From contig NZ_CP152017.1 of the NCBI RefSeq assembly GCF_038618305.1, positions 1,961,501-2,025,500 on the forward strand: 64,000 nucleotides of DNA, read 5' to 3'. Both the position numbers and the translations under genes were made by a program. Shown here piece after piece: positions 1 through 64,000 of the stretch. The first letter of the stretch is position 1; every line of letters starts with the position of its first letter. The notes under the pieces were generated by a model, which saw only the letters and a program-made list of their open reading frames with translations, was not told the DNA's origin and made no database searches. Source of the DNA: Sporosarcina sp. FSL K6-2383. Its GTDB lineage: Bacteria; Bacillota; Bacilli; Bacillales_A; Planococcaceae.

Positions 1-407
1 CATCACCTGCTATCGGAGCGAACTTGGATCCGAGTCATCTATGGTGGCAGGGGATTGACCCTGTGGCAGCTATCAAAATTTTAGGTAAAGAAGACGCCAT
101 TCACCATTTCCATGCGAAGGATACGTTTATTGATCAAGACAATGTCAATATGCATGGTCTAACGGATATGCAGTCTTATGGAAATGTGCAAACACGTGCC
201 TGGACTTTTAGATCCGTAGGTTGTGGGCATAGTATCCAGGAATGGTCTGATATGATGAGTGCGTTACGCACGTATGGCTATGATTATGTAGTCAGCATTG
301 AGCATGAGGATCCATTAATGTCGATTGACGAAGGATTTTCACGCGCTGTCACGAATTTGAAAACGGTTTTGATCAAGGATCAACCAGCGGATATGTGGTG
401 GGTGTAA
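1..407 (+). CDS. Sugar phosphate isomerase/epimerase (TIM barrel), 3' part
   Basis: Partial gene whose start lies left of the window. The frame is open from base 3 (it reads SPAIGANLDPSHLWWQG) to TAA at 405-407, giving the last 134 residues. The motifs HFHAKD and SIEHED fit the late beta strands of the xylose-isomerase-like (AP endonuclease 2) TIM-barrel family, which isomerises or epimerises sugars and inositols with a divalent metal. A terminator follows, and a Gfo/Idh/MocA dehydrogenase comes next, a pairing common in inositol and rare-sugar catabolism. The substrate cannot be read from the sequence. Confidence 0.82.
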   Translation, partial: SPAIGANLDPSHLWWQGIDPVAAIKILGKEDAIHHFHAKDTFIDQDNVNMHGLTDMQSYGNVQTRAWTFRSVGCGHSIQEWSDMMSALRTYGYDYVVSIEHEDPLMSIDEGFSRAVTNLKTVLIKDQPADMWWV

Positions 408-425
408 CTTGAATCATAAATAAGT

Positions 426-468
426 AAAGTTGTGTTGTATGAAAAAATTCATACAACACAACTTTTTT
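426..468 (+). terminator. Rho-independent terminator after the isomerase
   Basis: An 18-bp perfect stem (426-443 with 448-465) with a 4-nt loop runs into a T run. The outer A/T pairs make it able to act in both directions. Confidence 0.85.
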
Positions 469-505
469 CAGTAGTTTTAATCTAACAAAGAGAAGAGTGT
501 TCTAT

Positions 506-1546
506 ATGACTGTATTAAGAGTAGGAATTATCGGTGCGGGTGGTATTGCAAGAGATGTACATATACCTAGTTATTTGGCTAGTGGGGACAAGGTAGAAAT
601 CGTTGCGATTGCTGATGTTGCGGTCGAACGGGCACAGGAAGTTGCGGATAAGTTTGCGATTCCACATGTCTATGATTCGTACCAAAAAATGCTTGCAACA
701 GTAAAAGTGGATGCCGTTAGTATTTGTGTGCCAAATAAATTTCATGCTGAAGCAACGATTGCGGCGCTTGAAGCGGGCTGTCATGTGCTATGCGAAAAAC
801 CGCCTGCGATGACTGTGGAGGAGGCGGAACAAATGGTGAAGGTAGCGAATGATGCTGGAAAAATTTTAACGTACGGCTTCCATTATCGCTATCGTCCTGA
901 AGTGGAAATCGCAAAATCATTTATCGATGCAGGAGAAATGGGCGATATTTACTCAGCACGTGTTCATGCGATTCGTAGGAGAGGGATTCCAGGCTGGGGA
1001 GTATTCACAAATAAGGACCTGCAAGGCGGCGGTCCGTTAATCGATATTGGCGTGCATATGTTAGATACCGCACTCTATCTCATGGGCTACCCAGAGCCTG
1101 ACGTTGTATTGGGAAAAACACATCAGCAGATTGGTCATAAAAAGGGTGTTGGACTATTTGGTGAGTGGGATCATGAAAACTATACTGTCGAGGATATGGC
1201 TGTGGGAATGGTGACATTCAAAAATGGTGCCACCTTAACATTGGAGGCAGCTTTTGCAGCAAACGTTGAAAATGATGATACGATGCAAGTGTCTTTGATG
1301 GGCAATAAAGGGGGAGCTGATATTTTTCCATTGAAAATATATCAGGAGAAATACAATACACTTATTGATAGTACACCTGCTTATTTACCGGAAACAAACG
1401 GACATCAACTTGAAATTAACCAATTTGTTGCGTGTTGTTTGGAAGGGACGACGCCATTAAGTACACCTGGACAAGGGCTTATCATTCAAAAAATCGTCAA
1501 CGCTATTTACGAGTCGGCAGAAACAGGGAAGGCCGTACAGTTTTGA
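506..1546 (+). CDS. Gfo/Idh/MocA family oxidoreductase
   Basis: NAD(P)-dependent dehydrogenase of 346 residues, the usual family length. The N-terminal Rossmann motif is GIIGAGGIA (from about residue 6), and the EKPPAMT segment near residue 95 holds the conserved EKP lysine. The C-terminal half is the substrate-binding alpha/beta domain. A GTG at 497 is in frame, but the ATG at 506 has the better-placed RBS (AAAGAGAAG, about 10 nt upstream) and gives the normal MTVLRVGIIG start. It has its own terminator and sits between the isomerase and the LacI gene. The substrate is probably a cyclitol or sugar derivative, which is inference from context only. Confidence 0.88.
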   Translation: MTVLRVGIIGAGGIARDVHIPSYLASGDKVEIVAIADVAVERAQEVADKFAIPHVYDSYQKMLATVKVDAVSICVPNKFHAEATIAALEAGCHVLCEKPPAMTVEEAEQMVKVANDAGKILTYGFHYRYRPEVEIAKSFIDAGEMGDIYSARVHAIRRRGIPGWGVFTNKDLQGGGPLIDIGVHMLDTALYLMGYPEPDVVLGKTHQQIGHKKGVGLFGEWDHENYTVEDMAVGMVTFKNGATLTLEAAFAANVENDDTMQVSLMGNKGGADIFPLKIYQEKYNTLIDSTPAYLPETNGHQLEINQFVACCLEGTTPLSTPGQGLIIQKIVNAIYESAETGKAVQF

Positions 1547-1570
1547 TTCATTATTAAAGATTTTCGAACT

Positions 1571-1620
1571 AAAAAAGTTATGCAGTATGAGTTCAATCTT
1601 CATACAGCATAACTTTTTTT
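1571..1620 (+). terminator. Rho-independent terminator
   Basis: A 20-bp stem with one mismatch (1571-1590 with 1600-1619) ends in a T run. The GTATGA/TCATAC core recurs in the terminators at 426 and 7530. Confidence 0.85.
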
Positions 1621-1679
1621 AATGGTCCTTCTTTAATTACTTTCAACTATAGTGAGGCTTGAAACTTATTTTAGAACAC

Positions 1680-1731
1680 TTGACAGATTATTTATAATAT
1701 ACTATCATTCAAAATGTAATCGATTACATTT
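1680..1731 (+). promoter_or_regulatory. Sigma-A promoter and LacI-family operator
   Basis: The -35 box TTGACA (1680-1685), a 17-nt spacer and TATCAT (1703-1708) are followed at once by a perfect 20-bp palindrome, AAATGTAATCGATTACATTT (1712-1731), with the central CG typical of LacI-family sites. Its position just past the -10 box implies autorepression by the gene that follows. Confidence 0.75.
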
Positions 1732-1752
1732 GAAGAAAGTAGGACAATCAAG

Positions 1753-2742
1753 ATGGCGAACATTCAGCAAGTCGCAAAAGAGGCCGGAGTATCCGTAGCA
1801 ACCGTCTCAAGAGTGTTAAATGGACAAAATTCTGTAACGGCTAAAACGAGGATGAAGGTAGAAGTTGCAATTGAAAAATTGAATTATGAACCAAGTATGC
1901 TAGGTCGGAATTTAAGGAATTCGAAAAGTCGTTTACTGTTAATTCTAATCCCCCAGATTTCAAATCCATTCTATTTCGAAATAATTAAGGGTATTGAAAG
2001 TACTGCGATTCAACATAATCATAATATTCTTTTATGTGAAACTGATTCTAGTTCTGCAAGAGAAGATATCTATTTTAATTTAGTTCGAAAAAAAATGGCT
2101 GATGGTATTATTTCGATGGATCCGGCTGTCAACATAGAAACCTTAACAAAACTGGCTGAAAGGCATGCGATTATCCAATGTAGTGAATATTCGTTAGATA
2201 GTGGAATTCCATACGTAACGATTGATAATGAGGGTGCCGCTTATCAAGCAGTTAATCATTTAATTCAACTAGGGCATGAGAAAATTGCGTTGATTAATTC
2301 AGATGAAACATATTTATATGCAAGGCAACGTAAAATGGGCTATAAAAAAGCACTAGAACAACATGGTATTGAAGTAAAGGAAGAGTATATCTATCAAAAT
2401 AAGGGGATAGGATTTGACTACGGTCAACAAACGATGAGAAAAATATTGGCGATGGAAGATCGACCGACTGCTATTTTTGCTGTATCGGATTTGCTAGCCA
2501 TCGGGGCATTAAAAGAAATAAATGCGATGGGGTTGAATGTCCCGAATGATATTGCAATCATTGGGTTCGACAAAATTGATTTTTCAAATATGACACATCC
2601 TACGCTAACAACAATTGCTCAACCGATGTATCAAATGGGAACAACGGCTGCAAATATGTTGATTAAAAAAATTAAAGGAGAACAAGTAGAAAGTGTGATT
2701 TTAGATCATGAGTTGGTGATACGCGGATCTACGTCAGGATAG
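1753..2742 (+). CDS. LacI family transcriptional regulator
   Basis: 329 residues. The N-terminal helix-turn-helix reads IQQVAKEAGVSVATVSRVLNG (about 3-23) and the LacI hinge follows near residue 50. The rest is a periplasmic-binding-protein-like sugar sensor domain (IGFDKIDFSNMTHPTLTTI near the C terminus). It precedes a CUT2 ABC operon, and matching palindromes lie before this gene (1712-1731) and before the operon (2811-2830), so it most likely represses both until its sugar is present. The inducer is unknown; ribose, inositol or an oxidised derivative are candidates. Confidence 0.92.
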   Translation: MANIQQVAKEAGVSVATVSRVLNGQNSVTAKTRMKVEVAIEKLNYEPSMLGRNLRNSKSRLLLILIPQISNPFYFEIIKGIESTAIQHNHNILLCETDSSSAREDIYFNLVRKKMADGIISMDPAVNIETLTKLAERHAIIQCSEYSLDSGIPYVTIDNEGAAYQAVNHLIQLGHEKIALINSDETYLYARQRKMGYKKALEQHGIEVKEEYIYQNKGIGFDYGQQTMRKILAMEDRPTAIFAVSDLLAIGALKEINAMGLNVPNDIAIIGFDKIDFSNMTHPTLTTIAQPMYQMGTTAANMLIKKIKGEQVESVILDHELVIRGSTSG

Positions 2743-2755
2743 AAGTTACTAAGAG

Positions 2756-2799
2756 TAGCGCTCTGGTATTAAACAAGTACGATTAATACTAGAGCGCTA
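2756..2799 (+). terminator. Hairpin after the LacI gene
   Basis: TAGCGCTCTGGTATTA (2756-2771) pairs with 2784-2799 with one mismatch around a 12-nt loop. No clear T run follows, so termination may be weak; the hairpin separates the regulator from the operator and transport operon. Confidence 0.55.
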
Positions 2800-2810
2800 A
2801 CCTTAATTGT

Positions 2811-2830
2811 AAATGATATCGATTACATTT
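2811..2830 (+). promoter_or_regulatory. Second LacI-family operator, before the ABC operon
   Basis: AAATGATATCGATTACATTT is the same palindrome as at 1712-1731 with two changes in the left half. It lies about 30 bp upstream of the binding-protein start. I infer control by the neighbouring LacI regulator. Confidence 0.7.
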
Positions 2831-2861
2831 TTGGAAAGCCTATAAAATAAGAGGAGGGATT

Positions 2862-3818
2862 TTGTTGAAGAAATTAATCTTTTTATGTGTAGCTTTAGTA
2901 ACTGCGCTAACTTTATCAGCTTGTAACGATAAAGGGGATAGTGGAGAAGGAAATCTTAAAATCGGGATTTCATTGCCATCTGCGACGCATGGCTGGATGG
3001 GTGCACTTATTGATAGTGCCGAAAAGCAGGCGAAAGAGCTGAAAGAAAGTGACGGCATTGACTATGTCATGACAAATGCAGCAGATCCAAATAAACAAGC
3101 AAATGATATTGACGATCTCATTGCCCAAAAAGTAGATGTCATTGTGATGCTTCCGATTGAGTCGGCGGCACTTACTCCAATTGGTCAAAAAATAAAGGAT
3201 GCTGGTATCCCATTAGTTATTATTGACCGAGAATTAGAAAATGATGCTGCTACCGTCGTTGTAAAGGGTGATAATGAAGGAATTGGCGTTAACGCAGGTA
3301 AATACTTCCTTGAACAATTAAACGGTAAAGGAAAGGTTGTTGAAATTACAGGTCCTCCAAGTTCTGTAACAGAACAACGTGGTAAAGGATTTAAAGAAGC
3401 CATGGCAGGGGAGCCAGGAATTGAAATCGTTGCTTCGCAAAGTGGAGATTTTTCAACTGAAAAATCATTAGCGGTAATGCAAAATATATTGCAAGCCCAA
3501 CCAGAAATAGACGCTGTTTTCACTCAGGATGATGGAATGGCACTAGGTGTACTCCAAGCAATTAAAGAAGCTGGTCGTGAGGATATCCAATTCATAACAG
3601 GTGCAGCTGGAGCTAAAGAAGTTTTCACCAATATGAAAGAGGATGGTTTAATAAAGGCTACATTTTTATACTCACCAACAATGGTGATGGAAGGGATTAA
3701 GATTGCTGGGCAAATAGCGAAGGGTGAAGATCCAGGAGAAACAATGGTCATCATAGACGCTACGCAAGTAACAATAGACAATGTTGATGACTATTACGAT
3801 CCAGAATCCAAATTTTAA
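2862..3818 (+). CDS. Sugar ABC transporter substrate-binding lipoprotein (RbsB-like)
   Basis: 318 residues. The signal peptide ends in the lipobox LSAC with Cys21 as the lipidated residue, followed by a Ser/Gly-rich linker and a periplasmic-binding-protein I fold (Peripla_BP_4, ribose/galactose class). Typical segments are IGISLPSATHGWMG at the start, the ALTPIGQKIKDAGIPLV region and a C-terminal hinge near TFLYSPTMVMEGI. The start is TTG at 2862 or the next TTG at 2865; GAGGAGGGA at 2851-2859 serves either. It delivers a monosaccharide to the permease and ATPase encoded downstream. The ligand is not determinable. Confidence 0.9.
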   Translation: MLKKLIFLCVALVTALTLSACNDKGDSGEGNLKIGISLPSATHGWMGALIDSAEKQAKELKESDGIDYVMTNAADPNKQANDIDDLIAQKVDVIVMLPIESAALTPIGQKIKDAGIPLVIIDRELENDAATVVVKGDNEGIGVNAGKYFLEQLNGKGKVVEITGPPSSVTEQRGKGFKEAMAGEPGIEIVASQSGDFSTEKSLAVMQNILQAQPEIDAVFTQDDGMALGVLQAIKEAGREDIQFITGAAGAKEVFTNMKEDGLIKATFLYSPTMVMEGIKIAGQIAKGEDPGETMVIIDATQVTIDNVDDYYDPESKF

Positions 3819-3873
3819 CGCATTTAATAAGTTGAATTCAAGTAGTTTTTTATTTGCTTTCGGAATGCCTTCA

Positions 3874-3907
3874 GCCATAAGTCTAGCAACCAGCTTAGAC
3901 TTATGGC
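3874..3907 (+). other. Intra-operon hairpin after the binding-protein gene
   Basis: A perfect 12-bp stem (GCCATAAGTCTA, 3874-3885, with 3896-3907) and a 10-nt loop, with no T run. Such hairpins after binding-protein genes often protect the upstream message and give differential expression. Confidence 0.6.
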
Positions 3908-3973
3908 ACTAAGGTGCATACAGTCAGTTCGTACATGGATTCAATACTTACTTGTAGAAGGGAGGGGCATTAA

Positions 3974-5488
3974 GTGTCGAATTCTTCTTTGTTAACAATG
4001 AACCATATTGAAAAATCTTTTCAAAATGTCCAGGTATTAAAGGGTGTATCTTTACAAGTAGAACAAGGTGAAATTCATGCTTTGCTTGGCGAAAATGGTG
4101 CAGGAAAATCTACACTCATGAATATATTGGGTGGCGTTCATCAGACGGATAAAGGCACTATAGAGATTAATGGTAACAAAGTGAAAATGATAAATCCAAG
4201 GATATCTCAACAATATGGCATAAGCTTTATTCATCAAGAATTAAATGTGGTAGCAGATTTAAAAGTCTATGAAAATATGTTTTTGGGCTCAGAGATATGC
4301 ACTCGATACGGCTTTTTAAAAGTAGAAGAAATGTGTAGACGAACAAGTGAAGTTATTTCCAAATTAGGCGTAGATATTAATCCTAAAGAGTACGTACGGA
4401 ATTTGGATACCTCATACAAACAATTGATTGAAATTTCCAAAGCACTACTGCATAATTCTAAACTGATTATTATGGATGAGCCAACGTCAGCACTCGCTGA
4501 TCATGAGATTGAACGGTTATTTTCTTTAATGAAAAATCTGAAAGAAGCAGGGGTTTCGATTATTTACATTTCCCATAAACTGAAGGAAATTCAGCAAATC
4601 TGTGATCGCTATACGGTGTTACGGGATGGGGAAGTAGTGGGCAATGGCTCTATCAAAGATGAAAACCTAGATAATATCACCAAATTAATGGTCGGTAAAT
4701 CTGTTTCAGAAGATCGATTCACACAAGGACATGAATTAGGACCCAGAGTAATTGAAGTAAACAATCTTACAAGTGATAGATTGTTTAAAAATATTTCCTT
4801 CCAAGTACGACAAGGGGAGATTGTTGGTTTTACAGGTTTGGCAGGGGATGGGAGAACAGAACTGTTTGAAAGTATATTTGGCTATCGGAAAAAATATACA
4901 GGTGAGATAAAAATCAAGAATCAACTCATAAAAATTGATCATCCAAGTAAAGCATTGGAAGCAGGTATAGGATTTGTCCCAAAGGATAGAAAAGAAAATG
5001 CCATTATTAAAGATTTAAGTGTCTTACATAATATGAGTCTATCTTCAATAGGGCATTTCGAAAGATCTGGTTTTATACAAGGAAAGACAGAATTAGAAAA
5101 ATTCCAATCATACAAACAACAATTGAATATTAAGGTCCATAACCCTAAAATTACGATTGATAAATTAAGTGGAGGTAATCAACAGAAAGTTATTATTGCC
5201 AAATGGCTTGAAGTGGATGCAGATATACTGATTTTTGATAATCCGACACAAGGGATAGATATTGGTGCGAAACAAGAGATTTATCAGCATATTATTAGTT
5301 TAGCTGAGCAAGGAAAAGGCATCATCATCCTTTCTTCTGAAGTTCCAGAAATATTGAAAATTTGTCATCATGTATATGTGATGTACCAAGGTGAAATAAC
5401 AGCCCGATTTAAAGGGGAAGAAACTTCAGAGGACCAAATTATGAGTTATGCTACTGGCTCAAAGAGGGAGGCTGATATTAATGGCTAA
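3974..5488 (+). CDS. Sugar ABC transporter ATP-binding protein (RbsA-like, two ATPase domains)
   Basis: 504 residues, the normal length for a tandem CUT2 ATPase. Domain 1 has Walker A GENGAGKST (39-47) and Walker B LIIMDEPTSAL. Domain 2 has a degenerate P-loop (GLAGDGRTE), a good signature LSGGNQQKV, and Walker B as LIFDNPTQGIDIG, where Asn replaces the usual catalytic Glu. Asymmetric catalytic sites are known in this family. The GTG start at 3974 follows GAAGGGAGGGG. It powers sugar import with the permease gene, which it overlaps by 8 nt. Confidence 0.92.
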   Translation: MSNSSLLTMNHIEKSFQNVQVLKGVSLQVEQGEIHALLGENGAGKSTLMNILGGVHQTDKGTIEINGNKVKMINPRISQQYGISFIHQELNVVADLKVYENMFLGSEICTRYGFLKVEEMCRRTSEVISKLGVDINPKEYVRNLDTSYKQLIEISKALLHNSKLIIMDEPTSALADHEIERLFSLMKNLKEAGVSIIYISHKLKEIQQICDRYTVLRDGEVVGNGSIKDENLDNITKLMVGKSVSEDRFTQGHELGPRVIEVNNLTSDRLFKNISFQVRQGEIVGFTGLAGDGRTELFESIFGYRKKYTGEIKIKNQLIKIDHPSKALEAGIGFVPKDRKENAIIKDLSVLHNMSLSSIGHFERSGFIQGKTELEKFQSYKQQLNIKVHNPKITIDKLSGGNQQKVIIAKWLEVDADILIFDNPTQGIDIGAKQEIYQHIISLAEQGKGIIILSSEVPEILKICHHVYVMYQGEITARFKGEETSEDQIMSYATGSKREADING

Positions 5489-6461
5489 TGGCGAATTAAA
5501 AGAACGTAATCCAACATCCAATAAATCCAAACTAAGGGACCAGCTGTCCTGGATATGGTCAGAGTATAGCGTCATTATCGCATTTTTAATTATTTTTATA
5601 GCTGCATCTATTATAAGTCCACGATTTCTCGATATTAATAATCAATTTAATATTTTAATGCAAGTTTCAATCATTGGAATTATCGCCTTAGGTATGACGG
5701 TTGTCATGATTTCGGGGGGCATTGATTTATCGGTGGGATCCGTTCTCGCATTGACAGGAGTAATGACTGTTCTTGCGTTAAATGCATCTGGCAGTATACT
5801 AATTGCTATTGTAGTGGCATTTGCAATGGGAATCTTCGCAGGATTTTTAAATGGTTTAATGGTTGCCAAAGGGAAGATTGCATCATTCATTGCAACATTA
5901 GGAATGATGGCAGCGGCACGTTCCATTGCCTTGTATATAGCTAATGGAGGAAGCATCTCGGGAGAAGTTTCAAACTTCACACTTATTGCCAATAGTAAAC
6001 TAGGGACGATTCAATATCCAATAATTTTTTTCTTAATTATGACTGCTCTCGTCTACATCTTAATGCACAAAACACGCTTTGGACGTTATGTATATGCACT
6101 CGGAAGTAATGAAAAAGCGACTCTTTTATCGGCAATTAGAGTGGATCGTGTAAAAATCGGAGTCTATAGTTTGGCAGGCTTGTTAGTCAGTGTGGCAGCA
6201 ATTATCGAAACATCACGTTTAAATTCTATCTCCTCTTCTAGTTCCGGGATGTCCTATGAATTGGATGCAATTGCCGCAGTCATTATTGGAGGGACAAGAA
6301 TGACAGGCGGGCGTGGAAAGATTGTTGGTACATTTTTTGGGGTACTCATTTTAGGTATTTTAAATAATATGATGAACTTGATGGACGTTTCTCCACATCT
6401 TCAAGGATTTGTAAAAGGACTAATCATTATCGTCGCAGTCGTATTCCAAAAGAGAGAATAA
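5481..6461 (+). CDS. Sugar ABC transporter permease (RbsC-like)
   Basis: 326 residues with about eight to ten membrane segments and the BPD_transp_2 family signature around MTVVMISGGIDLSVGSVLAL. The ATG at 5481 is preceded by AGAGGGAGG (5463-5471) and gives an ordinary N terminus. An upstream in-frame start at 5448 would intrude further into the ATPase gene and has no good RBS. It forms the membrane channel of the CUT2 importer. The 8-nt overlap with the ATPase gene points to translational coupling. Confidence 0.9.
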   Translation: MANGELKERNPTSNKSKLRDQLSWIWSEYSVIIAFLIIFIAASIISPRFLDINNQFNILMQVSIIGIIALGMTVVMISGGIDLSVGSVLALTGVMTVLALNASGSILIAIVVAFAMGIFAGFLNGLMVAKGKIASFIATLGMMAAARSIALYIANGGSISGEVSNFTLIANSKLGTIQYPIIFFLIMTALVYILMHKTRFGRYVYALGSNEKATLLSAIRVDRVKIGVYSLAGLLVSVAAIIETSRLNSISSSSSGMSYELDAIAAVIIGGTRMTGGRGKIVGTFFGVLILGILNNMMNLMDVSPHLQGFVKGLIIIVAVVFQKRE

Positions 6462-6477
6462 GAAGGGAGCGATTCAA

Positions 6478-7515
6478 TTGAAGATAAAAGCTGGAATTAT
6501 TGGATGTGGCTCAATCGCTAAGCTGCGCCACGCGCCGGAATATAAAGCAAATCCCTTTGTAAGTGAAATTGTTTTTTATGATAGAAATAGGGAGCGAGCT
6601 CAGGCATTAGCTGATCTATTTGGGGGAAGTGTGGCAGAAACCCTAGAGGAGCTACTGAATGATCCTACAATCCAAGTAATTAGCGATTGCTCATCAAATG
6701 AATCCCATCATGTTTTTTCTTCTCGAGCATTGCTGAGTGGCAAGCATGTATTATGTGAAAAACCGATTGCTTTAACAGTTGAACATGCAGAACAAATAAT
6801 CGAAGCCCAGCGTATTTCAGGAAAAAAACTCATGGTTGATCATAATCAGCGTTTGACTCGTGCGCATCAAATGGCGAAACAAATTATAGAGAACAATCAG
6901 CTAGGGGATGTGCTCACGTTTAGAACAACATTCGGACATTCAGGACCGGAGAAATGGGGGGTTAATAAAACAAACTCCACTTGGTTCTTTAAAAAAGATC
7001 GTTCGGGCTTTGGAGTAGCAGGTGATTTAGGTATCCACAAATTAGACTTACTGCAATACTTACTAGATGATGAAATTGAACAGGTAAACGCTATGCAAGG
7101 AGCACTTGATAAAGTAGATAAAGACGGAAACCCAATCGAAGTATGTGACAATATGGTTTGTCTACTAAGAACAAAACAAGGACGAATCGGAACAGCAACC
7201 TTCTCATGGACATATTACGGTGAAGAAGATAATAGTACGACGATTTACTGCAAAAATGGCATACTGAAGATTTATAATAATCCTGACTATCAAATTGAAG
7301 TAATCATGAACAATGGCGGAAGGATCAACTACGAGCTTGAAACTATCCAGACGAATGATAACCAAATGAATAGTGGTGTGATTAATGCATTCATTGACAG
7401 TGTCCGTTTGGATCAAGAACCTATTGTTACAGGGCAAGCTGCATTAGCCTCGTTAAAAGTAGTTTTAGGCATTATCGAAGCTGCCGAAACAGGAAATAGT
7501 GTAAGTATTGAATAA
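6478..7515 (+). CDS. Gfo/Idh/MocA family oxidoreductase
   Basis: 345 residues. The Rossmann motif is GIIGCGSIA at the N terminus and CEKPIAL lies near residue 97; the catalytic-side GDLGIHKLDLLQYL is the conserved D-x-G-x-H-x-x-D pattern. The TTG start at 6478 follows AAGAAGGGAG with good spacing. It lies 16 nt after the permease and is the last gene of the CUT2 operon, so it probably oxidises the imported sugar or cyclitol. The exact substrate is not visible. Confidence 0.9.
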   Translation: MKIKAGIIGCGSIAKLRHAPEYKANPFVSEIVFYDRNRERAQALADLFGGSVAETLEELLNDPTIQVISDCSSNESHHVFSSRALLSGKHVLCEKPIALTVEHAEQIIEAQRISGKKLMVDHNQRLTRAHQMAKQIIENNQLGDVLTFRTTFGHSGPEKWGVNKTNSTWFFKKDRSGFGVAGDLGIHKLDLLQYLLDDEIEQVNAMQGALDKVDKDGNPIEVCDNMVCLLRTKQGRIGTATFSWTYYGEEDNSTTIYCKNGILKIYNNPDYQIEVIMNNGGRINYELETIQTNDNQMNSGVINAFIDSVRLDQEPIVTGQAALASLKVVLGIIEAAETGNSVSIE

Positions 7516-7529
7516 TGGCTGCATAATCT

Positions 7530-7577
7530 AAAAAGTCGTCGTGTATGAGTTTAAGATTCATACATGACGACTTTTTT
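7530..7577 (+). terminator. Rho-independent terminator ending the CUT2 operon
   Basis: The stem AAAAGTCGTCGTGTATGA pairs with 7558-7575 with one internal mismatch and runs into T7. It shares the GTATGA/TCATAC core with the terminators at 426 and 1571. Confidence 0.85.
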
Positions 7578-7595
7578 TATTGTTAGCTGAGGAGA

Positions 7596-8537
7596 TTAGT
7601 GAGTCAGTAACTTTGCTACAGCACGGGAGATCTCATGCGTATTAATCGTAGATTCAATTTGCTTGTTATTCACACAAGCTATAAACTCCGCAACTTCATA
7701 ATACATAGAATCATAGTCATGCTGGACGGAAATATCCTCAGTTTGTCCATCTCGATATTTAATCAAAATATGGCTTGGGTCACTAATTTGATCAATTTCA
7801 ATTACACCATCTTCTCCCTGTATTTCACTCGGGAAATGGGAGTCTGTAATTTTAGAGTACATTAACACTGCTTCAAATTGCTCATACACTAAAATCATAC
7901 TTCCTTGACCAATCGCACCCGTTGACAATAAATAATCATTTTTCAGCACAGAATTCGGCTCGCCAACTAAGTGCATCAGCGGGGCAATTGTATAGACGCC
8001 TAAATCCATTCTCGCTCCATTACCAAGCTCAGGCTTGAAGGCATTTTCAATAATCCCATCCTTGTACTTATCATAACGTGAGGAGTATTGGTTATAATGA
8101 AAAACAAATCGGCGGAGTGGACCAATCTTATGCAAATGCTTTTTCAAATTGAGAAACGTTGGTGTAACAGTCGACTTCATTGCTTCCATATACGTTGTTT
8201 GGTACTGTTTCGCAGCTTGAATGACTTGATCCATTTCATCTACGGATGTTACTGCAGGCTTCTCGCAAAGGACATGAATGCCGTTTTTTATAGCTAAAAT
8301 ACTTTGCTCTGCGTGAAAAAGATTCGGCGATGCAATATAAACAGCATCAATATCTCCACTTTGAAACATCTTTTCCATATCCGTATAGACATTTTTGACG
8401 TCATATTTATCTGCAAAATGTTTGCCCGTTTCCTCAGCTCTTGAATAAATTGCGCCAATGCTAAATTCGGGATGCGCGTTAGCTGCTGCAATGAAACGAT
8501 CTGTAATCCAATTCGTTCCGATGATACCAAATTTCAT
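7596..8537 (-). CDS. Gfo/Idh/MocA family oxidoreductase
   Basis: 313 residues on the minus strand. The N terminus MKFGIIGTNWITDRF is the NAD-binding loop, and LCEKPAV near residue 93 carries the conserved lysine. It is slightly short for the family, as in the YrbE/YulF-like dehydrogenases. The RBS is AGAGGGGGA just upstream of the ATG. It converges with the CUT2 operon and diverges from the PTS operon, so it seems to be a single-gene unit. Function beyond sugar or cyclitol dehydrogenation is not inferable. Confidence 0.88.
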   Translation of the reverse strand: MKFGIIGTNWITDRFIAAANAHPEFSIGAIYSRAEETGKHFADKYDVKNVYTDMEKMFQSGDIDAVYIASPNLFHAEQSILAIKNGIHVLCEKPAVTSVDEMDQVIQAAKQYQTTYMEAMKSTVTPTFLNLKKHLHKIGPLRRFVFHYNQYSSRYDKYKDGIIENAFKPELGNGARMDLGVYTIAPLMHLVGEPNSVLKNDYLLSTGAIGQGSMILVYEQFEAVLMYSKITDSHFPSEIQGEDGVIEIDQISDPSHILIKYRDGQTEDISVQHDYDSMYYEVAEFIACVNNKQIESTINTHEISRAVAKLLTH

Positions 8538-8684
8538 AGTGCAATCCCCCTCTTCTTAGTAAATAAATACTGCTTTAGAATTATGATTCGTTATTATTGT
8601 GTCATAGTAGTTCTTCATTAGCAACTTTAAAAATTAGAATACTTACTCTTTTCCTCCACCTAATGGAAAAACAGTATGTGTAGT

Positions 8685-8707
8685 TGTAAGCGCTCGCAAT
8701 CTATAAT
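8685..8707 (+). promoter_or_regulatory. CcpA box (cre) and -10 region of the cellobiose PTS operon
   Basis: TGTAAGCGCTCGCA (8685-8698) fits the cre consensus TGNAANCGNTNNCA at every fixed position. A TATAAT (8702-8707) follows without a good -35 box at the right distance, consistent with a promoter that needs the PRD activator encoded at the end of the operon. Confidence 0.75.
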
Positions 8708-8751
8708 CATAGTATGTTCAATTAATTGGTAGAGAAAGGGAGGTGTTTTAG

Positions 8752-9060
8752 ATGAAAAACATTTTATTAGCTTGTTCAGCAGGGATGTCTACAAGCCTAC
8801 TCGTAAAGAAAATGGAGGAGGTTGCACAGAGCAAAGGAATTGAAGTGAATATTTGGGCAGTTTCACAGGACAAGGCAATGAAGGAAATTGAAAAGGCTGA
8901 TGTTCTATTAATTGGTCCGCAAATGAGATTTTTGAAGAAAAAGTTTTCAAGTGTTACAGAAGAGCAAGGAATACCGTTAGAAGTCATTGATACATTAGCA
9001 TATGGCAGATTAGACGGTGAAGCAGTGTTGAATAGAGCGCTAGAATTGATGGAAAACTAA
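8752..9060 (+). CDS. celA: PTS lactose/cellobiose-type transporter subunit IIB
   Basis: 102 residues, full length for this family. The phosphorylatable Cys is in LLACSAGMSTS at position 8, at the tip of the first beta strand. It takes phosphate from IIA and passes it to the sugar during import by IIC. The RBS AAAGGGAGG lies just upstream of the ATG. First gene of the PTS operon, controlled by the cre-containing promoter at 8685-8707. Confidence 0.93.
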   Translation: MKNILLACSAGMSTSLLVKKMEEVAQSKGIEVNIWAVSQDKAMKEIEKADVLLIGPQMRFLKKKFSSVTEEQGIPLEVIDTLAYGRLDGEAVLNRALELMEN

Positions 9061-9085
9061 TCTAACAGATAAAGGGGAGAGCAGG

Positions 9086-10372
9086 ATGGAAAATAATAAA
9101 TTTATGCGCTTTTTGGAAAACTTCTTACTTCCAATAGCAGATAAACTAAATAATAATCGCTATTTAACTTCATTGCGTGACGGATTTATGATAGCTTTAC
9201 CATTGATTATTTTCGGATCGATATTTGTTGTTATTGCAAATCTTCCGTTTCTTGATAAAGTGATAAGTGCAGAAGCATTAACAGCCTATCAAAATGCTTT
9301 GGGGCCAGCTTCAGCTGCGACATTAAGTTTAATGGGACTATTTGTTATTGTAGGTATCGGTTATAAGTTAACTGAACACTACAAAGGTGAAGCCATTTAT
9401 GGTGGTGTGATCGCATTAGCCTCTGTACTTATTATGACACCACAAGTTTTAGACGGTGTTTCAGGTGTTATCCCGACTGCAAGCCTCGGGGCTCAGGGGA
9501 TGTTTTTAGGAATATTTACTGCCTTTATTTCAGCAGAACTATATCGCTTCTTTGTTAAAAAAGAATGGACAATTAAAATGCCCCCGGGTGTTCCTGGTGC
9601 TGTAGCAAAATCATTCAGTGCATTAATTCCCGTTACGTTAACATTAACTATATTTTTAATCATCCGAATTCTATTTAGTTATACTACATTTGAAACGGTA
9701 CAGAACTTTATCTATACTGTCATTCAAGGACCGTTAACTGTCTTAGGAAGTGGATTACCTGCTACAATTGTTGCAGTGCTACTCATTCAAGTATTCTGGT
9801 TCTTCGGTTTACATGGTCAAATTATTGTAAACTCTGTTTTCGATCCAATCTGGTATACATTGAATGAACAAAACTTAGCTGCGTTCCAAGCGGGAACAGA
9901 ATTACCAAATATTATTACAAAGCAATTCATAGATTCATTCCTAGTTGGAATGGGCGGATCAGGTATGACATTAGCTGTCATTATTCTAATCTTCATAATT
10001 GGTAGAAGTAGACAATTGAAGGAGTTAGCTAAATTAGGAACACCTTCGGGTATCTTTAATGTAAACGAACCGATTATCTTTGGGCTACCTATCATTTTGA
10101 ATCCTTTAGTAGTGATTCCATGGCTAGTAGCGCCGGTTGTTGTCACATTAACTACGTATTTTGCCATGGCAACAGGATTAGTTCCACCACCAGCAGGAAT
10201 TATCGTACCTTGGACAACACCACCGATTTTGAATGGATTCTTGGCAACAGGAAATGCATGGCAGGGTGGAGTGTTACAAGCCTTTAATCTATTTGTTGTT
10301 ATGCTTATTTGGTGGCCATTCCTACGAATCATGGACAAAAAATACTATGAAAATGAACAAGTTCAAAAATAA
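9086..10372 (+). CDS. celB: PTS cellobiose-type transporter subunit IIC
   Basis: 428 residues with about ten membrane helices. Family landmarks are the N-terminal SLRDGFMIALPLIIFGS, the FWFFGLHGQ region and the GIFNVNEPIIFGLPI sugar-binding loop with the conserved NEP. It is the membrane channel that binds and translocates the disaccharide. RBS AAAGGGGAGAGC before ATG 9086. It lies 25 nt after IIB; a 185-nt gap with a structured region separates it from IIA. Confidence 0.93.
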   Translation: MENNKFMRFLENFLLPIADKLNNNRYLTSLRDGFMIALPLIIFGSIFVVIANLPFLDKVISAEALTAYQNALGPASAATLSLMGLFVIVGIGYKLTEHYKGEAIYGGVIALASVLIMTPQVLDGVSGVIPTASLGAQGMFLGIFTAFISAELYRFFVKKEWTIKMPPGVPGAVAKSFSALIPVTLTLTIFLIIRILFSYTTFETVQNFIYTVIQGPLTVLGSGLPATIVAVLLIQVFWFFGLHGQIIVNSVFDPIWYTLNEQNLAAFQAGTELPNIITKQFIDSFLVGMGGSGMTLAVIILIFIIGRSRQLKELAKLGTPSGIFNVNEPIIFGLPIILNPLVVIPWLVAPVVVTLTTYFAMATGLVPPPAGIIVPWTTPPILNGFLATGNAWQGGVLQAFNLFVVMLIWWPFLRIMDKKYYENEQVQK

Positions 10373-10413
10373 TTACGATATTAAGGTGAAATAAAGAACC
10401 TTACACCAATGCT

Positions 10414-10499
10414 TGGCGTCTGGGGATGCCTCCCGCGATTAAGGAAGTTTGAAAAAACATGATTAGTCTTAATTCGCATCGGTGCCCCAGTTGACGCCA
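10414..10499 (+). other. Long imperfect hairpin between IIC and IIA genes
   Basis: TGGCGTC (10414-10420) pairs with GACGCCA (10493-10499), TGGGG with CCCCA, ATGC with GCAT and ATTAAG (10438-10443) with CTTAAT (10468-10473). The result is an ~86-nt branched or bulged hairpin, GC-richer than its surroundings. It is probably an RNA processing or differential-expression element, or a small mobile repeat. No other copy was found in the window. Confidence 0.5.
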
Positions 10500-10557
10500 T
10501 TGCTAGAGATTACAGTGAAACGGAAAATTACGGAATCGTTTCAAGAAGGAGTAACCT

Positions 10558-10863
10558 ATGGATAAAATAACAGAAATAGCATTCCAAATCATTTTAAATG
10601 CTGGGAATGGAAAATCGAGTGCAATGGAAGCTATACAAGCAGCGAAGGAAAAAAACTTTGAAGAGGCTGATCGTCTCATCGAAGAAGCTGGAGAAGAGTT
10701 GGGGAAGGCGCATAGCTATCAAACTAAATTACTGCAAAAAGAAGCTAGTGGTGAAGAGAATCCTATCACTGTGATGCTTATCCATTCTCAGGACCATTTA
10801 ATGACGGCGATGACTGTTAGAGATTTAGCAATAGAAATTGTTGAAATTTATCGCAATAAATAA
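10558..10863 (+). CDS. celC: PTS lactose/cellobiose-type transporter subunit IIA
   Basis: 101 residues, all helical, full length. The active-site His lies in VMLIHSQDHLMT near residue 77, matching the family motif HAQDHLM. It relays phosphate from HPr to IIB. The RBS AGAAGGAG lies upstream of the ATG. It is followed closely by the GH1 gene. Confidence 0.93.
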   Translation: MDKITEIAFQIILNAGNGKSSAMEAIQAAKEKNFEEADRLIEEAGEELGKAHSYQTKLLQKEASGEENPITVMLIHSQDHLMTAMTVRDLAIEIVEIYRNK

Positions 10864-10876
10864 TGGAGGTATTCGC

Positions 10877-12265
10877 ATGTCAGTACAATATAAATTCCCG
10901 ACAGGTTTTTGGTGGGGAAGCGCAACGTCAGCAACACAAATTGAAGGTGCTGCAAATGAAGGAGGAAAGGGACTAAATATATGGGATCATTGGTATAAAA
11001 CAGAACCGAATCGTTTTTTCGATAATGTTGGTCCTGAGTCTACTTCTAATTTCTATCATTTGTATAAAGAAGATATTCGTTTGATGAAAGAAATTGGTCA
11101 TAATACATTTCGAATGTCTATTTCATGGTCCCGCTTAATTCCAACTGGACGTGGAAAGGTAAATGCCGAAGCTGTACAGTTCTATAATAATGTCATTGAT
11201 GAATTGATTGCCAATGATATCGAGCCATTTGTTACTCTTTATCACTTTGATATGCCACTGGAACTTCAAGAAGAAGGTGGTTGGGAAAATAGGGAAGTTG
11301 TCGAGGCTTATACAGACTATGCTAAAGAATGTTTCCGCCTATTTGGTGATCGCGTGCAAAAATGGTTCACGTTCAATGAACCAATTGTTCCGGTTGAGGG
11401 AGGCTATCTGTACGATTTCCACTATCCTAATGTTGTTGATGCAAGGCGTGCAGTCCAAGTGGCTTATCATACGATGATTGCTCATGCTCAAGCTGTAAGA
11501 GCATATCGCACATTTTCATTTGAAGAGGGGCAAATTGGGATTGTTTTAAATTTAACGCCATCTTACCCGAGAAGTGAGAATCCGGCTGATTTACAGGCTT
11601 CCAATCGAGCTGATTTATTCTTCAATCGTAGTTTTTTAGATCCATCCGTATTAGGAGAATATCCAGCTGAGTTGATTGATATACTGAGAGAACACGATCA
11701 GTTGCCTGTGACGGAACAAGGTGATAGCAAATTATTAAAAGAAGGGATTGTCGATCTTCTTGGCGTAAACTATTATCAACCACGACGAGTGAAAGCAAAG
11801 GAACATTTACCTAACACAGACGGTCCATTTATGCCTGATTGGTTCTTTGATAATTATGAAATGCCAGGTAGGAAAATGAATAAGTACCGTGGATGGGAAA
11901 TATACGAAAAAGGCATTTATGATATAATGATGAACCTAAAGGAAAACTATGGAAATGTCGAGTCGTTTATTGCTGAAAATGGAATGGGTGTTGAAGACGA
12001 GTCACGGTTTATAGTCGATGGTGAAGTTCAGGATGATTACCGGATTGAATTCATTGGTGGTCATTTGAAATGGTTGCATAAAGCAATCGAAGAGCAATGT
12101 AATGTTCGAGGTTTTCACATGTGGTCATTTATGGATAATTGGTCATGGATGAATGCTTATAAAAATCGTTATGGCTTTATCTCAGTAGATATTGAAACAC
12201 AGAAAAGAACTCCTAAAAAGAGCGCCCATTGGATAAAAACTGTTTCCGAAAATAATGGTTTCTAA
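10877..12265 (+). CDS. 6-phospho-beta-glucosidase, GH1 family
   Basis: 462 residues, full length for GH1. The acid/base Glu is in WFTFNEP (about residue 170) and the nucleophile in FIAENGMGVED (about residue 370). The segment DNWSWMNAYKNRYG has Ser where true glucosidases carry the Glu of FEW, as in 6-phospho-glycosidases, fitting hydrolysis of the phosphorylated disaccharide made by the PTS. The ATG at 10877 has TGGAGGT at 10864-10870; an in-frame start at 10838 would overlap the IIA gene and was rejected. Confidence 0.9.
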   Translation: MSVQYKFPTGFWWGSATSATQIEGAANEGGKGLNIWDHWYKTEPNRFFDNVGPESTSNFYHLYKEDIRLMKEIGHNTFRMSISWSRLIPTGRGKVNAEAVQFYNNVIDELIANDIEPFVTLYHFDMPLELQEEGGWENREVVEAYTDYAKECFRLFGDRVQKWFTFNEPIVPVEGGYLYDFHYPNVVDARRAVQVAYHTMIAHAQAVRAYRTFSFEEGQIGIVLNLTPSYPRSENPADLQASNRADLFFNRSFLDPSVLGEYPAELIDILREHDQLPVTEQGDSKLLKEGIVDLLGVNYYQPRRVKAKEHLPNTDGPFMPDWFFDNYEMPGRKMNKYRGWEIYEKGIYDIMMNLKENYGNVESFIAENGMGVEDESRFIVDGEVQDDYRIEFIGGHLKWLHKAIEEQCNVRGFHMWSFMDNWSWMNAYKNRYGFISVDIETQKRTPKKSAHWIKTVSENNGF

Positions 12266-12339
12266 TTATGGATTATGAGCCATCAATAATTTTCAAGCTT
12301 CATAATCCTTCGGTACAGTGATTAAGTGAGCTTTGGAGG

Positions 12340-12372
12340 GGTTTTGACTTACTTGTAGGTCAAAGCCTTTTT
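12340..12372 (+). terminator. Terminator between the GH1 gene and the PRD regulator
   Basis: GGTTTTGAC (12340-12348) pairs with GTCAAAGCC (12359-12367, one G-T pair) and is followed by TTTTT. Read-through or an internal promoter would be needed for the next gene. Confidence 0.75.
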
Positions 12373-12401
12373 AGCTTCACTAGTAAGGAGAGTTGGCTTT
12401 G

Positions 12402-14345
12402 ATGTTGACCTTAAGAATAAAAACAATCCTTCGAGAATTGGTAGCCGTAGCAACACCTATTACAGGTAAATATTTGGCAACTATCAACCAAGTTACTTCT
12501 AGGACAATAAGAGAAGACATAAAAACCCTTGATTTATTGCTCGTCGATAATGGAGCGAATATTGATTCGATAATGGGGCAAGGATATAAATTAAGGATTA
12601 CAGATGAGCAATTATTTCGTAGCTATTTAAAAAGAATTTCTGGCGATGATTCTACACTTGGAAAAGTGATTCCTAAATTACCAGAGGAGCGAATTATTTA
12701 TCTCATAAAGCGCTTCCTTTTAAGTGAGAGATACATTAAGCTAGATGATCTAGCTGACGAAATGTACGTTAGCAAATCGACCATTCAAAATGATTTAGTG
12801 CATGTTAAAAACAAGCTGTCATTGTATGACATTCGTTTAGAAGCACGTCCTAATTATGGATTGAAAGTCAGTGCCGATGAATTAAAGCTCCGTTTTTGTA
12901 TGGCTGAATATATATTTGAGCGAAGAGAGGGGATAGCTCGGCAACTATTCGGCTCTCACTTTACGCTGCTATCACAAGGGGAATTGGATTCTTTATTAGA
13001 AATCATTGTAAGTCAAATCAATATTCATCAAATTACTGTGTCGGATATTGCGATTAATAATCTAGTGATTCATATGGCTATCGCCTATAAAAGAATAAAA
13101 GATGGCTATCACATTACTTTATATAAAACGGATCTAGATGAAATACTTGGACAAAAGGAATATCAGGTGGCTAGCGAAATTGTTAGGAAAGTTGAGGAGC
13201 GGTTTCAAGTTGAGTTTCCTCAAGAAGAAACGGCATATATCGCACTACACTTACTAGGTACGAAAATCTTATTACAAATGAATGCTACGAATAAGATTAT
13301 TAAAGAAGTTGTAGAGGAAGATATTTCAAAGGTAGTCGTAAAAATGTTGGACAAAATAGAGTCCAAGCTAAACCTAGGGGTGAGCGAGGATCAAGAGCTT
13401 ATTATCGCATTAAGCTTACATTTAAAGCCTGCAGTCAATCGTTTTAAATATGGTATGAATGTTAGGAATCCAATGCTTGAAGATATTAAGAAAAATTACC
13501 CCCTTGCTTTTGAAGCTGGGGTTATTGCGGGGGCAACTATCAATGAGCAGATTGCCATGGAAGTTGACGAGAATGAGATAGGCTATCTTGCGCTTCACAT
13601 AGGAGCTGCCATTGAACGAAGGAAATCGAAGATTGGTCCAAAGAAATGTTTAATCGTTTGTGCTTCAGGATTAGGAACTGCACAATTAATTTACTATAAA
13701 TTGAAGAATCAGTTCGGAGAAGGACTAGAGCTTGTAGGCACTACTGAATATTATAAGCTACATCAATATAATTTACTGGATATTGACTTTATCGTAAGTT
13801 CTATTCCAATTCAAGAACAGCTTCCAGTCCCTGTTATTATCGTTAACGCTATTTTAGGAGATACAGATATAAGAAAAATAGAACAATTTATCGTGCATTC
13901 AAAGCAAAAGTTTAACGCTTTTTTCCAAGAGGAGCTTATGTTTTTAACTAAAAGTTTTGTATCCCAAGAAGAAACATTGGAATTTTTGCATACTGCATTA
14001 TTGGATAAAGGATTAGTTGATGGAACATTTCTCGATGCAATTTATGAGCGAGAGAAAGTAGCACCGACATCATTTGGAAATTTAGTGGCGATTCCACATC
14101 CTATAACACCCAATTCGGATAAAACCTTTCTAGCGGTTTGTACATTAACAAAACCCGTTATGTGGAATGGTAAACCTGTACAATTTATTTGTTTACTCAG
14201 TGTGAAAAAGAATAGTCAAGAAGATTTACAAGGGATGTATGATTTGCTAGGGGAAATTATTCATGATAGTTCACTTGTCGAAAAGTTAATTAATGTGAAA
14301 ACATATGATGCATTTATGAAAGTGTTATCAAAAGAAAAAGCGTAA
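12402..14345 (+). CDS. licR: BglG/LicR-type PRD transcriptional activator with EIIB- and EIIA-like domains
   Basis: 647 residues. In order: HTH_11 (residues ~1-60), a second Mga-like helix-turn-helix (~85-165), two PRD domains (~180-400), an EIIB-like domain with CLIVCASGLGTAQ (~425) and a C-terminal EIIA-like domain with the histidine of AIPHPITP (~565). Activity is expected to be set by PTS phosphorylation: HPr activates through PRD, and the IIB of the cognate transporter inhibits. The ATG at 12402 is 11 nt after AAGGAG; an in-frame TTG at 12393 is too close. It most likely activates the upstream PTS operon. Confidence 0.88.
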   Translation: MLTLRIKTILRELVAVATPITGKYLATINQVTSRTIREDIKTLDLLLVDNGANIDSIMGQGYKLRITDEQLFRSYLKRISGDDSTLGKVIPKLPEERIIYLIKRFLLSERYIKLDDLADEMYVSKSTIQNDLVHVKNKLSLYDIRLEARPNYGLKVSADELKLRFCMAEYIFERREGIARQLFGSHFTLLSQGELDSLLEIIVSQINIHQITVSDIAINNLVIHMAIAYKRIKDGYHITLYKTDLDEILGQKEYQVASEIVRKVEERFQVEFPQEETAYIALHLLGTKILLQMNATNKIIKEVVEEDISKVVVKMLDKIESKLNLGVSEDQELIIALSLHLKPAVNRFKYGMNVRNPMLEDIKKNYPLAFEAGVIAGATINEQIAMEVDENEIGYLALHIGAAIERRKSKIGPKKCLIVCASGLGTAQLIYYKLKNQFGEGLELVGTTEYYKLHQYNLLDIDFIVSSIPIQEQLPVPVIIVNAILGDTDIRKIEQFIVHSKQKFNAFFQEELMFLTKSFVSQEETLEFLHTALLDKGLVDGTFLDAIYEREKVAPTSFGNLVAIPHPITPNSDKTFLAVCTLTKPVMWNGKPVQFICLLSVKKNSQEDLQGMYDLLGEIIHDSSLVEKLINVKTYDAFMKVLSKEKA

Positions 14346-14372
14346 AATAGGTAGGTACTATTTTACGCTTTT
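14336..14372. terminator. Bidirectional terminator after licR
   Basis: AAAAGCGTAAAATAG (14336-14350) pairs perfectly with 14358-14372 around a 7-nt loop and overlaps the stop codon of licR. A second perfect 11-bp hairpin (14375-14385 with 14397-14407) follows. Confidence 0.8.
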
Positions 14373-14411
14373 GTCTGAGTTCAGCAGAAAACCCCGGCTG
14401 AACTCAGATAA

Positions 14412-14560
14412 AGCCTCCGGCGGATGTCAGGGATTTTGAAAGGAGTCAAGAAGGAAGTCTAAGTGCGCGACGTCCTGTCGCAACGACTGCATAACCTACA
14501 TCCTGTTGGTCTCAAGCTCAATTCAAAATCCCGACGCAATTACGCCAAGGCGTAATTGAT
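14412..14560. repeat. Structured dispersed repeat, copy A
   Basis: About 150 bp, GC-rich against its surroundings, sitting where the licR unit and the gal operon converge. A closing stem GGGATTTTGAA (14430-14440) with TTCAAAATCCC (14522-14532) encloses a hairpin GCGAC-GTCCT-GTCGC (14467-14481) and another around ACCTACATCCTGTTGGT; a third hairpin, CAATTACGCC with GGCGTAATTG (14537-14558), follows. Copy B at 53457-53605 is closely similar with paired changes in the stems. It looks like an extragenic repeat family of the host. Confidence 0.75.
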
Positions 14561-14579
14561 TATGTCCATTTTGAGCAAT

Positions 14580-15620
14580 CTAATCTAGTAGCACGCCAAA
14601 TGAAAACACGGTCTGTTTATCATAGGGGATATGCGCATCTAGCCGTACAGTTGGAAAGCCTTCATGATGCAAGGAAGCGGGGGAGGCTTGTGTTTCAAAA
14701 CAAATGCCGTCATATCGTTTAGATGTGCCCTCTGTTAGCTCCAGCCCTTCAGTCAGATTATTGGCTGTGTACATGACTACACCCGGTTGATTGGTCTTGA
14801 TTGTCATAACACGCCCACTGACTTCGTCTTTAACATAAATTGCTTCCTGTTGTTGAGGATTCAAAATAAAATAATGGTCATAACCATGACTTGCTATGAT
14901 ATTTTGTGAGAATGTGGAGTCAATCCCATCGGCAATCAATTGCCCAGTCCGAAAATCAAATGGTGTATGCGTGACCTCGAGCTTGTTACCCGTTGGAATT
15001 AATTCATTATCGAGTTCAATAAATTCATCACTAGCGATTGTGACATGATGGTCGTGTATCGTCCGTCCTATATTCCCAGATAAATTAAAGTATGAGTGAT
15101 TGGTTAAAGTAAGTGCAGTATTTTTATCGGAAGTTGCCACGTAATCGACAATTAGCTCATTGTTATTGGTCAATGTATAAGTAACAGTAATCTCCACTGT
15201 CCCCGGATAGCCTCCTTCACCGTCTACGCTCGTATGTGACAAAGCCACTCCTACTGTATCCTCTGTTTGAAAGGGGGCAGCTGTCCAAATGACTTGATGC
15301 AACCCACCAGCACCGCCATGTAAATGATGGGCTTCTTCATTTGCTTCTAATCTATAGGATTGATCTTCTATGGCAAAAGTAGCTGCTTGAATTCTTCCTG
15401 CTACACGACCAATAATCGCACCAAGAAAGTTAAGGTTCTGGGTATAGTCTGCATGGTTTTTGAAACCTAGTACGACGTTCTCGATGTTGTTATGACGATC
15501 TGGAACGTTAATAGCAGTAATGATGCCACCATAGTTTAGCAAGCTGACGCTCATGTTCTGCTGATTGGTTAGTGTGAATAATTTCCAGTTATTCACGGTG
15601 TTTTGTATGTCTATATTCAT
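14580..15620 (-). CDS. galM: Aldose 1-epimerase (mutarotase)
   Basis: 346 residues, full length. It interconverts alpha and beta anomers of galactose before GalK acts. The catalytic His/His/Glu are placed by HHLHGG (~residue 100), NHSYFNLSG (~175) and the late FETQASPAS segment with its Glu. The ATG follows the galT stop codon with no gap, with the RBS AAAAGGGCGG inside galT. Last gene of the gal operon; the structured repeat at 14412 lies behind it. Confidence 0.93.
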   Translation of the reverse strand: MNIDIQNTVNNWKLFTLTNQQNMSVSLLNYGGIITAINVPDRHNNIENVVLGFKNHADYTQNLNFLGAIIGRVAGRIQAATFAIEDQSYRLEANEEAHHLHGGAGGLHQVIWTAAPFQTEDTVGVALSHTSVDGEGGYPGTVEITVTYTLTNNNELIVDYVATSDKNTALTLTNHSYFNLSGNIGRTIHDHHVTIASDEFIELDNELIPTGNKLEVTHTPFDFRTGQLIADGIDSTFSQNIIASHGYDHYFILNPQQQEAIYVKDEVSGRVMTIKTNQPGVVMYTANNLTEGLELTEGTSKRYDGICFETQASPASLHHEGFPTVRLDAHIPYDKQTVFSFGVLLD

Positions 15621-17111
15621 TCAATCGTCCGCCCTTTTATTGATACTGTTGATAAATCGTTCACATGCATGGTTATCTTTAAAGACGCCCGCATCTCCAA
15701 GTACTTTAGCAAATTTAGCTCCTAGTTCTTGTTCTAAAAATGCATCAATTTGTACAAGATCACCCAACAGTCCATATTTTTCTTTAAGCTGGTCCGCCCA
15801 TTGATGATGGTAGGGGGCAACAGTACTTGGTCGATCTTGTAAAAATGCCTTAATTTCTACTAATTCATCCTTCAAACGAGCGGGTAGAACAGCGAGCCCC
15901 ATCACTTCAATCAGCCCAATATTTTCTTTTTTGATGTGATGAACATCAGCATGTGGATGGAAAATCCCTAATGGATGTTCATCAATTGTTCGATTATTAC
16001 GTAACACTAAATCAAGTTCAAACTGTCCATCACGCATACGGGCAATCGGTGTGATGGTATTATGTGGCGTATTTCCACTGAAAGCACTAATACTTGCTTG
16101 CTCATCATTGTAATTTTTCCAGATTGAGAGGATATGGTCTGCCGCTTCAATCAATGACTCGGTGCTGACACCTTGTAAGCGAATGGTCGTTAGTGGCCAT
16201 TCCAAAATAGTCGCTGATACATCTGAGAAATGATCGAGTTCGAACGACAAAGCAGTGGCGGCAGCAGTCATTGGAAAGTCATATCTACCAGCCTGATAAT
16301 GATCATGGCTTAAAATAGATCCACCGACAATCGGTAAATCAGCATTTGAACCAATAAAATAATGTGGAAACTTGCTGATAAAATGAAGCAATCGCTCAAA
16401 AGTCGCTTTACCAATTTTCATATCACGATGTTTTTCAGCTAGCAAAATACTATGCTCGTTATAATAGACATACGGTGAATATTGTAAATACCAGTTTTCA
16501 TTAGTGAGTGATATTTTTATCACACGGTGATTGGCGCGTGCGGGATAACCAGTTCGACCTGCGTAGCCCTCGTTTTCGATGCATAAGAGACATTTTGGAT
16601 AATTCACCGTATGCTTTAATTGGCTCTCACGTTTAATTTGTTCTGGATCTTTCTCAGGTTTTGATAGATTAATCGTAATATCCAATTTACCGTAGATTGT
16701 ATCAGTTTTAAATTGGATATTCTTTTGGATTCGGTTCATCTGAATATAATTGCTATTTTTACTTAATGCATAAAAATAATCGGTTGCTTGTTGTGGGGAA
16801 TGGCGATACTTCTCTTGAAAAATGTTATTAATAACAGAAGGTCTTGCCACAAAGCAATTCATGATATTGGCGGATAGGATTTCTCTGTCATCAAAGACAT
16901 CTTCAATGATACCCTGTTCAACAGCATAATCAATGATTTGTTCAAGTAAATTGGGAATGGTATCGTCTATCGAATTTTCAATTTGTGCCGGCATTGCTTT
17001 GAGATGGAGTAAGGCAAGCACCTGGTTTGTGGCGTAGATTTGGTCAGCATATTCAATTAGCTCGATCTGAAGTGCTTGTCGAATAAGTCCCGTAATCTGT
17101 TGATAAATCAT
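15621..17111 (-). CDS. galT: UDP-glucose--hexose-1-phosphate uridylyltransferase (class II GalT)
   Basis: 496 residues, matching the Firmicute-type GalT, which is longer than the E. coli type. It swaps UMP between UDP-glucose and galactose-1-phosphate. Recognisable segments are [14 protein letters not shown], the [10 protein letters not shown] region and [14 protein letters not shown] with the HxHxQ-like active site. The ATG at 17111 overlaps the galE stop as ATGA, so it is translationally coupled. A longer in-frame start at 17165 lies within galE and was rejected. Confidence 0.93.
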
Positions 17112-18112
17112 TCGTTTGTCACGTCCTTTTGGTAGCCGGTGGGGTGATTGACATGCCAGTTCCAAGCATCTTGAATAATTTTATCAATAGAAGTGCGTGT
17201 TGGCTGCCATCCTAATAAGGAAGCAGCTTTTTCAGAACTAGCGATCAAAATACTTGGATCACCTGCGCGACGCACACCTGCTTGTGTTGGGATTTCTTTG
17301 CCCGTCACTGCGCGTGCTGTTTCAATCATTTCTTTAACAGAAAAGCCTTGATTGCTCCCCAAATTGAAAATATCGCTTTTCCCCCCATTATTTAAGTATT
17401 GAAGGGCTAAAAGATGCGCTTGGATTAGGTCTTCTACATGTACATAGTCACGAATACAGCTACCATCTGGCGTATCATAATCCTCCCCGAAAATAGTAAT
17501 ATGTGTTCGTTGTCCGAGCGCTGTCTGGAGAATGATTGGAACAAGATGTGTCTCGGGATGATGATCTTCTCCAATTTTCCCAGATTCACGTGCACCTGAA
17601 ACATTGAAGTAGCGTAAGGCGACATAGTGAATGCCATAAGCTTGCTCGCACCATTTCATCATTTTTTCCATCGTCAGCTTCGTTTCCCCATATGTACTTG
17701 TCGGGTTAGTAGGCATGTCTTCTGTAATCGGCACTGCTTCAGGCTCCCCATAAGTAGCTGCTGTCGATGAAAAAACAATTTTCTTCACTTGAAATTCCTG
17801 CATCACTTGCAATAAAACCTGTGTGCCGTAAACGTTATTATCAAAATACTCCAGTGGCATTTCCATAGATTCACCAACAAGGGAATTCGCTGCAAAATGG
17901 ACAACGGCTTCAATGGATTCCTTCGTAAAGACACTACGCATAAAGGCAATATCACGAATATCCCCTTCATAAAAGGTTGCACCAGGATGGACAGCCTCTC
18001 TATGACCTGTCTGGAGATTATCAATAACGACAACATCCAATTGCTGGTCCATTAGCTGATAAACCGCATGTGATCCAATATAGCCTGCTCCACCTAAAAC
18101 TAATACACTCAT
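17108..18112 (-). CDS. galE: UDP-glucose 4-epimerase
   Basis: 334 residues. The N-terminal NAD-binding GGAGYIGSH, the catalytic STYGETK (Tyr-x-x-x-Lys, about 145-150) and the RYFNVSGA segment identify it. It interconverts UDP-galactose and UDP-glucose. The ATG directly follows the galK stop, with AAGGAG in the end of galK serving as RBS, and its stop overlaps the galT start. Confidence 0.95.
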
Positions 18113-19291
18113 TTAAATCACTCCTTCAATAAGTTCTCTAGCCCCGTCCCCAATTGTCGCGGTATAAAAAGTTGCTTCGTAGCCTGTTTTTTGATGATAG
18201 ATAGTATTGACAGTGTTCTTAAAGTGTTCCACTTGCTCCTTTTCAACAATGGCAATTGCACAGCCACCAAATCCAGCACCTGTCATACGGGCCCCAATCA
18301 CGCCAGGTTGCTCCCATGCCGTATGAACGATTGTATCCAACTCAATACCTGTTACTTCATAATCTAGCTGAAGTGAAAGATGTGATTGATTCATCAATTG
18401 ACCAAAGGCGTCTATATGTCCTTGTTGTAACTGCTGCAGAGCTTCTAACGTCCGATGATTTTCATAGACTGCATGCTTTGCACGTTTTAGGTTTGTTTTA
18501 TTCTGAATTAAGTACATATGTTGTTTGAATTGTTCCTTTGTTAAATCACCTAGACTTTCAATTGAAAGTTCCCGTTGCAAGTCTGCTAATGCTTGTTCGC
18601 ATTGTGTCCGTCGTTCATTATATTTTGAAGTAGCTAAAGTACGTCGCTTATTCGTGTTAATAATCATAATCACATGGTCTTCCAATTGGATGGGCGCATA
18701 TTGATAATCTAATGTTTGACAATTTAATAGAATTGCATGGTCTTTTTTTCCTTTTCCAATTGCAAACTGATCCATAATGCCACTATTGACACCAATATAA
18801 TTATTTTCTACTTGCTGCCCAAGCTGAATCATCTTGACACGATCTATTTCTAGGTCAAATAATCCTTCCAACAAAACGCCAGTGACCATTTCAATTGAAG
18901 CGGAGGAGGACAACCCAGCACCATTGGGGATGTCTCCGAAAAATAAAATGTCCATCCCTGAAGAAATTATAAATCCGCTGTCACGCATGAACTTAATCAT
19001 CCCAATAGGGAAGTTCGCCCAGTCATGCGCTTCGTCATAAGCTAAATGGCTAAGATCACATTCAATAATTCCAGTATGCGTAAAATTTAGTGAGAAAAAG
19101 CGTAACTTTTGATCATCACGTTTGTGTGCAAGTGCATATGTACCAAATGAAATCGTGGCAGGGAAGACGTGGCCACCGTTATAATCTGTATGTTCACCAA
19201 TCAAATTAATGCGACCGGGTGCAAAAAATATACGTGGAATTTCAGTGCTGTCAAAAATAGTTTGAAACTCTTTCCGTAAATCCAGCTTCAA
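18113..19291 (-). CDS. galK: Galactokinase
   Basis: 392 residues. The GHMP kinase signature GRINLIGEHTDYNGG (about 27-41) binds galactose, GAGLSSSASIE (~120) is the ATP loop, and MTGAGFGGCAIA near the C terminus is motif 3. It makes galactose-1-phosphate from ATP and galactose. The start is TTG at 19291, nine nt after a very good RBS (GAGGAGGT). First gene of the gal operon, read from the minus-strand promoter at 19336-19364. Confidence 0.95.
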   Translation of the reverse strand: MKLDLRKEFQTIFDSTEIPRIFFAPGRINLIGEHTDYNGGHVFPATISFGTYALAHKRDDQKLRFFSLNFTHTGIIECDLSHLAYDEAHDWANFPIGMIKFMRDSGFIISSGMDILFFGDIPNGAGLSSSASIEMVTGVLLEGLFDLEIDRVKMIQLGQQVENNYIGVNSGIMDQFAIGKGKKDHAILLNCQTLDYQYAPIQLEDHVIMIINTNKRRTLATSKYNERRTQCEQALADLQRELSIESLGDLTKEQFKQHMYLIQNKTNLKRAKHAVYENHRTLEALQQLQQGHIDAFGQLMNQSHLSLQLDYEVTGIELDTIVHTAWEQPGVIGARMTGAGFGGCAIAIVEKEQVEHFKNTVNTIYHQKTGYEATFYTATIGDGARELIEGVI

Positions 19292-19329
19292 AGTTATACC
19301 TCCTCTTAAGTTAATAAATTAATTTAATT

Positions 19330-19364
19330 AAGTAGAGTATACGCTACTTTGAGTGAATATTCAA
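19330..19364 (-). promoter_or_regulatory. gal operon promoter with overlapping palindromic operator
   Basis: On the minus strand TTGAAT (19359-19364), a 17-nt spacer and TATACT (19336-19341) form a sigma-A promoter. The 20-bp palindrome AAGTAGAGTATACGCTACTT (19330-19349, one mismatched pair) is centred on the -10 box, as expected for a repressor site. No regulator gene of the gal operon is adjacent. Confidence 0.7.
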
Positions 19365-19672
19365 TACTGCTTAAATATGATAGTGGTTGCTTCCCAAATG
19401 GACTCATAAAGAAATATTTTCGTGCTAAGTTGAAATCAAACCATGTCTATGTAACTATGAATCAAGAAGAGTGTCCTTTGATGGTTAGCAATACATATAT
19501 CACAAGCCATTTTGGGCGGTGCCAAACAATTTGATCTTGATTTTGCTATATAGCAACTCCAAAACATGCTTTTCAGACTAGTTAAACTATGAGAGAAATT
19601 AGTATTCAGAGAATATTGGATGAATTCATAGGTTTATAGGATATAAATTAATAGAAAAAGCGTTAAAATCTA
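19365..19672. other. Intergenic stretch without a supported gene
   Basis: About 300 bp between the gal promoter and the cre-like box of the next operon. A 61-codon frame runs through it but has no RBS and covers the gal promoter, so it is not called. It must contain the promoter of the ABC operon at 19705, but no convincing -35/-10 pair was identified. Confidence 0.5.
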
Positions 19673-19686
19673 TTTAAGCGCTTACA
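19673..19686 (+). promoter_or_regulatory. cre-like box before the CUT1 operon
   Basis: Read on the minus strand, TGTAAGCGCTTAAA matches the cre consensus except at position 13. It contains the palindrome TAAGCGCTTA and lies only 19 bp before the start codon, where CcpA would block transcription rather than initiation. Confidence 0.55.
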
Positions 19687-19704
19687 TTAAGGAGGAGAAG
19701 TTTT

Positions 19705-20979
19705 GTGAAGAGAATTGGATTAATAATATTTGGGGTATTCATGGTGTTAAGTTTAGCAGCCTGTGGCAGTAATAAAGATTCCTCTACAGATGGTGTAATT
19801 GAATTGACGCTTTGGAATGATTGGACTGAAGATCGACCGGAAAATACAGTTTATAAAGAAATTATTGCTAAGTTTAATGAAGAACATAAGGACATTCGAA
19901 TTAAAGTAGAAAGTATTCCACATGATCAATATGAAACAAAACTAAGAACGCAAGCCGCAGGAAAACAACTTCCGGATATGATGCGGGTCTGGCCGGGGGC
20001 TCGAACTGCTCCGCTTGCGGAAGGTGGCGCATTACTTCCGCTTAATTCGATCATTGATCATTGGGATGGAGTAATTCCAGATTCTATATTACAGGATTAT
20101 GCTTTAGATGGAAATTACTACGCGATACCTTCTAATATTAGTGAAACGAGTTTGATTTACTATTTTAAAGATTTGTTACAAGAAGTTGGATATGATGAAT
20201 TCCCATCTACTTATGTAGAGTTGAAAAAGCTGATACAAGCACTAAACGACAAAGATATTACTCCAATTGCACTTGGTAACAAATCAATTTGGCCTTTGCA
20301 ATCCGTATATATTTCTACTATTGCTGATCGTCATACTGGGAGCAACTTTTTGAAAGAAGCATTAAATGGAACTGTATCTTTTGAAAATGAACAATTCATT
20401 AAGTCCCTATCTGTGATAGATGAATTGACTAAATTAAATGCATTCAATGAAGATATGAATACGATTGATGAAGCACAGTCAAGAAGTGAATTTATCAAAG
20501 GAGAAACGGCAATGCACTTTGCAGGATCATGGGCGCTTGGTCCAATTATTGGGAGTGTAGAAAACTTAGATAATATAGGAGTCGCTCCATTTCCCACATT
20601 CGAAGGTGGAGAGGGAGACGCTTCAAAAATATCAGGTGTCGCAGGTGGTGGAATTGCAGTTAATAGTAATTTAAGCGATGAAGAGCAAGAGGCAGCCTTT
20701 ACATTTTTGAAATACTACTATAGCGATGAGCTGTATCAGCAACTTGTAAAAGCAAATATTATTGTTCCGGCAGATGTGAAAATGGATGATAGTATACCTC
20801 AAGTTTTTCGTGATGCAAATAGCTATGCACAGGGTGGTTTGTCACCAGTGTATGATGCAACCCTGACACCAGAATTAACAGATATGATTAATAACGGGCT
20901 CCAATCAATTACATTAGGTGAAAAAACACCAGAGGAATTAGCTAAGGAAATGCAAAAAGAATGGGAGAAAAAGAAGTAG
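19705..20979 (+). CDS. Sugar ABC transporter substrate-binding lipoprotein (CUT1)
   Basis: 424 residues. The signal peptide ends in LAAC (Cys20 lipidated) and is followed by an SBP_bac_1 fold. ELTLWNDWTEDRPENTV and FKGETAMHFAGSWALG (IKGETAM pattern) are typical of oligosaccharide binders. GTG start at 19705 with GGAGGAG at 19691-19697. It supplies the two permeases that follow. Since the operon ends in a GH1 gene and a ROK kinase gene, a beta-glucoside ligand is likely. Confidence 0.92.
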   Translation: MKRIGLIIFGVFMVLSLAACGSNKDSSTDGVIELTLWNDWTEDRPENTVYKEIIAKFNEEHKDIRIKVESIPHDQYETKLRTQAAGKQLPDMMRVWPGARTAPLAEGGALLPLNSIIDHWDGVIPDSILQDYALDGNYYAIPSNISETSLIYYFKDLLQEVGYDEFPSTYVELKKLIQALNDKDITPIALGNKSIWPLQSVYISTIADRHTGSNFLKEALNGTVSFENEQFIKSLSVIDELTKLNAFNEDMNTIDEAQSRSEFIKGETAMHFAGSWALGPIIGSVENLDNIGVAPFPTFEGGEGDASKISGVAGGGIAVNSNLSDEEQEAAFTFLKYYYSDELYQQLVKANIIVPADVKMDDSIPQVFRDANSYAQGGLSPVYDATLTPELTDMINNGLQSITLGEKTPEELAKEMQKEWEKKK

Positions 20980-21000
20980 TAGTAATAAAGCGGAAATTGT

Positions 21001-21026
21001 ACAGGTCGCCATTTTCGGCGACCTGT
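21001..21026 (+). other. Intra-operon hairpin after the binding-protein gene
   Basis: ACAGGTCGCC pairs perfectly with GGCGACCTGT around a 6-nt loop; no T run follows. It likely stabilises the binding-protein message or partly attenuates the permease genes. Confidence 0.6.
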
Positions 21027-21046
21027 GAATTATAGGAGGCGAGACC

Positions 21047-21922
21047 TTGCACTTAACTAAGAAAAGTAAGGTAGCCATAATTATTGGATTGCTACCAGCT
21101 TTGGTACTTTATATTTTGTTTGCGATATTACCGATTATTCAATCCTTCTATTATTCTTTAATGGAATGGAATGGCATCTCTGATATGACATTTGTGGGGA
21201 TTGATAATTTTAAAAGGTTATTTCAAGAGCCCTTATTTTGGAGTTCGGTTAAGAATAACGTTTATGTAGTTACAGCATCTGTTTTAGGGCAAATTCCAAT
21301 AGCATTATTCATAGCACTTCTATTAAATAGAAAACTAAAAGGTGTTAGGATTTTTAGAACAATTGGCTTTTTGCCAGTTGTTTTGTCTACAGTTGTTATC
21401 TCATTAACTTGGAGTCTTATTTATAATTCCAAAAATGGAATGCTTAATGAATTATTAAGAACTGTTGGATTGGATGGATTGACTCAAAATTGGCTAGGCG
21501 ATACGAAATGGACCATGTTTGCAGTTCTAGTCACAATCATTTGGCAATTTATTGGGCTTTACTTAATTATATTCCTAGCTGCCTTACAAAATATCCCGGA
21601 GGAAGTATTAGAAGCTGCAAAAATGGATGGTGCTTCAGAATGGGTAACTACTTTTAAAATTACAATACCGATGATTTGGAGTACAATCATCGTTGCAGTG
21701 ATTTTATGTATATCAGGTAGTTTGAAAACATTCGATCTAATTTATGTAATGACAAATGGTGGTCCAGCACATTCTACAGAAGTTATGGCGTTATATATGT
21801 TTAATGAGACATTTAGTAAACTAAATTACGGATATGGTAGTGCTGTTTCTGTATTTATATTTTTCTTCAGTCTTATTTTAATATTTATCGTCACAAAAGT
21901 GTTTAAGGGTAAAATGATATAA
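21047..21922 (+). CDS. Sugar ABC transporter permease (MalF/UgpA-like)
   Basis: 291 residues and six predicted membrane helices. The EAA loop reads EAAKMDGASEWVTTFKITIP (about residues 186-205), the contact site for the ATPase. The start is TTG at 21047 with TAGGAGGCG upstream. No ATPase gene lies in this operon; CUT1 systems of Bacillales commonly share an MsmX-type ATPase encoded elsewhere. Confidence 0.92.
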   Translation: MHLTKKSKVAIIIGLLPALVLYILFAILPIIQSFYYSLMEWNGISDMTFVGIDNFKRLFQEPLFWSSVKNNVYVVTASVLGQIPIALFIALLLNRKLKGVRIFRTIGFLPVVLSTVVISLTWSLIYNSKNGMLNELLRTVGLDGLTQNWLGDTKWTMFAVLVTIIWQFIGLYLIIFLAALQNIPEEVLEAAKMDGASEWVTTFKITIPMIWSTIIVAVILCISGSLKTFDLIYVMTNGGPAHSTEVMALYMFNETFSKLNYGYGSAVSVFIFFFSLILIFIVTKVFKGKMI

Positions 21923-21938
21923 GGGGGGAGGAATTATA

Positions 21939-22817
21939 GTGGAAACAGTTGTAAAGTCCAAAAAAGATACAAGGACAAAGGATTTAACTAGTAAGAAAAA
22001 AAGCATAAAAAACACTATTATTTACACTATACTAGGTATATTTTCTTTAGTGAATGCTTATCCGATTGTTTGGATGGTCATTAACTCATTTAAGTCGGAA
22101 AGTGAGTTCGTTGTAAACCAATTCGGCTTTCCAAAGGTATTTGTTTTGGAAAATTACATAAATGCTTGGGATATTGCTAATTTAGGGGTTTTATTTAAAA
22201 ACAGTATCTTTATTTGCATTACCGCTACAGGCATAACTGTTTTACTAGGAGCATTAGCTTCCTATTTTTTATCTAGGTTTACTTTCAAAATGAATAAGTT
22301 TATTTATAGCTTCTTCATTTTTGGATTATTAATACCTATACATGCAACATTAGTACCTATGTTTATATTAATGAGAAATCTTGGTTTGCTTGATACTCCG
22401 ATAACATTGATATTTCCATATATCGCGTTTCATTTACCGATTACGATCTTTATTTTAACAAGCTTTATGAAGGCGTTTCCAAAGGATATAGAAGAATCAG
22501 CCATTATGGATGGTTGTGGGATATTTCGTGTATTCTGGTCAATCATACTGCCTATGTCTCGTCCAGCCTTAGCAACTGTCGTTATACTTAATTTTATTTA
22601 TAATTGGAATGAATTTTCATTTGCTTTAGTATTGATTAATGATCCTGAATTACAAACTTTGCCATTAGGATTAGCGAACTTTGCTGGTCAATTTACAACT
22701 AATTATGGAGCACAAATGGCAGGATTGACGATGTCGTTAGTTCCAATCGTTATTTTTTATTTACTTTTGGAAAAAGAAATCGTAAAAGGTATGACAGCAG
22801 GTGCTGTAAAAGGGTAA
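21939..22817 (+). CDS. Sugar ABC transporter permease (MalG/UgpE-like)
   Basis: 292 residues with a Lys-rich cytosolic N terminus and six membrane helices. The EAA loop is EESAIMDGCGIFRVFWSIILP. The C terminus ends KGMTAGAVKG as usual for the family. GTG start at 21939 after GGGGGGAGG. Partner of the preceding permease. Confidence 0.92.
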   Translation: METVVKSKKDTRTKDLTSKKKSIKNTIIYTILGIFSLVNAYPIVWMVINSFKSESEFVVNQFGFPKVFVLENYINAWDIANLGVLFKNSIFICITATGITVLLGALASYFLSRFTFKMNKFIYSFFIFGLLIPIHATLVPMFILMRNLGLLDTPITLIFPYIAFHLPITIFILTSFMKAFPKDIEESAIMDGCGIFRVFWSIILPMSRPALATVVILNFIYNWNEFSFALVLINDPELQTLPLGLANFAGQFTTNYGAQMAGLTMSLVPIVIFYLLLEKEIVKGMTAGAVKG

Positions 22818-22851
22818 GCTGAAGGGAGCAAATGGTAAAGGTTGATGTATA

Positions 22852-24594
22852 ATGTTGCAAAACTGGGGCTTGAAGAAGAAGTTTGTTGTACTTTTTTTAG
22901 TGTTAATAACACTACCAACCGTTTTATTTAGTTTATTTATTTATTATCAAACAACTATAGCTCTAAAAAACCAAGCGATAGAAGATATAGTGGAAAGACT
23001 TGATAAGAATGAGCAGCATATTACATCAATCATAACAGAACTTGAAAGTATGACTTCTTATATGATTTATGATGAAAGCTTTCGAACCTTTTTTAAGACA
23101 TCCCAAAAAGATTTGTCCCAGATTGAATATAAAAATGCAATCAAATCAATAAATGGTTATTTCACTTTCCAACTTATGTCTCGTGATTACATTTCTTCAG
23201 TTTCGTTAATGGGGAAAGACGGCAATATGATAACGGTAGGTGAGCCAATTACAGAAAAAGGGCAAATTTCGAATGAGACAGCTATTCAGGGGAAAGGAAT
23301 TCCAGTATGGAGTGACTCATACGAGGTTACTAGTGGCTGGGGTGGTCGAAAACATATCATTAGTTTGACTAGAGTTATTAATGATCTTCATCACATTAAC
23401 GAACCTATCGGAGGGGTAAGAATCCGCATAGACCAATCAATACTATTTAATGATATTAAAGCAAAACGCCCTCTACAACAAGGGAACTATTTTGTGCTGT
23501 CGACAAGAGGAGATGTTGTTCTTCATTACGATCAATCACTTGTTGGCAAGCAATATCCAAATGAAGAGCTGAAAGATTGGGTTATAAATGGTAAGGATTC
23601 AGCTTATAGTTATAAAAAAGATAAAAGTGGCTACCTTAGTGTTAAAAAGAAACTAGAAGGTACGAATTGGTTATCTGTAGCAGTTGTAGACGAGGGAGAA
23701 CTTGTAAAGGAACTTTATGCCGTTCGGGCTTCTATAAAAAATATGATAGTTCTACTTTTGGTATTAGGAATAATTGCTTTTATAGGTTTCTATCGATCCT
23801 ATATCAAGCGAATAACAGAATTGACAAGGCAAACAATGCAAGTTGAAAAGGGAAATTTTTTGGCTAGTGTGGATGTGAAAACTAGAGACGAAATTGGTAT
23901 ATTGGGAATGCAATTTAATAAAATGGTGAAAACAATACAAAAATCTATTGATATAGAATATAAACTGAAAATTAAACAAAAAGAATCTGAATTAAAAGCA
24001 CTTCAAAGTCAGATAAATCCACATTTTCTTTATAATACTTTAGATATGATTCGCTGGACAGCACGTTTGGAAAATGCGATGGAAACTGGAAATTTAATTG
24101 AAGGGCTTTCTAAAGTTTTTCGGATGAATCTAAATAACGGGAAAATGTGGATACCCTTGGAAAAAGAGATTGAATATATAAAAGCTTATCTTGAATTGCA
24201 AAAAAGTCGTTTAGGAGACCGTTTGGCTTTCAGTATATTCATAGATAATCAGGTTAAAGAAAAGTTTATTATGAAACAAATTATCCAACCGTTAGTAGAA
24301 AACTGTATTAAGCACGGCTTTAATAATTATTTTAAACAAGGGATTATCAACATTCGATGTTATCAAGTAGATAATCAATTGTGGATTGATGTAATTGATA
24401 ATGGCTGGGGATTCCAACCTACATCTGGTGAATCTACCGGATATGCTTTAAAAAACCTAAGGGATCGCTTAAATATTGCCTTTGGGGAAGAGTATAGTCT
24501 GATCTTACTAGAAACGAAAGAAGGGGCAGCATTTCGGCTAGTTCTTCCACTTCTTGATGGAGATAATTTAAAAGTACTCATAAAAGAGGATTAG
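22852..24594 (+). CDS. Sensor histidine kinase (YesM-type)
   Basis: 580 residues. A membrane segment (~9-30), an extracellular sensor domain (~31-290), a second membrane segment (~293-312), HAMP (~315-368), the His_kinase domain with SQINPHFLYNTLD (~388) and an ATPase domain with VENCIKHGF (~483). This architecture senses extracellular sugars and phosphorylates the response regulator encoded 11 nt downstream. The RBS is weak (AAAGG), so translation may depend on the upstream permease gene. Confidence 0.92.
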   Translation: MLQNWGLKKKFVVLFLVLITLPTVLFSLFIYYQTTIALKNQAIEDIVERLDKNEQHITSIITELESMTSYMIYDESFRTFFKTSQKDLSQIEYKNAIKSINGYFTFQLMSRDYISSVSLMGKDGNMITVGEPITEKGQISNETAIQGKGIPVWSDSYEVTSGWGGRKHIISLTRVINDLHHINEPIGGVRIRIDQSILFNDIKAKRPLQQGNYFVLSTRGDVVLHYDQSLVGKQYPNEELKDWVINGKDSAYSYKKDKSGYLSVKKKLEGTNWLSVAVVDEGELVKELYAVRASIKNMIVLLLVLGIIAFIGFYRSYIKRITELTRQTMQVEKGNFLASVDVKTRDEIGILGMQFNKMVKTIQKSIDIEYKLKIKQKESELKALQSQINPHFLYNTLDMIRWTARLENAMETGNLIEGLSKVFRMNLNNGKMWIPLEKEIEYIKAYLELQKSRLGDRLAFSIFIDNQVKEKFIMKQIIQPLVENCIKHGFNNYFKQGIINIRCYQVDNQLWIDVIDNGWGFQPTSGESTGYALKNLRDRLNIAFGEEYSLILLETKEGAAFRLVLPLLDGDNLKVLIKED

Positions 24595-24605
24595 GTGAAT
24601 AACCC

Positions 24606-25421
24606 ATGATATTCAAAATGCTAATTGTCGATGATGAGCCCATTATATGTCGCGGTTTAAGAGATACGATTCCATGGGAGAAATACAATATTGAAGTGGT
24701 TGATATTGCTCATGATGGTCAAGATGCGATTCTAAAAGTGCAAAATCATGGGAATGTCGATCTTGTTATCACTGATGTCAGGATGCCAAATATGGACGGT
24801 CTACAATTGGCTGCCTTTATTCATCAACATTACCCTACGATTCGAATGATAATGGTTAGTGGTTATGATGAATTCTCCTATGCTCAAAAAGCGATTCAAC
24901 TAGGTGTAAAGGACTACTTATTAAAGCCGGTTAACATAGAAGAGCTAGTGAGTAGAGTCGTTAAATTAACACAAGAAATAGGAAACGAGCAGAAATTAAC
25001 CGATATGATAAGTCATTTGGATCTAAAAGAGAATGTTATTATCGTTCATTCTTCCACGAGTATCGGTCAGTTAAATTTGAAAAATAATGATAAAACGGAC
25101 TGGTTGATTGGAAAAGCTGAAGAATATATAAAAGAATACTATAAATCCAATATTAGAGCACATGAAGTAGCCGATATTATAAATATTTCGCCGAATTACT
25201 TCAGTTCCCTATTCAATCAACAGACAGGTAAAAGTTTCAATGAGTATATAAATGATTTAAGAATAGAAGAAGCAAAAAAATTACTTAGTGAAACGCCATT
25301 TAAGGTGCATGAGATAGCAGAACTTGTTGGTTTCAAGGAGTATAAATACTTTGTTAAAGTGTTCAAAGAATTTACAAATCTGACACCGATGACATATCGA
25401 AAGCTAATGATGACAAAATAA
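24606..25421 (+). CDS. Response regulator with AraC-type DNA-binding domain (YesN-type)
   Basis: 271 residues. Receiver domain (1-~120) with acidic DDE near the start, phosphoacceptor Asp in VITDVRMPNMDG and Lys in YLLKPVN. The AraC double helix-turn-helix fills the last ~100 residues (AHEVADIINISPNYFSSLF and VHEIAELVGFKEYKYFVKVF). The linker is about 100 residues shorter than in many YesN proteins. Pairs with the adjacent kinase and probably activates the ABC/GH1 operon. Confidence 0.92.
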   Translation: MIFKMLIVDDEPIICRGLRDTIPWEKYNIEVVDIAHDGQDAILKVQNHGNVDLVITDVRMPNMDGLQLAAFIHQHYPTIRMIMVSGYDEFSYAQKAIQLGVKDYLLKPVNIEELVSRVVKLTQEIGNEQKLTDMISHLDLKENVIIVHSSTSIGQLNLKNNDKTDWLIGKAEEYIKEYYKSNIRAHEVADIINISPNYFSSLFNQQTGKSFNEYINDLRIEEAKKLLSETPFKVHEIAELVGFKEYKYFVKVFKEFTNLTPMTYRKLMMTK

Positions 25422-25488
25422 GAAGTTACGTGAATGAAAATATTTCAGTATAAAATTCACTCAAGACAAAATCGGGGGGAAAACAAAG

Positions 25489-26928
25489 ATGAGCACTATT
25501 ACAGTTAAGATACCAGAAGATTTTATGATTGGCGCAGCGCTATCGGCTTGGCAAACAGAAGGATGGTCAGGTAAAAAGGAATTTCAAGATTCATATATTG
25601 ACCTCTGGTACAAAAACAATAAACATGTCTGGCATGAAGGATATGGTCCGGCAGTTGCCACAGATTTTCGTAATCGTTACAAAGAAGATATAGGGTATAT
25701 GAAAGAAATTGGGCTTACACATTTTAGAACGTCGATTAATTGGTCCCGTTTTTTAGTCGATTATGAAAATGCAGAAGTCGATGAAGAATACGCGAGTTAC
25801 ATCGATAACGTTATCGATGAACTAATTGCTAGTGGCGTTGAGCCAATGATTTGCTTGGAACACTATGAAACTCCAGGAGTTTTATTTGAGAGCTATGGTG
25901 GTTGGGGATCTAAACATGTTGTGGAGTTATTTGTTAAATATGCAGAAAAAGTTTTTGAGCGCTATGGAGACCGTGTGAAGCATTGGTTTACATTTAATGA
26001 GCCAGTAGTTGTTCAAACTCGTGTATATTTAGACGCCATCCGTTGGCCATTTGAACAAAATACTAAAAAGTGGATGCAGTGGAACTACAACAAAGGATTA
26101 GCCACTGCTAAAGTAGTTAAACTATTTAAGGAAATGGGTTTAAAGGAAAAGACCGGATCTAAAATAGGAGTTATTTTAAACCCCGAGGTCACATATGCCC
26201 GTTCATCAGCAGAACATGATCAAAAGGCGGCAAGAATTCATGACTTGTTTTTCAATCGAGTATTCTTGGATCCAGCTATCAAAGGAGAGTACCCTGAAGA
26301 GTTGTTTGAGCTAATGGAAAAGCATGATATTACATTTGATTCTACTGAAGAAGAATTGGAACTGATAAAGGGGAATACTGTAGACTATGTTGGGATAAAT
26401 CTTTATTTTCCAGCCCGTGTAAAGTCTCGTTCTTCATCTTGGAATGAAGATACGCCGTTTCATCCTGAATATTACTATGACAAGTTCGATCTTCCAGGTA
26501 GAAAAATGAATCCATTTCGTGGATGGGAAATATATCCGAAAATTATGTTTGATATGGGCATGCGAATGAAAGAAGAATACGGTAATATCGAATGGTTTAT
26601 CGCCGAAAATGGTATGGGTGTGGAAGATGAATATAAGTACAAAAACAAAGAAAATGTGATTCAAGATGATTATAGAATTGAATTTATCAGTGACCATTTG
26701 AAGTGGTTATTGAAATCAATTGAAGCTGGATCAAATTGTATTGGCTACATGCTTTGGGCTTTTTCAGATAATGTTTCACCAATGAATGCATTTAAAAACA
26801 GGTATGGATTAGTTGAGATTGATTTGGAGAATAATAGGAATCGTGCCATGAAAAAATCTGCTTACTGGTATAAGCAACTAATAGAAACGGAACAGTTTGA
26901 GGCTGTAGATGATAATTTCATCAAATGA
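25489..26928 (+). CDS. GH1 family beta-glycosidase, probably phospho-beta-glucosidase type
   Basis: 479 residues. Acid/base Glu in WFTFNEP (~168) and nucleophile in FIAENGMGVED (~372). The aglycone-side segment DNVSPMNAFKNRYG has Ser in place of the Glu of true beta-glucosidases, as in 6-phospho-glycosidases and in the GH1 gene at 10877. It belongs to an ABC, not a PTS, operon; the ROK kinase gene just downstream could supply the phosphorylated substrate. RBS CGGGGGGA before ATG 25489. The preference between phosphorylated and free substrate is inference. Confidence 0.88.
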   Translation: MSTITVKIPEDFMIGAALSAWQTEGWSGKKEFQDSYIDLWYKNNKHVWHEGYGPAVATDFRNRYKEDIGYMKEIGLTHFRTSINWSRFLVDYENAEVDEEYASYIDNVIDELIASGVEPMICLEHYETPGVLFESYGGWGSKHVVELFVKYAEKVFERYGDRVKHWFTFNEPVVVQTRVYLDAIRWPFEQNTKKWMQWNYNKGLATAKVVKLFKEMGLKEKTGSKIGVILNPEVTYARSSAEHDQKAARIHDLFFNRVFLDPAIKGEYPEELFELMEKHDITFDSTEEELELIKGNTVDYVGINLYFPARVKSRSSSWNEDTPFHPEYYYDKFDLPGRKMNPFRGWEIYPKIMFDMGMRMKEEYGNIEWFIAENGMGVEDEYKYKNKENVIQDDYRIEFISDHLKWLLKSIEAGSNCIGYMLWAFSDNVSPMNAFKNRYGLVEIDLENNRNRAMKKSAYWYKQLIETEQFEAVDDNFIK

Positions 26929-26982
26929 TTTTCAAAGTATGAATGGCATTTCTAACTATTTAATGATTAATAAAAGAGCAAG

Positions 26983-27034
26983 ATATAAAAATATTTCGTT
27001 GTCATCTCGAAGAGGCAACGAAATATTTTTATAT
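26983..27034. terminator. Strong hairpin, terminator-like in both directions
   Basis: A 19-bp perfect stem (26983-27001 with 27016-27034) with A/T outer pairs. It would reduce transcription into the kinase gene that follows. Confidence 0.75.
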
Positions 27035-27086
27035 TAGTATCGTTTGCCATGTATAACTAATAAATAAAAATGTGGAGGATAAAACA

Positions 27087-27971
27087 ATGAAAAAATACTT
27101 ATCTTTTGATATTGGTGGAACATTTCTAAAGTATGGGGTAATTGGTGAAAATGCAGTAATTCTGGAAACAAATACAGTTAAAACACCAGGTACTCTAGAT
27201 GAATTATTAAACTTCATTAAGGAAGTTTGTTTTTCTCATCAAGAAGTGATTGGAGTAGCAGTGAGTTGCCCTGGAGCTGTATCTGACGAAGGAATTATTT
27301 ATGGTTCAAGTGCAGTACGCTATCTACATGGACCCAATATTAAGGAGTTGATTGGGGAAAATGTGAAATTACCAGTTTTTATTGAAAACGATGCTAACTG
27401 TGCTGCCTATTCGGAGCTATGGGATGGTTCAGCTAAAGGGAAAAAAGATGTTCTTGTCATCGTAATTGGTACAGGAATTGGGGGTTCAATCATTAAAAAT
27501 GGTCTATTGCATAAAGGAGCCAACTTACATGGCGGGGAATTTGGTTATATGCTGTTAACATCTGATGTCAAAGGGAGTGACGATGTTTGGAGCAGAGTAG
27601 CGTCTACAAAAGCACTTGTTAAAAAAGTCGCTCAGAAAAAAAAGGTAGATATGAATTCACTTTCCGGTGAAAAAATCTTTATGCTAGCAGATTCAGGGGA
27701 CGAAGATTGTAAGCAGGCAATCGATGAATTTTATCATCTATTAGCGATAGGCATTTATAACTTACAGTATATTTATGATCCTGAAATTATTTTAATTGGT
27801 GGAGGAATAAGTGCACGGGAAGATTTAATAGTGAAAATAGATGAAAAACTCGATAAAATAATAACTACTATCAATCTTGCAAAGATTAAACCGCATGTTA
27901 ATACGTGTAAATTTCGTCAAAATGCAAATCTTTTAGGAGCTGTTTATGGTTTTATAGAGAAGTATAGTTAA
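27087..27971 (+). CDS. ROK family sugar kinase, beta-glucoside kinase (BglK)-like
   Basis: 294 residues. Phosphate-binding loop FDIGGTFLKYG at the N terminus, catalytic Asp in IENDANCAAYSE (~100) and the second glycine loop VIGTGIGGSII. The zinc-binding C-x-C-G-x-x-G-C-x-E motif of glucokinases and NagC repressors is absent; HGGEFGYMLL leads straight into SRVASTKALV, as I recall for beta-glucoside kinases. It would phosphorylate cellobiose-like sugars imported by the ABC system. ATG 27087 follows TGGAGGA; a GTG at 27072 lies before that RBS. Confidence 0.8.
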   Translation: MKKYLSFDIGGTFLKYGVIGENAVILETNTVKTPGTLDELLNFIKEVCFSHQEVIGVAVSCPGAVSDEGIIYGSSAVRYLHGPNIKELIGENVKLPVFIENDANCAAYSELWDGSAKGKKDVLVIVIGTGIGGSIIKNGLLHKGANLHGGEFGYMLLTSDVKGSDDVWSRVASTKALVKKVAQKKKVDMNSLSGEKIFMLADSGDEDCKQAIDEFYHLLAIGIYNLQYIYDPEIILIGGGISAREDLIVKIDEKLDKIITTINLAKIKPHVNTCKFRQNANLLGAVYGFIEKYS

Positions 27972-28123
27972 AGGTATGTCTTTCATGAAAACAGTATGTC
28001 GGAGTACTCTAAAAATATGCAATCCAATATGAATCAATTTCATAATTACTTGTTTTGACTGGAAAAGCGAACGATTATATAGTTATTTATTTTAATACTT
28101 GTTAAATCGATATCCTACTCTCG

Positions 28124-28246
28124 TTGATTGGAGCGGAAGACGGCGAGTCCAGCGGGAACAGCACGAGCTGAAGACCCCGCAGAAGCGCAGCGGCGAGGAG
28201 GCTGAAGCCGTGCCCGCGGAAAGCGTCCGTCTGGAGCGGAAATCAA
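28124..28246. repeat. GC-rich dispersed repeat of Bacillales
   Basis: A 123-bp block bounded by TTGATT (28124-28129) and AATCAA (28241-28246), with GGAGCGGA near both ends and an inner AGCACGAGCTGAAGACCCCG block. It is much richer in GC than the flanks. It resembles the common extragenic repeats of Bacillaceae genomes (from memory). No ORF. It fills the gap between the kinase gene and the uxaC promoter. Confidence 0.75.
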
Positions 28247-28363
28247 CCTTGTTCGGGTTTTAAATTAAGTTGTCCAATTATGAAATTGACTCATATATAA
28301 AGTTAAATATATTTGTTATTTCATGGAGATATAGCAAGAATACTTCGAAGGTTTGATAAAGAC

Positions 28364-28431
28364 TTGTAAAGTAAAACGTTTACATCTATTATATATGATA
28401 GATACTATTCAGTTTGTTTGCCATACAAACT
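28364..28431 (+). promoter_or_regulatory. uxaC promoter, cre-like box and ROK (XylR-type) operator
   Basis: TTGTAA (28364-28369), a 17-nt spacer and TATTAT (28387-28392). Within the spacer GTAAAACGTTTACA (28371-28384) resembles half a cre box. Downstream, AGTTTGT-N7-ACAAACT (28411-28431) copies the layout of the Bacillus xylose operator bound by the ROK repressor XylR. A like site lies at 32635-32663 beside the ROK gene. Confidence 0.72.
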
Positions 28432-28455
28432 AATAAGGATGGAAGGATGATTACG

Positions 28456-29853
28456 TTGAAAACATTTATTACAGATGACTTTTTACTATTCAATGAAACA
28501 GCAAAAATCCTATTTCATGGTACGGCTAAAGGTTTACCGATTATCGATTATCATAACCATTTAAATCAAAAAGAAATTTTAGAAGATAAGAATTTTACAA
28601 GCCTGTCTGACATTTGGCTAGGTGGGGATCATTATAAATGGAGAGCGATGCGCGCTAATGGCATTGATGAAGCTTATATTACAGGAGATAAAAGTGGATA
28701 TGAGAAATTTTTAGCGTGGTCTAAAACCGTTCCAAACACATTTGGCAATCCATTGTATCACTGGACTCATCTAGAACTCCTTCATTATTTTGATATAGAT
28801 GAGGTCTTGGATGAAAAATCAGCACCAGCTATTTGGAAAGAAGCAAATAAGAAGTTAGCGACAAAGGAAATGTCCATTCGATCACTTCTAAAAAAAGATA
28901 AAGTTGAATTTGTTGGAACAACGGATGATCCAACAGACGATTTAGCAAGCCATAAAGCGTTACATAAAGAAGGATTTGAAATTACTGTATCGCCTTCATT
29001 CCGACCAGATAAAGGGTTGAATATTGAAAAAGATGAGTTTTTATCATGGGTAGGGAAATTGGAGCAGGCAACAAATTCTACGATTGAAACGTATGATGCA
29101 CTATTAGATGCTTTCATAAGCCGAGTCGATTATTTTGATGAGCATGGTTGCCGAAGTTCCGACCACGGTATTGATGTTATGTTTTACGAGCAGGCTACAA
29201 AAGAGGAAGCAGCATCCGTTTTCCAGAAACGCTTACAAGGTGAAAAACTGACTGCAAAAGAAATTGAGCAATATAAAACATATACATTACTAACACTAGG
29301 TGAATTATACGCTGACAAAGGCTGGGTAATGCAACTTCATCTAAGTGCGTTGAGAAATAATAACACAAGAATGTTGAATCTACTTGGTCCAGACACCGGT
29401 TTTGACTCAATAGGTGACCTGCTTATTGCCAATAAACTTTCTAATTTTTTAAATGCGTTAGAAAGCAAAGATAAATTACCTAAAACCGTTTTGTATAGCT
29501 TAAACGCGAATGATAATGCTGTGTTAGCTTCCATGGCGGGTAATTATCAAAGCTCTGAAATTGCAGGGAAGGTTCAGTTTGGAACCGCTTGGTGGTTTAA
29601 TGATGTCATCGATGGCATGGAAGACCAAATGAAAACATTAGCTAATATTGGGCTAATTAGCAATTTTATTGGCATGTTAACGGATTCGAGAAGTTTCCTT
29701 TCATTCCCAAGACATGAATACTTCAGAAGGATACTGTGTAATTTACTTGGAACGTGGGTAGAAGAAGGTAAAGTACCGAAAGATATGGCATTATTAGAGA
29801 AGTATGTGACAAACATTTGCTATGATAATGCAAAGCGTTATTTTAGACTTTAA
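28456..29853 (+). CDS. uxaC: Glucuronate (uronate) isomerase
   Basis: 465 residues. It isomerises galacturonate to tagaturonate and glucuronate to fructuronate. The metal-binding HNH of IIDYHNHLNQKEI (~30) and the amidohydrolase-like barrel identify it; the N terminus MKTFITDDFLL matches the family. The start chosen is TTG 28456 after GGAAGGATGA; ATG 28447, with AAGGA seven nt upstream, is an alternative adding MIT. Transcribed from the promoter at 28364 and followed after 57 nt by gnd. Confidence 0.93.
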   Translation: MKTFITDDFLLFNETAKILFHGTAKGLPIIDYHNHLNQKEILEDKNFTSLSDIWLGGDHYKWRAMRANGIDEAYITGDKSGYEKFLAWSKTVPNTFGNPLYHWTHLELLHYFDIDEVLDEKSAPAIWKEANKKLATKEMSIRSLLKKDKVEFVGTTDDPTDDLASHKALHKEGFEITVSPSFRPDKGLNIEKDEFLSWVGKLEQATNSTIETYDALLDAFISRVDYFDEHGCRSSDHGIDVMFYEQATKEEAASVFQKRLQGEKLTAKEIEQYKTYTLLTLGELYADKGWVMQLHLSALRNNNTRMLNLLGPDTGFDSIGDLLIANKLSNFLNALESKDKLPKTVLYSLNANDNAVLASMAGNYQSSEIAGKVQFGTAWWFNDVIDGMEDQMKTLANIGLISNFIGMLTDSRSFLSFPRHEYFRRILCNLLGTWVEEGKVPKDMALLEKYVTNICYDNAKRYFRL

Positions 29854-29910
29854 GAATGATCTACTTGTTTAACAGCGTTGTAAATTCGAAATATAGAAAG
29901 GAAGAAAAAA

Positions 29911-31320
29911 ATGTCGAAACAACAAATCGGTGTCATTGGCCTAGCGGTTATGGGAAAAAACTTAGCGTTAAATATCGAGAGCAGAGGGAACTCTGTTTCT
30001 GTCTACAATCGTACAACTTCAAAAACAGAGGAATTTTTAGCAAATGAAGCGGTAGGCAAGAACTTTTTTGGTGCTACGAGCATTGAGGAGTTTGTTAACT
30101 CATTAGAAGTACCCCGTAAAATAATGCTAATGGTTCAAGCTGGATCTGCAACAGATGCAACAATTGCATCATTGCAGCCGTATCTTGAAAAGGGCGATAT
30201 TTTAATTGACGGTGGGAACACGCTATTCGAAGATACGATTCGTCGTAATAAAGAGCTAGAGAAAACAGGTATCCATTTCATCGGAACAGGGGTATCTGGT
30301 GGGGAAGAAGGTGCACTAAAAGGTCCTTCTATTATGCCAGGTGGTCAAAAAGAAGCCTATGACTTAGTTGCACCCATTTTTGATTCGATTGCAGCACGAG
30401 TAGATGGGAAGTCTTGTAGTACCTATATCGGTCCTGATGGTGCAGGTCATTATGTGAAAATGGTGCACAATGGTATCGAATACGGAGATATGCAATTGAT
30501 TGCTGAAGCATATGCGATTTTGGATAATGTCCTTGAGTTGGATGCACAAGAACTTCATGAAGTATTTTCAGAATGGAATAAAGGTGAATTAGATAGTTAC
30601 CTAATTGACATTACTGCAGAGATCTTTACAAAGATAGATGAAGAAACAGGTAAACCACTTGTAGATGTTGTTTTAGATAAAGCAGGTCAAAAAGGAACAG
30701 GCATGTGGACGAGTAAAAATGCTTTAGATCTAGGTGTTCCACTTCCGTTAATCACAGAGTCTGTATTTGCACGTTGTATTTCTTCGATGAAAGAAGAGCG
30801 TGTCCGTGCAAGTAAAGTATTGTCTGGACCTCAAGTAAGCCAATATGACGGCAATAAAGAGGAACTCATAGAAGCAGTTCGTAAAGCATTGTATATGAGT
30901 AAAATTTGTTCTTATGCACAAGGATTTGCTCAAATGCGTGCACAATCTGCGGAGAGTAATTGGAATTTGAATTATGGAGAGATTGCAATGATCTGGCGTG
31001 GGGGTTGTATTATCCGTGCACAGTTCCTACAAAATATTAAAGAAGCTTATGACCAAGAACCTGATTTAGAAAACTTATTATTAGATAGTTATTTTAAAGA
31101 AATTGTAGAAGGTTACCAATCAGCATTACGCGAAGTCGTATCTGTTGCGGTTAAACAAGGGATTCCTGTTCATTCTTTCGCAAGTGCAATTGCTTATTAT
31201 GATAGCTACCGTTCAGAAAATCTGCCTGCAAATCTAATTCAAGCACAACGCGATTACTTTGGCGCTCATACGTATCAACGTAAAGACAAAGAAGGAACTT
31301 TCCATACGAACTGGTTCTAA
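29911..31320 (+). CDS. gnd: 6-phosphogluconate dehydrogenase, decarboxylating
   Basis: 469 residues. The N-terminal [15 protein letters not shown] binds NADP; the signature [19 protein letters not shown] (~183-201) and the C-terminal FHTNWF tail are those of true Gnd, not of a uronate reductase. It oxidises 6-phosphogluconate to ribulose-5-phosphate and CO2. RBS AAAGGAAG before ATG. It is probably co-transcribed with uxaC, an uncommon place for this gene. A bidirectional terminator ends the unit. Confidence 0.93.
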
Positions 31321-31343
31321 ATAAAAAGTAGTAAAGTAAATAA

Positions 31344-31386
31344 AAAAAAGATCTCTCTTTCCCATGGATAGGGAGATCTTTTTTTA
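31344..31386. terminator. Bidirectional terminator between gnd and the ROK regulator
   Basis: AAAAAAGATCTC pairs perfectly with GAGATCTTTTTT, with T runs on both strands; it serves the two converging genes. Confidence 0.85.
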
Positions 31387-31389
31387 TAC

Positions 31390-32571
31390 CTATTTGACTA
31401 AAACAGTATCCTCTGTCAGTGTTAAGATGAGCTCCGGTACCTCTAGAAAACGCTGAATCGCTAGTGCACATGCACCAAGGGCACAGGAACTATTCCCAAA
31501 ATCGGAGATTACTAATTCACCATATTGACTTACTGCGGAATTCAAATTATTTTTAATTTCCTCGATTGCATTTGGATACATTTTTAACAGTTCACTCGTC
31601 AACACCAATGTTTCTGGATTGTAGATATTGATAATATTATTTAAACCGATTGAAAGGTCGATGATATATTGTTTCATTAGTTGGAGAATAGTGGGATCTT
31701 GCTTGGCCAGTAGGGATTGTATGTCATCATGTGTTACTTTTGGAACACCTAACTGCATTGCCAAACGTGCAAGTAGGCTAGGCTCAGATGAGTAGAGCTC
31801 CCAGCAACCTCTGTTACCGCATCGGCAGGCTTCTCCATCCTTGGAAATAATCATATGGCCCATTTCTCCGGCGTAGCCGTGAAATCCTTTATGGAGTTTC
31901 CCATCAATCATTATTCCCGATCCAATTCCAGAAGAGAAGAGAAGACAAAGTAAATGATTACTCTCATGGTGTTTATAGACACGTTCGGAATAAGCCGATA
32001 AGTTTGCGTTATTTTGAATGGATATGTCCATATCTAGCTCTTTCATAAGATCGGTTTTCAAGGATTTATTTTGCCATTGATGACTAGGTACAAAGTAGAT
32101 GCTCTCATCTTTATTTACTGTCCCGTGAATCCCAATCATTACACTAACTAAACCATAATGTTTTTTTGAATAATCATTTTTATATTTTTTAATTTGCTTA
32201 ATAAGTAAATGTACTAACTCTTCATAACTATCGATTTCCAACTCTATGGAGTCATGTTGGACAGGATTACCACCTAAATCGGAAACCATATACTGGATAT
32301 GGTTATAGTCTAGGTCGATGCCTAACACATAGCCTGCATCTTTATTTATCGAAAGCATGATCGGTCTTCTACCTACGACATTATGCTCCAGTCTTGTTTC
32401 ACAAATTAAGTTTTCACTGAGTAAATCGGCAACTTGAATTGAAATAGTAGCTTTGTTTAATCCGGTAATTTTGGATAGGTCAGCTCTTGATATCATGCCA
32501 TGCTCAACTATTTTACTTAAAATAATACTTCTATTGATTTTTTTTATGTAAGCACCGTCGCCAGTAATCAT
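31390..32571 (-). CDS. ROK family transcriptional repressor (XylR/NagC-like)
   Basis: 393 residues, the length of XylR-type ROK regulators. An N-terminal winged helix (LSKITGLNKATISIQVADLL, about 33-52) precedes a ROK sugar-binding domain with GIDLDYN, a GSGIMIDGKLHKG loop and the zinc motif CRCGNRGCWE (~248). Its start faces larC; the palindrome at 32635-32663 lies between them and a like one before uxaC, so it probably represses itself, larC and uxaC-gnd. The effector is likely a uronate, by context only. Confidence 0.88.
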   Translation of the reverse strand: MITGDGAYIKKINRSIILSKIVEHGMISRADLSKITGLNKATISIQVADLLSENLICETRLEHNVVGRRPIMLSINKDAGYVLGIDLDYNHIQYMVSDLGGNPVQHDSIELEIDSYEELVHLLIKQIKKYKNDYSKKHYGLVSVMIGIHGTVNKDESIYFVPSHQWQNKSLKTDLMKELDMDISIQNNANLSAYSERVYKHHESNHLLCLLFSSGIGSGIMIDGKLHKGFHGYAGEMGHMIISKDGEACRCGNRGCWELYSSEPSLLARLAMQLGVPKVTHDDIQSLLAKQDPTILQLMKQYIIDLSIGLNNIINIYNPETLVLTSELLKMYPNAIEEIKNNLNSAVSQYGELVISDFGNSSCALGACALAIQRFLEVPELILTLTEDTVLVK

Positions 32572-32634
32572 CTATTTACCCCCGAATTAATTATAATTAT
32601 ACGAATGCAAAAATGGTTTATTTAGTGTAATAAA

Positions 32635-32663
32635 AATTACTTTGTTGTGTGGACAAAGTAATT
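32635..32663. promoter_or_regulatory. ROK-type operator between the ROK gene and larC
   Basis: AATTACTTTGT (32635-32645) and ACAAAGTAATT (32653-32663) form an 11-bp perfect inverted repeat with a 7-nt spacer. The TTTGT-N7-ACAAA core and spacing equal those of the site at 28411-28431 before uxaC. Confidence 0.7.
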
Positions 32664-32703
32664 GCGAAGTTAATTTATTATAGCATAGAAAGGAATGTTA
32701 CGT

Positions 32704-33552
32704 ATGAGAACATTATATTTCGATTGTTTTTCAGGAATTAGTGGTGATATGGTTATTGGGGCCCTTATTGATGCAGGAGGGGATCCTGTTCATTTAGAAA
32801 CGGAGTTAAAAAAACTGAATATGGAAAATGAGTATGAATTAACATTCAATAAAGTCGTGAAAAACGGCATTACTAGTACAAAGTTTGATGTTTTATTAAC
32901 GAGTGATGCTCATGACCACGGGCATAATCATAATCACGGACATAGCCACGATCATGACCACGGGCATAATCACAGTCATGAACATAGTCACGACCATGGC
33001 CATGAACATAGCGACCGTCATCATCACAACCATAATCATGATCATCGTTCTTATAAAAAAATTGTTGAGCTTATTCAATCGGCAGGTTATTCTAATCGAG
33101 TGGAAGGACATGCGCTCAGCATTTTCAAGAAGATAGGACAAGCTGAAGGGAAAATCCACGGTGTAGCACTTGAAGACGTTCATTTTCATGAGGTAGGAGC
33201 TGTGGATTCGATTATCGATATTGTAGGTGCAGCTATACTTCTTGAACAACTGCAAATAGACCGTATTAAATCATCTGCCGTTCCAGTTGGTTCGGGGAAA
33301 ATTCATATTGATCATGGCATTTATCCAGTTCCAGCACCTGCTACATTAGAAATTTTACTCGGTATTCCTATTGCAGAAAGCCAAGTCAAAGGGGAGTTAG
33401 CAACACCTACAGGAGCAGCCATTGTAGCGGTACTTGCCGAAGCATTTTGTACATTACCCGCTATGAAGGTTCAATCCATTGGCTACGGAGCAGGTACTAA
33501 AACGTTTCCAAAGCATCCAAATGTACTCCGAGTGATTATCGGAGAAGAATAA
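32704..33552 (+). CDS. larC: Nickel-pincer cofactor biosynthesis protein LarC, N-terminal part (LarC1)
   Basis: 282 residues. LYFDCFSGISGDMVIGALIDAG at the N terminus and VHFHEVGAVDSI and ATPTGAAI further on are LarC landmarks. LarC uses CTP to insert nickel into the pincer nucleotide of lactate racemase (LarA). A stretch of about 47 residues (~68-114) holds 23 His, presumably nickel binding. It ends at VIIGEE where full LarC proteins (~400 residues) continue into a second domain, and all three frames stop within ~40 nt, so that domain is missing here. ATG 32704 fits AGAAAGGA. Confidence 0.88.
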   Translation: MRTLYFDCFSGISGDMVIGALIDAGGDPVHLETELKKLNMENEYELTFNKVVKNGITSTKFDVLLTSDAHDHGHNHNHGHSHDHDHGHNHSHEHSHDHGHEHSDRHHHNHNHDHRSYKKIVELIQSAGYSNRVEGHALSIFKKIGQAEGKIHGVALEDVHFHEVGAVDSIIDIVGAAILLEQLQIDRIKSSAVPVGSGKIHIDHGIYPVPAPATLEILLGIPIAESQVKGELATPTGAAIVAVLAEAFCTLPAMKVQSIGYGAGTKTFPKHPNVLRVIIGEE

Positions 33553-33606
33553 CTATCACCATTGAATAATTAGGTAAATAACGGAATGGCGTTTTTGGAG
33601 GTAAAG

Positions 33607-34980
33607 ATGAAACTGCATTCGGTATTTCAGTATGTATATATTTTTTACACATTCGTATTTGTCCTTCACATCGCCAATATATTTATCGCTAGCGATCGTT
33701 TGAATTATGTGATTGGCTTATTAGCTTTAGTCATGTTAGTCATTTCTTTTGCGAGTGCATCGAAATTATTTAGAATACTAAGTGCCTCCTTCATTGTGAT
33801 AGGAGGCTGCTTATATGCTACATCAGGACAATCAGTTTTGGCTATACCTAGCGCTTTAACGGCTAATATAGCCTTACTCACACTTTTAGCGATGTTACCG
33901 TGGATGAATAGTGTTGTTAGAAGTGGTCGGTTTGACCGGAGCTTAAACAGCTTAATGAAGGCGAATGTATCAGATGTGGGCAAAATGTATACGCGTGGTT
34001 CAGCGACAACGTTTACGCTAGCTGCATTTTTAAATTTATCGGCGGTTACCATTTCACAGGACGTGCTGAAAGATAATTTAGCGCATTTCAATAAAAAAGT
34101 GCGAGATTCATTCATCAGTACATCAACATTGAGAGGGTTTTCCTTAGCCTTACTATGGAGCCCACTTGAAATACTAGTCGTCCTATCTATTTTTGTAACT
34201 GGCGTTTCTTACGTAGCTATACTCCCTTGGTTGTTATTAATTGCGGTGCTAACATTTATACTTGACGCTTTGTGGGGCCGCTATCATTTCAGAAAGTATG
34301 CGTATGCAAACCAAAGCGGTGAACAGTCTAGGGAAATGAATGTCAAAGGGATAGCTAAAAAAATTGCTCACCTGGCAAGTGCACTAGTGCTATTTTTAGC
34401 CCTAGTTATTGTCTGTGGTACATTTTTTGAAATCGATTTCATATTGACTGTGACACTTCTCATCTTTCCCTTTACGCTAATATGGTCTACAATCATAAAA
34501 AGGGGTAGAAGTTTTTGGGTCATCGGTTGGCATAATTGGAAAATGAAAGCGAATACAATGCAAAACTTTATTATCTTATTCATTTCACTATCCTTTTTCT
34601 CAAATAGTATTAGCAACTCTTCATTTTTAGAAGTCATTGAGAAGCCAATTCTACTCGTTGCACAGTATCCATTAGTAGTCTTTCTGCTAATTCAAGTTAT
34701 TTTTATCTTCCTAAGTCTGTTCGGGATTCACCCGATTGCAACAATTGGGATATTGACAGGCTTAATCGGAAGTTTGCTTGATGTGTATAATCCGCTAAGT
34801 CTCTCAATTGTCATGGTAACAAGTGCGATTGCTACATTGACAGTCGGGACATATGGATTAGTTGTAACACTGACGGCAATGGATACCAATCAAAGTCCCT
34901 ATCGAATCACTTTAAATAATTTACCGTTTGCGCTCCTGCTCGGTGGGATAGGAACAATTATTGCCTACATTCTTTTATGA
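33607..34980 (+). CDS. Polytopic membrane protein, uncharacterised
   Basis: 457 residues with about twelve hydrophobic segments spread over the length. No family is recognised with certainty; segments such as LFGIHPIATIGILTG recall the ion-transporter (IT/DASS-like) superfamily, so a transporter of an organic acid or ion is possible. ATG 33607 has the strong RBS GGAGGT. It lies 54 nt after larC and is probably co-transcribed, so a link to nickel or to the metabolite handled with larC is conceivable. Confidence 0.75.
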   Translation: MKLHSVFQYVYIFYTFVFVLHIANIFIASDRLNYVIGLLALVMLVISFASASKLFRILSASFIVIGGCLYATSGQSVLAIPSALTANIALLTLLAMLPWMNSVVRSGRFDRSLNSLMKANVSDVGKMYTRGSATTFTLAAFLNLSAVTISQDVLKDNLAHFNKKVRDSFISTSTLRGFSLALLWSPLEILVVLSIFVTGVSYVAILPWLLLIAVLTFILDALWGRYHFRKYAYANQSGEQSREMNVKGIAKKIAHLASALVLFLALVIVCGTFFEIDFILTVTLLIFPFTLIWSTIIKRGRSFWVIGWHNWKMKANTMQNFIILFISLSFFSNSISNSSFLEVIEKPILLVAQYPLVVFLLIQVIFIFLSLFGIHPIATIGILTGLIGSLLDVYNPLSLSIVMVTSAIATLTVGTYGLVVTLTAMDTNQSPYRITLNNLPFALLLGGIGTIIAYILL

Positions 34981-34995
34981 TCTATTGCTATATTT

Positions 34996-35076
34996 GGTGA
35001 ACTGATGATTTCAATTAATCTCCGCGAAGGCATTTTCCAAGTGCCGGACGTTATTGATAGAATTCTTCCGTTCACC
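34996..35076 (+). other. Possible structured leader before the GH105 gene
   Basis: GGTGAAC (34996-35002) can pair with GTTCACC (35070-35076), closing an ~80-nt region that contains a small GGCA/TGCC hairpin. It lies directly before the RBS of the next gene. Evidence is limited to base pairing. Confidence 0.3.
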
Positions 35077-35113
35077 TTAATATATACAAAAAATTTAAGG
35101 AGAGATGTTAATT

Positions 35114-36196
35114 ATGACACAGAATAATCCATTATTTATTGCAGAAAAAGCCTGTCAGACAATTATGAACACATATAGTCCAGCAGAGCTACCACCAGCT
35201 AATAGGTGGCATTACCACCAAAGTGTTTTTTTGTATGGTATGTTGCGTGTTTGGGAAGCAACAGGGAAGCAGGATTATTTTGATTACACAAAGGCCTATG
35301 TTGATAACTTACTAGATGATGAAGGGAATTTCTTGTTTGCAAGGGATGAGCTGGACTCGATTCAAGTAGGTATTTTACTATTTCCTTTGTATGAGGAAAC
35401 GAAAGATCGCAAATATATGATTGCAGCGAAAAAATTGAGAAATCTACTGCATACAATTAACAAAACATTTGAGGGTGGTTTTTGGCATAAAGATAAATAC
35501 CCTTATCAAATGTGGTTAGATGGATTGTTTATGGCGGGGCCATTCATGCTCATGTATGATAAACAATTCCAAGAACCAGAGCTTATTCAATCTGTATTGC
35601 TGCAAGAGAAATTAATGAGATCACATATGAGGGATCCACAATCTGGCCTTCCGTATCATGCGTGGGACGAGAAGAAAATTCAGCCTTGGGCAAACAAAGA
35701 AACAGGATGCTCGCCAGAATTTTGGGGCCGGTCAGTCGGTTGGTATGGAACAGCACTCATTGATTTATTAGAACAGATAGAAGGACAAAAACATGGTCAG
35801 GAAGTGTGGGTCGAAGAATTACAACGCTTTATCCCTGCAATTGTTTCGCACCAAGATGCAGACTCAGGTTTATGGTATCAAATTGTAGATAAAGGAGACC
35901 GTGAGGATAACTGGTTAGAGTCTTCTTGTTCGGCGTTATTTATCTATACGATTGCAAAAGCATTAAAAGCGGGTTATGTAGAGGATACTTATCAAGAAGT
36001 TGTGAAAAAAGCATATAATGGCTTGCTGGAACATATGGTGAAAGTTGATGATCAAAGGCTCGAGTTAAGTGGCATTTGTATTGGAACTTCTGCTGGAGAA
36101 TATGAGTATTATGTATCGCGTCCGACTTCAGAGAATGATTTGCATGGAATGGGTGCCTTTATCTTAGCTTGTATGGCTGTACATGATATTTCATGA
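35114..36196 (+). CDS. Unsaturated rhamnogalacturonyl hydrolase, GH105 (YteR/YesR-like)
   Basis: 360 residues forming an (alpha/alpha)6 barrel. It removes the unsaturated galacturonyl residue left by rhamnogalacturonan lyases. Family segments are NRWHYHQSVFLYGM, YQMWLDGLFMAGPF (the catalytic Asp lies in this MWLDGLFM motif), ESSCSALFIYTIAK and the late GTSAGEYEYYVSRP. No signal peptide, so it acts in the cytosol on imported oligosaccharides. ATG 35114 is about ten nt after AAGGAGA. Confidence 0.92.
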   Translation: MTQNNPLFIAEKACQTIMNTYSPAELPPANRWHYHQSVFLYGMLRVWEATGKQDYFDYTKAYVDNLLDDEGNFLFARDELDSIQVGILLFPLYEETKDRKYMIAAKKLRNLLHTINKTFEGGFWHKDKYPYQMWLDGLFMAGPFMLMYDKQFQEPELIQSVLLQEKLMRSHMRDPQSGLPYHAWDEKKIQPWANKETGCSPEFWGRSVGWYGTALIDLLEQIEGQKHGQEVWVEELQRFIPAIVSHQDADSGLWYQIVDKGDREDNWLESSCSALFIYTIAKALKAGYVEDTYQEVVKKAYNGLLEHMVKVDDQRLELSGICIGTSAGEYEYYVSRPTSENDLHGMGAFILACMAVHDIS

Positions 36197-36299
36197 TAGA
36201 ACGGCATACTTTTCGGTCGTAACATGAATAACCATATAATCATTTCATTGGGATTGACTCAATTATTCACTATTAAGAGCAAACTAGAATGATATGCCT

Positions 36300-36318
36300 T
36301 GAAAACGCTTACTATAAT
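36300..36318 (+). promoter_or_regulatory. cre-like box and -10 region before eda
   Basis: TGAAAACGCTTACT (36300-36313) fits the cre consensus at all fixed positions but the last, and TATAAT follows at 36313-36318. No good -35 box is visible 17 nt upstream, so an activator may be needed. Confidence 0.6.
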
Positions 36319-36339
36319 CTATACAATTAGGTTGAAAGT

Positions 36340-36370
36340 TTTGAAATAACAATCACTGAATTATTTCAAA
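36340..36370 (+). promoter_or_regulatory. Palindromic operator candidate in the eda leader
   Basis: TTTGAAATAA (36340-36349) and TTATTTCAAA (36361-36370) are a perfect 10-bp inverted repeat with an 11-nt spacer, lying 20-50 bp downstream of the -10 box and before the RBS. It could be an operator or an mRNA hairpin. Confidence 0.5.
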
Positions 36371-36399
36371 CGAAGAGAGTATATATCGGGAGGTTTGTT

Positions 36400-37047
36400 A
36401 TGAATAAACTGAAAGTATTGAATAAGATTACGAGCTGTGGCGTCGTTGCTGTCGTTCGAGCGACTTCAAAAGAAGAAGCGATGAACACCACGGAAGCGTG
36501 TATAGAAGGCGGAATTACAGGAATTGAAATCACTTTCACCGTGCAGGGTGCAGATCAAATCATTCGCGAATTAGTGGCTCTTTACCAACAAAATAACAAC
36601 GTTGTTATTGGGGCGGGTACAGTTTTAGATGCAATTACAGCGCGAATTGCTATTTTAGCTGGAGCTGAGTTCATCGTCAGTCCAACTTTCGACCAAGAAA
36701 CTGCTGAGTTATGTAATCTGTACCAAATTCCTTATATGCCAGGATGTATGACGATTACTGAAATGAAGCAAGCACTTAAATCAGGCGTTGATATTATTAA
36801 ATTATTCCCTGGAAACACTTTTGGGCCAGATTGGGTCAAAAGTGTGAAGGCTCCACTCCCACAAGTGAATATTATGCCAACGGGTGGAGTAGATCTGGAA
36901 AATGTAGCGCAGTGGATTAAAAATGGTTGCGTTGCTGTAGGTGTAGGCGGCAGTTTAGTAGCACATGCCAAAACGGGTGAGTTTGAAAAAATGACAATAG
37001 ACGCAAGAAAGTTTGTTGAAAAAGTACAACAAGCTAGAGAGGCGTAA
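36400..37047 (+). CDS. eda: 2-keto-3-deoxy-6-phosphogluconate aldolase
   Basis: 215 residues. The Schiff-base Lys is in DIIKLFPGNTFGP (~127) and the catalytic Glu in GIEITFT (~43). It cleaves KDPG to pyruvate and glyceraldehyde-3-phosphate, the last step of uronate breakdown. RBS CGGGAGG precedes ATG 36400. First gene of the run eda-kdgK-kduI-kduD. Confidence 0.94.
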   Translation: MNKLKVLNKITSCGVVAVVRATSKEEAMNTTEACIEGGITGIEITFTVQGADQIIRELVALYQQNNNVVIGAGTVLDAITARIAILAGAEFIVSPTFDQETAELCNLYQIPYMPGCMTITEMKQALKSGVDIIKLFPGNTFGPDWVKSVKAPLPQVNIMPTGGVDLENVAQWIKNGCVAVGVGGSLVAHAKTGEFEKMTIDARKFVEKVQQAREA

Positions 37048-37049
37048 GG

Positions 37050-38063
37050 ATGAAAAAAATAATTACGTTTGGAGAAATCTTATTACGTCTTTCTACTAGA
37101 ATTGGAGTACGGGCAGTTCAAGCGAGTGAGCTAACGATGCACTATGGTGGTGCTGAAGCAAATGTAGCAGTATCATTAGCCAATTTTGGTCATACTGTCC
37201 GTTTTGTAAGTAAAGTGCCGAATAACCCACTCGGTCATGCAGCAGAAAGACATTTGCGCCTGTATGGTGTTGACACAAGTCATGTCTTGCGTGGCGGTGA
37301 ACGATTAGGCACTTACTATTTAGAAAGTGGGGTAGGAGAAAGAAGTGCGCAGGTCGTCTATGACCGGAAATATTCTAGTATTTCTGAACTGACAGAAGAG
37401 GAAATCGACTTCGATGAAATCTTTCAGGGGGTAAACCTTTTTCATGTTTCGGGTATTACACCTGCTTTATCTCCTACCTTACAAAAGTTAACATTACAAG
37501 CGTTACAAAGAGCAAAAGCTCACGGTGTGATGACAAGCTTTGATTTTAATTATCGTTCAAAACTGTGGAATCAAAAGGAAGCAGCGGATGCTATTAAACC
37601 ACTCTTACCGTATGTCGATATTTGTTCTTGCGGTGAATTGGATGCGATTCATTTACTTGGAATTGCAGAGGCTCCTGTTTCGCTAAGCAAAGAGATGAAG
37701 CTGCAATACTATTACGAGCAAATACAAGAAATGTACCCGAACATTACGTATATGAGTTCGACTTTCCGACAAGTGATTTCTGCCTCTGCCAATACATTAC
37801 AAGGCAACTTATATACAGATGCGATTTTATATCATTCCAAAGAGCATCATATTGAACCCATTGTCGACCGTGTCGGCGGGGGGGACGCTTTTGCCGCAGG
37901 GATTTTACATGGAATACTAAATGGGCAATCTCCTGAACAAACTGTTTCATTTGCAACAGCTGCGTCTGCATTAAAACATACTGTGCATGGAGATTGTAAT
38001 GTCTTTTCCGTAGATGAAATTAATGGTTTTATTGAAAACGGCTCAGGTCGTATCATTCGTTAA
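37050..38063 (+). CDS. kdgK: 2-keto-3-deoxygluconate kinase (PfkB family)
   Basis: 337 residues. N-terminal GEILLRLS and YGGAEANVAVSLANFG (PfkB signature 1) bind the sugar; the C-terminal VDRVGGGDAFAAGIL (~265) is signature 2 with the catalytic Asp. It makes KDPG for the aldolase encoded 2 nt upstream. Confidence 0.93.
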   Translation: MKKIITFGEILLRLSTRIGVRAVQASELTMHYGGAEANVAVSLANFGHTVRFVSKVPNNPLGHAAERHLRLYGVDTSHVLRGGERLGTYYLESGVGERSAQVVYDRKYSSISELTEEEIDFDEIFQGVNLFHVSGITPALSPTLQKLTLQALQRAKAHGVMTSFDFNYRSKLWNQKEAADAIKPLLPYVDICSCGELDAIHLLGIAEAPVSLSKEMKLQYYYEQIQEMYPNITYMSSTFRQVISASANTLQGNLYTDAILYHSKEHHIEPIVDRVGGGDAFAAGILHGILNGQSPEQTVSFATAASALKHTVHGDCNVFSVDEINGFIENGSGRIIR

Positions 38064-38104
38064 CTTATAAGATTAAAATGATTTATAAAATAGGAGGATG
38101 GAAA

Positions 38105-38935
38105 ATGGAAACACGTTATGCAAATCACCCAGAAGAAATAAAGAGATACAATACAGATGAGTTGAGAAAGCATTTTCTTGTCGAAACACTTTTTGAAGCT
38201 GGAAAGGTTCATTTAACGTATACGCACGTAGACAGAATGATTTTTGGCGGCGTTACGCCGACGAATGAGGAGTTAACAATTAAGCTAGATAAGGAACTAG
38301 GGGTTACTTATTTCCTTGAACGTCGTGAACTAGGCATTATTAATATTGGTGGAGAAGGCTCTGTCATCTTAGATGGTGAGGAGTACCAAATGGTTGGTCG
38401 AGACGGATTATATGTTGGGAGAGGAACAAAAGAAGTGTTATTCCGTTCTAAGGACGCGAGTAATCCTGCAAAGTTTTACATTAACTCTGCTCCGGCACAT
38501 CATACGTACCCAACGGTGAAAATTGATATTAATAATATTAAACCGCTTGAAATGGGTGAGCCAGGTACATTAAATGTTCGTAAAATTTATCAATATGTTC
38601 ATCCGAATAATTGTGAAAGCTGCCAGTTGCAAATGGGCTTAACAATGTTGCAGGCTGGAAGTGTTTGGAATACAATGCCTTGCCATACGCATGAGCGCCG
38701 GATGGAAGTTTATTTATACTTCGATATGGAGCCAGAAACAAGAGTATTCCACTTCATGGGTGAACCAGATGAAACGAGACATTTAGTGATGAAAAATGAA
38801 CAAGCGGCTATTTCACCAAGCTGGTCGATTCATACTGGAACTGCAACGAGTAACTATACATTTATTTGGGGCATGTGTGGAGAGAATATCACATATGACG
38901 ATATGGACCATGTCGCGATGGCAGATTTGAGATAA
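38105..38935 (+). CDS. kduI: 5-keto-4-deoxyuronate isomerase
   Basis: 276 residues, matching the family. A cupin enzyme; PCHTHERRMEVYLYFD (~195) carries the metal-binding His-x-His and Glu. It converts 5-keto-4-deoxyuronate from unsaturated uronate to 2,5-diketo-3-deoxygluconate. ATG 38105 follows TAGGAGG; an in-frame ATG at 38078 lacks an RBS. Confidence 0.94.
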   Translation: METRYANHPEEIKRYNTDELRKHFLVETLFEAGKVHLTYTHVDRMIFGGVTPTNEELTIKLDKELGVTYFLERRELGIINIGGEGSVILDGEEYQMVGRDGLYVGRGTKEVLFRSKDASNPAKFYINSAPAHHTYPTVKIDINNIKPLEMGEPGTLNVRKIYQYVHPNNCESCQLQMGLTMLQAGSVWNTMPCHTHERRMEVYLYFDMEPETRVFHFMGEPDETRHLVMKNEQAAISPSWSIHTGTATSNYTFIWGMCGENITYDDMDHVAMADLR

Positions 38936-38964
38936 AACGAAGTTAATTAGGGAGGACTATACGC

Positions 38965-39747
38965 ATGACGAACCAGTTAAATGAATTCTCACTAGATTTT
39001 TTCTCTTTGGCAGGCAAGGTTGCCATTGTGACGGGTGGAAACAAAGGATTAGGCCAAGGATATGCAGTTGCACTTGCTAAAGCCGGTGCAGATCTATTCA
39101 TTGTGACACATGGCGATGAGTGGGATGAAACGCGAGCGTTAATCGAACAACAAGGACGTAGAGTTGAGTTTTTCCAGGCGGATCTGACAAATAGAGAAAA
39201 AGTGAAAGAACTAGTTGCTAAATGTCAAGAAATCTATGGACAAGTGGATATTTTAGTCAACAACGCTGGAACAATTCGACGCGCTCCACTACTTGAATAC
39301 AAGGGTGAAGATTGGGATGCTGTAATGGAACTCAATCTCAATTCCATGTTTTTCTTAAGTCAGGAAGTTGCTCACTTAATGGTTAAACAAAAGAGTGGTA
39401 AAATCATTAATATTGCTTCCATGTTATCATTCCAAGGTGGGAAATTTGTCCCTCCTTATACGGCGAGTAAGCATGGTGTTGTCGGACTAACGAAAGCATT
39501 CACCAATGAATTGGCGGAACATGGAATTCAAGTAAATGCGATTGCACCTGGCTATGTAAGAACAGCAAATACTGCCCCTATTCGTGCAGATGAAAAACGT
39601 AATAGTGAAATATTGGCACGCATTCCAGCAGGACGCTGGGCCGACCCAGCAGACTTAATGGGAACGGTCGTGTTCTTAGCAAGTAAGGCGTCTGATTATA
39701 TGAATGGCTCCATTATTGCTGTCGATGGCGGATGGTTGTCGAGATAA
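38965..39747 (+). CDS. kduD: 2-deoxy-D-gluconate 3-dehydrogenase (2,5-diketo-3-deoxygluconate reductase)
   Basis: 260 residues, short-chain dehydrogenase. NAD loop TGGNKGLGQG (~21), NNAG (~97) and the catalytic PPYTASKHG (Tyr-x-x-x-Lys). It reduces the KduI product to 2-keto-3-deoxygluconate for KdgK. RBS GGGAGGA precedes ATG 38965. Confidence 0.92.
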   Translation: MTNQLNEFSLDFFSLAGKVAIVTGGNKGLGQGYAVALAKAGADLFIVTHGDEWDETRALIEQQGRRVEFFQADLTNREKVKELVAKCQEIYGQVDILVNNAGTIRRAPLLEYKGEDWDAVMELNLNSMFFLSQEVAHLMVKQKSGKIINIASMLSFQGGKFVPPYTASKHGVVGLTKAFTNELAEHGIQVNAIAPGYVRTANTAPIRADEKRNSEILARIPAGRWADPADLMGTVVFLASKASDYMNGSIIAVDGGWLSR

Positions 39748-39756
39748 TATTCTTCA

Positions 39757-39791
39757 AATACGCCGTATCACTGGTAGTGATACGGCGTATT
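39757..39791 (+). other. Strong intra-operon hairpin after kduD
   Basis: AATACGCCGTATCAC (39757-39771) pairs perfectly with 39777-39791 around a 5-nt loop; no T run follows. Probably an mRNA stability or partial termination element. Confidence 0.65.
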
Positions 39792-39823
39792 ACGTATATA
39801 AAACTAGTAAAGAGGGGATAAAC

Positions 39824-40669
39824 ATGGAATTGAATTTAGGGATTCGTGCACATGATATTGAAAATCAGACGACAATAGAGGGGCTAGTAGAAGAAATCGC
39901 AGGTAAGGGACTAACATCTGTGCAGCTAGCGCTAGGCAAATCCTTTACAGAGATGAATACGAGTGTTGGCAGTTTAAGCCCTGGCTTTGCTCGCCATATC
40001 GGGGATGCATTTCGGAAGAAAGATGTTCAAATAGCTGTGTTAGGCTGCTATATTCACATGATCCATCCTGATAAAGACAAAAGAAAACAAGAATTGGATC
40101 GATTTAAAGAGCATATTCGCTTTGCAAGGGATTTTGGTTGTAGTATTGTTGGTACTGAAACCGGTAATGTCTATGAAAAAACAGGCTATACGGTAGACAA
40201 TTACGAAGAACAACCTTTTCTAGATGTAGTAGAGAGCGTTAGCGAATTGGTGGCAGAAGCGGAGAAATTTGGTGTCATTGTTGCTATAGAAGGAGGCATT
40301 AATCATCCTGTTCATTCTCCGCAAGTATTAAAAAGACTATTGGATAGCATCGATTCGCCAAATCTTCAAGTCATCTTTGATCCGGCAAATTTCTTGAATC
40401 CGACAAACTATCATAGGCAGGAAGAAGTTTTTCAAGAAGCGATGGATCTTTTTGGCGATCGAATGGTCATTATGCACGCCAAAGATTTTATCATTGAAGA
40501 CGATTGGATCAAAATGGTGCCAGTAGGTACAGGACTACTAAATTATGATGCAATCTTCAAATTAATAAAGCCGAGGAAACCGTATATCAATGTATTGTTG
40601 GAGAACACAAGAGAGCCCTATATTAATAATAGCATTGCGTTTTTAAAGGAGAAATACAAACGAGCTTAA
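39824..40669 (+). CDS. Sugar phosphate isomerase/epimerase (TIM barrel)
   Basis: 281 residues. Xylose-isomerase-like barrel with metal ligands suggested by GTETGN, VAIEGG, IFDPANF and MHAKDF. The ATG at 39824 follows AGAGGGG; a longer frame beginning inside kduD would run through the hairpin and was rejected. Its place after kduD suggests a ketose or uronate isomerase/epimerase in the same pathway. The exact reaction is unknown. Confidence 0.85.
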   Translation: MELNLGIRAHDIENQTTIEGLVEEIAGKGLTSVQLALGKSFTEMNTSVGSLSPGFARHIGDAFRKKDVQIAVLGCYIHMIHPDKDKRKQELDRFKEHIRFARDFGCSIVGTETGNVYEKTGYTVDNYEEQPFLDVVESVSELVAEAEKFGVIVAIEGGINHPVHSPQVLKRLLDSIDSPNLQVIFDPANFLNPTNYHRQEEVFQEAMDLFGDRMVIMHAKDFIIEDDWIKMVPVGTGLLNYDAIFKLIKPRKPYINVLLENTREPYINNSIAFLKEKYKRA

Positions 40670-40688
40670 CATAGGGGAGGGAAGTTAC

Positions 40689-41498
40689 ATGGATAAAAAC
40701 CTGCGTGATGACATTTTTCAGCATGCAAAAGAATGGATCTTAAAGGCTGGCGAAACCATTCGTACAAAAATTAATGATCCACTCATTATTGATACGAAGT
40801 CTAACCCAAAAGATCTTGTTACGACGATGGATAAAGAAACGGAATATTTTTTAGCTACAAATATCAAAAAAACGTATCCGCATCATCTGTTGTTTAGTGA
40901 GGAAGGCTATGGAGATGATGTCACATCATTGGATGGGGTTGTATGGATTGTTGATCCAATAGATGGCACAATGAACTTTGTACAGCAAAAGAGGAACTTT
41001 GCTATTTCCATCGGTATCTTTCAAGAAGGAATTGGTGAGATTGGCTTTGTTTACGATGTCATGGCTGATATTCTGTATAGTGCTAAAAGAAATGAAGGAG
41101 CCTATAAAAATAATGTAAAGTTACCACCTTTAAAGCCAGAATTGGTACTTGACGAGGCAATGCTCGGCTTCAATCATCATTGGTTATGCGAAAATAGTGT
41201 CATGGATGAGCGGACTATGCAGCAACTGGTCAAGAAAATACGTGGCTCAAGAACTTATGGTTCAGCAGCTTTAAAGCTTGCCTATGTCGCTGAAGGAATT
41301 ATAGATGGATATTTAACAATGAATCTTGCACCATGGGATATTGCAGGAGGTATTATTCTTGCGAAGGAAGTTGGTGCTGTCACTACTAATTTAGACGGGG
41401 CACCCGTTACTTTGTTGACAAATGAATCTACAATAACTTGTCATCCAGCCATTCAACAGGAAATCATTCATGATTATTTGCAAAAAGGGAAAAAATAA
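40689..41498 (+). CDS. Inositol monophosphatase family protein
   Basis: 269 residues. Metal-binding motifs FSEEG (~70), WIVDPIDGTMNF (~90) and LAPWDIAGG (~215) are complete, so it should be an active magnesium-dependent phosphatase of inositol phosphates, sugar phosphates or a nucleotide by-product. RBS GGGGAGGGAAG precedes the ATG. It closes the uronate operon, where its substrate is unclear. Confidence 0.88.
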   Translation: MDKNLRDDIFQHAKEWILKAGETIRTKINDPLIIDTKSNPKDLVTTMDKETEYFLATNIKKTYPHHLLFSEEGYGDDVTSLDGVVWIVDPIDGTMNFVQQKRNFAISIGIFQEGIGEIGFVYDVMADILYSAKRNEGAYKNNVKLPPLKPELVLDEAMLGFNHHWLCENSVMDERTMQQLVKKIRGSRTYGSAALKLAYVAEGIIDGYLTMNLAPWDIAGGIILAKEVGAVTTNLDGAPVTLLTNESTITCHPAIQQEIIHDYLQKGKK

Positions 41499-41521
41499 TC
41501 ATGGACAACTTTAGTAAAGTG

Positions 41522-41570
41522 AAAAAACTAACTACCACTCATCTAAAAAGGTAGTTAGTTTTTCAGTTTT
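41522..41570. terminator. Bidirectional terminator
   Basis: AAAAACTAACTACC pairs with GGTAGTTAGTTTTT (41550-41563) with A and T runs on the two sides, between converging genes. Confidence 0.85.
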
Positions 41571-41587
41571 TACTATTAAAACGAAAC

Positions 41588-42574
41588 TCACTTTTTAGCC
41601 GCACAACTAGCTCTTTCATTTAGAATTGGTGTCAGTTTCTTCACAAGGGGGTGTACATCCTTCTCTTCAATGAACTTGATTATAGTTGTAACTATTTCTG
41701 TCGCCAGTGTATCAACCGGTACACCAATACAGGTTAATGGGATTTCAATATCGGCCATTTGGGGAATATTATCATAACTAATAATGGAGATATCTTCAGG
41801 GATTTTTAGGTTTCTCTCCTTAATGCCCCGAATAATGCCACCACTAATATCAAAGCTCCCCCCAACAATCGCTGTAGGGTGAGTAGAATTGGCAAGAGTT
41901 TTTAAGGTTGCGAGATAACCATCGTATGCATTCAGTCCAGCCGTATCGATTAACTGATCATTGTCTCCTGGCAAACCAAATAGAGTCATTGCCTTCTTAA
42001 ATCCATTGTATTTCTCGATTTGCATTGGGTCAGTAGATGATAAGTCCCCGATATAAACGATATTTGTATGACCTAATTGAGTTAAGTAATGTACCGCTTC
42101 ATACATGGCTTGCTCATGATTCGCATCAATTATCGGATAAGGGGAGTTTTCTTTACCTGCAACTCCATAGGAAAGCAATGGAATTGAACTTGTATCAATA
42201 GATATATCCGTATTCTCTTCAAATAAAATGATACCATCTGTTTGAAATCTTTTAAATGTATCTAAAGCTATTTGTACAGGATCGACAGATAGAATCATGG
42301 AGTAAGGTGTTGCGTTAATCTTATCACTAATTTTTGTCACCAATGTTGATAGGACAACCCGTTCAATTGTTGGCCAAATGAGCCCGATAATTCTCGTTTG
42401 TTTAGAAGCAAGTCTTTGTGCGGCAAAATTAGGCTCGTAACCTAATTCTTTTGCAATCTCGACGATTCTTCTTTTCGTATCTTCCCTAACTAAGGGACTA
42501 TTATTTAATGCCTTTGACACAGTGGAATAACTCACTTTGGCAACTTTCGCAATATCTTTGATGGTTACGTTCAA
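41588..42574 (-). CDS. LacI family transcriptional regulator
   Basis: 328 residues. Helix-turn-helix IKDIAKVAKVSYSTVSKALN (5-24), hinge and a sugar-sensing domain. The start is TTG at 42574 after AGGTGATG. It diverges from the Lpl-type ABC operon. The site at 42624-42641 upstream of it shares its left half with two palindromes at 55770 and 55908 beside uxaE, so it may control uxaE and the flippase-like gene as well as itself. Confidence 0.9.
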   Translation of the reverse strand: MNVTIKDIAKVAKVSYSTVSKALNNSPLVREDTKRRIVEIAKELGYEPNFAAQRLASKQTRIIGLIWPTIERVVLSTLVTKISDKINATPYSMILSVDPVQIALDTFKRFQTDGIILFEENTDISIDTSSIPLLSYGVAGKENSPYPIIDANHEQAMYEAVHYLTQLGHTNIVYIGDLSSTDPMQIEKYNGFKKAMTLFGLPGDNDQLIDTAGLNAYDGYLATLKTLANSTHPTAIVGGSFDISGGIIRGIKERNLKIPEDISIISYDNIPQMADIEIPLTCIGVPVDTLATEIVTTIIKFIEEKDVHPLVKKLTPILNERASCAAKK

Positions 42575-42623
42575 AATTCATCACCTGCTTTGATATGTAG
42601 TATGTATTCTTAATGTAACATAT

Positions 42624-42641
42624 AATAACAACGTTTTCATT
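42624..42641. promoter_or_regulatory. LacI-family operator candidate
   Basis: AATAACAACGTTTTCATT: the left half AATAACAACG equals the half-sites of the palindromes at 55770 and 55908. It lies about 50 bp upstream of the LacI start, in the divergent promoter region. Confidence 0.6.
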
Positions 42642-42685
42642 ATTGAAGCAAATTACCTATATAAAGAATAATCAGTATGTTATGA

Positions 42686-42699
42686 TGGAAGCGTTTTCA
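42686..42699 (+). promoter_or_regulatory. cre box before the Lpl-type ABC operon
   Basis: TGGAAGCGTTTTCA fits TGNAANCGNTNNCA at every fixed position. It also shares CGTTTTCAT with the site at 42624, so the LacI regulator could bind here too. A possible promoter TTGATT (42736-42741), 18-nt spacer, CATAAT lies downstream. Confidence 0.65.
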
Positions 42700-42812
42700 T
42701 GTTGGTGTAGCTGGGTTTGTGAGGAGTATAAGAAATTGATTATATACGATATAGGCATTCATAATCTATGCTAAATGTGTAGTAAAAAATAGAAGAAGGG
42801 GTGTTTGTTAAT

Positions 42813-44342
42813 ATGAACTTGAGAAAAGGTTTTATGGCTTTATTTTCGATGCTGTTGGTTTTGATGGTATTAGTTGCGTGTAGTAATAACGATGATAAAG
42901 ATGAAAGCGCTTCATCGGACTCCTCGAGCGATAAAGGGGACGCTGTCGTAAAAGACAAAGAGAAAACGAAAATCTCTATTATGACAAAACTTCACACTGC
43001 AGAAGTACCGAGTGAGAAAATACTTGAATTAGTAGAAGAAGCCGCAAATGTAGAAATCAAAATGGAGTGGGTTCCAGACAATAACTACAGTGATAAACTG
43101 AACACTGCATTTGCTACTGGAACATTTGCTCAAGCTGTAACGATGGGATCGGATCAAGTAGATCAATTTAAAGGTGCAATTCGTGATGGACAGTTCTGGG
43201 AAATCGGACCTTACCTCAGTGAATTTAGCAACCTAGGCAAATTAAAAGATGAAGTCGTTAAAAATACAATGGTAGACGGAAAAGTATACTCACTTTACCA
43301 AGGTCGACCACTCTCACGTCAAGGAATGATTTATCGGAAAGATTGGGCTGATAAACTTGGTTTAGAAGCACCAAAAACAGTAGATGAGTTTTATGAAATG
43401 GCAAGAGCGTTTACTGAAGACGATCCTGATGGAAATGGTAAAAATGACACAATCGGCTTAACAGATAGAAGTGATTTAATCTACGGTGCATTTAAAACGA
43501 TTGCATCTTGGTACGGAACACCAAATAACTGGGGAGAGCAAAACGGTGAATTATTACCTGAATTCATGTTCCCGGAGTATATGAGTGCCATGAACTTTAT
43601 AAAAGATTTACGCGATGATAAGTATATGAACCAAGATTTCCCTGTAACAAGTAAAGAAGATCAGCAGGCATTGTTGAAAAACGGTACAGCTGGTATTTAT
43701 ATCGGTGCAATGGTTGACATTCTAGGGTTGTACAATGATGCGATTGAGCTTAACCCAGATTTAGAATTTGATGTACACAACTACGTTGCAGGTCCTACTG
43801 GTGAATTTACTGTATGGTCGAATCCAGGATATAACAACGAAATCCTGTTTCCTAAATCTGCAATCAAAACAGAAGAAGAGTTGAAAGATATTTTAGCATT
43901 TTTCGATTTGATGATGACACCAGAACTTTCTAACCTTGTTCAATGGGGTGTAGAAGGTGAGCACTATTCAATTGTAGATGGTTATGCAGTAATTGATAGT
44001 GATCAAGATAAAATCAATAAAGAAGTATTTGCGTACAATATGCTAGGAATTGGTGAAGCAGAAACAAACGGAAGATACGAGTCACGCTTTGATTATGAAC
44101 CACGTCAAAAAGCTGAGACATTAATTTTGGAAAATGATAGTCACTTAATTCAAGATCCAACGCTTACATTAGATTCAGAAACGTATATTCAAGATGGAGA
44201 TCGCTTACAAGCTATCATTAATGATGCGACGTATAACTATATGCTAGGCGGAATTGATGAAGCTGGATTTAATAAGGAAGTAGAAAAATGGAAATCTGAA
44301 GGCGGAAACAAAATTATTGAAGAGTTTAATGCATCAAGATAA
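42813..44342 (+). CDS. Extracellular solute-binding lipoprotein (LplA/YtcQ-like, CUT1)
   Basis: 509 residues, the long form of CUT1 binding proteins. Lipobox LVAC (Cys23), a Ser/Asp-rich linker, then the SBP fold with a calcium loop DPDGNGKNDTIGLT (~205) typical of the LplA/AlgQ group that binds uronate oligosaccharides. ATG 42813 is 12 nt after AGAAGAAGGGG; a GTG at 42801 abuts that RBS. Partner of the permeases at 44508 and 45560. Confidence 0.92.
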   Translation: MNLRKGFMALFSMLLVLMVLVACSNNDDKDESASSDSSSDKGDAVVKDKEKTKISIMTKLHTAEVPSEKILELVEEAANVEIKMEWVPDNNYSDKLNTAFATGTFAQAVTMGSDQVDQFKGAIRDGQFWEIGPYLSEFSNLGKLKDEVVKNTMVDGKVYSLYQGRPLSRQGMIYRKDWADKLGLEAPKTVDEFYEMARAFTEDDPDGNGKNDTIGLTDRSDLIYGAFKTIASWYGTPNNWGEQNGELLPEFMFPEYMSAMNFIKDLRDDKYMNQDFPVTSKEDQQALLKNGTAGIYIGAMVDILGLYNDAIELNPDLEFDVHNYVAGPTGEFTVWSNPGYNNEILFPKSAIKTEEELKDILAFFDLMMTPELSNLVQWGVEGEHYSIVDGYAVIDSDQDKINKEVFAYNMLGIGEAETNGRYESRFDYEPRQKAETLILENDSHLIQDPTLTLDSETYIQDGDRLQAIINDATYNYMLGGIDEAGFNKEVEKWKSEGGNKIIEEFNASR

Positions 44343-44357
44343 TTAATGGAGTCGCAC

Positions 44358-44379
44358 AGGAGGGATTTTAATCCCTCCT
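44358..44379 (+). other. Intra-operon hairpin after the binding-protein gene
   Basis: AGGAGGGAT pairs perfectly with ATCCCTCCT around a 4-nt loop; no T run. Same position as the hairpins at 3874 and 21001. Confidence 0.6.
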
Positions 44380-44507
44380 TGTTGCGATAATATAACCCCT
44401 TAGTATGAAAGAAATCCTTTTCAAAACATATGTACAATATGTTGTTTGATAAGGTAGATATATATGAAAAGGTAAGAATTCTACCTACCTCAGAAAGGGT
44501 GATAACA

Positions 44508-45539
44508 ATGAGTAATCAGATTACTGTTTCGGAATCGACGAGTAAACCGATTGTGAGAAAGAGCTTAAGAAAAAAAATTGTAGCTCGTACTCGCAGTTTA
44601 TTTACTCGAGCCAAGAAAAGTGAGCCGATAGAGAAAAAGAGCTTACGAAAAAGATTAGCAAAGCATAAAATGCTCTACTTAATGATTGCTCCTGGTTTGT
44701 TATATTTATTTATCTATAAATATATTCCTATGTTTGGAATGATTATATCTTTCCAGGATTACAAACCTTACTTGGGGATAGCCGGAAGTGAATGGGTAGG
44801 GCTAAAGCATTTCGAACGATTGTTTACTTCTTCGGATTTTTGGATGATTTTAAAGAATACGCTCGTACTATTCGGTTTGCAAATTCTTATCTATTTCCCA
44901 ATACCGATTATTATCGCTTTAATGTTGAATGAGTTAATGAACGAAAGATATAAAAAGCTTGTTCAAACGTTTATTTACTTACCGCATTTCATGTCATGGG
45001 TTGTTGTTGTTTCCATCAGTTATGTTTTGTTTACGATGGATGGTGGAATTATAAACGGCTTGCTGAAATCAATGGGATCAGAACAAATTAACTTCTTATT
45101 GGATTCCAAGTGGTTCCGTCCTATGTACATCGGACAAGTGATTTGGCGTGAAGCTGGTTGGGGAACAATTATTTTCCTTGCAGCAGTTGCTTCAGTGGAT
45201 CCGCAATTATATGAAGCTGCGAAGATGGATGGTGCTAATCGATTCAGGCAGATGTGGCATATTACGCTCCCGGCCATTAGAAGTGTCATTGTCATCCTTC
45301 TTATTCTTAAAATAGGTGATGTATTAGAACTGGGATTTGAACATGTTTTCTTATTATTGAATTCGACAAATCGTCATGTAGCTGAAATTTTTGATACATA
45401 CGTCTATGTAGCAGGGTTACGACAAGGTCAATTTAGTTATGCAACCGCGGTTGGGTTGTTTAAAGGATTTGTAGGACTTGTACTTGTTATTTTTGCTAAC
45501 TGGTTGGCGAAAAAGAATGGAGAAGAAGGCATTTATTAA
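44508..45539 (+). CDS. Sugar ABC transporter permease (LplB-like)
   Basis: 343 residues. A basic cytosolic N terminus of about 60 residues with the repeated KKSLRKR-type motif precedes six membrane helices. The EAA loop is YEAAKMDGANRFRQMWHITL. ATG 44508 follows GAAAGGGTG; a longer frame from 44430 lacks an RBS. Partner of the LplC-like permease; no ATPase gene is present. Confidence 0.92.
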   Translation: MSNQITVSESTSKPIVRKSLRKKIVARTRSLFTRAKKSEPIEKKSLRKRLAKHKMLYLMIAPGLLYLFIYKYIPMFGMIISFQDYKPYLGIAGSEWVGLKHFERLFTSSDFWMILKNTLVLFGLQILIYFPIPIIIALMLNELMNERYKKLVQTFIYLPHFMSWVVVVSISYVLFTMDGGIINGLLKSMGSEQINFLLDSKWFRPMYIGQVIWREAGWGTIIFLAAVASVDPQLYEAAKMDGANRFRQMWHITLPAIRSVIVILLILKIGDVLELGFEHVFLLLNSTNRHVAEIFDTYVYVAGLRQGQFSYATAVGLFKGFVGLVLVIFANWLAKKNGEEGIY

Positions 45540-45559
45540 TGGTTTAAGGAGGTGTACCC

Positions 45560-46435
45560 ATGATTCAAGACAAATCAGTTGGTAGTCGGTTATTTAATTT
45601 TACGAATACGGCAATACTAACAATCATTGCTTTAGTAACGGTACTACCTTTCATTCACGTTTTAGGTAGTTCATTTGCAACAGGTGCAGAAATAGCAAGT
45701 AGAAGCTTTTTGATATTTCCGACCAAGTTCACATTAAGCGCCTATAAATATATATTTTCTACAGATACAATTCTAAAATCTATTGGAGTTTCTATTTTTG
45801 TAACTGTCGTAGGGACGACTTGGAGTATGCTTCTGTCTACTATGACTGCATATGGGCTATCGCGTAAAGATTTACCTGGTCGAAGATATATTATGTTTTT
45901 CATTATCTTCACGATGCTCTTTAACGGAGGAATCATTCCAACGTTCATCATCGTACAAAAAACGGGCTTATTGGATTCGTTAGCAGCTCTAATTATCCCA
46001 GTTTCTATTAACGTATTTAATATGATTATATTAAAAACGTTTTTCCAAAACCTACCTTCCGGATTGGAAGAGTCAGCAAAAATTGATGGTGCTGGTGATT
46101 TCGCTGTGCTGTTTCGGATTGTGATTCCCTGCTCGTTACCAGCAATTGCAACAATTTCACTTTTCTATGGCGTAACTTACTGGAATACTTATATGCACGC
46201 TATTTTATATTTAAGTGATGCAGCTAAATGGCCAGTGCAAGTTCTTCTACGCCAAATTGTTGTGTTAGCGACTGGGATTTCATTTGACAGTGCGGAGTAC
46301 TCAGATGTTCCACCACCATCCCAATCAGTAAAAATGGCGGTTATCGTTGTCGCTACGATTCCAATTCTGATAGTGTATCCATTTTTACAAAAGCATTTTG
46401 CAAAGGGAGCCTTGCTGGGTTCTGTAAAAGAATAA
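45560..46435 (+). CDS. Sugar ABC transporter permease (LplC/YtcP-like)
   Basis: 291 residues, six membrane helices. EAA loop LEESAKIDGAGDFAVLFRIV. The C terminus ends FAKGALLGSVKE as in LplC. RBS TAAGGAGGTG precedes ATG 45560. Completes the importer, thought to carry rhamnogalacturonan or pectin oligosaccharides because of the adjacent genes. Confidence 0.92.
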   Translation: MIQDKSVGSRLFNFTNTAILTIIALVTVLPFIHVLGSSFATGAEIASRSFLIFPTKFTLSAYKYIFSTDTILKSIGVSIFVTVVGTTWSMLLSTMTAYGLSRKDLPGRRYIMFFIIFTMLFNGGIIPTFIIVQKTGLLDSLAALIIPVSINVFNMIILKTFFQNLPSGLEESAKIDGAGDFAVLFRIVIPCSLPAIATISLFYGVTYWNTYMHAILYLSDAAKWPVQVLLRQIVVLATGISFDSAEYSDVPPPSQSVKMAVIVVATIPILIVYPFLQKHFAKGALLGSVKE

Positions 46436-46469
46436 ATGGACTCAGCTGGTTGTGAGAGGGGGATACTAG

Positions 46470-47486
46470 ATGTGGTCTGCCGATCAATATTTGAATAGTT
46501 TGTATCAGGAAAGTATGAAATCTCACAATAATGTGAACGAAAAAGCAGCGAAGTTAGATTTGAAAAATAAATTCCAACAATTATTAGGAAATTTTGAAGA
46601 AAAGAAAAAAAATTTAGAACCTCTGTTAGTGGAACAAGCAGATATGGGCTCTTATCTTCGATTACGGGTCGAACTTTCAACGATCGATTCGTTGAGAATG
46701 CCTGTGTATCTATTAATCCCTAAAAATAGGGAAGAGACTAAATTGCCGGCAGTACTCGCACTTCATGGACATGGGTATGGGAGTAAAGAGGCTGTTGGCT
46801 TAAATCCAGATGGTTCGAAAAGAAAAAATCAAGGCTATCATAAGCAGTTTGCAATTGAGCTTGTCAAAAAAGGTGTTGTTGTCATTGTCCCTGAGTTAAT
46901 TGGCTTCGGAGATCGTAAATTACAGTCTGATCAGGGGAATGGCTCTCCTACAGACAACTCATGCTATATGATTGCAAGCCAATTACTCTTACTTGGAAAG
47001 ACACTGGCAGGTCTCAGGGTACAAGAGTGCAGACGTGTCATCGATTATTTACAAACGCTTGAGGAAGTGGATGAAGGGAAAATTGGTTGTATCGGGATAT
47101 CTGGTGGGGGGCTTGTTGCTTCATTTACCTCTATTCTGGATGAACGAATAAAAGCTACAGTTATAAGTGGTTATACCAGCACATTTAAAGGCAGTATTAT
47201 GGATAGAAGACACTGTTTGGATAATTATATACCGGGGCTATTAATGTATACTGAAATGCCTGATTTAATTGGATTAATCGCACCAAGGCCTTTATTTATT
47301 GAAGCAGGTACGACCGATCATCTTTTTCCAATGAAAGAGTCGTTAGTTGCGATCGAGAGACTAGCGAATATTTATAAAGCGTTAGATACAGAAGCATCGT
47401 TTTCCTCGCATATATTCGAGGGCGGACACGAAATAAGCGGAGAAAAATCATTTGAATGGCTAATCCGTCAACTATCAATTGCATAA
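46470..47486 (+). CDS. Alpha/beta-hydrolase, acetyl-xylan-esterase-like
   Basis: 338 residues, no signal peptide. Oxyanion segment LALHGHGYGS (~92), nucleophile in GISGGG (~212), Asp in GTTDHLFP (~285) and His in GGHEIS near the end make a full catalytic triad. A helical N-terminal extension fits the AXE1/PF12715-type carbohydrate esterases. Likely removes acetyl or methyl esters from imported pectic oligosaccharides. RBS GAGAGGGGG. Last gene of the Lpl-type operon. Confidence 0.82.
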   Translation: MWSADQYLNSLYQESMKSHNNVNEKAAKLDLKNKFQQLLGNFEEKKKNLEPLLVEQADMGSYLRLRVELSTIDSLRMPVYLLIPKNREETKLPAVLALHGHGYGSKEAVGLNPDGSKRKNQGYHKQFAIELVKKGVVVIVPELIGFGDRKLQSDQGNGSPTDNSCYMIASQLLLLGKTLAGLRVQECRRVIDYLQTLEEVDEGKIGCIGISGGGLVASFTSILDERIKATVISGYTSTFKGSIMDRRHCLDNYIPGLLMYTEMPDLIGLIAPRPLFIEAGTTDHLFPMKESLVAIERLANIYKALDTEASFSSHIFEGGHEISGEKSFEWLIRQLSIA

Positions 47487-47541
47487 TAATTGACATATCT
47501 GTTGATTAACTATTTGCTTGCATAAATTGCTGCTCAGCAAA

Positions 47542-48120
47542 GGCTTGAACCCCATTTTTGCTGGACTATTTCTGATTTACTTTCGGCGAAATATTCAAGA
47601 CATAATTACCACAGAAAAAGCATGGCTAGAAACGACTTCCTCATTTCTAGCCATGCTTTTTTGGTCATCTTGTTATGAATAATCGCCTGTCGCATCCCAG
47701 AAATGTTTTAGTGAAAAATGCCGTTGCTTGAAAAGGAAAGAATAGAATGGATAACCTTCCATAAGAATGTAAGTTCCCGAAGATACAATTTCGGGAACTT
47801 TTGCACGTTATACAAGGTGTGTCTACTTTACTTTTAGCAAGCTCTATACTTCCTGAAATAATAAAGGATAAGACCATGGTGAAACATTCAGCCGCCAAAA
47901 TTGTATCTTTGGCGGCTCTCTCCAGTTAAGAAGTCTTCTATTCACTCATCCCCAAAAGTATTTGTACTTCATGTATCTACGTTTTTGGAAAGCGGTGGAT
48001 GAACGACGACCATACAATTACCGAAAGAAATGAATAGGGATGCGACAAAGTCGCATCCCTATTCATAAAAACATCACGGATATTGTATAGAGGTCGTTCA
48101 ATCCAAAGCGAACCAAAAGC
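47542..48120. repeat. Large structured non-coding element, copy 1
   Basis: About 580 bp without an ORF, between convergent genes. Hairpins: 47620-47656 (13 bp, A/T outer pairs); 47771-47800 (11 bp, loop GATACAAT); 47890-47917 (10 bp, loop ATTGTATC); 48032-48064 (15 bp). The loops of the second and third are exact complements. An inverted copy lies at 59884-60462, roughly 80% identical by eye, with paired stem changes. It may encode a large structured RNA or be a MITE-like element; the direction of transcription is unresolved. Confidence 0.8.
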
Positions 48121-48156
48121 AAGTGAACCTAAAGCACCTGGTGTGTACTTGAAAAC

Positions 48157-50451
48157 CTATCCTTGCTTATCTTCACGATACTTTCCAGGAGTTATTCCCT
48201 CAACCTTTTTAAAGGATCGAATAAAATTTTGTGAGTTTTTATAATTTAGTCTTTCAGCGATTTCTTTCACTGTGCTATTCGTTTCTTCTAACCATTTCTT
48301 CGCAACATTAATTCGATATAACGCCAAATAATCACTAAATGATGTATTTGTTTCTTTTCTGAAGATGCTGCTTAAATAATTTGCATTGTAATGTAGCTTA
48401 TCGGCAATATAATTCAACGTTAAATCCGAATCGAACTCTTGTTGAACGATGTGAATAATCTCATCTGAAATATTTTTGTATTGAGACTGTGTTCGCTCTT
48501 CAGACTCATCCATCATCGGATAAATGATTAGATTTTTAAACCAATTGACTACTTCAGGAAGCGTTCTAAATTCGTATAGTTGATTGAATAAAGATTTATG
48601 ACCATCATATTTTAAGACGTTTACACCAAGTGTTTCAGTCAATTTTATTAAATTCGTGAGTAAGCGTACAATGGCAATTTCATGTTGTGTATTACTTAAT
48701 TCTTCATTGAATAGAGATTCTAAAAGCTTATCCAAATTTTGATCGACTTCAAGTTTATCTCCCATTTTAATGGCGTTAAATAGTTCATTTTCAATATGCT
48801 TTGGATAAAATGTAAAGAAGCTAGAGTCACTTTGTAGGTTTTCATAAAAAATGATGGAGCCCGGCCCAAATTTAAGCACATGCCTAAGTGCCTCACGACT
48901 TTCTTTAAATGCTTCATGTGCATCCGTCAGGGCCTCGTATGTCTGACTAATACCTACACTGATTGATATACCTAAATCATTTAGTACTTCTAATTTAATA
49001 TCTTTAATCATCGTAGTAAGCGATTCTGCATAGTGTCTGTCTTCTATTTCATCATCCAAAAATAGTGTTACTTGTGTTTTGTTTATGACAATAGGGGTCA
49101 TTCTTTTATTTGACGGAATTAATTTTTCAATCATCGTATTCACCGTGAATAATAAGATTTCTTCATTGTCGATATTGTATTCTGTATCTTCTACCGAATC
49201 AATTTGAAGTGTAAGCACCGAAAACCTTTTCCAGCTTTGTGTATACCCAAATGATTGCAGCTTATTTGGCAATTCTTCATTGCTAATATTTCCTTGTAGA
49301 AGGCGAGCCATAAAGAATTGTTTTAACTGTACAATTTGCCCGTGGAGCCTAGATTCTAACTCATCATTTTGTTCGAGTACATGTTGAATTTGACTTTCTA
49401 TCATACTAAACTCATCAATCTTCTTACCGCTTTGAGAGATACTTGAAAGTGAATTCGAAAGCGTAGAGGTTATGCGATTAATCGGTGCGTAAAGTCTATG
49501 TGATGCGATTAAGGAAAGTAGAATGGCACCAAGTAAAATGACAGTACTAATGAGTAGCGTAAACCAGCCGATTGAATTTGACTGTTTATTTAATTCGCTA
49601 ATCTTAATCATAGAAATATAGGTCCAGTTATTATAGGCAGATTTTCTATAGGTAACCTTGTAATCGCTTCCATTTAGTGCGATATCATACTGTCCTTTAT
49701 TGTTTTGAAGCTCATTTAGTTCTGAGATAAAGGATTGGCTTGAAAAATTGGTGCCAATTTCTTTAGAATCACTATGTGCAATGACGGTATAATTTTCATC
49801 TAAAACCATTAAGGATTCTGATTCTAAATGACTCGTTAGCATATCTGTGAAATCACAAACAGGTACATAGGCAATGGCAATTCCAGTTTTTTTATTTGAA
49901 TTAAGGGGCAACTTTTTTACGAGACTAATATAATGATTACATGAATTACCTTCACTTGAGTCATACAAAACCTGATCTTCTTTTTCGATTATCCAAGAGG
50001 ATTTATAAGGTAAATCAGAATACTTTTCAATAATATCGTTGGCCTGTCCTTCTCCCAATCTTCTAAGGCCGTTGTTATTGATACGCCACCCTTGCTCAAG
50101 ACTGACCAATAAAAAGTTAGAAACTCCACTATCGGATCGTTGTAGCTGATTGATTTCTTTTTTTGTTTGATGATAGAGCTGAAATTGATAAGTTGTTAAT
50201 GGTTCTTTCAATGTTTTATTTAGTTGGTGTGATGTTACAAATGTCGTAACAGAGAGATCGACTGTTTGCAAAACTTGTTCAAAGTTAGTTTGAATCTGAT
50301 AGATGCTTTGTTGTTTTTCTTCGGCAACATTGGATTGAATAATTTCCGCTGATTTTAAGTAAGAAAATAAACCGACTATAATAACGGGGAGTGTTGCTAA
50401 GATTGTGACAATAGTCAATAGCTTCGTATAAATTTTCTTTCGATTTTTCAT
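48157..50451 (-). CDS. AraC family regulator with membrane-bound sensor domain (YesS-like)
   Basis: 764 residues. A membrane segment at ~8-30, an extracellular Cache-like sensor domain (~35-290), a second membrane segment (~295-318), a cytosolic GGDEF-like remnant region and a C-terminal AraC double helix-turn-helix (LTLNYIADKLHYNANYLSSIF and VKEIAERLNYKNSQNFIRSF). Length and layout match Bacillus YesS, the activator of rhamnogalacturonan genes. ATG 50451 follows AAAGGAGACC; a start at 50478 lies before that RBS. It diverges from the YteS-like gene across 272 bp holding both promoters. Confidence 0.9.
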   Translation of the reverse strand: MKNRKKIYTKLLTIVTILATLPVIIVGLFSYLKSAEIIQSNVAEEKQQSIYQIQTNFEQVLQTVDLSVTTFVTSHQLNKTLKEPLTTYQFQLYHQTKKEINQLQRSDSGVSNFLLVSLEQGWRINNNGLRRLGEGQANDIIEKYSDLPYKSSWIIEKEDQVLYDSSEGNSCNHYISLVKKLPLNSNKKTGIAIAYVPVCDFTDMLTSHLESESLMVLDENYTVIAHSDSKEIGTNFSSQSFISELNELQNNKGQYDIALNGSDYKVTYRKSAYNNWTYISMIKISELNKQSNSIGWFTLLISTVILLGAILLSLIASHRLYAPINRITSTLSNSLSSISQSGKKIDEFSMIESQIQHVLEQNDELESRLHGQIVQLKQFFMARLLQGNISNEELPNKLQSFGYTQSWKRFSVLTLQIDSVEDTEYNIDNEEILLFTVNTMIEKLIPSNKRMTPIVINKTQVTLFLDDEIEDRHYAESLTTMIKDIKLEVLNDLGISISVGISQTYEALTDAHEAFKESREALRHVLKFGPGSIIFYENLQSDSSFFTFYPKHIENELFNAIKMGDKLEVDQNLDKLLESLFNEELSNTQHEIAIVRLLTNLIKLTETLGVNVLKYDGHKSLFNQLYEFRTLPEVVNWFKNLIIYPMMDESEERTQSQYKNISDEIIHIVQQEFDSDLTLNYIADKLHYNANYLSSIFRKETNTSFSDYLALYRINVAKKWLEETNSTVKEIAERLNYKNSQNFIRSFKKVEGITPGKYREDKQG

Positions 50452-50723
50452 CAAATGGTCTCCTTTGTTCAGAAACATTTAAATATGAATCATATTTAAT
50501 TATTTTTAGAAGAATTAGTTTGTCAAGTAAACTTAATTATAACATATGGATTACTGAAATACAGTGTGCATTTTTAGTCTTCTTTTATAACAATGTACTG
50601 ATATTGTTTTAAATAGAAAAGTGATTCACTTTTTCTAGTTAACCAGTTTAGATGATTATAGATGTGATAGGTAAGTTGCGCTAAAATGAGAGCCAACAAT
50701 GAAAATGAGGGGCAATGTTGAGT

Positions 50724-51272
50724 ATGATGAAAAAAAATAACTTGAGGCCAGTAGTTGTATTTATAGCGCTTGCTTGTTTAATTATTTTAGTAAGCTGTCA
50801 ACAGCAGACGGATAATGAAGAGTTTCAAATTCTCGTTTTCTCGAATATATCAAGGGAAACCTTGACAGATATGCAGGCGGATATGAAGCTTGAGTTGGAA
50901 AACGTTGAGATTGTATTGTACCCATCTGTAGCTGAAAGGCTCATGATAGAAATTGTTCGCCACGCGGGAGATATTTTAATTATGGATCGAGAACTATTGG
51001 CAACAGCATATGATTCCAAAGAGCTTCACGCATTAGATGACTTTAGAGATGACAGCAACACAGTTGCATTAACTGATTTTGAAATAGTGGCATTGGAAGC
51101 AGCTGATGAAGAGGTGAATATAGAACAAATTTATCCTAACGCAATCCACATCAATTATATGGAGAAATATGAAGTTGGTTCTGATCCGATTGAACTTGTT
51201 GCGATTATTCCTAAATACACAAAGAATAAAGAAATGGCCTTTTCAGTTTTGAAGGGACTTGTTCAAGAATAG
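50724..51272 (+). CDS. Small lipoprotein, YteS-like
   Basis: 182 residues. The signal peptide ends at the lipobox LVSC (Cys25), so it is anchored outside the membrane. The mature part begins FQILVFSNISRETLTDM, a beta-alpha start like that of a truncated solute-binding protein. Position before YteU- and YteT-like genes matches the Bacillus yte cluster. ATG 50724 is 11 nt after TGAGGGG; an ATG at 50715 is too close. Function unknown. Confidence 0.8.
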   Translation: MMKKNNLRPVVVFIALACLIILVSCQQQTDNEEFQILVFSNISRETLTDMQADMKLELENVEIVLYPSVAERLMIEIVRHAGDILIMDRELLATAYDSKELHALDDFRDDSNTVALTDFEIVALEAADEEVNIEQIYPNAIHINYMEKYEVGSDPIELVAIIPKYTKNKEMAFSVLKGLVQE

Positions 51273-51292
51273 AAGTAGAAGGGGTGATTGAA

Positions 51293-51949
51293 ATGGAGTT
51301 AGAAGGCATAGCTGGACGCTTTTTAAGAGTTAGTGAAATGATTACCAGAATGGCTTATGTAAATTTATTGTGGATTTTATTCACGCTGCTCGGACTGGGG
51401 ATCTTTGGATTTATGCCTGCTACTGTTGCATTGTTTACGGTGACTCGTAAGTGGGTGATGGGGGATAAGGATATTCCTGTGTTTAAAACATTTTGGAAGA
51501 CTTATCGCCAAGAGTTTTTCAAGTCAACATTATTTGGTGTAATGCTTTTTGTAATCGGTTACATTATTTATATTGATTTGGCATTTTCACCAACAGGTGG
51601 TTTATTTACATTATTGAGAATTGCTTTATTTCTATGCGGGGTTTTGTATGTTGTCTTGTTACTCTATATTTTCCCGATTTATGTACATTACGATTGGAGT
51701 AAAAGACTATACATTAAGTATGCACTGTTAATTGGGATATCGTATCCGCATTATACTTTTATCTTAATGGCCGGGATTGTAGCTCTGTATTACCTTTGCA
51801 TCTCAATACCAGGAATTATTCCATTTTTCAGTGTTAGCCTTTTATCGTATATGATGATGTGGCTTGTGTATAAGGTAATTCGGAAGATGGAGTTAACGCA
51901 ATCAATAGGAAAGGAAGAAGGAATAGAGACACAATCTGTAGAAGCATAA
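51293..51949 (+). CDS. DUF624 membrane protein (YesL/YteU-like)
   Basis: 218 residues and about five to six membrane helices, with NLLWILFTLLGLGIFGFMPA near the N terminus and TRKWVMGDKDIPVFKTFWKTY following, both typical of DUF624. Members sit in nearly every oligosaccharide importer cluster of Bacillales; the role is unknown but probably supports transport. RBS AGAAGGGGTG. Its stop overlaps an ATG as TAATG. Confidence 0.85.
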   Translation: MELEGIAGRFLRVSEMITRMAYVNLLWILFTLLGLGIFGFMPATVALFTVTRKWVMGDKDIPVFKTFWKTYRQEFFKSTLFGVMLFVIGYIIYIDLAFSPTGGLFTLLRIALFLCGVLYVVLLLYIFPIYVHYDWSKRLYIKYALLIGISYPHYTFILMAGIVALYYLCISIPGIIPFFSVSLLSYMMMWLVYKVIRKMELTQSIGKEEGIETQSVEA

Positions 51950-51978
51950 TGACAAAAAAAGATATGGGAGCTGGGGAA

Positions 51979-53262
51979 ATGAGTAAAAAGTATGTATTAG
52001 TAGGTACAGGTGGAAGAGCGGAATTTTTTTACGGGGCAATGGTAAGGGATTTTAAGGATACTTGTCAGTTAGTCGCTTTTTGTGATGTCAATCAAACAAG
52101 AATGGATTACTCAAACCGTTTATTGGAAGAAAAGTATGATCATCCTCAAATTGCAACTTATTTAGCTAGTGAATTTGAAACGATGATCGCGAAAGAAAAA
52201 CCAGATATCGTCATTGTGACAACGGTGGATCGCACGCATCATACATATATTATTAGGGCATTGGAGCTAGGTTGTGATGTCATTACTGAAAAACCAATGA
52301 CGATAGATGCTGAGAAGACACAGGAAATTATTGATGCGATTAAGCGAACAGGTCAAGAAGTACGTGTCACGTTTAACTATCGCTACGCGCCGCATAATAC
52401 AAAAATTAGAGAGCTTATTCGAGACGGTGTTATTGGGGATGTCTATTCTGTTAATTTTGAATGGGCATTGGATACGCAGCACGGCGCGGATTACTTCCGT
52501 AGATGGCATCGTAATAAAGCGAATAGTGGCGGCTTGCTCGTTCATAAATCCACACATCATTTTGATTTAGTGAATTTTTGGTTAAATACAACACCTGAAA
52601 CGGTTTACGCTACGGGTGGTTTACATTTTTACGGCAAAGAAAATGCTGAAAAACGAGGAGAAACAAAGTTTTACCAGCGTGCACATGGCAGTGAAAATGC
52701 CAAAAATGATCCTTTCGCCATTCAGTTGGAGGACAATCCTCACTTGAAGTCGCTTTACTTAGATGCGGAAAAAGATGATGGTTATCAACGCGATCAAAGT
52801 GTTTTCGGGGATGGCATTGATATTGAAGACACATTAGGTGTAATGGTGACGTATAAAAACAAAGCGATTTTAACATATTCACTCAATGCTTATTTGCCTT
52901 GGGAAGGGTTTATTGTGTCCTTTAATGGCAGTAAAGGGAGAATTGAAGTAGAAGTTCGTGAACAATCGTATATTAACTCTGGCGGTTCGAAAGAAGATGA
53001 AGGCAAGTTAAAGGAAAAATCAGTAAGGGTGTTACCGATGTTCGGAGAGCCTTATGAAGTAGAAATCATTGAAGGGGAAGGCGGACATGGTGGAGGGGAT
53101 CCGATATTATTGCAAGATCTCTTCGGTACGCCAACAGAAGATGAATTCAATCGTGCTGCCTCTCATATAGATGGGGCAACATCAATTCTAACTGGAATTG
53201 CAGGCAATATTTCATTGAAAACAGGCCAAGCAGTTAAGTTAGACGATTTAATTCAATTTTAA
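51979..53262 (+). CDS. Gfo/Idh/MocA family oxidoreductase (YteT-like)
   Basis: 427 residues, longer than usual because of an insertion in the C-terminal half (~215-270), as in YteT. NAD loop VGTGGRAEFFYG at the N terminus, ITEKPMT (~107) and the HKSTHHFDLVNFW catalytic region. ATG 51979 has GGGAG nine nt upstream and gives the MSKKYVLVG start; an ATG at 51949 overlapping the previous stop is possible. Probably oxidises or reduces a sugar from rhamnogalacturonan. Confidence 0.88.
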   Translation: MSKKYVLVGTGGRAEFFYGAMVRDFKDTCQLVAFCDVNQTRMDYSNRLLEEKYDHPQIATYLASEFETMIAKEKPDIVIVTTVDRTHHTYIIRALELGCDVITEKPMTIDAEKTQEIIDAIKRTGQEVRVTFNYRYAPHNTKIRELIRDGVIGDVYSVNFEWALDTQHGADYFRRWHRNKANSGGLLVHKSTHHFDLVNFWLNTTPETVYATGGLHFYGKENAEKRGETKFYQRAHGSENAKNDPFAIQLEDNPHLKSLYLDAEKDDGYQRDQSVFGDGIDIEDTLGVMVTYKNKAILTYSLNAYLPWEGFIVSFNGSKGRIEVEVREQSYINSGGSKEDEGKLKEKSVRVLPMFGEPYEVEIIEGEGGHGGGDPILLQDLFGTPTEDEFNRAASHIDGATSILTGIAGNISLKTGQAVKLDDLIQF

Positions 53263-53399
53263 CTTTATTCAGCAAATACTTTTGTACTGAAAGCGAAGCG
53301 TCAGCTACAGAAGTCTCCCACTTGTATAATTGGCGAGATGAATGTGAATTAGATTTGTAATTCAGTGGGGTTCAAACACCTGCAGAATGGGGGAACGCA

Positions 53400-53605
53400 G
53401 GCTAAGTTCGCCACGTCCTGTGGCAACGCCTGCATGACCAACGTCTTGTCGGCCCAAGCCTCCGGCGGATGTCACGGATTTTGAAGGGAGTTAAGGATGG
53501 CTGTCTAAGTTCGCGACGTCCTGTCGCAGCGACTGCATGACCTACATCCTGTAGGTCTCAAGCTCAATTCAAAATCCGGACGCAATCACGCCGGGGCGTG
53601 ATGGA
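53400..53605. repeat. Structured dispersed repeat, copy B with an extra half-module
   Basis: 53457-53605 matches the repeat at 14412-14560. The closing stem is CGGATTTTGAA with TTCAAAATCCG (copy A has G-C where B has C-G), enclosing GCGAC-GTCCT-GTCGC and GACCTACA-TCC-TGTAGGTC; the third hairpin is ATCACGCC with GGCGTGAT. Upstream, 53402-53460 repeats the first part with the hairpin GCCAC-GTCCT-GTGGC. No ORF in this 455-bp gap. Confidence 0.75.
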
Positions 53606-53622
53606 TCTAATGTTCAAAGCCC

Positions 53623-53661
53623 TAGCCCCCACTACAAGGAAAACAGTGTAGATGGGGGCTA
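53623..53661. terminator. Hairpin before the SGNH esterase gene
   Basis: TAGCCCCCACTAC pairs with GTAGATGGGGGCTA with one bulge. A TATAAT (53686-53691) lies downstream, so this may end the YteT unit before a new promoter. Confidence 0.5.
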
Positions 53662-53717
53662 AAGTAGTATATAAAAGAGGTATGCTATAATTTTTTTAAA
53701 CAGGAAGGTGATTCATA

Positions 53718-54371
53718 TTGAAGAAAAAAATAAGCATTTATTTGGCAGCAGATTCAACTGTACGGAATTACGATGCTAGTGAATACCCGCAAGCCGGCTG
53801 GGGGCAATTTATAGCGGATTATTTAACAGCTGAAGTGATGATTGAAAACCATGCAGTGGGAGGGAAAAGCTCAAAAACATTCATTACAGAAGGGTTGCTC
53901 GATCCTATAATGGATGCAATCGAAGAACACGATTATTTGTTTATTCAGTTCGGGCATAATGATTCAACGAAAAATCGTCCAGAACGTTATACGGAAGCGT
54001 ATGATGATTATAAAATATACTTACAGCAATATATTGATAAGGCGAGAGCTAAAAAGGCGATTCCGCTGTTAGTTACTCCAGTTGGTAGGCTTCATTATGT
54101 GAATGGAGAATTTTTGATGGATTTTGGGGATTACTGCAACGCGATGAAAGAAGTTGCAGAAGCTAATGATGTATTCATCATTGATCTGATGACAAAAAGT
54201 ATTGATTACCTTTCATCCATTGGCTACGATCGTGCAAAAGAACTGTATATGATAACCGTGAATGGAACGGATTGTACCCATTTTACTGAACAAGGGGCAA
54301 AAGAAATGGCAAGGTTAGTTTATCAGGAAATTAAAGAATTGAATTGTAGTCTATCTAGCTATGTAAAATGA
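53718..54371 (+). CDS. Rhamnogalacturonan acetylesterase (SGNH hydrolase, CE12; YesY/RhgT-like)
   Basis: 217 residues, no signal peptide. The four SGNH blocks are present: AADSTVRNY with the nucleophile Ser, a Gly in AVGGKSSKTF, IQFGHNDSTK with Asn, and TDCTHFTEQGA with the Asp/His pair. It deacetylates imported rhamnogalacturonan fragments in the cytosol. TTG start at 53718 with AGGAAGGTGA upstream. Confidence 0.9.
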   Translation: MKKKISIYLAADSTVRNYDASEYPQAGWGQFIADYLTAEVMIENHAVGGKSSKTFITEGLLDPIMDAIEEHDYLFIQFGHNDSTKNRPERYTEAYDDYKIYLQQYIDKARAKKAIPLLVTPVGRLHYVNGEFLMDFGDYCNAMKEVAEANDVFIIDLMTKSIDYLSSIGYDRAKELYMITVNGTDCTHFTEQGAKEMARLVYQEIKELNCSLSSYVK

Positions 54372-54378
54372 TAGAAGA

Positions 54379-54400
54379 GGTATCCTTATAGTGGGATACC
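54379..54400. other. Small hairpin between convergent genes
   Basis: GGTATCC (54379-54385) pairs with GGATACC (54394-54400) around an 8-nt loop. No T run; possibly a weak terminator. Confidence 0.4.
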
Positions 54401-54419
54401 CCTTGCAGTAGATTAGAAA

Positions 54420-55733
54420 TTATTCACTCAGAAGTTTCTTGTTTTTGAAATGGTCACTCATTCGGTAAATGATGATTCCAACAATCACTAGCCCAGCTAG
54501 CTCACCCAAGGATGCTGCAATCGCACCGTTCACTCCGTTTAACTGAGGAAATAGCTGAATGAGTATTACCATCGTCGAAACCACAACAACCAAATTTGCC
54601 ATTTGAGCAAAAAGCATTTTCTTTGTTTGTCGTCTAAGCATCAAAAATCCATTGAGAAAATCAACCCAAGGAAAAACAAGTGTTTTTATGATGAAGAATT
54701 TCAATACTGTAATTGTTGCTAAGGATAAGGCTTCATCAGCACCCATAACACCTTGCATAAATGCCATTCCAAGGGGAGTGTAGCATAATAGGCACAATAA
54801 TAACGTCGGAATGATACTAGCAAAAATCACGAATTTCACGACTTTTTGTTTGTTCACAGCATAAAATTGTAGCACTAATTGATGCGTGTACATGAAAAAT
54901 CCTAAAATCAAATTGGTAATACTAAACGCTAAGGCAAATGATGCAATGCTCATTTCGATATTACCCGATTTCGCTAATAAAATATAGATAACGGGAGTAA
55001 GAATCGTTTGCATAAGAAAATAGTACATCAACGGAAAATAAAATTTTGAAATATCTGCTTTGACCAATGGGGGAGAATCGACTGGATCTAATCCATTTCT
55101 TAGCAGTGAATCCCCTTTGTAAATACTAACTAGACATTCAATGAGCATTCCTACAAGAAAGATAATCGCTCCACTGGCACTCGTAATGAAATCGTAACTT
55201 ACCATTAAATAAGCAGTTATAAACATCGCAATCAGTCTAGCGACAACGCCAATTGTTAACCAATTCGTCGCTAGTTGTGTAATGATAATGCCCTGATATA
55301 AGCCGCGGATTCCAGAGAAAATAATGACTAAAATAATAACTTTAAAAGCTAGTGAAACTGCCCCGACCATATTCGCCGTTGCTCCGAAAATGGTTGTATA
55401 AATCCAGTGACCTAATGGGCTAAATGCAATAACTACACTGATTAACATTGTGGCTACTAAGACATAAATAAAAAATATGCTTACTAATTTAAATGACCTT
55501 TTATCAGTGACCAATGCTGAGGATGTTTGTCGGAACACAATCATCGGTCTTTCTAGAATACTGAATAAGGACATTGCAATTGCATAACAAGCGATAATAA
55601 AAGCAGCATGCTCACCTCTACTTAATGTACCGTTAATAATCACATGTGTAATTGAAGTTAAACTTGCCGAGACACCTAGCGGAATAAAAAAAGCACTTAG
55701 CTGTCCATAAGATAACCGACCCGATGAATGCAA
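54420..55733 (-). CDS. Polytopic membrane protein, MATE/flippase-like
   Basis: 437 residues with about twelve hydrophobic segments. The arrangement of helices and LNGVNGAIAASLGELAGL near the C terminus recall the MOP (MATE/polysaccharide flippase) superfamily, but no family is certain. The start is TTG at 55733 with a weak RBS (GATGGGG). A promoter and a palindromic operator lie right upstream, and a second palindrome precedes the divergent uxaE gene, so it is likely regulated with uronate catabolism and may move a uronate or oligosaccharide. Confidence 0.75.
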   Translation of the reverse strand: MHSSGRLSYGQLSAFFIPLGVSASLTSITHVIINGTLSRGEHAAFIIACYAIAMSLFSILERPMIVFRQTSSALVTDKRSFKLVSIFFIYVLVATMLISVVIAFSPLGHWIYTTIFGATANMVGAVSLAFKVIILVIIFSGIRGLYQGIIITQLATNWLTIGVVARLIAMFITAYLMVSYDFITSASGAIIFLVGMLIECLVSIYKGDSLLRNGLDPVDSPPLVKADISKFYFPLMYYFLMQTILTPVIYILLAKSGNIEMSIASFALAFSITNLILGFFMYTHQLVLQFYAVNKQKVVKFVIFASIIPTLLLCLLCYTPLGMAFMQGVMGADEALSLATITVLKFFIIKTLVFPWVDFLNGFLMLRRQTKKMLFAQMANLVVVVSTMVILIQLFPQLNGVNGAIAASLGELAGLVIVGIIIYRMSDHFKNKKLLSE

Positions 55734-55766
55734 GAAACAAACCCCATCTCATTAATTAATCGCTCT

Positions 55767-55817
55767 AAGTAACAACGTTGTTATTTTGAGTGTAATGATC
55801 TTTGATTGTTATTTCAA
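55767..55817 (-). promoter_or_regulatory. Promoter and LacI-type operator of the flippase-like gene
   Basis: Minus strand: TTGAAA (55812-55817), a 17-nt spacer, TACACT (55789-55794), then the palindrome TAACAACGTTGTTA (55770-55783) just past the -10 box. The layout is that of a repressed promoter. Confidence 0.7.
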
Positions 55818-55907
55818 CTAGAAAGATTAATATAGATTGATATTTTAGAATCTACGGATTAAAAGTATAACAATTACTTGCTCTTTCTTTGAAAATCAAT
55901 TATCATG

Positions 55908-55929
55908 AAAATAACAACGTTGTTATTTT
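55908..55929. promoter_or_regulatory. LacI-type operator upstream of uxaE
   Basis: A perfect 22-bp palindrome with core ATAACAACGTTGTTAT and central CG, 139 bp before the uxaE start. It matches the site at 55770 and half of the site at 42624 beside the LacI gene. Confidence 0.7.
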
Positions 55930-56067
55930 GTTGTTATACGTATCGTATTCATAAAAAAAGTAGATAAAAAGCTCTCTTATTGAGAGGGTGTAGTATGGCA
56001 ATTGATTTTCGAATAGTTTAGTACTCAAGTAAAAATAATTCAAATAAAATACAAAGGATTGATTAGA

Positions 56068-57561
56068 ATGAAGCAATTATTGCCAACGATTGAGTTATTA
56101 GAACAAGGAAAAGTAGCAGCTCAAACGGAGCAAGTGACGGTCTATCAAGAATCGTATACAAATCATGAAAATGTCCATTTATTGATGGTTAAAGTGAACG
56201 GTGAAAAATTTATTTTAGCAACTGGAAGCGGTTCCATTTACGATGAATTAGCAGGGACAAATGTTGAAGGAAAAGGAAAAGTATGTTCATTGACTTATGG
56301 AAACCGACTTGTTTTGAATCGCTATTTCCCTTATACGGCTCCGCAAGCATTTGGTACAAAAATTGCAACGATAGGTTTAGGAGATCGCTTAGGTTTAGCA
56401 TCCCCTGGACATATTGAAACGGTCAATGGAAGAAATATAAAACCAGTGCTTGCCCAACAAAGTATTCGTGAGTTGACACTAACAAATCGCTCCATGACTG
56501 ATATGCTAGATGCCGCTGCATATGCGGTTTTCCAAGAAGGTTATACAGGCGGATACGGTGCAGACGGCGATCATATCAAGCTTGAATCAGACATTAAATA
56601 TGCCTTATCACTTGGTGTATCCATGATTACTTTGGATTGCTCAGATCAAATCGACAAAACAATCGAGGAAGCAACCGATGAAGTCATTGCAAAAGAGTTT
56701 GCTAAAGTTCCAGAAGACGTTAAACAAGTATATTTTGAGAAATATTTAAATAAAACTTTTGAAGTGAACGGTCTATCTTTATCTTTCGATGAAACCTCAT
56801 TAATGAGAAACATCTTGCTGTATGATGAAGCTATTACGTACACAACACATGTTTACAATGAGTACATCAGTAAAGAAGACCGTGCGATTGACTTTGAAAT
56901 TTCAATTGATGAAACGGAAACTGTTACAGCACCGATTTCTCATTTCTTCGTTGCTAATGAACTGATCGAAAGAGGCGTGACAGTCGTCAGTCTTGCTCCG
57001 AGATTCTGTGGAGAATTCCAAAAAGGAATTGACTATATCGGAGACGTAGTTCAATTTGAAGTTGAATTGCGTGAACATGCGTTAATTGCTGAGCATTTCG
57101 GGTATAAGTTAAGTATCCACTCCGGCAGCGATAAGTTTAAGGTGTTCCCAATTATTGCGAAATATACAAAAGGAATTTTCCATGTAAAAACGGCTGGCAC
57201 AAACTGGCTTGAAGCTATCCGAGTCATCGCGGTTACAAATCCTGGCTTATATAGACGTATGCATAAATTTGCACTGGAAAACTTTGAAGAAGCGCTGAAA
57301 TACTACCATGTAACACCTGACTTAGACAGCGTTGTTTCACTTGAAAGTGTTGCGGATAATCAGCTTGTGGAATATATGAATAATGATGCGGCACGCCAGC
57401 TGTTTCACGTCACATATGGTTTGATTTTGACTGCAAAAGATAAAAAAGGTGAATTTGTATTTAGAGATGAATTATTTAAAACACTGGATGTACATGAAGC
57501 AGATTATCGGGCGGCACTCGTTAACCATATCGGGAAGCATATCGATCTACTAGGACTGTGA
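56068..57561 (+). CDS. uxaE: Tagaturonate epimerase (tagaturonate to fructuronate)
   Basis: 497 residues, the length of the UxaE family first described in Thermotoga. Landmarks are the N-terminal ATGSGSIYDELAGT, the GYTGGYGADGDHIK segment (~155-170) and LSIHSGSDKFKVFP (~350). It links the galacturonate and glucuronate branches by C3 epimerisation and so replaces the UxaB/UxaA branch. ATG 56068 is nine nt after AAAGGA; a TTG at 56059 abuts that RBS. Confidence 0.88.
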   Translation: MKQLLPTIELLEQGKVAAQTEQVTVYQESYTNHENVHLLMVKVNGEKFILATGSGSIYDELAGTNVEGKGKVCSLTYGNRLVLNRYFPYTAPQAFGTKIATIGLGDRLGLASPGHIETVNGRNIKPVLAQQSIRELTLTNRSMTDMLDAAAYAVFQEGYTGGYGADGDHIKLESDIKYALSLGVSMITLDCSDQIDKTIEEATDEVIAKEFAKVPEDVKQVYFEKYLNKTFEVNGLSLSFDETSLMRNILLYDEAITYTTHVYNEYISKEDRAIDFEISIDETETVTAPISHFFVANELIERGVTVVSLAPRFCGEFQKGIDYIGDVVQFEVELREHALIAEHFGYKLSIHSGSDKFKVFPIIAKYTKGIFHVKTAGTNWLEAIRVIAVTNPGLYRRMHKFALENFEEALKYYHVTPDLDSVVSLESVADNQLVEYMNNDAARQLFHVTYGLILTAKDKKGEFVFRDELFKTLDVHEADYRAALVNHIGKHIDLLGL

Positions 57562-57574
57562 AGTCAAGAATAAA

Positions 57575-57617
57575 ATTTTAACTAGCTACTCCATATACAG
57601 GAGTAGCTAGTTAAAAT
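57575..57617. terminator. Strong hairpin after uxaE
   Basis: An 18-bp perfect stem (57575-57592 with 57600-57617) and a 7-nt loop; no T run on the plus side. Probably ends or trims the uxaE transcript. Confidence 0.65.
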
Positions 57618-57632
57618 GAAAACTATTTTTGA

Positions 57633-57661
57633 TTGACAATTTGAGCTTTGAAAAGTAAGGT
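57633..57661 (+). promoter_or_regulatory. Possible larE promoter
   Basis: TTGACA (57633-57638), a 17-nt spacer and TAAGGT (57656-57661); the -35 box is perfect and the -10 box weak. Confidence 0.4.
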
Positions 57662-57706
57662 TACGGTAGAATCTTATAAAAATCAAGAAAAGTGAGGCGA
57701 AAGAGC

Positions 57707-58543
57707 ATGAGCGAAGTAATGAATGACAAGAACCGTCATCTTGGTGAAGTACTTACAGAGATGGGACGCGTTATCGTCGCTTTTTCCGGTGGTGTTGACA
57801 GTGCATTAGTATTGAAACGTGCACAGGAAGAGCTTGGCGACCAAGTTCTAGCTGTTGTTGTTGCATCAGAATTGTTCCGCAAACAGGAATTTGAGGATGC
57901 AGTCCAATTGGCTAAAGACATGGGTGTTCAAGTATACAAAACAGAAATTAAAGAATTAGAAAATCCAGACATTGCAGCGAACACGCCTGATAGCTGGTAT
58001 TACAGTAAGAAAATGCTTTATTCTCATCTCAATGATTTAGCTGGGGAGTTAGGTTATCCGTATGTGCTAGATGGCATGATTATGGACGACTTAGACGATT
58101 TCCGCCCAGGAATGAGAGCAAGAACAGAGGCAGGGGCACGTAGTGTGCTTCAAGAAGTCGGATTATTTAAGCATGAAGTTCGTGAACTTGCAAGTCAATT
58201 AGGACTCCCAGTTTGGGATAAACCTGCATCTTGCAGCCTTGCATCAAGAATTCCTTACGGTATTGAGCTTGATAAGCATAAAATTGAACAAGTCGATCAG
58301 GCCGAAATCTTTTTGGCTAAACTTGGATTTGCTCAAGTACGTGTCCGTCATCATGGCAATGTTGCTCGCATTGAAGTCACACCAGAAGAAATCACGGAAT
58401 TAGTGAAGCATCGCGATCAAATCCAACTAAAACTTACTTCACTTGGTTTTGCATATGTTTCATTGGATTTACGTGGATACCGCACAGGAAGCATGAACGA
58501 AGAGTTATCTGAAGAAGTGTTAGAATCAAAATTAGCACAATAA
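57707..58543 (+). CDS. larE: ATP-dependent sacrificial sulfur transferase LarE
   Basis: 278 residues. The PP-loop VAFSGGVDSALV (~25) binds ATP and the only cysteine of the protein lies in KPASCSLASRIPYG (~176), the place of the sacrificial sulfur donor of Lactiplantibacillus LarE. It thiolates the pyridinium mononucleotide on the way to the nickel-pincer cofactor. ATG 57707 has GAGGCGA upstream; a GTG at 57692 lies at that RBS. It follows uxaE; larA and larB are not in the window, and larC is 24 kb away. Confidence 0.92.
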   Translation: MSEVMNDKNRHLGEVLTEMGRVIVAFSGGVDSALVLKRAQEELGDQVLAVVVASELFRKQEFEDAVQLAKDMGVQVYKTEIKELENPDIAANTPDSWYYSKKMLYSHLNDLAGELGYPYVLDGMIMDDLDDFRPGMRARTEAGARSVLQEVGLFKHEVRELASQLGLPVWDKPASCSLASRIPYGIELDKHKIEQVDQAEIFLAKLGFAQVRVRHHGNVARIEVTPEEITELVKHRDQIQLKLTSLGFAYVSLDLRGYRTGSMNEELSEEVLESKLAQ

Positions 58544-58558
58544 TTTTCAGGAAATATC

Positions 58559-58596
58559 AAATATGCCCTGCTACTTAATTGTAGTGGGGTATATTT
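58559..58596 (+). terminator. Terminator-like hairpin after larE
   Basis: AAATATGCCCTGCTAC pairs with 58581-58596 using three G-T pairs that form only in plus-strand RNA; a short T stretch follows. Confidence 0.6.
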
Positions 58597-58636
58597 GTGT
58601 ATCAAGTCTGTAATTGGACACCGAGTAATAAAAAAC

Positions 58637-58663
58637 TTGAAAAGTAGAGCGTTTACATATAAT
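58637..58663 (+). promoter_or_regulatory. Promoter-like region with a motif shared with uxaC
   Basis: TTGAAA (58637-58642) and TATAAT (58658-58663) are 15 nt apart, a short spacer. AAAGTAGAGCGTTTACAT (58641-58658) differs by two bases from 28368-28385 in the uxaC promoter, suggesting a shared regulator. Confidence 0.5.
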
Positions 58664-58753
58664 CTAACTATAGATAAATAATTAATTTGTCGGATAAACA
58701 AAATAAATGGTTGACGAAAAATTCGGTTTAATCAAAAGTAAGGGAGTAGATGA

Positions 58754-59830
58754 ATGATGAGTAAGGATGGAATGACATATGCGCCAAAGGGTAAGCCAAA
58801 TCCGGTTGTAAAAGAGGGGGAATTTGTGATTGCAGTTGCTGCGCTTGATCATGGCCATATTTATGGGATGTGTAATGGTCTAGTAGAAGCAGGTGCTACA
58901 TTGAAATATGTATATGATCCTGATAAGAAAAAAGTGGCAGACTTCGTTGAAAAATATCCCGACGTCGAGGTAACAGATTCGCTCGAACAAATTTTAACTG
59001 ATGAAACGATTAAGTTAGTGGCTGCTGCTGCAATCCCATCTAAGCGCAGTGCACTTGGAAATCGGGTAATGGAAGCTGGTAAGGATTACTTCACAGATAA
59101 AACACCATTTACAACGATGGCTCAATTAGAAGAAACAAAGAAGGTTGTCAAACAAACTGGACAAAAATATATGGTCTATTTCAGTGAGCGTCTCCATGTT
59201 GAAGGGGCAGTTTTCGCCGGCGACTTGATTAAAGATGGGGCAATTGGTCGCGTACTTCAAGTGACTGGTTTTGGCCCACATCGCTTAAATGCTTCAAGTC
59301 GACCAGATTGGTTCTTTAATAAGGAACAATACGGTGGAATTCTATGCGATATTGGGAGCCATCAAATTGAACAGTTCTTATATTACGCAGATTGTAAGGA
59401 TGCTGAAATATTGCATAGTAAAGTAGCGAACTATAATAACCCTGAATATCCGGAATTAGAGGATTATGGTGATACCACATTAGTTGGTGACAATGGCGCA
59501 ACACAATATTTCAAAGTGGACTGGTTTACGCCAGATGGGTTAAGTACATGGGGAGATGGACGGACGTTTATTACGGGAACAGAAGGAACGATTGAAATCC
59601 GTAAATACGTCGATGTTGCAAGGGAAGCAACAGGAGATCATCTATTCTTAGTGAATAAAGATGGCGAGAAACATTATAAGTTATCAGGTGAGGTTGGATT
59701 TCCTTTCTTTGGGGAACTTATTTTAGATTGTATTCATCGCACAGAAAAAGCAATGACGCAGGCTCATGCCTTTAAAGCAGCCGAACTATGCTTACTTGCA
59801 CAAGAACAAGCAATAGTTGTATCTAAGTAA
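58754..59830 (+). CDS. Gfo/Idh/MocA family oxidoreductase
   Basis: 358 residues. VAALDHGHIYGMCNGL replaces the usual G-x-G-x-x-G start, and TDKTPFTT stands where EKP normally lies, so it belongs to a divergent branch that still keeps the Lys. ILCDIGSHQIEQFLYYA is the conserved D-x-G-x-H region. RBS TAAGGGAG precedes the ATG at 58754 (58757 also possible). Single gene after larE; the substrate is unknown. Confidence 0.85.
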   Translation: MMSKDGMTYAPKGKPNPVVKEGEFVIAVAALDHGHIYGMCNGLVEAGATLKYVYDPDKKKVADFVEKYPDVEVTDSLEQILTDETIKLVAAAAIPSKRSALGNRVMEAGKDYFTDKTPFTTMAQLEETKKVVKQTGQKYMVYFSERLHVEGAVFAGDLIKDGAIGRVLQVTGFGPHRLNASSRPDWFFNKEQYGGILCDIGSHQIEQFLYYADCKDAEILHSKVANYNNPEYPELEDYGDTTLVGDNGATQYFKVDWFTPDGLSTWGDGRTFITGTEGTIEIRKYVDVAREATGDHLFLVNKDGEKHYKLSGEVGFPFFGELILDCIHRTEKAMTQAHAFKAAELCLLAQEQAIVVSK

Positions 59831-59883
59831 ACCACGTCTATTGCATTCTTAATTAAACATTAGGAACTTCGTGTATAGCTGTT

Positions 59884-60462
59884 TGTGGTCGCTTTTGGAT
59901 TGAACGACCTCTATAACAATAACCTTGTAATTTTATGAATAGGGATGCGACTTCGTCGCATCCCTATTCGTTTTTTCGGTAATTGTATGGTGATCGTTCA
60001 TCCGTCGCTTTCTAAAAATACAAGTACACGAAGTGCAAATGCTTTTAAGGATGAGAGAATAGAAGACTTCTTAACTGGAGTGAGCAGCCAAAGATACAAT
60101 TTTGGCTGCTGAAGCTTTCGTCATGGCGTCTTTCATTGTTATTTGAAGGAGTTATAACTTTTTCTATAAACCTTTCAAAAAGTAAAATGGAGACACTTTG
60201 TACAACGTGCAAAAGTGCCCGAAATTGTATCTTCGAGCACTTACATTCTTGTAGAAAGTTATCTATTCTTTCTTTTCCAAGTAACGGCATTTTTCACTAA
60301 AACATTTCTGGAATGCAACAGGCGATTATTCATAACAAGATTACCAAAAGAGTGTATTTAGAAATGACGAAGTCATTTCTAAATACACTCACTCCACGGT
60401 AATGATGTCATGAATAAATTTGCCAAAAGCAAACCAGAAATAATCCAGTGAACAAGCCAGTT
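59884..60462. repeat. Large structured non-coding element, copy 2 (inverted)
   Basis: Reverse-complement copy of 47542-48120. Hairpins at 59937-59969, 60083-60110 (loop GATACAAT), 60213-60242 (loop ATTGTATC) and 60350-60390 match those of copy 1. Stem bases differ in pairs: the 60350 stem differs from its partner at about six positions yet stays fully paired. The complementary loops are identical in both copies. No ORF. Confidence 0.8.
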
Positions 60463-60587
60463 TTTTATAGATGTGAATGTACTTATTTGTAGATAGATAT
60501 AGGATTATAGAACAAAAAACGTAAAATTAAATGCGGAGAGATATCTCAATTAGGTAAAGATTTTGTCAATAGGGTAAAGATAGTACA

Positions 60588-60616
60588 TTGTTGAAAGCGA
60601 TTACACTCCCTATAAT
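60588..60616 (+). promoter_or_regulatory. Promoter with cre box before the last CUT1 operon
   Basis: TTGTTG (60588-60593), 17-nt spacer, TATAAT (60611-60616). TGAAAGCGATTACA (60592-60605) fits the cre consensus at every fixed position and covers the -35/spacer, so CcpA should repress it. Confidence 0.8.
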
Positions 60617-60649
60617 TAACCCTAACATAAAGAAACTGAGGTGAACGCG

Positions 60650-61618
60650 ATGCAAAGCGTATCAAATGCGCAATCAGCAGAAGTCAAAACAAAGCCCAAT
60701 AAAATGCGCAAAAAATCCAAAAGACGTAATAAAACTCCTTTTGGTGGTTGGAAAGAGAATGTGGCAGGTTATTTATTCATTGCACCCATGTTTATAGGAA
60801 CGTCTGTATTAGTCTTATTTCCAATCATCTCATCATTAGCATTGAGTTTTACAAATTGGAATTTTGTATCTGGTTATGATGGCGCTAAATTTGTAGGGTT
60901 CGAAAATTTCCAAAAGTTGCTAACCAATAACTTATTTCACAAAGCGCTAGTCAACAACTTTATTTTGTTACTTGCCGTACCTATTATGCTCATCATTTCA
61001 TTAGGACTTGCAGTAGTCATTAATAAGTATGTTTATCTCAAAGATATGTTTAAAGTCATTTATTTCATGCCGTTTATTTCCAGTGTTGTTGCGGTAGCGG
61101 TAGTGTTCCAAGTGTTATTCCATCCATCCAAAGGACCGATTAATCAAGTGCTCATGTCATTAGGTGTTGAAAACCCTCCAGGGTGGATTGCAGATATTTC
61201 ATTTTCATTACCTTCAGTTATGCTCATCATGATTTGGACAGGGATTGGTTTTAACTTAATCATTTATTTAGCAGGACTACAAAATATTCCGAAAGAATTG
61301 TATGAAGCTGCACAGATGGACGGAGCGTCAGCTTGGTATCAATTTACTAAAATAACAGTTCCATTAGTATCACCGACAACCTTTTTACTATTAATTACAG
61401 GTGTTATTTCGAGCTTTAAGGTGTTTGACTTAATCATTGTATTAACAGGTGGTGGACCAGCAAATTCAACGCTAACACCAGTCGTCTATCTGTACCAACA
61501 AGCATTTCTCGAGTTGAAAACAGGTTATGCATCAGCGATCTCGCTTGTATTGTTTATCCTAATACTCATTATTACTTATATTCAATTCATCGTTCAGAAG
61601 AAATGGGTAAACTATTAA
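60650..61618 (+). CDS. Sugar ABC transporter permease (MalF/UgpA-like)
   Basis: 322 residues. A Lys/Arg-rich N terminus of ~40 residues, then six membrane helices. EAA loop YEAAQMDGASAWYQFTKITV. ATG 60650 is six nt after GAGGTGA; an in-frame GTG at 60641 lies within that RBS. First gene of an operon with permease-permease-binding protein order. Confidence 0.92.
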   Translation: MQSVSNAQSAEVKTKPNKMRKKSKRRNKTPFGGWKENVAGYLFIAPMFIGTSVLVLFPIISSLALSFTNWNFVSGYDGAKFVGFENFQKLLTNNLFHKALVNNFILLLAVPIMLIISLGLAVVINKYVYLKDMFKVIYFMPFISSVVAVAVVFQVLFHPSKGPINQVLMSLGVENPPGWIADISFSLPSVMLIMIWTGIGFNLIIYLAGLQNIPKELYEAAQMDGASAWYQFTKITVPLVSPTTFLLLITGVISSFKVFDLIIVLTGGGPANSTLTPVVYLYQQAFLELKTGYASAISLVLFILILIITYIQFIVQKKWVNY

Positions 61619-61635
61619 TTCAAAGGGGGGGCAGT

Positions 61636-62478
61636 ATGATGACAACAACAAAAGGAATCGATATAAAAAAATTAATTGTGACAATCATCATGGCGATATT
61701 AGGTATAGTTTTCTTAATGCCATTTATCTGGATGATCTCTGCATCATTTAAAGTTGAAACGGATGTTCTAACCTATCCGATACAGTGGATTCCAGAAACA
61801 TGGAATGCTGTTGAGAACTATAAGAGCGTTTGGACAGGGACAATGCCATTTCTTTTACTCTATTGGAACTCAATCAAGGTGACAGTGTTAACAACAATTA
61901 CTTCTGTCACCGTGTCATCTTTAGCTGCATACGGCTTTGCTAAAATTAATTTTAGAGGTTCAAATTTCTTGTTCCTAATCATATTAGCGACATTTATGAT
62001 TCCGCCGCAAACATTACTCGTTACACAGTTTTTGTTATTCAGATGGCTGGGACTCTATGATACACATATGGGTCTGATTCTATTAAACAGTTTCAGTGTA
62101 TTCGGTACATTTATGTTACGCCAATTCTATCTAGGCATCAGTAATGAGCTGATTGAATCCGCACGAATGGATGGGGCCGGGCATTTCCGTATTTTTGCAT
62201 CGATTGCATTACCACTCGTCCGACCAGCAATCGCAACCTATGCTATCCTGCGTTTTATTTGGACATGGAATGATTTCCAAAATCCATTAATTTTCTTGAG
62301 AACAAAAGAACTCTATACGATACAACTTGGGATACAAAGCTTTGCGGATCAGCATGGTAGTATTTACTCGTTGATGATGGCAGCATCTGTATCCGCGATA
62401 ATTCCATTACTAATCATCTTTATCCTTGGGCAGAAACATGTTATCGAAGGCATTCAGCTTGGCGGCGTAAAAGGATAA
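61636..62478 (+). CDS. Sugar ABC transporter permease (MalG/UgpE-like)
   Basis: 280 residues, six membrane helices. EAA loop IESARMDGAGHFRIFASIAL; C terminus EGIQLGGVKG. ATG 61636 (or 61639) follows AAAGGGGGGG. A longer frame from 61603 overlaps the preceding gene and was rejected. Confidence 0.92.
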   Translation: MMTTTKGIDIKKLIVTIIMAILGIVFLMPFIWMISASFKVETDVLTYPIQWIPETWNAVENYKSVWTGTMPFLLLYWNSIKVTVLTTITSVTVSSLAAYGFAKINFRGSNFLFLIILATFMIPPQTLLVTQFLLFRWLGLYDTHMGLILLNSFSVFGTFMLRQFYLGISNELIESARMDGAGHFRIFASIALPLVRPAIATYAILRFIWTWNDFQNPLIFLRTKELYTIQLGIQSFADQHGSIYSLMMAASVSAIIPLLIIFILGQKHVIEGIQLGGVKG

Positions 62479-62550
62479 AATACTGATATTTAACCTTTTT
62501 TGAAAAAAGGGGTTTCATATACTAATCTAACAACAGAGGGGGCAATTGTA

Positions 62551-63891
62551 TTGAAGAAAAAACGGGGTCTAGTATGGATAGTTACACTTATCGCAATGCT
62601 TGTTTTAGCAGCATGTTCTGGGGATAAAGCAGGTGACAGCTCCGCAGGGGACAAATCTAGCGATGGTGCTAGTAAGTCAGGTGAAGAGGAAATCACATTA
62701 AAATTTGTACACTGGATTAATGAAGGTGTAGGAAAATGGCAGCCTGTCATTGATAAATATGAGGCTGAACATCCAGGGATAAAGATTGAATCGATACCAC
62801 TAGTCGATAACATGACTGCTCTAGATTATTTTAAACAATTAGATTTGATGGCATCGGCAGGAGAAAAGCTTGATATTATCATGTTTAATAATCCAAACGA
62901 TCTCGCAAAAAGAATTGACGCTGGCCTAGTAGCACCAATTGATGAATTTTTGGCTGCAGAAGGCATTGACATTAATGAGGTTTATAATAATGCATATGCA
63001 CCAGTAAATGGCGAATATTATGGTTTGCCAATGAAAAATATTTCTGGCCTAATTATGATGAATAAAGGTCATTTAGATGAAGCAGGCTTAGAAATCCCGA
63101 CAGAATGGACATGGGATGACTATCGTGACTATGCAAAGAAATTGACGACTGATGAACATTATGGCTCTTATTTACACACATGGCACGAGACATATTCAGC
63201 GTTGAAATTAGTCAGTAAAGCAGAAGAAACGTTACTGCTAAAAGAAGATGGTTCATCGAATGCGGAGGATCCATTGCTACGGGATTCACTGGAGCTTCGT
63301 TATCAACTAGAACAAGTAGACAAATCATCTGTTCCATACTTTGAAACATTCTCGCAAAAATTAAATTATCGTCAGCAATTTTTCTCACAAGAAGCAAGTA
63401 TGATTCCGACTTTTAGTTTCATGATTACGGAGTGGGGAGAATTCACACCAGACTTTGAAATTGCATGGGCGCCATGGCCACAAAATGAAAAAGGAACAAA
63501 CTTTACAACTATGTCAGGTGATTTACTCAGTGTTTCCAAGACTTCTGACCATAAACAAGAGGCATATGACTTTATGCGTTGGATGTCGACAGAAGGTATT
63601 GTAGAACAAGGTGTGTGGACACCTTCTTGGAAAGAGGCTGACTTAGACGCAGTGCTAAATACTTTAGTAAGTGGAACTCCAAATCCTGAAGCTATCCATT
63701 TACCATCATTAAAACATTCGTTGACTTCTCTTCAACCAAATAAAACATTTGCACCAGCACCGTATATTACAGAGGTAAATGGAGAATATGGTGCGGAAGC
63801 TGAGATGTATCTACTAGGAGAACAGGATTTAGATAAGACGATGGAAAATGTTAAGAAAAGGATTCAAGCCGTCGTTGATGCAAATCAATAA
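62551..63891 (+). CDS. Sugar ABC transporter substrate-binding lipoprotein (CUT1)
   Basis: 446 residues. Lipobox LAAC (Cys22), a Ser/Gly/Asp-rich linker of about 25 residues and an SBP_bac_1 fold (EEITLKFVHWINEGVGKWQP at the start of the mature domain). TTG 62551 follows GAGGGGGC; an upstream frame from 62500 would put 17 residues before the signal peptide. Ligand unknown; by context a pectic oligosaccharide. Confidence 0.9.
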   Translation: MKKKRGLVWIVTLIAMLVLAACSGDKAGDSSAGDKSSDGASKSGEEEITLKFVHWINEGVGKWQPVIDKYEAEHPGIKIESIPLVDNMTALDYFKQLDLMASAGEKLDIIMFNNPNDLAKRIDAGLVAPIDEFLAAEGIDINEVYNNAYAPVNGEYYGLPMKNISGLIMMNKGHLDEAGLEIPTEWTWDDYRDYAKKLTTDEHYGSYLHTWHETYSALKLVSKAEETLLLKEDGSSNAEDPLLRDSLELRYQLEQVDKSSVPYFETFSQKLNYRQQFFSQEASMIPTFSFMITEWGEFTPDFEIAWAPWPQNEKGTNFTTMSGDLLSVSKTSDHKQEAYDFMRWMSTEGIVEQGVWTPSWKEADLDAVLNTLVSGTPNPEAIHLPSLKHSLTSLQPNKTFAPAPYITEVNGEYGAEAEMYLLGEQDLDKTMENVKKRIQAVVDANQ

Positions 63892-63908
63892 ATAGAATAT
63901 GATGAATG

Positions 63909-63942
63909 GAGAGGGGACAATACAGTTCCCTCTCTATTTTTA
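63909..63942 (+). terminator. Terminator after the binding-protein gene
   Basis: GAGAGGGGA (63909-63917) pairs with TTCCCTCTC (63926-63934, one G-T pair) and is followed by TATTTTTA. Confidence 0.7.
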
Positions 63943-63969
63943 CCTTTTGAAAAGGGGCTAGTGATAAAA

Positions 63970-64000
63970 GTGAAGAGAATAGTGGGAAGATTAAAAGAAA
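63970..64000 (+). CDS. Start of a gene running off the window
   Basis: GTG at 63970 lies 12 nt after AAAGGGG and opens a frame reading MKRIVGRLKE to the window edge. Too short to identify; a basic start like this would suit a membrane sensor kinase, as after other CUT1 operons here. Confidence 0.35.
   Translation, partial: MKRIVGRLKE

Follow-up and report, generated by a model that had tools for sequence, protein, structure and literature searches.

An old non-coding mobile element family of Sporosarcina with paired stem changes and inverted loops in its outer hairpins

Does a gene-free stretch of DNA with four clear hairpins, present twice and differing between its copies by paired base changes, encode a structured RNA under selection, or is it something else? 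The window analyzed here (the whole 64,000-nucleotide stretch of Sporosarcina sp. FSL K6-2383) holds such a stretch at 47542-48120. A sequence-only reading took it for a candidate large structured RNA and named a MITE-like mobile element as the alternative. It is the alternative that was borne out: terminal inverted repeats (TIRs), 9-bp target-site duplications (TSDs), many copies and an IS4-family partner identify the repeat as an old non-coding mobile element family of Sporosarcina and not a new large RNA, and a mobile element takes the place of a candidate new RNA class. As a whole, the observations are best explained by a MITE that is moved by an IS4-type transposase, with outer hairpins altered by template switching and serving as inward-facing terminators at gene 3′ ends, a reading to which we assign a probability of roughly three in four. 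The family is otherwise a MITE; its interest lies in how the outer hairpins have evolved.

Two copies of a quasi-palindromic element

The second copy that had been noted at 59884-60462 is indeed present, in inverted orientation, and the two copies (A and B) align at 80% over most of their length. The true element is longer than first noted: copy A begins at 47494, copy B extends from 59833 to about 60523, and the full element measures about 730 bp. The features of the two copies are as follows.

47494..48155, + strand: copy A; retains its left end, with the right terminal repeat eroded or lost
47494..47510, + strand: left TIR of copy A, CATATCTGTTGATTAAC; the family has CACGTCTGTTGATTAAC
47616..47660, + strand: copy A hairpin H1; loop of 3 nt; followed by a T-run on the + strand; possible terminator
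47771..47800, + strand: copy A hairpin H2; loop of 8 nt, GATACAAT; sequence conserved family-wide
47890..47917, + strand: copy A hairpin H3; loop of 8 nt, ATTGTATC; mirrors H2; conserved in sequence
48030..48066, - strand: copy A hairpin H4; loop of 3 nt; mirrors H1; resembles a terminator on the - strand, tail TTCTTTCGGT
59833..60523 (right boundary approximate), - strand: copy B; in opposite orientation to copy A
59935..59971, + strand: hairpin H4 of copy B; terminator-like on the + strand, tail TTTTTTCGGTA
60083..60110, - strand: hairpin H3 of copy B
60213..60242, - strand: hairpin H2 of copy B
60350..60390, - strand: hairpin H1 of copy B; terminator-like on the - strand, tail TTTTGGTAAT

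Both window copies lack an intact pair of ends. The left TIR of copy A carries two mismatches to the 17-bp repeat of the family; on its right side, similarity to other copies fades near 48155 and the best TIR candidate carries seven mismatches, and because this end is lost a TSD cannot be scored for copy A. The right end of copy B at 59833 (CACGTCTATTGCATTCT) differs from the 17-bp repeat at six positions and its presumed left end (60507-60523) at seven, and its flanking 9-mers, compared by eye, are identical at six of nine positions. Both copies lie close behind genes: copy A starts at the eighth base past the stop codon of an alpha/beta-hydrolase-like gene (46470-47486), and copy B at the third base past the stop codon of a GFO/IDH/MocA-type gene (58754-59830), which places H4 of copy B about 105 bp beyond that stop. 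The 11.7 kb between the inverted copies (48157-59830) encode an AraC-type regulator, GFO/IDH/MocA oxidoreductases and a UxaE tagaturonate epimerase.

Reading both copies confirmed that each contains all four hairpins and that the stems differ by compensatory changes. In the first hairpin, six stem pairs have changed on both sides and still pair, as had been reported, but the statement that all pairs are retained was slightly too strong; near the loop, copy A has two additional mismatches (C-A and C-C) where copy B has pairs. The T-A to G-C change in the 47771 hairpin, whose counterpart in copy B additionally has a T-G pair, and the C-G to A-T change in the 47890 hairpin are both as described. 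The folding energies of the two copies are extreme (z = -12.5 and -13.2), with none of 100 shuffles as good.

The element is quasi-palindromic, nearly its own reverse complement: a complete copy of 729 bp (L040, 1497-2225) matches its own reverse complement at 398 positions, compared with at most 316 in 20 shuffles. The four hairpins are thus two mirror pairs, H1 with H4 and H2 with H3, and as mirror images they give nearly the same structure on both strands. The outer hairpins, H1 and H4, have arms of 16-17 bp and 3-nt loops. When changes were mapped by simple parsimony on a tree of 82 copies (those with more than 450 aligned bases), H1 and H4 accumulated 6.0 and 4.75 changes per column, H2 and H3 2.25 and 2.1, and columns outside the hairpins 7.8. 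Together with the paired changes described below, these rates indicate that the outer stems drift in sequence, at 60-80% of the background rate, while their arms stay matched, and that H2 and H3 are conserved in sequence. Nowhere in the family is sequence more conserved than in the central hairpins (47771-47800, 47890-47917 and their counterparts).

Terminal repeats, distribution and an IS4-family partner

A 681-base query matched 56 pieces of the strain's own 3.67-Mb chromosome; these pieces are not equivalent to copies, as one copy can give several pieces and some pieces arise where the element matches itself in reverse complement. Matches were found in nine of 61 genomes, comprising nine of 37 from Sporosarcina and none of 24 from other genera, with two of the nine positive genomes giving one weak match each. 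With a full-length query, six relatives gave 82, 83, 66, 85, 30 and 3 matches (again counted as pieces rather than copies); scoring was limited to 40 candidates per genome at most. An exact-pattern scan of genome contigs returned at least five stretches, a lower bound because the pattern is strict, one of them in Sporosarcina sp. E16_8 contig NZ_JADPRZ010000002.1. Among 72,556 plasmid records there was no match.

From the loci fetched, rather than from all matches, we assembled a set of 104 copies after removing blast pieces that covered less than about 150 query bases and repeat fetches of the same copy. The main alignment comprises 77 near-full copies, with columns gapped in more than half of them dropped; the aligned copies are 62-93% identical, and any two differ by at least 7%. 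One locus (L083 1489-3960; G000:C1:3638988-3641459) holds a copy that is seemingly interrupted by an IS1595-family transposase gene (335 aa); encoded beside this gene is a possible passenger, a 194-aa protein that has SAP_new25 and DUF6434 domains. Four loci from NZ_JADHDX records titled Arthrobacter beigongshangensis REN13 (L079-L082) also carry the element. Arthrobacter has a high G+C content; the three of these loci that were measured have 38-41% G+C, and the record is probably misnamed or contaminated.

Full copies start with CACGTCTGTTGATTAAC and finish with its reverse complement, which constitutes a 17-bp TIR. Allowing up to three mismatches, the 17-mer occurs at 33 sites in the strain's own genome versus seven for the reversed pattern, and a 20-base form occurs at 57+63 sites (120) versus none for the control in the genome of one copy-rich relative (G031). 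Both ends were found at up to five mismatches in 65 of the 104 copies. Among these 65, the 9-bp sequences flanking the element match at all nine positions in 24 and at eight or more in 38; when flanks of different copies are combined, the corresponding frequencies are 0.02% and 0.24%. These target-site duplications show that the family transposes, or did. They also set it apart from palindromic elements of the PATE or IS200-IS605 type, which are defined by the lack of a target duplication.

The element itself encodes no transposase: no reading frame inside either window copy exceeds 81 aa, and the only ORFs of at least 60 aa lying wholly within the copies, of 77 and 81 aa, are on opposite element strands. 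A candidate source is a 1301-bp insertion sequence (IS) in one relative (G006) that has the same 17-bp ends, with one and zero mismatches. Its 382-aa protein scores 189.1 bits against NF033592 (cut-off 115) and 90.7 bits against PF01609 (cut-off 23), and on these profile matches it is an IS4-family DDE transposase. Two copies of this IS were read; one (L089) is flanked by a 9-bp TSD, ATAAAATAC, and the other (L088) has no matching duplication. Two further genomes (G002 and G018) contain more distant IS relatives whose ends are similar (2-4 mismatches) and which are flanked by 9-bp duplications (L136 and L140). The IS and the element have only the terminal ~20 bp in common; we infer mobilization in trans, in which an IS4-family transposase that recognizes the same ends would have moved the element.

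Could another transposase have done so? That the IS shares nothing but its ends with the element would allow it, as would the state of the copy-rich genomes G009 and G031, in which only weak, broken matches to this IS4-type transposase were found; the strain's own genome holds only an IS4 remnant, near 566.4-567.1 kb. We nevertheless consider a transposase of another type improbable, given how closely the ends of the G006 insertion sequence agree with the 17-bp repeat and given the 9-bp duplications carried by L089 and by the more divergent L136 and L140. For G031, with its many terminal-repeat sites yet a single weak IS4-type transposase match, the copies may have outlived their transposase.

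In the part of a review of prokaryotic MITEs drawn on here, these are described as intergenic, with terminal inverted repeats and direct repeats and with transcripts predicted to form stable stem-loops, and insertion sequences are given as their main source (PMC10969869). The Sporosarcina element shares the TIRs, the direct repeats, the intergenic siting and the stem-loops; compared with the example in that part of the review, QMITE2, which consists of TIRs and a 113-145-bp core, it is longer, at about 730 bp, and it is mirror-symmetric with four hairpins (PMC10969869). A literature search found no paper on a Sporosarcina MITE or miniature inverted-repeat, and the sole match for Sporosarcina, IS4 family and transposase concerns fish gut microbiota. 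Within the Bacillales, bcr1 and other Bacillus repeats are likewise multi-copy, structured and MITE-like; bcr1, however, is about 155 bp long and has a different target duplication, and this size and duplication set it apart from the element described here.

Covariation, wobble pairs and terminator-like hairpins

The headline of the sequence-only reading, a large structured RNA under selection, proved unsupported: the element has no Rfam match at the gathering score, an all-pairs covariation test came out empty, and its ends are those of a mobile element. The covariance search covered the window copies and five further loci holding whole or partial copies. A search at relaxed thresholds with copy A returned other families, all with scores far below gathering. 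Size range is all that the element has in common with OLE, GOLLD and ROOL, from which it differs in this lack of an Rfam match and in its mobile-element ends. Elsewhere in the window, the Rfam Bacillaceae-1 RNA (RF01690) has three matches on the + strand (14443-14509, 53386-53452 and 53489-53555), the latter two in tandem, 103 bases apart.

In the larger alignment, an R-scape-like, tree-based test of all column pairs (30 simulations) yielded no pair at E < 0.05, although the four top-ranked of all pairs are stem pairs of H1 and H4, with 96-99% pairing. RNAalifold on the 77 aligned copies gave almost no consensus structure, in our view partly because of alignment gaps, and the hairpin columns were therefore analyzed directly. 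Two stretches of outer helix (12 and 8 column pairs) pair in 34-98% of copies and include one clearly compensatory pair; this pair, 119-175, shows some compensatory variation (T-A in 35 copies, C-G in 28). A kissing interaction between the H2 and H3 loops, in which GATGCAAT and ATTGCATC are complementary, was considered and rejected: exact complementarity occurs in 36 of 80 copies versus 33.5 in shuffles, and the variable position shows no covariation (Fisher p = 1.0).

Mismatches within the stems provide a test of strand, since an RNA on one strand should favor G-T over A-C mismatches on that strand. Across the four hairpins, mismatch-creating events on the top strand number 57 G-T and 65 A-C (p = 0.53), and by this absence of a G-T preference one RNA running through the whole element is not indicated. 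The individual hairpins differ, with G-T/A-C counts of 10/26 in H1, 9/13 in H2, 12/6 in H3 and 26/20 in H4. When each is read on the strand that points outward from the center (bottom for H1 and H2, top for H3 and H4), a frame that was chosen post hoc, there are 77 G-T versus 45 A-C events (p = 0.005). Background substitutions in the same frame number 1271 versus 1186 (p = 0.09), and hairpins differ from background with a Fisher p of 0.016; the excess leans on three pairs, which contribute 6, 6 and 5, or 17 of the 77 events. Selection on outward RNAs would produce such an excess, which is not expected from template switching alone. Selection on outward-reading RNAs, or a mutational strand bias, may lie behind it, and we know of no mechanism for a mirror-symmetric G-T bias on outward strands. 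Promoter-like sites in the two copies number 2 and 1, versus 2.5 and 2.7 in shuffles.

A structured non-coding RNA, or RNAs reading outward from the element center, with stems kept by RNA selection, would accommodate the extreme folding energies, the high rank of the H1 and H4 stem pairs and the post hoc outward G-T excess. We regard it as very unlikely, as it is opposed by the TIRs and TSDs, Rfam scores that never reach gathering and stay far below it when relaxed, the empty all-pairs test, outer-helix stretches that pair in no more than 34-98% of copies, the missing G-U preference for one strand throughout, H2 and H3 loops that are complementary without covarying, promoter-like sites no commoner than in shuffles and, as set out below, loops that invert.

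The outer hairpins have a second property. Downstream of H1 on the top strand, the first eight columns are 63% T, and the eight columns before H4 are 74% A; a T-rich stretch therefore follows H1 on the top strand and H4 on the bottom strand, in both cases on the strand that reads into the element. A simple terminator scan flags H4 and H2 of copy A and H1 and H4 of copy B, and misses H1 of copy A. In addition, gene 3′ ends make up 76 of the 118 gene ends (ORFs of at least 100 aa, a heuristic count) that face the 60 copies with long flanks (p = 0.002 versus one half). These patterns suggest that the outer hairpins are also candidate inward-facing terminators. The element would insert just behind genes, after which H1 and H4 would act as inward-facing intrinsic terminators on both flanks, and such inward termination could explain why copies are tolerated at gene 3′ ends. 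Putative termination of this kind is the simplest effect that the element could have on its host; if H1 and H4 do terminate transcription, they offer an example of the way in which the 3′ ends of Sporosarcina genes can tolerate or recruit a MITE. Terminator-specific selection on the top-strand RNA of H1 predicts more G-T than A-C mismatches and was rejected on the 10 versus 26 observed; the strand with the outward wobble excess is opposite to that implied by the T-runs, and the mismatch pattern shows no selection for inward termination.

A comparable arrangement is found in SPRITE of Streptococcus pneumoniae, which, in the part of the source used here, has an 18-bp stem and a U-rich tract resembling a terminator and is enriched near gene 3′ ends (PMC3049150). 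The Sporosarcina element is alike in its terminator-like stem with a T-run and in its bias toward gene 3′ ends. It differs in having 17-bp TIRs and 9-bp TSDs, where that part of the source gives SPRITE 4-nt TIRs and no established TSD, and in having two terminator-like hairpins that face inward from both ends (PMC3049150).

Origin of the paired stem changes

On the tree, H1 underwent 58 pair-by-branch double changes, 56 of them from one Watson-Crick pair to another, and H4 underwent 31, of which 28 are of this kind. When the pairing partners are slid along the alignment, the corresponding numbers are only 7-15 (0-2 between Watson-Crick pairs) for H1 and 5-8 (0-2) for H4. H2 and H3, with their 8-nt loops, show 6 and 3 double changes. 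Transversions account for 29 of the 56 Watson-Crick double changes in H1 and for 8 of the 28 in H4. The 3-nt loops of the outer hairpins changed at all three bases on 14 occasions, and in 12 of these the new loop is the exact reverse complement of the old one (TCC to GGA, TTC to GAA, AAA to TTT and GAA to TTC), versus 5 of 110 outside the hairpins (Fisher p = 3e-11).

The earlier argument from covariation to selection on structure thus stands in its first half, as the paired changes are real and exceed those of slid pairs; taken alone they do not imply selection on RNA, since these hairpins also have loops that invert, an indication of template switching in DNA. Correction of one arm together with inversion of the spacer is described, in the part of the source consulted, as the mark that template switching by DNA polymerase leaves at inverted repeats (PMC8604942), and this process has been proposed, in the corresponding part of a second source, to create and maintain RNA hairpins (PMC8794818). 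A DNA-level origin is favored here both by the inversion of loops to their exact reverse complement and by the fact that half of the double changes in H1 are transversions, which involve no G-U intermediate. A mutation in one arm of H1 or H4 would be copied onto the other arm by template switching at the replication fork, the same event would invert the loop, and most compensatory changes in these hairpins would then have arisen in DNA. The double changes need not have been simultaneous, as 44 of the 56 Watson-Crick double changes in H1 map to terminal branches and these are long. In the strongest form of this proposal, H1 and H4 would be a natural, nearly unconstrained record of template switching that produces RNA-like covariation with little or no RNA selection, while keeping a pair of inward-facing terminators working; we advance this form tentatively, at somewhat less than even odds.

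Two other accounts keep the MITE and explain the paired changes differently. The covariation of H1 and H4 could be mainly the work of natural selection for working hairpins, as terminators or DNA cruciforms, through independent second-site changes. The T-runs on the inward side of both hairpins, the terminator-like rating of H4 in copy A and of H1 and H4 in copy B, and the preference of copies for gene 3′ ends all agree with it, but selection on stems gives no reason for 12 of 14 triple loop changes to be inversions, the 29 transversions among the H1 double changes cannot have gone via G-U, and the wobble excess is on the outward strands rather than the inward ones. We judge this account rather unlikely. 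Alternatively, homologous recombination or gene conversion could shuffle whole hairpin alleles between copies, which are numerous and 62-93% identical and in which some loop types recur on separate branches. Exchange cannot, however, create new matched arms, and there are many of these: 19 distinct perfect arms among the 39 copies with a perfect H1, 13 among the 25 with a perfect H4, and 22 Watson-Crick types each present in only one or two copies, which implies that matched arms originated repeatedly. Exchange between copies may contribute to the double changes; as their main source it is an improbable one. Template switching remains the preferred explanation, and it carries the broader implication that a functional RNA cannot be deduced solely from compensatory changes within a repeat family.

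Among the matches listed for 'template switch' and 'miniature inverted-repeat', the sole paper with both terms concerns Drosophila, and no title in a second such listing deals with bacterial MITEs. The 104 diverged copies with their variable loops are a good natural test bed for the frequency of arm repair and loop inversion by template switching in bacteria. In the parts of the two sources used here, template-switch mutations at hairpins comprise multi-base compensatory changes as well as inverted loops or spacers, among them TTC/GAA spacers in yeast genes, and the cases described are in rRNA, microRNA and yeast coding genes, whereas the present hairpins belong to a mobile repeat (PMC8794818, PMC8604942). 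The rRNA table in those parts lists 69 cases in which only the loop is inverted and 6 that include a compensatory change (PMC8794818, PMC8604942), against which the Sporosarcina repeat contributes 12 loop inversions on its tree of 82 copies.
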